A stretch of 23,426 nt of DNA from a virus: IMG/VR virus record IMGVR_UViG_3300047553_000075, positions 1-23,426 of that record. One strand, given 5' to 3'. Under the pieces are notes generated by a model. It saw only the letters and a program-made list of their open reading frames with translations, did no database searches and was not told the origin of the DNA. Numbering within the stretch: the first letter of the stretch is position 1; every line of letters starts with the position of its first letter. The translations under genes and the position numbers were made by a program. Below, piece after piece: positions 1-23,426 of the stretch.

Positions 1-326
1 AATGCACTCTGTGCCACCTTAGTGATGCAGCAGTTGAGAAGCTCACTGAACTTGGCATCAAAGTCAAGAACAAGCCAGAGCAAGGTAACTACATCGTTGC
101 TAAGTCTAAGTACCTCTTTGAGCCTGTGGACGAAGATGGTAACAAGATGGATGCTAAGACGTTCGGTAACGGCACCAATGCAGTAGCTCTGGTGACCTCA
201 TATCGTCACAAGATGTCTGGTAAGTTCGGTGCTGCACCCTCTATTAAGCGACTCATCGTGACTAAGGTTGTCCCTTACGAGGGTGCTGCTGAAGCTGCTC
301 AAGAAGACGAAGAAGAAGTTCTGTAA
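1..326 (+). CDS. ssDNA-binding protein, T7 gp2.5-like (5' truncated)
   Basis: The reading frame is open from base 3 to the TAA at 324-326, so the N-terminus lies outside the window. About 107 residues are visible. They include a strand-like segment GNYIVAKSKYLFEP, then a basic/aromatic stretch (VALVTSYRHKMSGKFGA), and end in a strongly acidic tail (AAQEDEEEVL). An OB-fold-like body with an acidic C-terminal tail is the hallmark of phage ssDNA-binding proteins such as T7 gp2.5, whose tail contacts polymerase and helicase. The next genes are an exonuclease and an endonuclease I, the same partners as in T7 replication modules. Assignment rests on tail, context and general resemblance; no unique catalytic motif exists to prove it. 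Confidence 0.68.
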   Translation, partial: CTLCHLSDAAVEKLTELGIKVKNKPEQGNYIVAKSKYLFEPVDEDGNKMDAKTFGNGTNAVALVTSYRHKMSGKFGAAPSIKRLIVTKVVPYEGAAEAAQEDEEEVL

Positions 327-1093
327 TGACTGAAGCCACTCCTTCGCCGAAAGGCGATAGTAACCTGCCAAAAGCAGGTAAAGTGGCTCTTCTGGATTCT
401 GACTTCCTTTTGTATCACGTAGGGTTTGCATGTGAAAATGATGAAGACCCTCGTGATGCTAAGAACAGACTCACAGAATGGCTTACTGACATTGTGTACA
501 TGGATCTTATGTGCGATGACTTCAAAGCATTCATTACAGGGCCTAACAACTTCAGGTATGACGTAGCCAAGACAGTTCCTTATAAGGGTAACCGTAAAGA
601 TATGAAGCGACCTAAGCACCTTGATGAGCTTAAGAAGCACATGAAACGTCTAGGTGCTATTGAGACTGACGGCATTGAAGCTGATGATGCTGTATCAATA
701 GAGGTTCATAAAGCCCCTAATGCTTACCTTATAGTACATGTGGACAAAGACTTGAACATGATCCCAGGTAAGCACTACAACCCTGTTAAGTGTGAAGGCT
801 ATGTCGTAACTGAACTTGAGGCTTACTATAACTTCTGGACTCAGATGCTCACTGGTGACAGAGTTGACAACATCCCTGGCATTGCAGGCATTGGGCCTAA
901 GAAAGCTGAGAAGATTCTTAAAGGTCTAAGCTCTTATGATGAATATGCTAACGCTGTGTGGGCTACGTACAAGGACAAAGGACATGACTATGATTACTTT
1001 CTTGAGCAAGGTAGGCTGTTGTGGCTCCAACGATACGAAGGAGAGCAATGGCAACCATCAAGCGTAAATATACAGCCAAAAGAGCAGGACTGA
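326..1093 (+). CDS. 5'-3' exonuclease (PIN/H3TH flap-nuclease family, T7 gp6-like)
   Basis: A 255-aa protein that would degrade DNA 5' to 3', remove RNA primers and help break down host DNA. The acidic metal-binding residues of the family are visible: D24 and D26 (LLDSD), E118, D120 and D121 (IEADD), D140 and D142 (VDKD), and D178 and D181 (GDRVDN). These are followed by the helix-3-turn-helix signature IPGIAGIGPKKAEKIL at about 183-198, which grips the DNA backbone. The ATG overlaps the previous stop by one base (TAATG), so translation is probably coupled. Length and domain order fit the stand-alone relatives of the DNA polymerase I N-terminal nuclease. The last 15 codons overlap the endonuclease gene in another frame. 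Confidence 0.92.
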   Translation: MTEATPSPKGDSNLPKAGKVALLDSDFLLYHVGFACENDEDPRDAKNRLTEWLTDIVYMDLMCDDFKAFITGPNNFRYDVAKTVPYKGNRKDMKRPKHLDELKKHMKRLGAIETDGIEADDAVSIEVHKAPNAYLIVHVDKDLNMIPGKHYNPVKCEGYVVTELEAYYNFWTQMLTGDRVDNIPGIAGIGPKKAEKILKGLSSYDEYANAVWATYKDKGHDYDYFLEQGRLLWLQRYEGEQWQPSSVNIQPKEQD

Positions 1094-1461
1094 AACACGG
1101 ATACCGTTCAGGACTTGAAGACAAAGTAGCTAAGGCTTTACAAGACCTTGGGATTGATCCTAGATACGAACAGGAAAAGATTACTTATGTAGTCCCTGCT
1201 CGTAAAGCTACATACACGCCAGACTTCAAACTTCCTAACGGTATCTTTGTAGAGACTAAGGGTAGATTTGTCGTTGCTGATAGGCAGAAACATCTGTTCA
1301 TCAAGGCTCAACATCCAGAGCTTGACATCAGGTTTGTCTTCAGTAACAGCAAAGCTAAGATCAGTAAAACATCTCAGACTACTTATGCTATGTGGTGCGA
1401 ACAACATGGTTTCAAGTATGCTGACAAAGAAATCCCACAGGAGTGGTTAAATGGAAGTTAA
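1048..1461 (+). CDS. Endonuclease I, T7 gp3-like Holliday-junction resolvase
   Basis: A 137-aa homologue of T7 endonuclease I, which cuts branched DNA and takes part in host DNA breakdown and genome maturation. Blocks closely match what I recall of T7 gp3: RSGLEDKV, TYTPDF, LPNGIFVETKG, KHLFI, QHPELDIRFVFS and a C-terminal P-EW. The catalytic set E20, D55, E65, K67 of T7 corresponds to E24, D59, E69 and K71 here, a constant shift of four residues. A longer in-frame GTG at 1021 exists, but the ATG at 1048 is preceded by a good GAAGGAGAG ribosome-binding site and the protein then begins like its relatives. It overlaps the exonuclease gene by 46 bases and the next small gene by 11. Confidence 0.95.
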   Translation: MATIKRKYTAKRAGLKHGYRSGLEDKVAKALQDLGIDPRYEQEKITYVVPARKATYTPDFKLPNGIFVETKGRFVVADRQKHLFIKAQHPELDIRFVFSNSKAKISKTSQTTYAMWCEQHGFKYADKEIPQEWLNGS

Positions 1462-1618
1462 TCTTATCAAAGAGAACGAAGATGGTAGTGCAGACTTCAC
1501 CTTTGAATGCACTGCTGAAGAAACCAAAACGCTGCTTACATATGCTATTCGCAGAGCTATTGAAGAAGCTGTAAAGCAAGGCATGGAATGGATTCCACCA
1601 CAGGAGGAACAACAGTGA
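1451..1618 (+). CDS. Small acidic protein, 55 aa, unknown function
   Basis: ATG at 1451 lies inside the end of the endonuclease gene (stop at 1459-1461), and the stop TGA at 1616-1618 overlaps the GTG start of thyX, so the frame fits snugly between two well-identified genes. The protein starts MEVNLIKENEDGSADFTF, a beta-hairpin-like opening, then has an amphipathic helix (ETKTLLTYAIRRAIEEAVKQG) and ends in PPQEEQQ. No catalytic motif or membrane segment is visible and I do not recognise the family. The gene is supported by its overlap geometry, and it also carries the ribosome-binding site for thyX within its last codons. Confidence 0.75.
   Translation: MEVNLIKENEDGSADFTFECTAEETKTLLTYAIRRAIEEAVKQGMEWIPPQEEQQ
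1602..1607 (+). promoter_or_regulatory. Strong ribosome-binding site (AGGAGG) for thyX
   Basis: AGGAGG sits seven bases before a GTG at 1615. This near-perfect Shine-Dalgarno site decides the thyX start in favour of the GTG over an in-frame ATG at 1588, which would add nine residues with no good site of its own. Confidence 0.75.
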
Positions 1619-2307
1619 AGATTGCAAAGCAGTCAGTAGAGTTGATTGACTCGTGTGGGTCTGACCTGAGTGTGGTCAATGCCGCACGGGTAAGCTTCCA
1701 CAAAGAGTCTGATTGGACTAATGTTGGTGAATATGAGCACTGCCATAGTAAGATAGAACTTGCTGAGCGAGATGTTAAACTCATCAAGTATCTTGCAGAG
1801 CATAATCACAAGAGTCCATTCAATCATGCTTTCATGTCCTTCCGTGTCAAGGCTCCAATCTTTGTAGCACGACAGCTTGTCAAGCATGAGTATCTGCCTT
1901 GGAACGAAGTGTCTCGACGTTACGTTGACGAAGAGCCTGAGTTTTACTTTCCTGAATATTGGCGTAAGAAGGCTGATAATGTCAAGCAAGGAAGTAGTGA
2001 TGATAAGTTTGAATGGCGTCCCGGCTCTTGGGGTAAAATTGAAGAGGCTTACACGAGACTGCTGTTTGAGTATTTACACAACCCTGACTTGTGTCCTGAA
2101 CAGGCTCGTATGATCCTACCTCAGAACATGATGACTGAGTGGATCTGGAGTGGTACTCTGTTTGCTTTTGCTAAGATGTGCAACCTACGTCTAGACAGTC
2201 ATACACAGAAGGAAACACAAGAGATTGCTAAGATGATTCACGATACTGCTTCAACCCTGTTCCCCGTGTCGTGGAAAGCTCTGGTGAGTGATAAACATGC
2301 TACGTAA
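1615..2307 (+). CDS. thyX: Flavin-dependent thymidylate synthase ThyX
   Basis: A 230-aa ThyX that would convert dUMP to dTMP using FAD, NADPH and methylene-tetrahydrofolate, supplying thymidylate for phage DNA. Visible family features: NAARVSF at 22-28; HKSPFNH at 65-71, a nucleotide/FAD contact; the signature region at about 86-103 (ARQLVKHEYLPWNEVSRRY); and a C-terminal LPQNMMTEWIWSG followed by NLRLDSHTQKE, whose R192 matches the dUMP-binding arginine of the family. The usual RHR triplet of the signature is K90-H91-E92 here, with the downstream NExSxRY kept. The start is the GTG at 1615 after AGGAGG. It lies in the same operon as MazG-like and RNR genes, a nucleotide-synthesis group. Confidence 0.93.
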   Translation: MKIAKQSVELIDSCGSDLSVVNAARVSFHKESDWTNVGEYEHCHSKIELAERDVKLIKYLAEHNHKSPFNHAFMSFRVKAPIFVARQLVKHEYLPWNEVSRRYVDEEPEFYFPEYWRKKADNVKQGSSDDKFEWRPGSWGKIEEAYTRLLFEYLHNPDLCPEQARMILPQNMMTEWIWSGTLFAFAKMCNLRLDSHTQKETQEIAKMIHDTASTLFPVSWKALVSDKHAT

Positions 2308-2548
2308 TCGCTACGGTGATCGTTATAACTTCATTCCTACCGGGCCTAATACGTACACCGTAGGCGGTGAACTACAGTACTGGCGCTATGGTGGCAAGGA
2401 AGGCGAAGAACGTATTGATCTTGACAATCTAGGCTTTGCTGATCCCAGTGGTGGGCCTTTTATCAGTGTAGGTTACATCATTGATGGAAGGCCTATTAAG
2501 CGCATCTATGTGCAAGGAGATAAGCTGATGTTTGAGGTGCAAGAATGA
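2297..2548 (+). CDS. Hypothetical protein, 83 aa
   Basis: Begins at ATG 2297 just inside the end of thyX (stop 2305-2307), with GGTGAG upstream; a GTG at 2288 in the same frame is a weaker alternative. The product looks like an all-beta small domain: alternating aromatic and glycine residues (YRYNF-type opening, VGGELQYWRYGGKEGEERIDLDNLGF, then FISVGYIIDGRPIKRIYVQGDKLMFEV). There is no membrane segment, cysteine cluster or catalytic motif. I do not recognise the family. Its stop overlaps the next start (ATGA), so it is translated as part of the operon. Confidence 0.7.
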   Translation: MLRNRYGDRYNFIPTGPNTYTVGGELQYWRYGGKEGEERIDLDNLGFADPSGGPFISVGYIIDGRPIKRIYVQGDKLMFEVQE

Positions 2549-2769
2549 CCCGAGACGACATCCTTCGAATGGCGCGGGAGGTTGATCCCGGCTTTGAGGC
2601 CGATCCGGATCTCGGCGAGTCTCTTGTGGGCATGGAAGCCATCGAACGCTTCACCGCCCTTGTCGCTGCTGCCGAGCGCGAGGCGTGTGCGAAGGTGTGT
2701 GAAGAGTTCTACAGCATTGAAGGCATCGCGCAACGCTGCGCCTACGCTATACGAGCAAGAGAGGATTAA
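2545..2769 (+). CDS. GC-rich small phage protein (orphan cassette), 74 aa
   Basis: MTRDDILRMAREVDPGF opens the protein, and AAAEREACAKVCEEF lies near the middle, followed by a helical C-terminus ending AIRARED. Proteins with a variable N-terminus and this alanine-rich EREACAKVC block are common, of unknown function, in phages of GC-rich proteobacteria (recollection, not a search result). The start overlaps the previous stop as ATGA. A hand count of the first 95 or so bases gives about 60% G+C, well above the genes on both sides, pointing to recent acquisition. The fully helical composition, with charged faces and two nearby cysteines, gives no enzymatic clue. Confidence 0.75.
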   Translation: MTRDDILRMAREVDPGFEADPDLGESLVGMEAIERFTALVAAAEREACAKVCEEFYSIEGIAQRCAYAIRARED

Positions 2770-2770
2770 A

Positions 2771-3112
2771 ATGATTAGTGAAATAGACCTTAAAGACTTT
2801 GATGAGTATCAGAATGAAGCCTGGGGAACTGCTCTGGTAACTGCTAGGAATGCTTCTTATCTGTTCAATGGACTGTCAGGAGAAGTTGGTGAGGTTTGTA
2901 GCCTCTACGCTAAAGTAGTACGTGATGGTGTATCAGATCATCAACGATACTTGGATCAACTTAAGAAAGAACTCGGAGACGTTCTCTGGTTTGTAGCAGG
3001 ATTGTCTAAGCTATATGGCTTTACTCTCAAGGAAGTAGCTGAAGCTAACATTGAGAAGTTGAAGTCCCGTCAACAACGTAATACTTTGAAAGGATCTGGC
3101 GATGATCGATAA
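2771..3112 (+). CDS. MazG-like nucleotide pyrophosphohydrolase
   Basis: A 113-aa all-alpha NTP pyrophosphatase candidate. The MazG-type metal-binding acids are present: E38 and E41 in LSGEVGEV, then E67 and D70 in KELGDVLWF, followed by the typical helix AGLSKLYGFTLKEVAEANIEKL. Such enzymes hydrolyse (d)NTPs to monophosphates; in phages they are thought to feed dUMP to thymidylate synthase or adjust nucleotide or alarmone pools. An open frame extends upstream to 2582 but only inside the previous gene. The ATG at 2771 directly after that gene's stop gives the family's usual N-terminus (FDEYQNEAW). Co-transcription with thyX and the RNR supports a role in dNTP supply. Confidence 0.9.
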   Translation: MISEIDLKDFDEYQNEAWGTALVTARNASYLFNGLSGEVGEVCSLYAKVVRDGVSDHQRYLDQLKKELGDVLWFVAGLSKLYGFTLKEVAEANIEKLKSRQQRNTLKGSGDDR

Positions 3113-3350
3113 AGACACTTACACCTTCTCTCGTACTACAAATGAGGGCTTGACTGTCAGTATTACTCAAGAGGTTGAAGAAGGTACGTCATGGCCTATT
3201 GTTCTTCAAGACTTTATTAAGTTTCTTGAGCTTTGTACCTTTGTAGGCGTCAAAGACAAAGTATCTGTTGAAGACAGTCCTTTCCTGTCTGAAGACTGGT
3301 ATGGCCCTACTCACCCTGCTCCGGAGGACACTGACAATGCTGGATGGTAA
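3102..3350 (+). CDS. Hypothetical protein, 82 aa
   Basis: Starts at ATG 3102, overlapping the MazG-like gene by 11 bases, and runs to the TAA at 3348-3350, overlapping the next gene by 14. The N-terminal half (TYTFSRTTNEGLTVSITQEV) reads as two beta strands, followed by a hydrophobic helix (WPIVLQDFIKFLELCTFVGV) and an acidic, Pro-rich C-terminus with an aromatic end (DNAGW). The pattern is that of a small soluble phage protein. No motif allows a function. The gene is supported by tight overlaps on both sides and by operon-like codon use. Confidence 0.7.
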   Translation: MIDKDTYTFSRTTNEGLTVSITQEVEEGTSWPIVLQDFIKFLELCTFVGVKDKVSVEDSPFLSEDWYGPTHPAPEDTDNAGW

Positions 3351-3576
3351 GTATCCTGATCAGTTCTTGATCTCTCTGGATTACGAACAAGTTGAGTTTG
3401 TTATCCGGAAAGAACTAACAACTGTCTTGAAGTCTTTGCAGTTCCGCTCTAGAGTTCCTTTGTTCTCCTATGACGAAGTAGTTGAACAGGAAGGCCTTCA
3501 GCGTTACCGTGCTGCCTTTGAGACAGTGTTGGAATATTATGGCGGTGCAGTGAATGCGAATACTGGTGATTCCTGA
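3337..3576 (+). CDS. Hypothetical protein, 79 aa
   Basis: The start chosen is ATG 3337, nine bases after a clear GGAGG at 3323-3327; an upstream ATG at 3268 lies inside the previous gene and lacks such a site. The product is mixed alpha/beta with a conserved-looking helix (YEQVEFVIRKELTTVLKSL) and a tyrosine-rich end (RYRAAFETVLEYYGG). No transmembrane segment or known motif is visible. It overlaps the metallophosphoesterase gene by 23 bases, consistent with coupled translation. Confidence 0.7.
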   Translation: MLDGKYPDQFLISLDYEQVEFVIRKELTTVLKSLQFRSRVPLFSYDEVVEQEGLQRYRAAFETVLEYYGGAVNANTGDS

Positions 3577-4327
3577 TTGCCAAGTCAAGGAGGATGTTCC
3601 ACTGGAGCATCTCTCCTGGGCTGGGAAGGCTATCGTTGAATATCATCCTGATGTTGTTGTGAACTTGGGAGACTTTGCAGACATGCCTAGTCTTTCAACT
3701 CACGACAAAGCTGGTAGCAAGTACTTTGAAGGTAAGAGGTACACCAAAGACATTGAAGTAGCTAAAGAGGCTATGAAGATGTTACTTAAACCCCTCAAAG
3801 ATGAACAACTGAGGCTTAAACGTAACAAAGAGAAGCAGTATAAGCCTCGGATGATCATGCTACTAGGCAATCACGAGAATCGAATCAACAGAGCTATCAA
3901 CAACAATCCAATGCTTGAAGGCTTGATTAGCACTCAAGATTTGGAGTACCATAAAGATTGGGAAGTGTATGAGTTTTTACACCCTGTGTTTATCAATGGT
4001 GTTGGTTTTAATCACTACTGGCCTGTCGGGGCCATGGGTAGGCCTGCTAGCAGCCCTTCTGCTATTATCAGTAAGCTACATATGTCATGCGTTGCTGGAC
4101 ACCAACAAGGCAAACAAATCAGTTACGGAAAACGTGCTGACGGGAAGCCTATTTGCAGTATTATTGCTGGAAGCTACTATCTTCATGATGAATCGTACAT
4201 GGATCAACTAAGCAATCGTCACTGGCGTGGCTTGGTTGTCTTGAATGAAGTCCAAGATGGTCACTTTGATGAGATGCTTTTGAGCATTGAATATCTACAG
4301 AGGAAGCATGGAAGCACTAACAATTAA
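3554..4327 (+). CDS. Calcineurin-like metallophosphoesterase
   Basis: A 257-aa protein with the metallophosphoesterase metal-site motifs in order: D8 in VIPDCQ (the usual DxH has Q at the second position), GDFAD at 39-43, GNHE at 105-108, H154 and GH at 182-183. Such enzymes cleave phosphodiester or phosphomonoester bonds with two metal ions; phage members have been proposed to act on nucleotides or DNA ends, and the substrate cannot be told from sequence. A basic, lysine-rich stretch (about 79-97) lies between the second and third motifs and could touch nucleic acid. It overlaps its neighbours on both sides (23 and 20 bases), placing it in the replication/nucleotide operon. Confidence 0.9.
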   Translation: MRILVIPDCQVKEDVPLEHLSWAGKAIVEYHPDVVVNLGDFADMPSLSTHDKAGSKYFEGKRYTKDIEVAKEAMKMLLKPLKDEQLRLKRNKEKQYKPRMIMLLGNHENRINRAINNNPMLEGLISTQDLEYHKDWEVYEFLHPVFINGVGFNHYWPVGAMGRPASSPSAIISKLHMSCVAGHQQGKQISYGKRADGKPICSIIAGSYYLHDESYMDQLSNRHWRGLVVLNEVQDGHFDEMLLSIEYLQRKHGSTNN

Positions 4328-4592
4328 ACAATACATTGATGCTATCAACCGTACTGAAGACGTTGTGAACAAACCTAAGCACTACATGCTCATGGATGGC
4401 TTGGAAGTACGTGATGTCTTGGCTGCTCTGCTCATGAAGATGACATCTGAGAACATTCCATCCAGTGTCTTGTTTGAGTCAGACTATGTTCAGATGATGC
4501 AGTACTTGATGCGCTTCATGGACAAGAATGGCAAACAAGACTTGGAGAAGGCGGAGTATTATTTGAAGAAACTTATTAACGCCTATGATTAA
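4308..4592 (+). CDS. DUF3310-type phage protein
   Basis: A 94-aa protein containing the DUF3310 pattern: DVVNKPKHY near residue 25, a following GLEVRDVL helix, then DYVQMMQYLMRF and KNGKQDLEKAEYYLKKLI. The same domain occurs in T7 gp1.7, a nucleotide kinase of unusual type, and in many small phage proteins whose role is unknown. The ATG at 4308 has an AGAGGA site just upstream; a TTG at 4287 would add seven residues. The gene overlaps the phosphoesterase gene by 20 bases. A nucleotide-related role is possible from the T7 link and the operon, but this short form may lack activity. Confidence 0.85.
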   Translation: MEALTIKQYIDAINRTEDVVNKPKHYMLMDGLEVRDVLAALLMKMTSENIPSSVLFESDYVQMMQYLMRFMDKNGKQDLEKAEYYLKKLINAYD

Positions 4593-4749
4593 CTATGAAC
4601 CAACCTTTGAAGAACTGAAAGAGAAATTGAGTAAGTTCGATGAAGTCACGTTGCTGGAGGAACTTGAGATTGACAGTAAGATGTTAGTCGAAGCCTTCAG
4701 TGACATTATTGAAGAAAAACAAGAGATTCTTTGGAGTATTATTGAATGA
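4585..4749 (+). CDS. Small acidic helical protein, 54 aa
   Basis: ATG 4585 lies in the last codons of the DUF3310 gene (8-base overlap) and the frame runs to TGA 4747-4749. The product is highly acidic and predicted helical: MINYEPTFEELKEKLSKF, then LLEELEIDSKMLVEAF and EEKQEILWSIIE. The LLEELxIxSxxLVxAF pattern is familiar from small uncharacterised phage proteins (recollection). There is no known function. It is the last gene before the HNH endonuclease and lacks overlap with it, so the operon's tight coupling breaks here, at the boundary of the inserted HNH gene. Confidence 0.75.
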   Translation: MINYEPTFEELKEKLSKFDEVTLLEELEIDSKMLVEAFSDIIEEKQEILWSIIE

Positions 4750-4758
4750 CGACATATC

Positions 4759-5271
4759 ATGAAAAAATGTTCGACTTGTAGTGAAACTAAATTACTTACT
4801 GACTTTCCAGCAGGTAAACGTAAAGACGGCTCTATTTACTATAGGCCTCACTGCTATTCTTGTAAGTATGATAAAGAAACTCTAGCTGGTAGAAAGATCG
4901 ATAAAGAGTATCTAAGATCATACTACTATAAGAATAAACTTGATTACAAAATCAAGGCTTATAGACACAATGATAAGATTCGTTTTCCTGAATGCGAAAC
5001 AGTTGAAAAATATAGAGCTATTGAGCTAATGAAACAGCCTTGTTATTACTGCGGTAAGAAAGAGGCGTTGGGCTTAGATCGTATAGACAGCACTCAAGGA
5101 CATAGTGAAGATAACATTGTTCCTTGCTGTGAAAAATGTAACAATATCTTAGGGGATCTTCCAGAAAAAGCAAAAGATTTGCTAATCGACGGTCTTCATG
5201 AGATTAACAACCAAGGATTACTAGACCAATGGACAATTCCAACAAAGAGAAAAACCCGGACAACATCGTAA
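4759..5271 (+). CDS. HNH endonuclease with N-terminal zinc ribbon (probable homing endonuclease)
   Basis: A 170-aa protein. The N-terminal zinc ribbon has C4xxC7 and C32xxC35, as often seen in phage homing endonucleases. The HNH nuclease core follows: C95xxC98, LDRID at 106-110, GH at 114-115, N119, then C124xxC127-N128-N129. LDRID-x-GH-N-CxxCN is the classic beta-beta-alpha metal core. The middle part is lysine- and tyrosine-rich and the gene is visibly richer in A+T than the reductase it precedes. Such genes spread by cutting related genomes that lack them. It begins ten bases after the previous gene, and its last 43 bases hold the RNR start in another frame. No intron is evident because the RNR frame is intact. 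Confidence 0.9.
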   Translation: MKKCSTCSETKLLTDFPAGKRKDGSIYYRPHCYSCKYDKETLAGRKIDKEYLRSYYYKNKLDYKIKAYRHNDKIRFPECETVEKYRAIELMKQPCYYCGKKEALGLDRIDSTQGHSEDNIVPCCEKCNNILGDLPEKAKDLLIDGLHEINNQGLLDQWTIPTKRKTRTTS

Positions 5272-7172
5272 CTCCTTGGAGTTCAATCGGGCTGATTACA
5301 TACAAGCGCACATACGCTCGACGCTTGGATGAAAGCGATGTAAACAGTGATACTGAAGAATTCCACGACACAGTTGACCGAGTAGTAACTGCTGCTAATT
5401 CTCAATTGAAGTGTAACTTTGATGACGATGAGCAGCAGCGTCTACGTAACTATCTGCTGGGCTTGAAAGGCACTGTAGCAGGTCGGTTCCTGTGGCAACT
5501 GGGTACTAAGACAGTGGATACACTGGGACTCAGTAGCCTACAGAACTGTGCCTTCACAGTGGTAGACAAACCTGTAGAGCCTTTCACCTGGGCAATGGAT
5601 CTTCTGATGCTTGGCTCAGGTGTAGGCTATAACATCCAGAAAGAGAATGTTGAGAAACTTCCTGCTGTCAATGTGGATTTTAAGTGCCCTACTCGTAGTG
5701 ATACCAATGACGCTGACTTTATCGTTCCTGACTCTCGTGAAGGCTGGGTGGCACTTCTTGGTAAGACGTTGAAGGCTGCATTCCTGGCTCATAGCTCAGG
5801 TAAGCAAACGTTCACGTATAGCACTAAGATGATCCGATCCAAGGGTGCTCCTATCAAGGGCTTTGGTGGCACTGCTAGTGGCCCTGAAGACCTCGTGTGG
5901 GGCATCACTGAGATTGGTAAGATCCTTGAGAAACGTGCTGGTAAGAAAATTAAGCCCGTTGATGCTCTGGACATCATGAACATCATTGGTGCTGTGGTGG
6001 TTGCTGGTAATGTGCGCCGTAGTGCTCAGATTGCCATTGGAGATCCTGACGATGTGGAATATCTGCTTGCTAAGCGATGGGACTTGGGGAATATTCCCAG
6101 TTGGCGCGCAATGTCCAACAACAGCGTGGTTTGTCATGACATTGGAGATCTCCATGACTTCTTCTGGGACGGATATGAAGGTAAAGGAGAGCCGTATGGG
6201 CTCATCAACCTTAAGCTATCTCGAAAGATTGGACGCCTTGGAGAGACACAGTACCCTGATCCACAAGTACAAGGATATAACCCCTGTGCAGAACAGAGCC
6301 TAGCAGACAAAGAGACTTGCTGTCTTGCAGAAATTTACTTGCCTAACATTGACTCTAAGGAGGAACTGTTGGATGTAGCTACTTTGCTCTATCGTGTTAA
6401 TAAGCACTCCCTTGCACTACCTTGTCACTTGAAGTCTACTGAAGCTATTGTCCATGAGAACATGCGTATGGGCATTGGTATCACTGGTGTACTTCAGGCT
6501 ACTGAGGAACAGAAGAGTTGGCTTGATTGGGTGTATAAGAAACTCCGGAGTTATGATGAATGGTACTCACAAAAGAACGGCTTTAACAAATCGGTTAAAC
6601 TTACTACGGTTAAGCCTTCAGGGACTCTATCTCTGCTCCCTGGTGTCACTCCTGGGTGTCATCCTGCTTATGCTCGGTACATGGTACGTCGTATCCGCAT
6701 CAGCAGTAATCATTCTCTGGTTGATGTATGTCGTAAGCATGGATTCCCTGTGGAGTATCAACAGAATTTCGATGGCTCAGAGGATCGTAGTACTGTGGTT
6801 GTTAGCTTCCCTTTCACTCATGGCGACACTGCTGTACTTGCTTCTGAAATGACTGCTATCAGTCAATTGGAGACTGTTAAGTGGCTACAAGAGGTCTGGA
6901 GTGACAACAGTGTTTCCTGTACTGTCTACTATCGCAAGGAAGAACTTCCTGAGATCAAGAAGTACTTGAAGAAGAACTACAAGAACTCACACAAGAGTCT
7001 GTCATTCTTGTTGCACTCTGAGCACGGATTCAAGCAAGCTCCTCTTGAGGAGATCACTAAGGAGCAATACGATGAACTCGTCGCAAAGACTGTACCGATT
7101 ACTTCAATTAGTAATCTGGACATTGGTCTTGATGATTCTGAGTGTGCCACTGGTGCTTGCCCAATTCGCTAA
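5229..7172 (+). CDS. nrdJ: Class II (adenosylcobalamin-dependent) ribonucleotide reductase
   Basis: A 647-aa enzyme reducing ribonucleotides, probably triphosphates, to deoxyribonucleotides with coenzyme B12 and no oxygen requirement. Visible features: C107 in SLQNCAF (the family's N-terminal redox cysteine); a GSGVGYNI block at 129-136 of the ten-stranded barrel; NPC353AE355, in which N351, C353 and E355 match the catalytic N-x-C-x-E triad; the partner cysteine at 364/365 (ETCCLAEIYLP); KPSGTLSLLPGVTPG in the substrate loop; and a C-terminal pair C639/C644 (ECATGACPIR) that shuttles electrons. This matches the monomeric RTPR (Lactobacillus) type. The ATG lies within the HNH gene, with AAGGA 11 bases upstream. 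The host or habitat must supply B12. Confidence 0.95.
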   Translation: MDNSNKEKNPDNIVTPWSSIGLITYKRTYARRLDESDVNSDTEEFHDTVDRVVTAANSQLKCNFDDDEQQRLRNYLLGLKGTVAGRFLWQLGTKTVDTLGLSSLQNCAFTVVDKPVEPFTWAMDLLMLGSGVGYNIQKENVEKLPAVNVDFKCPTRSDTNDADFIVPDSREGWVALLGKTLKAAFLAHSSGKQTFTYSTKMIRSKGAPIKGFGGTASGPEDLVWGITEIGKILEKRAGKKIKPVDALDIMNIIGAVVVAGNVRRSAQIAIGDPDDVEYLLAKRWDLGNIPSWRAMSNNSVVCHDIGDLHDFFWDGYEGKGEPYGLINLKLSRKIGRLGETQYPDPQVQGYNPCAEQSLADKETCCLAEIYLPNIDSKEELLDVATLLYRVNKHSLALPCHLKSTEAIVHENMRMGIGITGVLQATEEQKSWLDWVYKKLRSYDEWYSQKNGFNKSVKLTTVKPSGTLSLLPGVTPGCHPAYARYMVRRIRISSNHSLVDVCRKHGFPVEYQQNFDGSEDRSTVVVSFPFTHGDTAVLASEMTAISQLETVKWLQEVWSDNSVSCTVYYRKEELPEIKKYLKKNYKNSHKSLSFLLHSEHGFKQAPLEEITKEQYDELVAKTVPITSISNLDIGLDDSECATGACPIR

Positions 7173-7193
7173 GCACTGCTAAGTAATCTCAAA

Positions 7194-7220
7194 AGGGCGA
7201 TAATGTGGCGTTATCGCCCT
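7194..7220 (+). terminator. Perfect 10-bp stem-loop after the RNR gene (terminator-like)
   Basis: AGGGCGATAA (7194-7203) pairs perfectly with TTATCGCCCT (7211-7220) around a 7-base loop. It starts 21 bases after the RNR stop. The downstream tract (AATAAGATATTTTAA) is only weakly T-rich, so it may be a leaky terminator or an RNA-stability/processing hairpin rather than a full stop; the downstream operon genes still need transcripts. Confidence 0.55.
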
Positions 7221-7243
7221 AATAAGATATTTTAAGGAATGAC

Positions 7244-7546
7244 ATGACTTTAGAAGAACAGCTAATAGAACAGAAAAGACTAAGTGAACTCTGTGCTGAT
7301 GACAATGAACATAAGTTGCAGTATAGTAATCCTTATTCTCGTGAAGTACAAAGACTTCAAAGTTTAGTTGACTTTGAGTCATTAGGGGTTTATGTAGTTC
7401 CTCATACAGATGGTACTGTTCTTGTTGAAGATAAATATGTCTTTTCTTTGAGATCTTATAAGTGGAAAGCTAAGTCAAAAGGAACTTGGTATAGGTCTCG
7501 TGGAGTTAAAGACTTTGTAACAAATATTATCAGAAAGAGTAAATAA
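7244..7546 (+). CDS. Hypothetical protein, 100 aa, A+T-rich
   Basis: ATG 7244 follows an AAGGAATGAC site; the stop TAA overlaps the next ATG by one base (TAATG). The N-terminal half is a charged helix (LEEQLIEQKRLSELCADDNEHK). The C-terminal half looks like a small beta domain, VYVVPHTDGTVLVEDKYVF then a basic/aromatic run (YKWKAKSKGTWYRSRG) and VKDFVTNIIRKSK. I do not recognise the family; the basic aromatic part could bind nucleic acid, and the gene's A+T-rich make-up and position behind a stem-loop suggest a late insertion between RNR and its likely redox partner. It has no HNH or GIY-YIG motif. Confidence 0.7.
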   Translation: MTLEEQLIEQKRLSELCADDNEHKLQYSNPYSREVQRLQSLVDFESLGVYVVPHTDGTVLVEDKYVFSLRSYKWKAKSKGTWYRSRGVKDFVTNIIRKSK

Positions 7547-7725
7547 TGAAGATCATCTACAGTACACCAACGTGCTCAGCATGTCGGAGGCTTAAGCAGC
7601 AACTGACTGAGAATGGCATTACTTATCAAGAAATCATGATCGGTAAAGACATCACCTATGAGGAGTTTGAAGATACTTTCCCAGGTGTACGTACTGTCCC
7701 TCATGTCGTGGAGTTGCCTGACTGA
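7546..7725 (+). CDS. Short glutaredoxin-like protein, 59 aa
   Basis: A thioredoxin-fold redox protein: beta strand KIIYSTPT, active-site CSAC at 10-13 (CxxC), helix RRLKQQLTENG, second strand ITYQEIMIG, then the TVP cis-proline motif at 50-52 that packs beside the active site. It stops eight residues later, so the usual end of glutaredoxins (a final strand, GG-x-D glutathione contact and last helix) is absent. The likely job is to hand electrons to the ribonucleotide reductase encoded just upstream. Start TAATG and stop TGATG overlap the flanking genes by one base each, so the short frame is not a sequencing truncation of a longer one in the same frame. Confidence 0.85.
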   Translation: MKIIYSTPTCSACRRLKQQLTENGITYQEIMIGKDITYEEFEDTFPGVRTVPHVVELPD

Positions 7726-8462
7726 TGGCTACTAAACGTAATCCTGATAACAACGTTGGTGAAGACTCTGGTAAGGCTAACTTGTCATTGAAGCTAAAGC
7801 TAGATGACATGATCACCATTTCACCTAAGACTGACAAACAAAGGGAGTTCTTTGATGCTTACAACAGTGGTCATTATTTTGTTGCTCTTCATGGTCTAGC
7901 AGGTACAGGTAAGACTTACATTGCAATGTATAAGGCTTTAGAGGAAGTACTAGATCGTAGTAATCCTTACGCTAAAGTCACTGTCATCAGGTCTGCTGTG
8001 CAGTCTCGTGACATGGGTCACTTGCCCGGTGACGCAGCAGACAAGATGGACATCTATACACAGCCTTATAAGCAAATCTGTGCTGATCTGTTCAAGCGTA
8101 GGGATGCTTGGAATAGACTTCAAGAGCAAGGACATGTAGAGTTTGTGTCTACCTCGTTCATCCGAGGCACTACATTCAACTATGGCATCCTTGTCGTTGA
8201 TGAAATGCAAAACATGAATAGTGAAGAGCTAGACACTATCATTACTCGTGTTGGACATACATCAAAGATTATCTTTTGTGGAGACTATAGGCAAACTGAT
8301 CTTAAGAAGAAAGAAGATCGTAGTGGCCTCTTGAAATTCATGAACATTTGTAGTAAAATGAAAGAGTTCACAAGGATCGAGTTTGGTGTTGATGACATCG
8401 TTCGTAGTTCTCTTGTGCGTAATTACATCCTAGCTAAAATGGCGTATGAGGACGAGCTATGA
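7725..8462 (+). CDS. phoH: PhoH-like P-loop ATPase
   Basis: A 245-aa ATPase of the PhoH family, very common in marine and freshwater phages. Visible: Walker A GLAGTGKT at 57-64, a conserved IRSAVQSRDMGHLPGD block at 88-103, RGTTF at 147-151, Walker B ILVVDE with Q162 (155-162), and GDYRQTD at 186-192, sensor-like. The family is related to the ATPase half of superfamily I helicases, and its phage role is unsettled (phosphate-stress response, RNA metabolism or nucleotide use have been proposed). The start overlaps the glutaredoxin stop (TGATG), and its stop overlaps the next start (ATGA). Family assignment is secure; function is not. Confidence 0.95.
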   Translation: MATKRNPDNNVGEDSGKANLSLKLKLDDMITISPKTDKQREFFDAYNSGHYFVALHGLAGTGKTYIAMYKALEEVLDRSNPYAKVTVIRSAVQSRDMGHLPGDAADKMDIYTQPYKQICADLFKRRDAWNRLQEQGHVEFVSTSFIRGTTFNYGILVVDEMQNMNSEELDTIITRVGHTSKIIFCGDYRQTDLKKKEDRSGLLKFMNICSKMKEFTRIEFGVDDIVRSSLVRNYILAKMAYEDEL

Positions 8463-8656
8463 TCTTAGCTGAATGGTACACTGGCTTTGGCTTCAGCATT
8501 GAAGCTAACAATACAAATATGTATGCAGTGCCTTATGAGGAACAACCAGAGGACTCTGATGAAGAACCTGAACTAGGACTTCTACAGTTTGACGGCGCTA
8601 TTATCAATCTTCCGTTCATCAAGATTCACATTGGTGATTTTGTGCACATAGAATAG
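8459..8656 (+). CDS. Hypothetical acidic protein, 65 aa
   Basis: Last gene of the plus-strand operon, coupled to phoH by an ATGA overlap and ending 44 bases before the shared terminator. The product has an aromatic N-terminus (LAEWYTGFGFSIEA), a strongly acidic middle (EEQPEDSDEEPELG) and an all-beta hydrophobic end (AIINLPFIKIHIGDFVHIE). No known motif. The acid-rich middle raises the idea of a DNA mimic, but there is no supporting sequence pattern. Confidence 0.65.
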   Translation: MILAEWYTGFGFSIEANNTNMYAVPYEEQPEDSDEEPELGLLQFDGAIINLPFIKIHIGDFVHIE

Positions 8657-8700
8657 CGCAGCGTAGCGAGCATCTACGAAGCAGTAATTTAGGCAACAAA

Positions 8701-8745
8701 AAAGCCCCTGCTAAGAGCACATAAGTGTTCCTAGACAGGGGCTTT
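8701..8745. terminator. Bidirectional Rho-independent terminator between converging arms
   Basis: AAAGCCCCTG (8701-8710) pairs perfectly with CAGGGGCTTT (8736-8745). Inside, CTA/TAG and GAGCAC/GTGTTC can extend the stem to an AT-rich tetraloop. A-rich sequence to the left (CAACAAAAAAG) and T-rich sequence to the right (CTTTGTTATTTAT) give a U-tract to transcripts from either side. It stands exactly where the plus-strand operon ends and the minus-strand structural operon ends, so it probably stops both and prevents head-on read-through. Confidence 0.9.
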
Positions 8746-8783
8746 GTTATTTATACTCGCAGAAACTGCGTGTTGTTTATGGG

Positions 8784-8852
8784 TTAACTACAGCGGAGGA
8801 TGCTGGCCAGCACCGGAGGTGCGTAGAGGATGGAGGGGGGGGCGGGGGTCAC
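8784..8852 (-). pseudogene. Remnant of a zincin-like gene (relative of 18836-19099)
   Basis: A 22-codon frame starting at GTG 8852, ten bases after the tailspike stop, reads MTPAPPSIL, then YAPPVL, then ASILRC and stops. The intact gene at 18836-19099 begins MTPTPSIL-ATILRWRG and also lies directly after a tailspike gene (nine bases). The shared MTP-P-SIL and A-S/T-ILR-C/W pattern, same position and same G+C-rich make-up suggest that this is the 5' end of a second copy, cut off right after the ILR codons where the sequence changes to ordinary A+T-leaning DNA. It contains a G8-C-G5 run on the plus strand. A real 22-aa peptide cannot be ruled out. Confidence 0.6.
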
Positions 8853-8862
8853 GGCGCTTCCA

Positions 8863-10398
8863 TCAAATGACATTGACGATGATGTCGTCGTAATAGATTT
8901 TGTGGGCACCTACCTGCTGCTGCCCGCCGATCTCAAACACAATCTTGTCGGTGCCTGGAGGAACTACTGAAAAACTCCCGATCCAGGTCCAGTCGGTATC
9001 TGTCGCATTTACAGAAATACTTGATTCCGAAATTAAAGCGCTTGATGCGTCAAGGAACTTGATCCTCGGATAGTCAACAACTCCAGTCCCGCCATCGGCT
9101 TTCGCCCACATCCCAAACACTGCTGTTCGACCAACGTACTGTGATGCCCCAGATAACGTCTGCGTCACCGCGATGCCACCATTTGCAACGCAGTCCGCCA
9201 AGAAACACCGTGATCCGATTTTTGGATAAGTCGTGACACTACTAAAAACAGATCCGGCGGCGCCATATGCGGATGCAGACCACCCTGTCGTATTGCCAGT
9301 CTCTCCGCCGTCGTTGTACAGGATATTGTTTAGGTGAGAGAACACGGCCCAGTCAGTTCGACCTGCTACGCCAGTCCCCTTCACATAGTTGTTCGCGCAC
9401 ACAATGTAAGGTGAACCACCAGCCACAAGCTCTCTGCGGCCATCAGTAGTCTCTGACCTCAAATCGTTCCCGTATAACGGAAGTGTTGAGTTAATAACTC
9501 GCAGACCGCATGAATTTTGAATCAAGAACAGGGCGCGGTCTGCTTCGCCTCCGTTTGTAGATACTGTGCATCCATCCAAAACAATGAGCGAAGACTCGTA
9601 GCCTTCCAAAATTCTCTGATTCGCAACATCAGGCTGCACTTCTAGGTTGCATCCGCTCAGTACGACATGTGCAGAGCCAAGCACCTGCATCCCACCAATG
9701 CCACCGCCAGGGAAAGAGCAATGGTCAAAGAACCATTGCCCTTCTTTAAGGTAGATGTAAGCGGTGGTCCCATCAACAAACCAGCAATGGGAAAATAGCA
9801 TCACTTCGCCTGCGTTCGCTCCAGAATTGAAGTACAGGTAGTTGTCCTCTGGGGATTCAAAGCCGCAGTGATCGAAATTGACGCGCCAAGCGTTGTCGAT
9901 GAATTGAACCAGTTTGCCAGCGTTGCGGAACGAGCAGTTGCGGAATGTGATCTCGGCGTTGCTATCGTAAGTTGCGTGACCAACTTTGACCAAAAGGAAC
10001 CCCGTGGTCTTGCTACCCTTGAATGAAACACCCTCAATCCAGTGCGTCCAGTTTCTCTCCAAACGCGTCGCTCCATAACTTGCGCTTGAGTAAACGTTCA
10101 GCACGCCCGTAGAACTAGAAGAGCCATCAATTACGGAGCCGTTGCCGATAAGGGACGCAAGAGAGATGTCCAGATTTAAGACGGCGCTCACTTTGTGCGT
10201 GGCGTTGTCAATCAGCCGCACCTTGCCGCCGTAGTTGATCGCAGCTTGAATCGCAGCCGTGTCATCGGTCACACCATCACCAACGGCACCAAAGTCCTTA
10301 ACAGACACACTCTCACTTAGCTTATCATAAAGACTTACCGTAGAGCCGCCACTGATTTGATGAGTAATCTGTTTACTCTTAGCCTTAGTCATTGCCAT
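8863..10398 (-). CDS. Tailspike B: right-handed beta-helix (Pectate_lyase_3) protein
   Basis: A 511-aa receptor-binding/depolymerase candidate. After about 30 residues the Pectate_lyase_3 entry motif appears (SVKDFGAVGDGVTDDTAAI, 32-50), followed by repeated beta-helix rungs with NCSF, DHCGF, SHCWF and DHCSF turns. From about residue 360 to the end is a jelly-roll, carbohydrate-binding-like domain (TGWSASAYG opening, IYYDDIIVNVI ending). Such proteins bind and often cleave capsule or O-antigen. Its N-terminus is much shorter than that of tailspike A, so it lacks that protein's virion-anchor domain and may attach through another tail protein. The gene is clearly more G+C-rich than the genes upstream. 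Start ATG 10398 has an AAGGAA site; a second ATG lies two codons on. Confidence 0.88.
   Translation of the reverse strand: MAMTKAKSKQITHQISGGSTVSLYDKLSESVSVKDFGAVGDGVTDDTAAIQAAINYGGKVRLIDNATHKVSAVLNLDISLASLIGNGSVIDGSSSSTGVLNVYSSASYGATRLERNWTHWIEGVSFKGSKTTGFLLVKVGHATYDSNAEITFRNCSFRNAGKLVQFIDNAWRVNFDHCGFESPEDNYLYFNSGANAGEVMLFSHCWFVDGTTAYIYLKEGQWFFDHCSFPGGGIGGMQVLGSAHVVLSGCNLEVQPDVANQRILEGYESSLIVLDGCTVSTNGGEADRALFLIQNSCGLRVINSTLPLYGNDLRSETTDGRRELVAGGSPYIVCANNYVKGTGVAGRTDWAVFSHLNNILYNDGGETGNTTGWSASAYGAAGSVFSSVTTYPKIGSRCFLADCVANGGIAVTQTLSGASQYVGRTAVFGMWAKADGGTGVVDYPRIKFLDASSALISESSISVNATDTDWTWIGSFSVVPPGTDKIVFEIGGQQQVGAHKIYYDDIIVNVI
10253..10314 (-). repeat. 62-bp segment shared by both tailspike genes (copy 1)
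   Basis: Aligns without gaps to 20454-20515 with 10 mismatches by eye (about 84% identity). It encodes the DFGAVGDGV-DDTAAI entry of the beta-helix in each protein. High identity in an otherwise different pair of genes could mark a recombination junction, or only strong protein-level constraint. Confidence 0.7.
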
Positions 10399-10493
10399 AA
10401 TGTTTATTCCTTCTATTCTAGCTTTCGTTAGGATGTTCTATCTTTGTATACTATTTTAGACAAAACTGCCAGTTATGTACACAATAGGATACA

Positions 10494-10640
10494 TTACTGT
10501 TTCTTCTTAGCTTTACCCGCCTTCGACAAAGCAATCGCAATAGCTTGCTTCTGAGGCTTACCAGCGGAGCGTCCTGCCTTCATCTCAGTCTTGATATTAC
10601 TTGAGATAACCTTCTGTGAAGAACCTTTCTTGAGAGGCAT
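10494..10640 (-). CDS. Small lysine-rich protein, 48 aa
   Basis: ATG at 10640 is preceded by GGAGTACGTT and the frame ends at TAA 10494-10496. The product is very basic: [20 protein letters not shown], then [28 protein letters not shown]. Small proteins with this [28 protein letters not shown] pattern are widespread in phage structural regions (recollection). The role is unknown; the charge suggests nucleic-acid binding inside the virion or during packaging. About 95 bases with no gene separate it from tailspike B. Confidence 0.85.
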
Positions 10641-10650
10641 AACGTACTCC

Positions 10651-11037
10651 TTATTTAGATGCAACCTTGTTAATCTTTTCTACAGTCCTGAGACCACCTA
10701 AGCCTAGCATACCTAGCAACAAAGGCATCATCTCAGACAAATCAGCAGGACTAAGCATGATAGGTTTACCTAGAAGATCTAGAGCAAACTTAGCCATTGG
10801 AAGTCCTACCCAGTTCCATGCACAGCCAGCACCGCAGACCCACCCAATAGCAGGTCTCCAGCCACTAACGAATACACTAGCGTTACTAGCTTCAGCTTTG
10901 TTGATCTCAAGCTGAGACTGCACGATGGACAGCGCAGCGGCCAACTCAGCCTTCTCTTGTTCAGTCTTGTTAGGCCAGATACGATCAATGACTGTCTTAC
11001 CAATATCCAGCACAGCAGTTACAGGATCTAAACTCAT
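10651..11037 (-). CDS. Holin, GTA 3-TM type
   Basis: A 128-aa protein resembling the holin family first described with gene transfer agents. Residues 1-50 form an amphipathic helical region ([25 protein letters not shown]). It is followed by [21 protein letters not shown], a membrane-compatible segment, then [12 protein letters not shown] and [20 protein letters not shown], a further hydrophobic segment. WRPAIGW and [15 protein letters not shown] are the family's hallmarks. It would form the inner-membrane lesion that releases the lysozyme encoded just upstream. The start is ATG 11037, six bases after AGGAGA and overlapping the lysozyme stop as ATGA; a GTG at 11043 is less likely. Confidence 0.85.
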
Positions 11038-11459
11038 ACCCACTCTCCTGTCTTCATTTGAGCAGAAAGCCTAGATGCCCTGTTAGGTGTCTGCTTTGCC
11101 CATAGGCTGTCAAGCATGGCATCAGAGGCTTCCTTGTACTTACCGTTCTTGATAAGCTCCAGAGTATTCTTAAACTTCAACAGTCCATCTACGCCCATCT
11201 GGAAAGCCATGTTGACTAGGGCTCCTTTACGAGCATCATCTAAGTCATTCACCCAAGGGAGTCTCTTGAGTAGCTCTTCAGTCTTCTCGTCAATGTCATT
11301 ATTGAGAAGGAAGAGCCCTTCCTCAAGAGTGATATGACCTCCCTTGCGTTCATCAATGAGACGACCAAAGCCTATTGTCCAGTAACCTAAGTGGTCTTGG
11401 TAGGCATGTTCTTTGAAGCCTTCGTCACGTTGTAGTTGGCGTAAGAGTTGGGGCTTCAT
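11034..11459 (-). CDS. Endolysin: T4-type lysozyme (GH24)
   Basis: A 141-aa muramidase that would cut peptidoglycan between MurNAc and GlcNAc. The catalytic set of T4 lysozyme (E11, D20, T26) maps to E13 in RDEG, D22 in AYQDHLG and T28 in WTIGFGR, a constant shift of two. Other family blocks: ALVNMAFQMGVDGLLKF and LWAKQTPNRASRL near the C-terminus. The long frame extends upstream to 11630 but only within the neighbouring gene; ATG 11459 gives the family-typical start MKPQLLRQLQRDEGF. No signal peptide or SAR segment is seen, so export depends on the adjacent holin. Confidence 0.93.
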   Translation of the reverse strand: MKPQLLRQLQRDEGFKEHAYQDHLGYWTIGFGRLIDERKGGHITLEEGLFLLNNDIDEKTEELLKRLPWVNDLDDARKGALVNMAFQMGVDGLLKFKNTLELIKNGKYKEASDAMLDSLWAKQTPNRASRLSAQMKTGEWV

Positions 11460-11460
11460 G

Positions 11461-13005
11461 TTACTCTTCAGTTTGCACTGGTTCAGTACTGACTTCACGC
11501 ATACGAGCTTCAATGAGTGAACGCCATGCAGCCTTGGAAGGCGGAGGAGCAATACTACCTGAAAGGATACCAGAGATGACATCCTGTGCTGCTTTACGCT
11601 GAATATACGCCAATGTTCTATCAGACGCAAAACCGATACCTGCCATAGTAAGGGCTGCTCCAGGACTCATAAGTGCTCCTACCGCAAGCTGGCTCCCGGC
11701 TGCTAGTTGACTACGTTCCGGGTTAAAGCGAGCAGAAAAAGACAACAGCTTCTCAAGACCTTGCCCACTAACAATACGTCGAATAGCTTCTTGTTCATCT
11801 TTGGTGAATAGACGCATCTTGTTCTTGTTAGCTGCCAAGAGCTTGAACTGATTACGAATAAGCTCACCCTCAGATGTCTTAGGATCTAGTGCCCGTGCTT
11901 CAGCAACATTCAAAGCATCTTCAAGAAGACCAGCTTTAGAGACTTTACGCCAAGAGTCACGAGCTTCTTTAATGTCATCCAGAGCAGAAGCAATACTGTT
12001 CTTACCTGTAATGAGATCAGTAGGTTGCAGAGAAGTGATCTTATCGTCAATACCAGCAACTACTTGGGAAGCAAGCCTACGAGTAGCAGGATCTTTACTT
12101 TCTCGTGCAAGGTCATTAGCTGCTTGACGGAGTTGATCCATCTTAGCAAAAGACACCCGAGTAGTTCCTACCATCTGTCGCATTTGATCCAGCACTGTTT
12201 TAACAGGCTTATGCGAATCTAGCAACGGATTAAAGTTAGAGTTATTAACTAGGTTTGCTTCAATGCTATCAATAGTGTCAAGCACAGGCTTAGGCTTAAC
12301 GTTAATGCCTGCATTGTCAACCCGCGTATAAGCACGTTGAGCATCTAGCTTAACTTCATCCATAGACACAGGAACAATAGGTTCCTTTTGAGCCACACGA
12401 GCAGCCTTAGCTCCTGTAAGACCCGCCAGAGTTCCTACAGCCAAAGTAGCTGCTGCTGTCTGCAAAGGAGAATATCCAACCTCCTGTGCCCGCTCTGCTG
12501 TAGCCTGTGCTGCCGTGCCTGCTGCGCCTGCTGAAGCAATCTGTTGAGGCAATGCTTGCGTCAGAGGACGTAGCATCTCAGTACCAGCCTTAGCAGCAAG
12601 CCTAGCTTGTCCACCAACATCAGCCATTGCAGCAGTGCCTGCCTGTACAGCCCTTTCAAGCCGTCCTTGAGGCTCTGGAAGACCCATCTGAGTCAGAAGG
12701 TTCTGTACAGCAGCCTGCTGAGAAGGAAGGATTTGTCTACCAGCAATCTTATTGACACCGTAGACAATAGGCTCTGCTAGCATAGCAGGAAGACTCGTAA
12801 GACCTGTCAGTCCAGCACGGGCTGTCAAGCCTAGTTGTCGTCCTGCTTCTTCCCAGACTGAAGAAGTACGTTGAGCGGGAGCAGGCTTAAGTTCTTCTTT
12901 CTTAGTTCCTCCAAATTGAGCAGATAACACTGTCTCAATATCAGAATCGGACATGTTATCAGGAAATTCGATTACATCCTGTCCAACTTCAATGTACTTA
13001 GGCAT
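11461..13005 (-). CDS. Putative internal virion / DNA ejection protein, 514 aa
   Basis: Opens with a small beta/alpha element (MPKYIEVGQDVIEFPDNMSD) resembling the N-terminus of phage injection proteins (recollection). A long alanine-rich region (about 50-220) follows with several weakly hydrophobic, membrane-compatible helices (GLTARAGLTGLTSLPAMLAE; ASAGAAGTAAQATAERA; TAAATLAVGTLAGLTGAKAA). The second half is charged and helical, coiled-coil-like, with another hydrophobic patch near 440-460. This is the pattern of proteins that leave the capsid first and form the DNA channel. No transglycosylase motif is visible. It is coupled to the upstream gene by TAATG and lies one base before the lysozyme gene. 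Confidence 0.6.
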   Translation of the reverse strand: MPKYIEVGQDVIEFPDNMSDSDIETVLSAQFGGTKKEELKPAPAQRTSSVWEEAGRQLGLTARAGLTGLTSLPAMLAEPIVYGVNKIAGRQILPSQQAAVQNLLTQMGLPEPQGRLERAVQAGTAAMADVGGQARLAAKAGTEMLRPLTQALPQQIASAGAAGTAAQATAERAQEVGYSPLQTAAATLAVGTLAGLTGAKAARVAQKEPIVPVSMDEVKLDAQRAYTRVDNAGINVKPKPVLDTIDSIEANLVNNSNFNPLLDSHKPVKTVLDQMRQMVGTTRVSFAKMDQLRQAANDLARESKDPATRRLASQVVAGIDDKITSLQPTDLITGKNSIASALDDIKEARDSWRKVSKAGLLEDALNVAEARALDPKTSEGELIRNQFKLLAANKNKMRLFTKDEQEAIRRIVSGQGLEKLLSFSARFNPERSQLAAGSQLAVGALMSPGAALTMAGIGFASDRTLAYIQRKAAQDVISGILSGSIAPPPSKAAWRSLIEARMREVSTEPVQTEE

Positions 13006-14240
13006 TATTGCACCTTTTCAAGTTTTCCAGTAGCGGTATTAAAGCGCATCGTGGGCTTAGGCTGAGAACGTGAAGGGCCTGCGTCCAGAGGAGGAGCTGT
13101 GCCTTCAGCAATACTTCCAGCTTGTCGCTTAAGGCGTTCAAGACCACGGTTAATAGCTTTCTCAGCAGAAGTCAAGATACGTTCCATTGACTTAGGTTCA
13201 AGACGCTGGTTGCCTGCCATAACACTCTGCAAAAACTTCAATTCTTGTTCAGAATCGTTACCACCAAATTCCTTCAAACGAGGGATAACAATGTTACCAA
13301 CATACGAAAGGAATTGTTCAGTATTTTCAACAGTCTTCTGATCACCAAGCATACCGCCTGTTGCCTTAGCTGCTAGCAGTTTCTCAGGCCCCCACTGTCC
13401 TGCATAAATGCCGCCCTTAAGCATATTTTTAGCCTCTTGGATGTTATCAAGAGCAACATATTTACCGTCAACTTGAGCAGCTTGTTCACCTGTAAGTTGT
13501 CCGTACTTAGACCCAAAGCCTTCAGCAGCTTTCTTAGCAGAGATAGCGCCGACCAGAGGAGCAAGTCCTTCTGCAATATCAGCACCAATACCACCCTTCT
13601 TAGCTGCACCGAGGTCAGCAATAGTGGCTCCAGTAGTTTTGTTAATAAGCAGTTTACGCCCATTAGCGTCAACCACTTCTGTGTCTACCTTAGCAGTTTT
13701 AAGCAGGTCTTTAACAGTATCAGGTTGAGTTACAACCAGTGCTTCAGCTTCTTCTGCACTCAAGTCAGGAATCTTACGCTGCACAACAGAAGCAAGTTTC
13801 TTACGTTGAGTAAGTGCTTCCTCTGTAGCTGCTGCTTTATCCTTACCTGCTTGAACGCGGGCATTACGCTCATCAATAAGAGATTGAATGTTCATACCGC
13901 CCAGCGTCAAGTCTTGCTGAGACTTAACCATGTTCATCGCTTGAGCCTCAAGCTGCTGAGCCCGTCCTTCCATGCCCTTCTGCCTGAAGAGAGCCGCAGC
14001 AGTCTGTAGTCGCTTCACAGGATCTTGCTCTTGAGCAGCTTGAGAGAACACATCCTTCATGATGTTCTGCTCAGCTTCCTGTGCAGTCTGTCCTCCGAAC
14101 ATACGACCAAGACCATAGCCAATATTGGCACCCAAGCGAGCACTTACATCAGCATTATCACCAATGATGCCTTGAAGATACTCTTGTTGAAGCTGAAGTT
14201 GGCTCTTAGGGTTCCAATCAAACATTCCAGTAGTAGCCAT
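13005..14240 (-). CDS. Putative internal virion protein, 411 aa
   Basis: A largely helical protein rich in Ala, Gln, Glu and Lys. N-terminal part LQLQQEYLQGIIGDNADVSA, then a glycine-rich GLGRMFGGQTAQEAEQ block and heptad-like segments (EGRAQQLEAQAMNMVKSQQD). The middle contains a small beta element (EVVDANGRKLLINKTTGATI) and the C-terminus is Pro/Ser-rich ending in RFNTATGKLEKVQ. Composition and position between two other Ala/Gln-rich proteins correspond to the T7 gp14-16 region, whose products form the ejection complex. No enzymatic motif is visible; the assignment is positional. Confidence 0.55.
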   Translation of the reverse strand: MATTGMFDWNPKSQLQLQQEYLQGIIGDNADVSARLGANIGYGLGRMFGGQTAQEAEQNIMKDVFSQAAQEQDPVKRLQTAAALFRQKGMEGRAQQLEAQAMNMVKSQQDLTLGGMNIQSLIDERNARVQAGKDKAAATEEALTQRKKLASVVQRKIPDLSAEEAEALVVTQPDTVKDLLKTAKVDTEVVDANGRKLLINKTTGATIADLGAAKKGGIGADIAEGLAPLVGAISAKKAAEGFGSKYGQLTGEQAAQVDGKYVALDNIQEAKNMLKGGIYAGQWGPEKLLAAKATGGMLGDQKTVENTEQFLSYVGNIVIPRLKEFGGNDSEQELKFLQSVMAGNQRLEPKSMERILTSAEKAINRGLERLKRQAGSIAEGTAPPLDAGPSRSQPKPTMRFNTATGKLEKVQ

Positions 14241-14249
14241 AGTTACTCC

Positions 14250-15044
14250 TTAACGTCCGAACATGCCGCCAAGGGCTTGTCCGGCATTAGCGTACAGATT
14301 AGCTTGTTGTTTAGCGGCCAACAGGTTAGCAGCAGCAGCGGACTGACCAGCACTCAGGAGGCCCCCAGCACCAGCGGCACCAGCAGTGCTAACAGCCTTG
14401 CCAAGGTCAGCACCCAAGGTCAAAGGCTTCAGACCAAGTTCTTCAATACCAGCGCCAAACTGGAACAGACCCTGACCGCGACCAATCAAGCGATCAATGT
14501 CAGCTTGACCGTACTCTTGAGCACGGGTAGCCAGTTCTTGATCCGCACGAGCACGAGCAAGATCACGTTGATATTGTTCAGGATTGACCATACCAGCACC
14601 ACCAGCGCCCATAGCAGTACCAGAGACACCCAAGCCAATACGCCCACGATTAAGCTGCTGATTACGTAGAGCAATGTCTTCAGCCTGTCGAGTAGGCTGT
14701 AACAGTGCTTGTTGTTGAGTTACGTACTGCTCAGCAGCCTTCGTAGGATCAAGGTTGATCTGTCCAAGGACATTACCAGCACCGCCGTAGAACTGATTAC
14801 GGAAGGCTTCTAAGACAGGGTTAAGAGCATAACCAGCTTGTTGCTTAGCTGTATCAAAGTAGCCAGTACCGTAACCAGATGTCACAGAGTAAGGCTTGAA
14901 TTCAGTCATTGATGCTGCCTGAGCACCTAGATTGTTTAGAGCCTGTGCCTGATCTTTAGCAGCTTGTTGTTGCTGGTATGCTCCGAAGAGATTCAAACCA
15001 GTACTAAAAGCATTGCCCCAATCAAAAGGAGTTCCATCAGCCAT
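14250..15044 (-). CDS. Putative internal virion protein, 264 aa, Ala/Gln/Gly-rich
   Basis: N-terminus WGNAFSTGLNLFGAYQQQQAA followed by a glutamine/alanine-rich helix (KDQAQALNNLGAQAAS), an aromatic segment with repeated SGYGTGYFD, helices with RQAEDIALRNQQLNRGRIG, and an alanine/glycine-rich end (AVSTAGAAGAGGLLSAGQSA) that is membrane-compatible. The glycine-zipper-like end and first position in the three-gene set fit a T7 gp14-like channel component. No catalytic residues are visible. Start ATG 15044 lies 9 bases after the preceding gene's stop, with an AGGAATAA site. Confidence 0.55.
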   Translation of the reverse strand: MADGTPFDWGNAFSTGLNLFGAYQQQQAAKDQAQALNNLGAQAASMTEFKPYSVTSGYGTGYFDTAKQQAGYALNPVLEAFRNQFYGGAGNVLGQINLDPTKAAEQYVTQQQALLQPTRQAEDIALRNQQLNRGRIGLGVSGTAMGAGGAGMVNPEQYQRDLARARADQELATRAQEYGQADIDRLIGRGQGLFQFGAGIEELGLKPLTLGADLGKAVSTAGAAGAGGLLSAGQSAAAANLLAAKQQANLYANAGQALGGMFGR

Positions 15045-15053
15045 GTTTATTCC

Positions 15054-15242
15054 TTAGTAAGTTCCACCGTTGACGACAATGTTCTCAAGCTCACCACCGA
15101 TGACATCAGCTTTGGTGGCAATAGCAGTCTCAATAGCGTCAAATTCATCGTCAATCTCAGTACCTTTAACAACCTTACTAGGATCACCAGAAGGCAGAGC
15201 ATCTTTGGTACTGAAATCCGTGAGTTTTACGTAGTCTGTCAT
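15054..15242 (-). CDS. 62-aa tail-fibre-N-terminus-like stub
   Basis: Reads MTDYVKLTDFSTKDALPSGD, then PSKVVKGTEIDDEFDAIETA, and ends GGELENIVVNGGTY. The KVVKGTEIDDEF-AI-TA-ATKAD block is common near the start of phage tail-fibre or tailspike proteins, where it is followed by a long receptor-binding part (recollection). Here the frame ends after 62 codons, so it is either a stand-alone small structural protein or the remains of a longer fibre. It lies between the gp12-like nozzle and the internal proteins and is spaced like a normal operon gene (12 bases from one neighbour, 9 from the other). Confidence 0.75.
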   Translation of the reverse strand: MTDYVKLTDFSTKDALPSGDPSKVVKGTEIDDEFDAIETAIATKADVIGGELENIVVNGGTY

Positions 15243-15254
15243 TATAGTTCCTCG

Positions 15255-16799
15255 TTAGGATAGTTTACCAGTTTTCACAAAGAGGTCTACCTTCTGTACA
15301 CTGACAGGAGAACCATCAACGTTACATTCAAAACCAATCTGGATTAGATTACCAGAGCCTAGTCCAGGACTGTTAATCTGTTCTACAGCAATGCCTGCTG
15401 TGTATTGAGCATCCATGTACTCATCAAGGCCATACTCATAAGGGCCATTCTCAGGGATCGTGAATGGAAACGAGAATGAACTACCAATGTAGTCATACCC
15501 TAGCTTAAACACAAATGATTGCTCAGATCCACCTAAGACAGTAGCTTTAATCTTCTTGACTAATTTTAGCACAGTTGGTGCACCAAAATCAAGATAATTC
15601 GTAAAGAATTTCATCCGATAACGACTACCGTTATCAGTATATCCTTCGTACAGGCCAATACCGTTAATCATTCCCAAGAGAATATCACGGTTACGCCTAC
15701 GCAAGAATGCTTTAGCTTTGTAACTAATCCAGTTAGTGATCCTTGAAGATCCATCCTCAAGTGCAGACCTCATGTCTAGAACGTATACACGCTCAATGCT
15801 TGGGAAGGAAATCAGATAGAAGGCATGACGTTCACTGTAAAGACTCTTAACCTTATTCAGTGATCCGTTAGTGTCAACTTCATTCTGTACAACAGCCAAG
15901 AACTGATCTCGTACATTCTTCGTCAAGTCACGCATTGGCAGAGACTTCTCTTGAATGACTCGACCAAGACTACGTACACCAGCGTCAGACAAGAAGATAA
16001 TATCAGAGCCAGTATTCTGGATACTGTCACGAGCAATACAGCCTACACCAGTGATGATGTCTTGTACTGCAAAGGTATTGCTCAGGATGTCATCAGCACC
16101 TGAGTAAATGACAATGTTACGTTCACAGAAGATGATCAGGAAGTTATTGTGAGCAGCAAGGGCTACGATGGTGTCAGTGTTGTCAGGCAGTACTGAAGCA
16201 ATGTTCAGAGTACCAGAAGAACCATCATAAAACTCAGGAAAGATAGTATCAGCAATGTCAGTAGACCAGTAAACAGTAGTTCCGTCATGTGCCCAGAGCC
16301 GTCCATAAGCTGCAATAACATCACGCAGAGTGTTACTGCCAAAGTTAGGCGTATTGGCAGTGAAGGTTCCATAGTCCTGTGCAGTCCCTGCTGTGTAGAT
16401 GATAGGCTCATGACCGTCCTGCACAAGCATCGTATGAGCCAACAGAGTAGCAGCTTTCCAGTTGTTACCTGTAACAGTATACGCTGCTGGCGTAATGTCC
16501 GTCAGAGTAGCACCAATGCCACCAGAGAACAACTTATTATTACCACCACTGAGCACAGTGTAGGAACCATCAGCATTAACGTGCTCATGGATGAACTCAA
16601 TAGAGTTCCCACTCAACTGAGCACTACCTGTAGTAGTCTTCTGAGTCCACCCACGCCTAGAGCCAATACGTCCAGACTTATCAATGACACAGTTATCTGC
16701 AACCAGAGCGTAGGTAGAGTTAAGAGTAACAGGACTTTCTTGGAGGTTTAGTCCAGCAAAGCCTGGAGCTACAACGCTAATTGCTTCCAACTGTTTCAT
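15255..16799 (-). CDS. Tail nozzle protein, T7 gp12 (tail tubular B)-like
   Basis: A 514-aa beta-rich protein. The opening PGFAGLNLQESPVTLNSTYA and ADNCVIDKSGRIGSRRGW is the usual start of podoviral nozzle/tail tube proteins, in which six copies close the tail tip and dock the spikes. Further propeller-like repeats follow: AAYGRLWAHDGTTVYWS, LAAHNNFLIIFCERNIVIY, IIFLSDAGVRSLG and RHAFYLISFPSIERVYVLD. The start is ATG 16799, whose ATGA overlaps the adaptor stop; a TTG at 16811 would add four residues. The protein directly after the gp11-like adaptor is gp12 in T7, supporting the call. Confidence 0.82.
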   Translation of the reverse strand: MKQLEAISVVAPGFAGLNLQESPVTLNSTYALVADNCVIDKSGRIGSRRGWTQKTTTGSAQLSGNSIEFIHEHVNADGSYTVLSGGNNKLFSGGIGATLTDITPAAYTVTGNNWKAATLLAHTMLVQDGHEPIIYTAGTAQDYGTFTANTPNFGSNTLRDVIAAYGRLWAHDGTTVYWSTDIADTIFPEFYDGSSGTLNIASVLPDNTDTIVALAAHNNFLIIFCERNIVIYSGADDILSNTFAVQDIITGVGCIARDSIQNTGSDIIFLSDAGVRSLGRVIQEKSLPMRDLTKNVRDQFLAVVQNEVDTNGSLNKVKSLYSERHAFYLISFPSIERVYVLDMRSALEDGSSRITNWISYKAKAFLRRRNRDILLGMINGIGLYEGYTDNGSRYRMKFFTNYLDFGAPTVLKLVKKIKATVLGGSEQSFVFKLGYDYIGSSFSFPFTIPENGPYEYGLDEYMDAQYTAGIAVEQINSPGLGSGNLIQIGFECNVDGSPVSVQKVDLFVKTGKLS

Positions 16800-17458
16800 T
16801 TTTCGTACCAAGTAGTGTTTTCAGTTTGTCGGGCAGCATCAAAGCTGATAGCATCAGCCAGAGCACTCTGAGCAAGACGATAAGCATTGATGCTCTGCTG
16901 TCCTGCGTCTTCACCACGTTCCTCTTGAGCCATCGCAGTAGCCAGTAGAATCACTGGTCTTTCAGGTACAAGCAGAATATCAGAATCAGCAGTAAGATTA
17001 CTAGGACGAACGGTACCATAGAACTTCACACTCCCTGCTGCGTTAGGCGTAGGAAAGAAAGTAACCTTGATGTTACCAGTAGCACTGTCTACGCCACTAT
17101 ACGAGAAGTGTGTAGGAGGAGCATTGTCGTTAGTACCAAAGGTAACTTGCTCAATCATCCACGTATGAGGCATCTCTTCAAGTTCCCACTTCTGAGTCTC
17201 ATTGTAGACCATCTCAGGTTGGAATCCATTGAAGGAAGGACTCAACTGATACTCAGAAGTTCCAGACACCAGAGTTACAGGCACCGTTTGCTTTAGAGCC
17301 AACCACTGCCAAGCACTCTCAACAGTAGCCTTAGCTTCATTGACAAAATCACCAATGAGTCGAGCGTAAGAGTTATTATTACCAGTTCCTTGAACAGTAG
17401 TCACTTCTGACTCCCGCAATCGTCGGAGAACTGAATTAACTAGCTGAAGGTAATTCAT
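16796..17458 (-). CDS. Head-tail adaptor, T7 gp11 (tail tubular A)-like
   Basis: A 220-aa protein beginning MNYLQLVNSVLRRLRESEVT with FVNEAKATVESAWQWLALKQ following. This helical opening plus a middle beta domain (PVTLVSGTSEYQLSP, IKVTFFPTPNAAGSVKFYG) is typical of podoviral adaptors that join the portal to the nozzle. The C-terminal helices (PVILLATAMAQEERGEDAG, RLAQSALADAISFDAA) match the family's ERGED-G-motif region (recollection). It is translationally coupled to the nozzle gene by ATGA. Confidence 0.8.
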   Translation of the reverse strand: MNYLQLVNSVLRRLRESEVTTVQGTGNNNSYARLIGDFVNEAKATVESAWQWLALKQTVPVTLVSGTSEYQLSPSFNGFQPEMVYNETQKWELEEMPHTWMIEQVTFGTNDNAPPTHFSYSGVDSATGNIKVTFFPTPNAAGSVKFYGTVRPSNLTADSDILLVPERPVILLATAMAQEERGEDAGQQSINAYRLAQSALADAISFDAARQTENTTWYEK

Positions 17459-17473
17459 AAGAGTTCCTTATTC

Positions 17474-17824
17474 TTAGGCGTTCAAGAAGGTATACAGTGG
17501 TTTCTCTTTACGTAGATCAAAGGTGACAATCACTGTGTAGTCACTGCCCGTCTCAGTCAAGACTTTCAAGGCATCTCCAGCTTGCAAGACAACAGTTCCA
17601 TCACTGAACTGAAGATAGTCTTTAGCGCTCAAGAGTTTGTCATCAAGGATGTAGATCTGATGCGTAGGGTCATGAGCGTGTTGCCAGTAAACATCAATAG
17701 TCTTATTGGTAGCAGACTTATTATGAATGTACATCATGTCCATCTCGGCAACATAGCCTTCAGGCACTGTGAACATTGTAGTCAACGTAGCTGCTGGAAT
17801 TGTGAGGCCAATGGAGTGTCTCAT
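17474..17824 (-). CDS. Small beta-rich virion protein, 116 aa
   Basis: Almost entirely beta: MRHSIGLTIPAATLTTMFTV, AEMDMMYIHNKSATNKTIDV, IYILDDKLLSAKDYLQFSDG, VVLQAGDALKVLTETGSDYT, IVTFDLRKEKP. Proteins of this size and pattern occur beside adaptor genes in podoviral structural operons and may be head-tail accessory or decoration proteins (recollection); the pattern resembles a jelly roll. No catalytic motif is present. It starts two bases after the previous gene's stop. Virion role inferred from position. Confidence 0.6.
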   Translation of the reverse strand: MRHSIGLTIPAATLTTMFTVPEGYVAEMDMMYIHNKSATNKTIDVYWQHAHDPTHQIYILDDKLLSAKDYLQFSDGTVVLQAGDALKVLTETGSDYTVIVTFDLRKEKPLYTFLNA

Positions 17825-17826
17825 GA

Positions 17827-18564
17827 TCAGTCCGTAGAGCTACCAGGAGACCATCCAGAATAAGAATCTGAACTAGCCCACCCAGAGTTAGCTTGGTTGC
17901 TGTAGCCAGCTTCGCTGCCATAAGCGCCGTCCCCATAAGAACCACTACTACTAGATCCGTAATCAATAGCTCCGCCAGTGATGTAAGGTTCTGGTGCTAC
18001 AGGAGCAACCCCGCCTGAGCTGGGAACTTGATAGCCATAGACTTGACTAATCACGCTGTTAGGATTCTCAAGACCATATTGCAACATACGGTCATTCAAG
18101 ATGCTGTAGGCTTGGTTTGCAGGCTCCTGAGCACGATAAGCAGACTGAGCAAAACTAAGAGGTCCTCCCAGCATTCCCATCAAAGCCATGCCAGCAGTCT
18201 TTAGGTTAGCTTTCTCGTAGTCATTTAAGAAGCCTTCACGCCTGCGCATCTCCATAACTGTATCCCACTGAGAATCACTGAGATTAGTCTCTGGTGCAGT
18301 ACGTCGATTACCTTCAGAATCATATCCAAAAGGAGCACTAGAGCTAGGCTGTTGTTTACCTTTAAGGTACTCCTCAAACATACCTTCCATCTTAGTCTGA
18401 TCTGCTACCGGAGCAGGCTGAGCAGTAGACGCAAAAGGCCCACCAAAGGCTGGTCTAGCAAAAGTACTAGGTTGACGTAGCAATTTAGTTACATAATCGG
18501 AGAATGTCAGATCAGCGTCTGGAACATTATCCCACCGTGAGTCTTTCTCGTTCCAAAGAGCCAT
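17827..18564 (-). CDS. Unknown structural-region protein, 245 aa, Ser/Gly/Tyr-rich C-terminus
   Basis: N-terminus MALWNEKDSRWDNVPDADLT followed by a Pro/Ala-rich linker and a short helical part (WDTVMEMRRREGFLNDYEKA; AGMALMGMLGGPLSFAQSAY). From about residue 180 it becomes low complexity: Pro/Val/Ala, then a long run rich in Ser, Gly, Tyr, Ala and Asp (DYGSSSSGSYGDGAYGSEAG; SGWASSDSYSGWSPGSSTD). This aromatic, uncharged tail resembles disordered or adhesive segments rather than an enzyme. I do not recognise the family. Start ATG 18564 follows AAAGGATAC. Confidence 0.6.
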   Translation of the reverse strand: MALWNEKDSRWDNVPDADLTFSDYVTKLLRQPSTFARPAFGGPFASTAQPAPVADQTKMEGMFEEYLKGKQQPSSSAPFGYDSEGNRRTAPETNLSDSQWDTVMEMRRREGFLNDYEKANLKTAGMALMGMLGGPLSFAQSAYRAQEPANQAYSILNDRMLQYGLENPNSVISQVYGYQVPSSGGVAPVAPEPYITGGAIDYGSSSSGSYGDGAYGSEAGYSNQANSGWASSDSYSGWSPGSSTD

Positions 18565-18575
18565 GATCGTATCCT

Positions 18576-18839
18576 TTAGTTAAACCACTTAGCACCAAAC
18601 TGAACAATAGCGAATAAGACACCAGCAGCAGCCCAGACACCAACGCCTCTATTGACCCACTGATCTAGATTGCGTTTAGTGTCGTTCATGTCTTTCTCAA
18701 GGACTGCCATAGCCCTCTCAACACGGCCAATACGTTCTCCTTGGTTAGCAAGACGCTCCTCAACGAGAATCAACTTAGATACAGCATCGGTTAATTTGTC
18801 TACCTTGTTTTCAAGGCGTCGGAAGTCGTCGTCTGTCAT
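18576..18839 (-). CDS. Coiled-coil protein with C-terminal membrane segment (lysis-type candidate)
   Basis: An 87-aa protein: residues 5-60 are a heptad-rich coiled coil (FRRLENKVDKLTDAVSKLIL; ERLANQGERIGRVERAMAVL), then a short loop (DQWVNRGVG) and one hydrophobic segment (VWAAAGVLFAIVQFGAKWF) at the C-terminus. This is the layout of haemolysin XhlA-like and some phage holin/antiholin-associated proteins. It could be a tail-anchored inner-membrane protein acting in lysis or superinfection control. It is coupled to the zincin-like gene by an ATGA overlap, so the two may act together. Function is inferred from topology only. Confidence 0.6.
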   Translation of the reverse strand: MTDDDFRRLENKVDKLTDAVSKLILVEERLANQGERIGRVERAMAVLEKDMNDTKRNLDQWVNRGVGVWAAAGVLFAIVQFGAKWFN

Positions 18840-19099
18840 GATAGTCTTTCTGCCTCACGGGCTTCAATCTCCATAGGATTATTACGATAACCGTACTTAA
18901 GAGAGTACCAAAGATATACAGCGTAGAACTTTAGTACTCCCATGCGTTCATATTGACGCCAGTGAGCTTGCTCGTGACGTAGCAGCCTTGCATCTCCGCA
19001 GCACTCCGGCAGCGCGTAGATGCCGAAGGGCGGCAGCGTTATGGCTCGGAAGCCACGCCAGCGGAGGATGGTGGCGAGGATGCTGGGGGTGGGGGTCAT
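18836..19099 (-). CDS. Zincin-like (HExxH) small phage protein, 87 aa
   Basis: Contains H42-E43-Q-A-H46 (RHEQAHWRQYERMG) followed by an aromatic helix (FYAVYLWYSLKYGYRNNP) and M-E77-I-E79-A-R-E, giving HExxH plus a downstream glutamate as in minigluzincin-type metallopeptidases. The N-terminus is Pro-rich (MTPTPSIL) with PPFGIYALPE. It could be a peptidase acting on the cell envelope or on a phage protein, or a fold without activity. It directly follows tailspike A and is G+C-rich like it, and a broken relative follows tailspike B (8784-8852). Coupled by ATGA to the coiled-coil gene. Confidence 0.72.
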   Translation of the reverse strand: MTPTPSILATILRWRGFRAITLPPFGIYALPECCGDARLLRHEQAHWRQYERMGVLKFYAVYLWYSLKYGYRNNPMEIEAREAERLS

Positions 19100-19108
19100 T
19101 ACGCCTTT

Positions 19109-20971
19109 TTAGATTTGCTGCCAGCCGCCGCCGAGCAGCATGATGGTGAAGCCTGCCGGGTCGGCCAATGCTCCACCAGTTCCGACCGTGAAAAACTGAA
19201 TTCGATCATTTCCAGTATTGCTGCTCAAAACGCTACATGCATACATATTCCCCCCGCCGTTCGTAGCCGGGGTTACAAGGACAGGATATTTTCCAGCAGC
19301 AAGGGCTTGACGATTGAATCTATATGTCAACGTGTAATCGCCTACACCATTACGAGTAACGGAAGTTATAAAGTTAGCTGACTGAAAGTCGAGTGTGGGG
19401 GTGGTCCCTGAAATAGAAACAGAGGCGTACAGTGGCAATACCCGTCGATCTACTGTCGGGCTTGTTTGACCTTCCCAATACACATTCACACTGTTCGTCG
19501 TGATGTAGTTGTTCTCAATGTCTGCCGTGTAGCTGTATGTGGCATTGGGAATGTAAATGGCTGCGTTCGCAAGGCGACCGTTTGTTGGAGTCGCTGCGTA
19601 ATTGCCCCGAATGGAATTGTTCTTGATCGACACGTTCTTGATCGACGCAGCATCGAGGCAGATCGCCCCTTCCACGTTGGTCCCTGCGCCGAAGTCGCCG
19701 TTCAAATGGTTGTTGAAGATCCGGGTCTGCCTAGTGTTCTCCACGTAAATTGCGTACTTGTAGGCCCCGCCTTCTTGCCAGCAGTTCTGGATGATCGGAC
19801 CGCCACCGTAGTCATAGGACTCGTTGGAATCTTCGATATGGATAATGTTGTACAGGGCATTGTTTGTTGTCGATTGGAACGTACAAGCATCCAGCAGGAA
19901 ACTGCCTCCAGAGATGTAGACAGAAGTTGCCTCGCAACCCGAAATCCAGCAGCCGTACATGCGCGAGATGTTGGCGCGTGTGGTTTGTAATGCTTGGACC
20001 GTCATGTCCTGGGCGCTGCTGGGCGTGCCGATCGGATATACATCCCACCACGCACCCTCAAAGCAAGAGAAGATGTTGCAATCGATCATGGCGGTGTCAA
20101 TGCAGCCATGCATCCATGCTGCGCGACCGCAGTTCTGAATGGTCACATTCTGAACAAGGCTCAATCCTGCGGACTGGTAGACGATGCCCGAGTGATTGTT
20201 GACAAGGTTGTGGCCGTCGATGGTCAGGTTGCGCACGGTGCAGTACTGCGCACCGTATCCCGTGCTGTTACCAAACCAGACCATCCCGCCCGCCCCCCAC
20301 GAGGGAGCCGACTTGATGATGGTGTGCTCCTGGCTCTCGCCGTAGAGCGTTCTGGCAATCGGGTTGGCCCCCCAGTCGCCAATCGTGCTGCTGATCAGGT
20401 AGGTGCCATTTGGGAAGTACACGGCCTTAGAGGCTGCGATAGCCGCATTGATGGCCGCCGTGTCATCGGCCACGCCATCACCAACAGCACCAAAGTCCTT
20501 CACGCTCACCGTCTCGCGCAGCTTGGTCTGCACAGTCGTGGCGACGGCTCCGGTGCCTGCTGGGGTGTAACTAACATAGTTAGCATCAGTGCTACCAATA
20601 GGAGCACTCTGCCAGATCATGACTTCAATGTTATCAGTACCGGACACAGGTGCCTCAGTAAAGGTAATAACATTGGTGGATACACTGAACGTATCTTTGT
20701 TTTGATAGATACCGTTGATGTAGATGTCTACCAAGTCTTCATTAACAGGCGTATGAGCCATCGTGAACACGGTAGTAACATCGTTACCACTAAAGTTCTC
20801 ACGATAGACAATAGCGGTACCTGAGCCTACTTCCACCACCGTACCAGTGGCGTCTTTGGTGTACAAACGACGATCAGTAGTATTGATAGCCAGTTCACCT
20901 TGGGTCAGATTAGCCGCAAGAGGAACTGCACCAGCAGTGCTGCTGTTCTTGGTGATGATAGTAGATGCCAT
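19109..20971 (-). CDS. Tailspike A: N-terminal anchor plus beta-helix (Pectate_lyase_3)
   Basis: A 620-aa tailspike. Residues 1-50 (STIITKNSSTAGAVPLAANL; TQGELAINTTDRRLYTKD) are a common virion-attachment start. A second small beta domain runs to about 130 (FSGNDVTTVFTMAHTPVNED). The beta-helix entry motif VSVKDFGAVGDGVADDTAAI follows at about 154-173, then many rungs with NVTIQNCG, MIDCNIFSC, IIQNCWQEGG and NVSIKNNSIRGN. The C-terminus is a beta-rich domain ending LGGGWQQI. It probably binds and may cleave a surface polysaccharide. The gene's first ~400 bases are A+T-leaning like the core genome, the rest G+C-rich, so the receptor part looks grafted onto a resident anchor. Confidence 0.92.
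   Translation of the reverse strand: MASTIITKNSSTAGAVPLAANLTQGELAINTTDRRLYTKDATGTVVEVGSGTAIVYRENFSGNDVTTVFTMAHTPVNEDLVDIYINGIYQNKDTFSVSTNVITFTEAPVSGTDNIEVMIWQSAPIGSTDANYVSYTPAGTGAVATTVQTKLRETVSVKDFGAVGDGVADDTAAINAAIAASKAVYFPNGTYLISSTIGDWGANPIARTLYGESQEHTIIKSAPSWGAGGMVWFGNSTGYGAQYCTVRNLTIDGHNLVNNHSGIVYQSAGLSLVQNVTIQNCGRAAWMHGCIDTAMIDCNIFSCFEGAWWDVYPIGTPSSAQDMTVQALQTTRANISRMYGCWISGCEATSVYISGGSFLLDACTFQSTTNNALYNIIHIEDSNESYDYGGGPIIQNCWQEGGAYKYAIYVENTRQTRIFNNHLNGDFGAGTNVEGAICLDAASIKNVSIKNNSIRGNYAATPTNGRLANAAIYIPNATYSYTADIENNYITTNSVNVYWEGQTSPTVDRRVLPLYASVSISGTTPTLDFQSANFITSVTRNGVGDYTLTYRFNRQALAAGKYPVLVTPATNGGGNMYACSVLSSNTGNDRIQFFTVGTGGALADPAGFTIMLLGGGWQQI
20454..20515 (-). repeat. 62-bp segment shared by both tailspike genes (copy 2)
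   Basis: Partner of 10253-10314; 52 of 62 bases agree by hand alignment without gaps. It encodes the same beta-helix entry motif in tailspike A and lies about 60 bases inside the composition change of that gene. Confidence 0.7.
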
Positions 20972-20976
20972 GAGTA

Positions 20977-21144
20977 TTATTCCTCAGTGTCGGATTGCTT
21001 AACAGATTTACGTACAGCTTTGGGCTTAGGTTCTTCAATGACCTCTGGTACTTGTTCGTACTCAGGATGTTCCAACATAGTCTTGATGTCATGCTCTTGA
21101 GTAAACTCAAAGACATTACCAGTGTGAATACATTTGAATTTCAT
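20977..21144 (-). CDS. Small protein after the coat gene, 55 aa
   Basis: ATG 21144 follows an AAGGATAAC site; stop TAA at 20977-20979. The product starts MKFKCIHTGNVFEFTQEHDI, continues KTMLEHPEYEQVPEVI and ends in a Lys/Glu-rich tail (EEPKPKAVRKSVKQSDTEE). The first part looks like a short beta-hairpin followed by a helix. Similar small proteins are often placed near coat genes in podoviruses (recollection); function unknown. It is the first gene after the coat terminator, so expression depends on read-through or a local promoter. Confidence 0.8.
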   Translation of the reverse strand: MKFKCIHTGNVFEFTQEHDIKTMLEHPEYEQVPEVIEEPKPKAVRKSVKQSDTEE

Positions 21145-21165
21145 GATGTTGTTATCCTTATCTAG

Positions 21166-21236
21166 TCTCTTTTAGAGATATTCTCAATTCTACATTGCAT
21201 TCGCAATTCATGAACTAAGAATATTTATAAAAGAGA
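21166..21236 (-). repeat. Long interrupted inverted repeat downstream of the coat gene
   Basis: TCTCTTTTA (21166-21174) is the exact complement of TAAAAGAGA (21228-21236), and ATATTCT (21178-21184) of AGAATAT (21218-21224), separated by a 3x3 mismatch. Inside the loop a smaller stem ATTGC (21194-21198)/GCAAT (21203-21207) forms. The outer arm shares bases 21232-21236 with the terminator stem, so the two RNA folds exclude each other. Confidence 0.65.
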
Positions 21237-21262
21237 TCCCCAGCGTTAACCGGGGAGTCTCT
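21232..21262 (-). terminator. Rho-independent terminator after the major coat gene
   Basis: Read on the minus strand, AGAGA-C-TCCCC pairs with GGGGA-TCTCT around a 10-base loop (one bulged base), followed by TTTTATAAAT. It starts 14 bases after the coat stop codon. This matches the position of the T7 terminator after gene 10 and would raise coat and scaffold mRNA over the tail genes. Confidence 0.85.
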
Positions 21263-21276
21263 CAATCAGTTACTGA

Positions 21277-22200
21277 TTAGGCAGGAACGGCAAGGGCAAC
21301 AGCGCCGTAGTCACGCAGTTCCTTGACGCCGTACAGGGTGTCAGAGGTGAACAGCGTACCCAGGTACTCTTGCTTGTACTGGGTCTGCGAACGCACACCA
21401 ACTTGCTCAGCCAGCACTGCGAAGTCCTTATGACCCATCAGGCAGATGCGGGTAGCAGTCGAGCCAGAGGTGGTGTCAGCGTTGTTAGACACAAACACAG
21501 GAACGCCGTAGACGTTACCGATTTCGCCGTTGCGGATGGTGTTGTTGCCGCCAACTTCGCCAACGAAGGCTTGCTCGGTGAAGCGGTTGATGCCCATCAG
21601 CGTGTTACGGCTAGACGGAGGAACGATCAGGAAACGACCGTCCATAGGAACGTCTTGGTCGTCCAGACGCTGGATGCTACGACGGATAGCAGAGTCAGCC
21701 AGAGCAGCCACACCAGTGTTGGTAGCAGCAACGTAGGCAGTCGTGCCGTCAGCGCCGGAGAAAGCACCAGAGTAAGCGTTGGTGCCAGAGCCACCTTGAA
21801 CGCCACGACCCAGTTGGATCACATCGGAGTCAACTTGGCGAGCCAGAGCGTAGCCAGCGTCTTCCGTGTAGAAGCGACGCAGCGAAGCCAGGGCTTGCAC
21901 TTCCGTGATGTCTTCGATCAAGCGGCTATATTCGTAGTGCTTGTCGATCAGAACAGCAACGTCAGACTCGGTAGCAGCAATCAGGGTAACCTGAGTCGAA
22001 GCAGCCTTCAGCGAAGCGTTGCCACGGGTGGGCACGGGAATGTGCAGCGTGTCGCCCTTCTTGCCCTTGAAGCTGATCTTCTTGACAAGGTTAGCAGCAA
22101 CGAGGCTACGCTTGTACGTGGCAACAATCTCGTCACTCCAGATCTCAGGAATGAAGGTTGCAGCGGTGGTGTTAGTAACGTGGTTAGAACCCAAAGCCAT
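21277..22200 (-). CDS. Major capsid (coat) protein
   Basis: A 307-aa coat protein. The opening FIPEIWSDEIVATYKRSLVA and GKKGDTLHIPVPTRGNASLK is typical of HK97-fold podovirus coat proteins (N-arm, then first spine/loop elements). Further blocks are DKHYEYSRLIEDITEVQALA, DQDVPMDGRFLIVPPSSRNT and GNVYGVPVFVSNNADTT, the last being the usual start of the C-terminal part. Codon use is rich in C/G-ending codons compared with neighbours, as expected for the most highly expressed gene. It is followed by a strong terminator and preceded by scaffold. Start ATG 22200 has AAAGGATAC upstream. Confidence 0.93.
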   Translation of the reverse strand: MALGSNHVTNTTAATFIPEIWSDEIVATYKRSLVAANLVKKISFKGKKGDTLHIPVPTRGNASLKAASTQVTLIAATESDVAVLIDKHYEYSRLIEDITEVQALASLRRFYTEDAGYALARQVDSDVIQLGRGVQGGSGTNAYSGAFSGADGTTAYVAATNTGVAALADSAIRRSIQRLDDQDVPMDGRFLIVPPSSRNTLMGINRFTEQAFVGEVGGNNTIRNGEIGNVYGVPVFVSNNADTTSGSTATRICLMGHKDFAVLAEQVGVRSQTQYKQEYLGTLFTSDTLYGVKELRDYGAVALAVPA

Positions 22201-22226
22201 GATAGTATCCTTTCAAAATGATTAAA

Positions 22227-23051
22227 TTACCGTACGCGTTTATCAGCATACGCTTGCATGATCTCGTCCTGTAGCGCCATATAGCGATCAGGATTCTTGA
22301 CCATAAGATCCATGATGTCTGCACGACGATAGATCTTCTTTCCTGCTCCTTCAGCGCTACCACGAACCGAGTTCGTAGAAGCAGCCTTCACAGCCTGTTT
22401 ACGTTCTACTTGCTCAACAGCCTTAGCTTTATCGACAACCTGTTGACGTTCCTTCCAAGTACTCAGAAGCTCATTAGCAGCATCAAAGTCATAGCCTTGG
22501 TCAGCACGTACGTACAGTTCTTGTCGCACCTTAGACTTACCAACCCAATCACTGAACTCAGGTGAGCCAATGATGTTCTGGAAGTCAGGATGAGAAGCCT
22601 TCAGAGTAGCCATAGCTTCAGCACGTTTCAGTTGTTGTGCAACTGACTCAGCTTGCTTGACTTTAGGGTGTTTAGCAATAGCTTGCTCAATAGCCTTTTG
22701 TGGATCAGAGAAGAAGTCAATATCTTCGTCTTGCGATTCAATAGGGGCTTGTGTTTGTTGTTTTGCCGAGGCTTGACTGCGGATAAAGTCATCAACCAAA
22801 CGACGAAGTTCACCGACTTCACTACCTTGTCGTCCCAGAGCCTTTTCAGCCTCTTGGTGCATCCTAGCAAGATCCTTAGCGGTCTTACCACGATACTTCT
22901 CAGGTAGGTCGTCATCTTGTTCCTGTTGAGGTTGCTCAGCTTGAGCCTCTACAGGAGCTTCTTCGTCAGCAGAGGGTTCATCAAGTGAACTGTACTCTAC
23001 TTGGTCATCTTGTTGAACTTGTTCTTCAGTGTCCTCAATGAATTTAGACAT
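22227..23051 (-). CDS. Capsid scaffolding protein
   Basis: A 274-aa highly charged, mostly helical protein: a very acidic Gln/Glu-rich N-terminus (EEQVQQDDQVEYSSLDEPSA; QPQQEQDDDLPEKYRGKTA), a YRGKTAKDLARMHQEAEKAL block common in podoviral scaffolds, a coiled-coil middle, and a basic C-terminal helix region (NPDRYMALQDEIMQAYADKR) that probably binds the inner face of the coat. Immediate position before the major coat gene and composition match T7 gp9-type scaffolds. No protease motif is visible, so scaffold is likely released whole. Confidence 0.88.
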   Translation of the reverse strand: MSKFIEDTEEQVQQDDQVEYSSLDEPSADEEAPVEAQAEQPQQEQDDDLPEKYRGKTAKDLARMHQEAEKALGRQGSEVGELRRLVDDFIRSQASAKQQTQAPIESQDEDIDFFSDPQKAIEQAIAKHPKVKQAESVAQQLKRAEAMATLKASHPDFQNIIGSPEFSDWVGKSKVRQELYVRADQGYDFDAANELLSTWKERQQVVDKAKAVEQVERKQAVKAASTNSVRGSAEGAGKKIYRRADIMDLMVKNPDRYMALQDEIMQAYADKRVR

Positions 23052-23097
23052 ATGTTCTCCGTGCTTTAAGCATTGTGGAAATATACTATAAGGTTTG

Positions 23098-23352
23098 TCA
23101 CCACTTGAGACCTTCTCCGTGGGATTCCTTCATCTTACGTTCTACCTTGAGCTTCTCAGCCCTCACCTGTTCCCATCGGCTTGAAGCCCCCGGAAACGCC
23201 CCTGTGACTCCTTCCAGCTTAACTGTTGGAGTGCTGATTTGCTTCAAGGCAGTCTTACCACATTCAGGGCACGTAGTTGACGGTGTTCCCCGTTCCACAA
23301 AAGCCTCATGAATGTGTCCTTCATCGCAAAGATAATCATGAAAGACTTTCAT
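23098..23352 (-). CDS. FmdB-like zinc-ribbon protein, 84 aa
   Basis: The N-terminal 40 residues follow the FmdB/CxxC zinc-ribbon pattern: an aromatic start (MKVFHDYLCDEGHIHEAFV) giving C9 and H13, then TCPECGK with C28 and C31, then ALKQIS-P. The C-terminus is a charged helix (WEQVRAEKLKVERKMKESHG). Such small zinc proteins are frequent beside phage portal and scaffold genes, with no settled function. The ATG overlaps the stop of the upstream partial gene (TGATG). The 46 bases between it and the scaffold gene hold an 11-base palindrome (TGCTTTAAGCA) but no clear promoter. Confidence 0.82.
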   Translation of the reverse strand: MKVFHDYLCDEGHIHEAFVERGTPSTTCPECGKTALKQISTPTVKLEGVTGAFPGASSRWEQVRAEKLKVERKMKESHGEGLKW

Positions 23353-23426
23353 CAGAGAGCATCCTTATAAGAGTTCTCGATGTAGGTCTTAAAGTTCAGA
23401 ATCATGTTCAGAGCTTCAAGTTTACC
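23352..23426 (-). CDS. C-terminal end of an unidentified structural-operon gene
   Basis: The frame is open from the window edge to TGA at 23352-23354, giving the last 24 residues of a protein (KLEALNMILNFKTYIENSYK ending DAL). The stop overlaps the ATG of the zinc-ribbon gene. Too little is visible to name it; by T7-like order it could be a small head protein or the end of the portal. The complementary strand offers no competing frame with operon-like spacing. Confidence 0.6.
   Translation of the reverse strand, partial: GKLEALNMILNFKTYIENSYKDAL

Follow-up and report, generated by a model that had tools for sequence, protein, structure and literature searches.

A stranded zincin-gene start behind a second tailspike gene as a probable edge of spike exchange in an uncultured virus

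In a 23.4-kb contig of an uncultured virus (the window hereafter, that is the whole stretch of DNA that was analysed, for which a near-identical 40.6-kb sister contig exists), the second of two tailspike genes is followed by what is, judged from its sequence, a stranded copy of the opening ~45 bases of a gene for a small enzyme; this zincin-like gene stands intact behind the other tailspike. We consider it likely that this scar is a stranded 3' homology anchor used in the exchange of spike genes. The scar and its surroundings comprise the following features.

8784..8852, minus strand: scar ORF, a zincin-start remnant after tailspike B (sequence; alignment to the zincin starts of the loci L003 and L004 and of the window)
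8826..8852, minus strand: scar segment 1, resembling zincin nt 1-24 plus one extra codon (alignment to L004)
8808..8825, minus strand: 18-nt insert inside the scar, weakly like zincin nt 80-101 (score reached by 9-15 of 3000 shuffles)
8791..8807, minus strand: scar segment 2, resembling zincin nt 25-41 (17-mer search and alignment)
8704..8742, no strand assigned: terminator-like hairpins, bidirectional, beyond the scar (4 sites in 8600-8900 versus 0.2 expected)

The scar ORF runs from 8852 to 8784 with a GTG start, 22 codons and a stop, and begins 10 nt after the stop of tailspike B (8863). Its translation reads GTG-TPAPPSIL-(YAPPVL)-ASILRCS-stop and its DNA consists, in this order, of GTGACCCCCGCCCCCCCCTCCATCCTC, TACGCACCTCCGGTGCTG and GCCAGCATCCTCCGCTG, with AT-rich sequence thereafter. 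Except for extra pieces of 3 and 18 nt the scar runs collinearly with the zincin gene start behind tailspike A, and alignment to the zincin starts of L003 and L004 gave the same collinear arrangement: segment 1 (27 nt) equals the L004 zincin start save for one extra codon and 2 mismatches, and segment 2 (17 nt) has 1 mismatch to the window zincin. The best local score of the scar against the three zincin starts is 33, which was reached by 0 of 5000 dinucleotide shuffles and by only 2 non-zincin pieces among ~3380 real pieces from GC-rich phages. Moreover, the 17-mer GCCAGCATCCTCCGCTG, with up to 2 mismatches allowed, occurs in the window only at 8791-8807 and 19059-19075 (0.01 expected). The remnant that a preliminary description of this DNA had reported is thus real, and both tailspikes are, as stated there, followed within about ten bases by the same gene start, the gap between the stop of tailspike A and the zincin start being 9 nt. 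Its reading as a plain truncated start holds for the zincin-type beginning, but the start codon is GTG and the 18-nt insert interrupts the sequence. This insert, TACGCACCTCCGGTGCTG, contains a small GCACC/GGTGC hairpin. An N-terminal profile search of the fetched loci yielded no convincing further stray zincin starts, a weak result as the search also missed the scar of the window itself, and a DNA pattern for scar-like starts matched the known L003, L004 and sister contigs and four unrelated sites.

The two spike loci that flank these gene starts are laid out as follows.

8863..10398, minus strand: tailspike B, 511 aa, beta-helix, short N-terminus
10237..10323, minus strand: 5' homology block of tailspike B (DFGAVGDGVTDDTAA), 87 nt with 78% identity to 20438-20524
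19059..19099, minus strand: 3' anchor block behind tailspike A, formed by the zincin start (17-mer search; blastn of the spike loci)
19109..20971, minus strand: tailspike A, 620 aa, beta-helix
20438..20524, minus strand: 5' homology block of tailspike A, 87 nt, 78% identical to the tailspike B block

Comparison of the two loci by blastn returned the 87-nt block at the spike 5' end, which encodes the DFGAVGDG motif (78% identity, E of 1e-15), and 20 nt at 90% identity in the zincin start (E of 0.012), a match that on its E-value would be weak and that owes its weight to its position; the remaining matches, of 19 and 15 nt, are at chance level. Likeness between the loci is practically confined to the two edges, which counts for the exchange reading. 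Since the bodies of spikes A and B are unrelated, the earlier suggestion that they were acquired separately is plausible, but the cassette that it took to be decayed is more fittingly seen as a recombination edge left stranded. The N-terminal ~120 residues of tailspike A have no counterpart in tailspike B, which may for this reason attach to the particle by a different mode or via another protein. Spike A has one relative besides the sister contig, and this relative ends at the contig end.

The behaviour of spikes and zincins in other genomes was followed by comparing ~200 fetched zincin loci. Zincin 3' halves with an identity of 88% or more are shared by 136 locus pairs, and 134 of them have spike ends, measured over the final 300 nt of the spike gene, that are unrelated; this comparison covered 51 receptor-binding loci, and the 136 pairs were drawn from 31 related loci and do not represent independent events. 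Identity profiles stand at 93-100% in the zincin and downstream of it and at ~30%, the background level, upstream of the spike stop. Full-length comparison revealed N-terminal blocks that are alike to about residue 125-155, bodies that are unrelated, and identity that returns at the stop/zincin start, the shared N-terminal block being seen in nearly all compared pairs with recognised spikes. A joint transfer of spike and zincin, as had been proposed, is rejected by these pairs, in which the boundary lies at the spike stop/zincin start. In the spike-alike pairs L252/L199, L239/L250, L101/L267 and L120/L263, the spike end and ~45 nt of the zincin are common and divergence follows. Zincin-start identity in spike pairs with similarly diverged zincins has a mean of 0.74 and a 95th percentile of 0.93, and as the start is conserved across the whole group, the exact crossover inside the zincin-start block is not placeable. 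Synonymous identity among spike-linked zincins is 0.68-0.78 in the 5' part versus 0.36-0.47 at the 3' end, with no such rise in other zincins; the conservation of the start is partly owed to its high GC3 (0.90) and to protein conservation. The clearest 5' hitchhiking, with 60-150 nt shared, is found in L033/L103/L160/L162, where the upstream gene was not identified as a spike.

How could a zincin start come to lie behind a second spike? The receptor-binding gene of these uncultured aquatic phages would be a swappable body between two edges: on the 5' side the conserved stretch around DFGAVGDGVTDDTAA in which the N-terminal domain of the spike ends, and on the 3' side the opening ~45-115 nt, likewise conserved, of the gene that follows, the small zincin that often heads the lysis cassette. 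Homologous recombination in both edges would swap the spikes while the zincin stays behind, and crossover in the edges would be the cause of the shared edges and unrelated bodies. An incoming spike that lands without a local zincin would carry the 3' edge along as a non-functional fragment. Spike B would have arrived by that route and landed where the late operon ends, ahead of the two-way terminator, and its edge would have been left there as the scar; we infer its insertion, the direction of this insertion and the action of a recombinase. No relative was found in which spike B is missing from the scar site, and the related genome L063, which has no zincin, yielded no empty site either. More tentatively, the first ~45 nt of the zincin family might be maintained as DNA across uncultured aquatic phages that otherwise differ and might serve as a common docking site for swaps of receptor-binding genes, seeding extra spikes at new sites and leaving fossils like the scar, a generalisation that we regard as doubtful at present.

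The zincin gene of the window itself may bear a trace of such an event. It and its neighbour are located as follows.

18836..19099, minus strand: zincin-like gene, 87 aa, HExxH (alignment; structure model with a pLDDT of 94.3)
18988..19099, minus strand: 5' part of the zincin (37 codons), GC-rich and L003-like, with the chimera border near 18980-18990 (DNA identity, synonymous codons, GC3)
18576..18839, minus strand: XhlA-like coiled-coil protein with a C-terminal hydrophobic stretch, adjoining the zincin (XhlA match below the Pfam cut-off)

DNA identity to L003 amounts to 99/111 nt in the first 37 codons and 89/147 nt in the rest, synonymous codons differ in the same comparison between the 5' part and the rest (Fisher p 8.8e-5), and GC3 is 0.84 in the first 37 codons versus 0.37 thereafter. 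By these measures the window zincin is a chimera of a GC-rich, L003-like edge joined to an AT-rich body, a structure that would result from the arrival of a spike together with its 3' edge and recombination inside the zincin.

The 18-nt insert in the scar speaks against the exchange reading, as a clean crossover does not explain it, and its weak likeness to zincin nt 80-101 leaves room for a longer zincin once present. It could be imagined that spike B came with a whole functional zincin of which the 3' part was later deleted, and a plausible Shine-Dalgarno sequence (GGAAG), the start codon and the correct zincin frame of the scar would suit such a history. Nevertheless, this history is unlikely. 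No zincin trace beyond the gene start was found 3' of the scar, where AT-rich DNA and the terminator follow within ~50-90 nt, and zincins and spikes are not kept together in relatives. In addition, no zincin adjoins the genes most closely related to spike B (59-62% identity); their next gene encodes a coiled-coil protein, followed, where contig remains, by an endolysin-like ORF. A stranded exchange edge remains the preferred reading of the scar.

In the zincin-like protein, H42, E43 and H46 of the HExxH motif are invariant in an alignment of 28 sequences, as is a downstream glutamate, E77, with E79 nearly invariant; the two glutamates are candidates for the third zinc ligand of a gluzincin. 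All matches of the structure model with Z of at least 2 are zincin metallopeptidases, with Z up to 4.0 (VIA-align), and a Foldseek search with the model gave no match at E <= 0.001. Among the nearest known systems are the minigluzincins abylysin (4jiu) and selecase (4qhj), with which the protein has HExxH and perhaps the downstream Glu in common; the differences are that Z does not exceed 4.0 and that no Pfam or NCBIfam family covers the window protein. The protein itself had no match in Pfam, where its relatives gave nothing convincing, and PDB held no related sequence. Metal-dependent peptidase activity is predicted. The family is common in uncultured viral contigs, with 54 loci in one search and 218 in another, of which the best 80 were kept, and rare in cultured phages, where two further searches matched 4 and 2 of 50,697 records. 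At L055:7821-8250 the zincin is split over two frames, with the N-terminal and HExxH-side matches in separate ORFs, possibly a frameshifted copy or a sequencing error. In genomes of Photobacterium, Enterovibrio and Grimontia (L169-L181), distant HExxH-side relatives form part of larger ORFs of up to ~220 aa.

In agreement with the preliminary description, zincins recur behind receptor-binding genes: of the 108 distinct zincins that have an adjoining ORF upstream, 44 come directly after a beta-helix spike, as detected by a profile built here, and Pfam and PHROGs scans agree, assigning among 38 upstream clusters 21 to Pect-lyase_RHGA_epim, 6 to Peptidase_S74 and 2 to the P22 portal. The spacing between spike and zincin is often 2-11 nt. 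About half of the zincins have no recognised receptor-binding gene upstream, which counts against the exchange reading, and lysis-type genes lie within 1.6 kb downstream of the zincin in 61 of 111 loci. Homologues of the coiled-coil gene at 18576..18839 come after the zincin in L003, L004, L022 and L113. In L011, L017 and L023 the zincin stands after a P22-type portal gene and before apparent scaffold and coat genes, a setting unlike the spike/lysis junction. In one freshwater group the zincin is preceded by large genes without known function. In L031, L032, L103, L134, L140, L157 and relatives the gene before it encodes 570-950 aa with no family match, and these proteins have short common starts (MPKYTLE..., MADQIYKVRDPQGN...) and unrelated ends, likewise swapped where the zincin begins. 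A similar beginning, MPKYIEVG, is seen in the window gene 13005-11461. The lysozyme ORF listed at 11034-11630 (TTG start) overlaps this preceding gene (11461-13005) by 170 nt, and its true start probably lies further inside.

The frequent and often tight adjacency would be in keeping with the zincin being a cognate helper of the spike, a maturation protease or a chaperone that travels with it like tail-fibre chaperones, and sharing of a fibre together with its cognate chaperone has been described in Alteromonas phages (PMC10579305). Such a functional pair is very unlikely here, since near-identical zincins stand behind unrelated spikes in nearly all pairs compared, zincins are also found behind portal and other genes, and some spike relatives, among them those of spike B, have no zincin; in the pair comparison helper type did not track spike type. 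The job tied to a particular spike that had been proposed for the zincin therefore finds no support. Of the roles that its two neighbourhoods hint at, lysis is the likelier one, because the zincin stays with its downstream genes more than with the spike. That a GC-rich intergenic stretch merely happens to resemble a zincin start is the least probable explanation of all, for although the scar is low in complexity and C-rich and two control pieces reach its score, its two segments are collinear, in frame and at the same distance from the spike stop, no shuffle scores as high, and the 17-mer is confined within the window to the two spike ends.

Spike exchange determines which bacteria a phage infects. 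If a fixed, recognisable exchange edge exists, spike swaps and their donors would be readable directly from metagenomes, stray edges would locate further fossils of spike insertion, and selection on the edges would become testable. Furthermore, adjacency is no proof of shared function, as the zincin adjoins spikes without following them.

The window case would be a further instance of the known exchange between flanking motifs, with an unusual 3' edge. In T-even phages, segments of the distal tail-fibre adhesins that determine receptor specificity are reportedly swapped by recombination between short conserved motifs, as Tetart and colleagues are said to have described in 1998; those motifs lie in or around the fibre or adhesin genes, whereas here the edge sits in the zincin gene. 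Homology-driven gene shuffling by Rad52-like recombinases tolerates divergence and leaves traces at the borders of exchanged fragments, and such relaxed recombination has been demonstrated for temperate E. coli phages (PMC3945230). A close likeness is to lytic E. coli phages of six genera, in which conserved motifs flanking the receptor-binding domains were proposed as recombination hotspots (PMC10408124). On the 3' side they have a non-coding, terminator-like block of 20 nt, whereas here it is the coding start of the neighbouring zincin, with a stray copy after the second spike. As in those phages, the window appears to combine a conserved 5' block, a conserved 3' block just after the spike and unrelated bodies between the two.

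Follow-up and report, generated by a model that had tools for sequence, protein, structure and literature searches.

In an uncultured phage, the coat gene is followed by a predicted intrinsic terminator and by a longer hairpin that takes the foot of the terminator into its own stem. Related phages keep this layout with quite different letters, and, judging by this comparison of sequences, the overlapping hairpin is therefore probably a real RNA device, whose function is perhaps the separation of the coat message from the tail message. The window, i.e., the whole stretch of DNA analysed, comprises 23,426 bases and comes from IMG/VR, where it is a virus record; the relatives were also taken from IMG/VR.

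Results

A terminator and a second hairpin share bases downstream of the coat gene

Because the coat gene and its downstream neighbours are encoded by the minus strand, the letters given must be reverse-complemented to obtain the functional RNA. In this RNA, the 5'-to-3' order is coat stop codon, terminator, second hairpin, Shine-Dalgarno sequence, and a 55-codon open reading frame. The features are as follows.

1021-1461, plus strand: Endonuclease I gene (PHROG/Pfam searches)
1588-2307, plus strand: ThyX gene (PHROG/Pfam searches)
5229-7172, plus strand: B12-dependent ribonucleotide reductase gene (PHROG/Pfam searches)
7725-8462, plus strand: PhoH gene (PHROG/Pfam searches)
19109-20971: tail protein gene, following the 55-codon open reading frame
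20977-21144, minus strand: next gene, a 55-codon open reading frame starting MKFKC (sequence)
21155-21159, minus strand: AAGGA, the Shine-Dalgarno sequence of the next gene, which 6 unpaired bases separate from the hairpin (sequence, fold)
21166-21171, minus strand: 3' foot of the second hairpin, AAGAGA, a near-copy of the terminator 5' foot
21166-21236, minus strand: second hairpin, 27 bp, interrupted, complete only in read-through RNA
21236-21212 and 21190-21166, minus strand: arms of the second hairpin
21231-21236, minus strand: six common bases, both terminator 3' foot and second-hairpin 5' foot
21231-21263, minus strand: predicted intrinsic terminator, made up of a GC-rich core of 8 bp, a foot of 6 bp (GAGAGA/UCUCUU), and a U-rich tail
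21237-21256, minus strand: terminator core, folded in both states (folds; the same as terminator-scan match 21256-21237)
21258-21263, minus strand: terminator 5' foot, GAGAGA
21277-22200, minus strand: coat gene, encoding a major capsid protein of 307 aa (match to PHROG 267, major head protein, E 1e-54)

The coat gene product also matched Pfam Phage_capsid_2 and P22_CoatProtein. No match to the 55-codon open reading frame was found in Pfam or PHROG; small open reading frames like it were also seen, by eye, 3' of the coat gene in many relatives. Elsewhere in the window, the plus-strand early and minus-strand late blocks are separated by a strong, symmetric hairpin (8657-8743), which has T-runs on each strand and is likely a bidirectional terminator, and a 12-bp GC-rich hairpin (7173-7243, plus strand, fold z -3.5) comes right after the B12-dependent ribonucleotide reductase gene.

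The initial annotation had read a terminator at 21232-21262 and a long hairpin at 21166-21236 with AGAGA (21232-21236) in common. Both structures folded there, and the shared stretch turned out to be one base longer (21231-21236). Together, the terminator and the overlapping hairpin exceed chance. Folded alone, the terminator had an energy of -20.4 kcal/mol (z -5.2) and headed the list of terminators in the scan; its GC-rich stem is followed by a U-rich tract, as predicted for intrinsic terminators. The second hairpin alone reached -27.2 kcal/mol (z -7.1), a value equalled by none of 200 dinucleotide shuffles and, in a larger control, by none of 5000, the best of which gave -24.5 kcal/mol. For the whole minus-strand region, the energy was -45, whereas shuffles averaged -24.3 (z -5.6). 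With 27 bp of duplex between co-directional genes, the second hairpin has the long double-stranded form of a putative RNase III site.

The overlapping hairpin recurs among relatives

Relatives were collected by coat-protein searches of viral contigs. Once repeats had been merged, there were 136 distinct loci, the window included; two loci without a coat stop codon and three with too little sequence had been removed before counting, and loci first fetched later in the analysis stand outside these counts. The 124 loci in which a script found both the terminator and the next start were scored. In the other 12, the script found no terminator (four loci, which by eye do show a GC hairpin and a T-run) or no start (eight loci). 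A hairpin was counted if it began at the terminator foot and was equalled by no more than 1 of 100 shuffles.

The hairpin was present in 52 of the 124 scored loci, with a median of 17 bp. By length of the intergenic gap, it was found in 0/57 loci with 33 nt or less, 3/8 with 34-37 nt, 46/47 with 38-70 nt, 2/3 with 71-100 nt, and 1/9 with longer gaps. The hairpin is dispensable, as its absence from every locus in the shortest class indicates, and near sisters differ in it (L095 has the hairpin; L013 and L016 do not). In 51 of the 52 loci, hairpin and terminator have bases in common (median 5); L103 is the exception, with no common terminator base, and the automatic terminator call in L161 is doubtful. 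The layout is conserved by structure rather than by sequence, and the earlier impression of something beyond a plain terminator is supported.

A quick tree was built from the coat proteins of 124 rows; at least 20 changes are needed to explain the hairpin label on it, the hairpin being found in several deep branches and missing from one 30-row group. For this tree, four loci were relabelled by hand as hairpin-bearing, L030, L042, and L049 by reading their folds and L091 by kinship, and ten "nested" loci were picked by eye. When the co-directional intergenic gaps of nine relatives' contigs were folded, the post-coat gap was among the four most structured in seven; in G006 and G009, the gap after the recognised coat gene was not listed. 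The script missed the window's own gap because a spurious open reading frame probably covered it. Another strongly structured gap was noticed far from the coat gene, at 33844-33925 of G001, the contig that carries L007 (z -5.9). A genome-wide scan for a terminator with an overlapping hairpin was set aside, as its limits were loose and many matches fell within genes.

The intergenic gap is filled by the hairpin, which ends (3') 0-21 nt ahead of the start codon in all 52 loci. Such proximity would suit translational control, in which the second hairpin in read-through RNA hides or crowds the Shine-Dalgarno sequence and keeps the next protein low until a ribosome or a nuclease opens the hairpin. 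The Shine-Dalgarno sequence indeed starts inside the hairpin in 33/52 loci and in 16 of the 30 cluster representatives. In the window, however, it lies outside, 6 nt downstream, and 19 of the 52 loci are alike in this and yet keep the hairpin; we consider the explanation unlikely.

Some of the loci that fall outside the hairpin class carry a stem around the terminator, with 22 enclosing pairs in L120 and L157 and 19 in L023. L010, L024, and L039 have such a stem as well, and across the six loci it was equalled by 0-2 of 60 shuffles. The enclosing stem extends from close to the coat stop codon in the direction of the next gene's start, and could be a sib-like alternative to the following hairpin. 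Ten more distant loci, at 36-66% identity, came from MAG contigs; as read from folds alone, L234 (50%) resembles the overlapping type, and L231 and L235 resemble the enclosing type. Coverage of the same stretch by another stem in some relatives, and the nearly complete pairing of the gap, would be expected if the structures were passive armour, leaving almost no unpaired intergenic RNA, shielding it from RNase E and exonucleases, and stabilising both messages uncut. Why 51 of 52 hairpins reuse the terminator foot instead of standing beside the terminator would then be left unexplained, and we regard passive shielding as decidedly unlikely.

Structure is retained while letters diverge

The 52 loci formed 30 clusters at 80% identity, and the median pairwise identity of the clusters was 0.53 vs. 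0.50 for shuffled letters. Structure is retained and letters are not, the layout being kept at near-chance arm identity. In 176 sequence-only pairwise alignments, whose locus pairs are non-independent, paired columns in which both bases had changed still paired in 141 cases and failed to pair in 46. One-sided changes in these alignments kept pairing in 184 cases and broke it in 247, and 314 fell in gaps. A separate alignment, A1, was a chosen 22-row subset, mainly of the Shine-Dalgarno-containing type, which takes in L118, a locus not positive in the automatic count. The named structure was 89.1% paired in A1, and the covariation score was 0.448, compared to 0.211 for shuffled versions (0/500 as high) and at most 0.230 for slid versions; two of the five measures were unexceptional (both-side change, 45/500; further pair types, 78/500). 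Swapping arms between clusters changed the mean duplex energy from -14.3 to -4.6, and in 22 of the 30 clusters none of the 30 arms was a better partner than the own arm. The both-sided changes, the arm swaps, and A1 thus reveal conserved pairing of the outer arms across relatives, for which covariation analysis had been proposed.

The sense-strand fold was more stable than the antisense fold in 49 of the 52 loci (68% would be expected from composition, as estimated with shuffled letters), and on these grounds a function of the plus strand was ruled out.

One may ask if the hairpins are a by-product of composition, with U-tracts and Shine-Dalgarno sequences being complementary and generating spurious pairing. 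The outer helix in the Shine-Dalgarno-containing subset is in fact CCUUU/AAAGG, and weak versions are found in phages T7 (8 bp, -5.1 kcal/mol) and HTVC115P (-1.6 kcal/mol). Yet dinucleotide shuffles, which keep composition, fail to match the hairpins, and the inner helices covary, which contradicts a chance origin unless the covariation stems from faulty alignment. An accident of composition is scarcely credible.

The two feet are predicted to compete for the shared bases

Folding of successive transcript lengths of the window showed the full terminator in transcripts of 112 nt or less. Once the last AGAGA was present, at 114 nt, the terminator lost its outer 6 bp and the long hairpin gained its outer 9 bp in exchange, the 8-bp terminator core being unchanged and coexisting with the inner hairpin. 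The proposal that read-through RNA refolds and releases the terminator thus holds for the lower stem but not for the core, which stays; the folds predict that the feet, not the entire structures, are mutually exclusive.

Foot probabilities were calculated as equilibrium values in the absence of ribosomes and polymerase. At 10-25 °C, the terminator foot was preferred (0.85-0.74 vs. 0.14-0.24 for the hairpin foot); at 20 °C, nearer to an aquatic habitat, the values were 0.80 for the terminator foot and 0.19 for the hairpin outer helix, and at 37 °C the two feet were near balance (0.52 vs. 0.45). The initial annotation had asked if folding favours the long hairpin. It does so for the hairpin as a whole, whose mean pair probability in the full RNA was at least 0.5 in 45/52 loci, but less so for the outer helix, which reached at least 0.5 at 37 °C in only 23/52.

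The competing arm (21166-21190) is transcribed after the terminator, unlike that of an attenuator or riboswitch antiterminator. Since the arm is made after polymerase passage, the second hairpin cannot alter termination by pairing, and a termination-controlling switch was ruled out. The 3' end of the hairpin usually repeats the terminator 5' foot (CTAC/CTAC in L001, TATC/TATC in L007, GAGAGA/AAGAGA in the window), as the common bases pair with both partners. Competition is therefore built in, although only for the lower stem of the terminator.

A ribosome could, in principle, gate the choice: standing at the coat stop codon, it would cover the terminator 5' foot and free the shared bases for the hairpin. 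The terminator starts 3-12 nt past the stop codon, a distance about equal to the reach of a ribosome, in 41/52 loci, and 13 nt past it in the window. However, distances extend up to 21 nt, and terminators near stop codons are common. We give very little credence to this mechanism, by which coat translation would set which structure forms.

Discussion

A model for separation of coat and tail messages

No RNase III gene and no T7-type polymerase were found in the contigs of 16 relatives, which may be incomplete; T7 itself was detected as a positive control for the polymerase. Host enzymes are thus implied, and the use of a host polymerase with an intrinsic terminator is plausible. Of the functions suggested for the second hairpin in the initial annotation, that of an RNase processing site appears to fit best. 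We propose, with about even confidence, that a leaky terminator is combined with a read-through duplex, the cleavage of which by host RNase III would part coat mRNA from tail mRNA. The proposal builds on what is directly supported in silico: both structures, their overlap, conservation and covariation, the sense preference, and the fold exchange. The terminator would stop most transcripts, leaving coat mRNA in excess. A polymerase that reads through would make the second hairpin, the 5' foot of which is the 3' foot of the terminator plus the U-tract; the hairpin would nucleate from its loop and displace the lower stem of the terminator by branch migration. Host RNase III may then cut the 17-27-bp duplex, separating coat mRNA from tail mRNA. 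The upstream product would end in the freed U-rich foot, allowing the terminator hairpin to re-form and presumably to protect the coat mRNA, and the downstream product would begin near its Shine-Dalgarno sequence. The shared foot would matter in this scheme because it lets the terminator fold again after cleavage and cap the coat mRNA. Hiding of the Shine-Dalgarno sequence may add to the effect in 33/52 loci, the window not being one of them. Three points speak against the cleavage model: the exchange is not strongly favoured at equilibrium, the hairpin is dispensable, being absent from the shortest gaps and variable between near sisters, and no comparable hairpin was seen in the isolates examined.

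The opposite outcome of the same cut, i.e., degradation of coat mRNA from its new 3' end, would amount to retroregulation of the lambda sib type. The extra duplex is indeed made only on read-through, and six relatives (L120, L157, L023, L010, L024, and L039) have a terminator-enclosing stem. In the window, however, the terminator core persists and the terminator foot could pair again once the RNA is cut, so that protection would be predicted, and lowering coat mRNA would make little sense for a late structural gene. We therefore find retroregulation very unlikely.

A broader reading of the cleavage model, which we put forward only tentatively and think more doubtful, is that of a widespread phage read-through sensor. 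The 3' arm of the hairpin would mimic the terminator 5' foot, with one strand contested by two others and covariation among all three. The sensor would be idle in terminated coat mRNA; on read-through, it would swap the foot, possibly under ribosome gating, make a cut site, and return a protected coat mRNA, and an enclosing sib-like stem would sometimes replace it.

Among uncultured phages, a large group carries the element 3' of the coat gene. It makes an old question testable, namely how far more coat than tail protein is obtained from one transcript in phages that seemingly use the host polymerase. If cut as proposed, it would be a compact natural part that splits an operon at an unequal ratio. 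In the full-text literature, chiefly outside subscription journals, no paper describing such an element by title or abstract was found. Structured elements in bacterial 3' untranslated regions have been called highly unusual (PMC2864571).

Comparison with known systems

Searches of Rfam 15 at the gathering score gave no matches in the window or in 12 relatives, so the element is Rfam-unmatched in 13 sequences; sub-threshold matches were mainly to microRNA precursors, that is, generic hairpins. Nine isolates were folded (A-4L, Pf-WMP3, Pf-WMP4, CHP58, HTVC115P, TR020, Gjalp, MaAM05, and T7; six were re-measured), and none had a comparable compact hairpin overlapping a terminator. The helix of TR020 encloses large loops.

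In phage lambda, the sib/tI retroregulator of int has a terminator that joins a larger duplex only on read-through; the terminator sits inside the sib stem, and loss of the upstream mRNA follows. Plunkett and Echols are said to have described this system in 1989. The extra duplex of the window is likewise made only when the terminator is read through, but here the second hairpin follows and overlaps the terminator. The window has tandem helices and no duplex enclosing the terminator, and only some relatives have the enclosing form.

The terminator Tphi of T7, after gene 10, has a similar position, directly 3' of the gene for the major capsid protein and ahead of the next late gene. It differs in that only a short weak pairing follows (8 bp, -5.1 kcal/mol) and that T7 encodes its own polymerase. 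The R sites of T7 are intergenic hairpins cut by RNase III to give monocistronic mRNAs. Stretches after promoters 1.1A and 1.3, which we take to be R-site positions (absent from the annotation of the record), folded into hairpins of about 10 and 19 bp. These are intergenic phage hairpins as well, but they have no tie to the foot of a terminator.

The closest parallels to the proposed function are found in E. coli. Barry reportedly described, in 1980, an attenuator and an RNase III site at rplL-rpoB, where they part an abundantly expressed gene from a scarcer one, and Regnier and Portier are said to have reported the same class of arrangement at rpsO-pnp in 1986. At rplL-rpoB, rpsO-pnp, and pflB-pflA, a terminator-like element follows a highly expressed gene, read-through RNA is processed, and the neighbours are unequally expressed, as is proposed for the window. 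The rplL-rpoB attenuator and its downstream hairpins are separate in the predicted fold, whereas those of the window share a foot. RNase III cleavage at E. coli pflB and ahpC (pflB-pflA, ahpC-ahpF) stabilises the abundant upstream mRNA, and the transcript cleaved at pflB has already passed a strong terminator (PMC5371410). The ingredients are already known; what appears to be new is the foot-sharing arrangement after coat genes, maintained by covariation.
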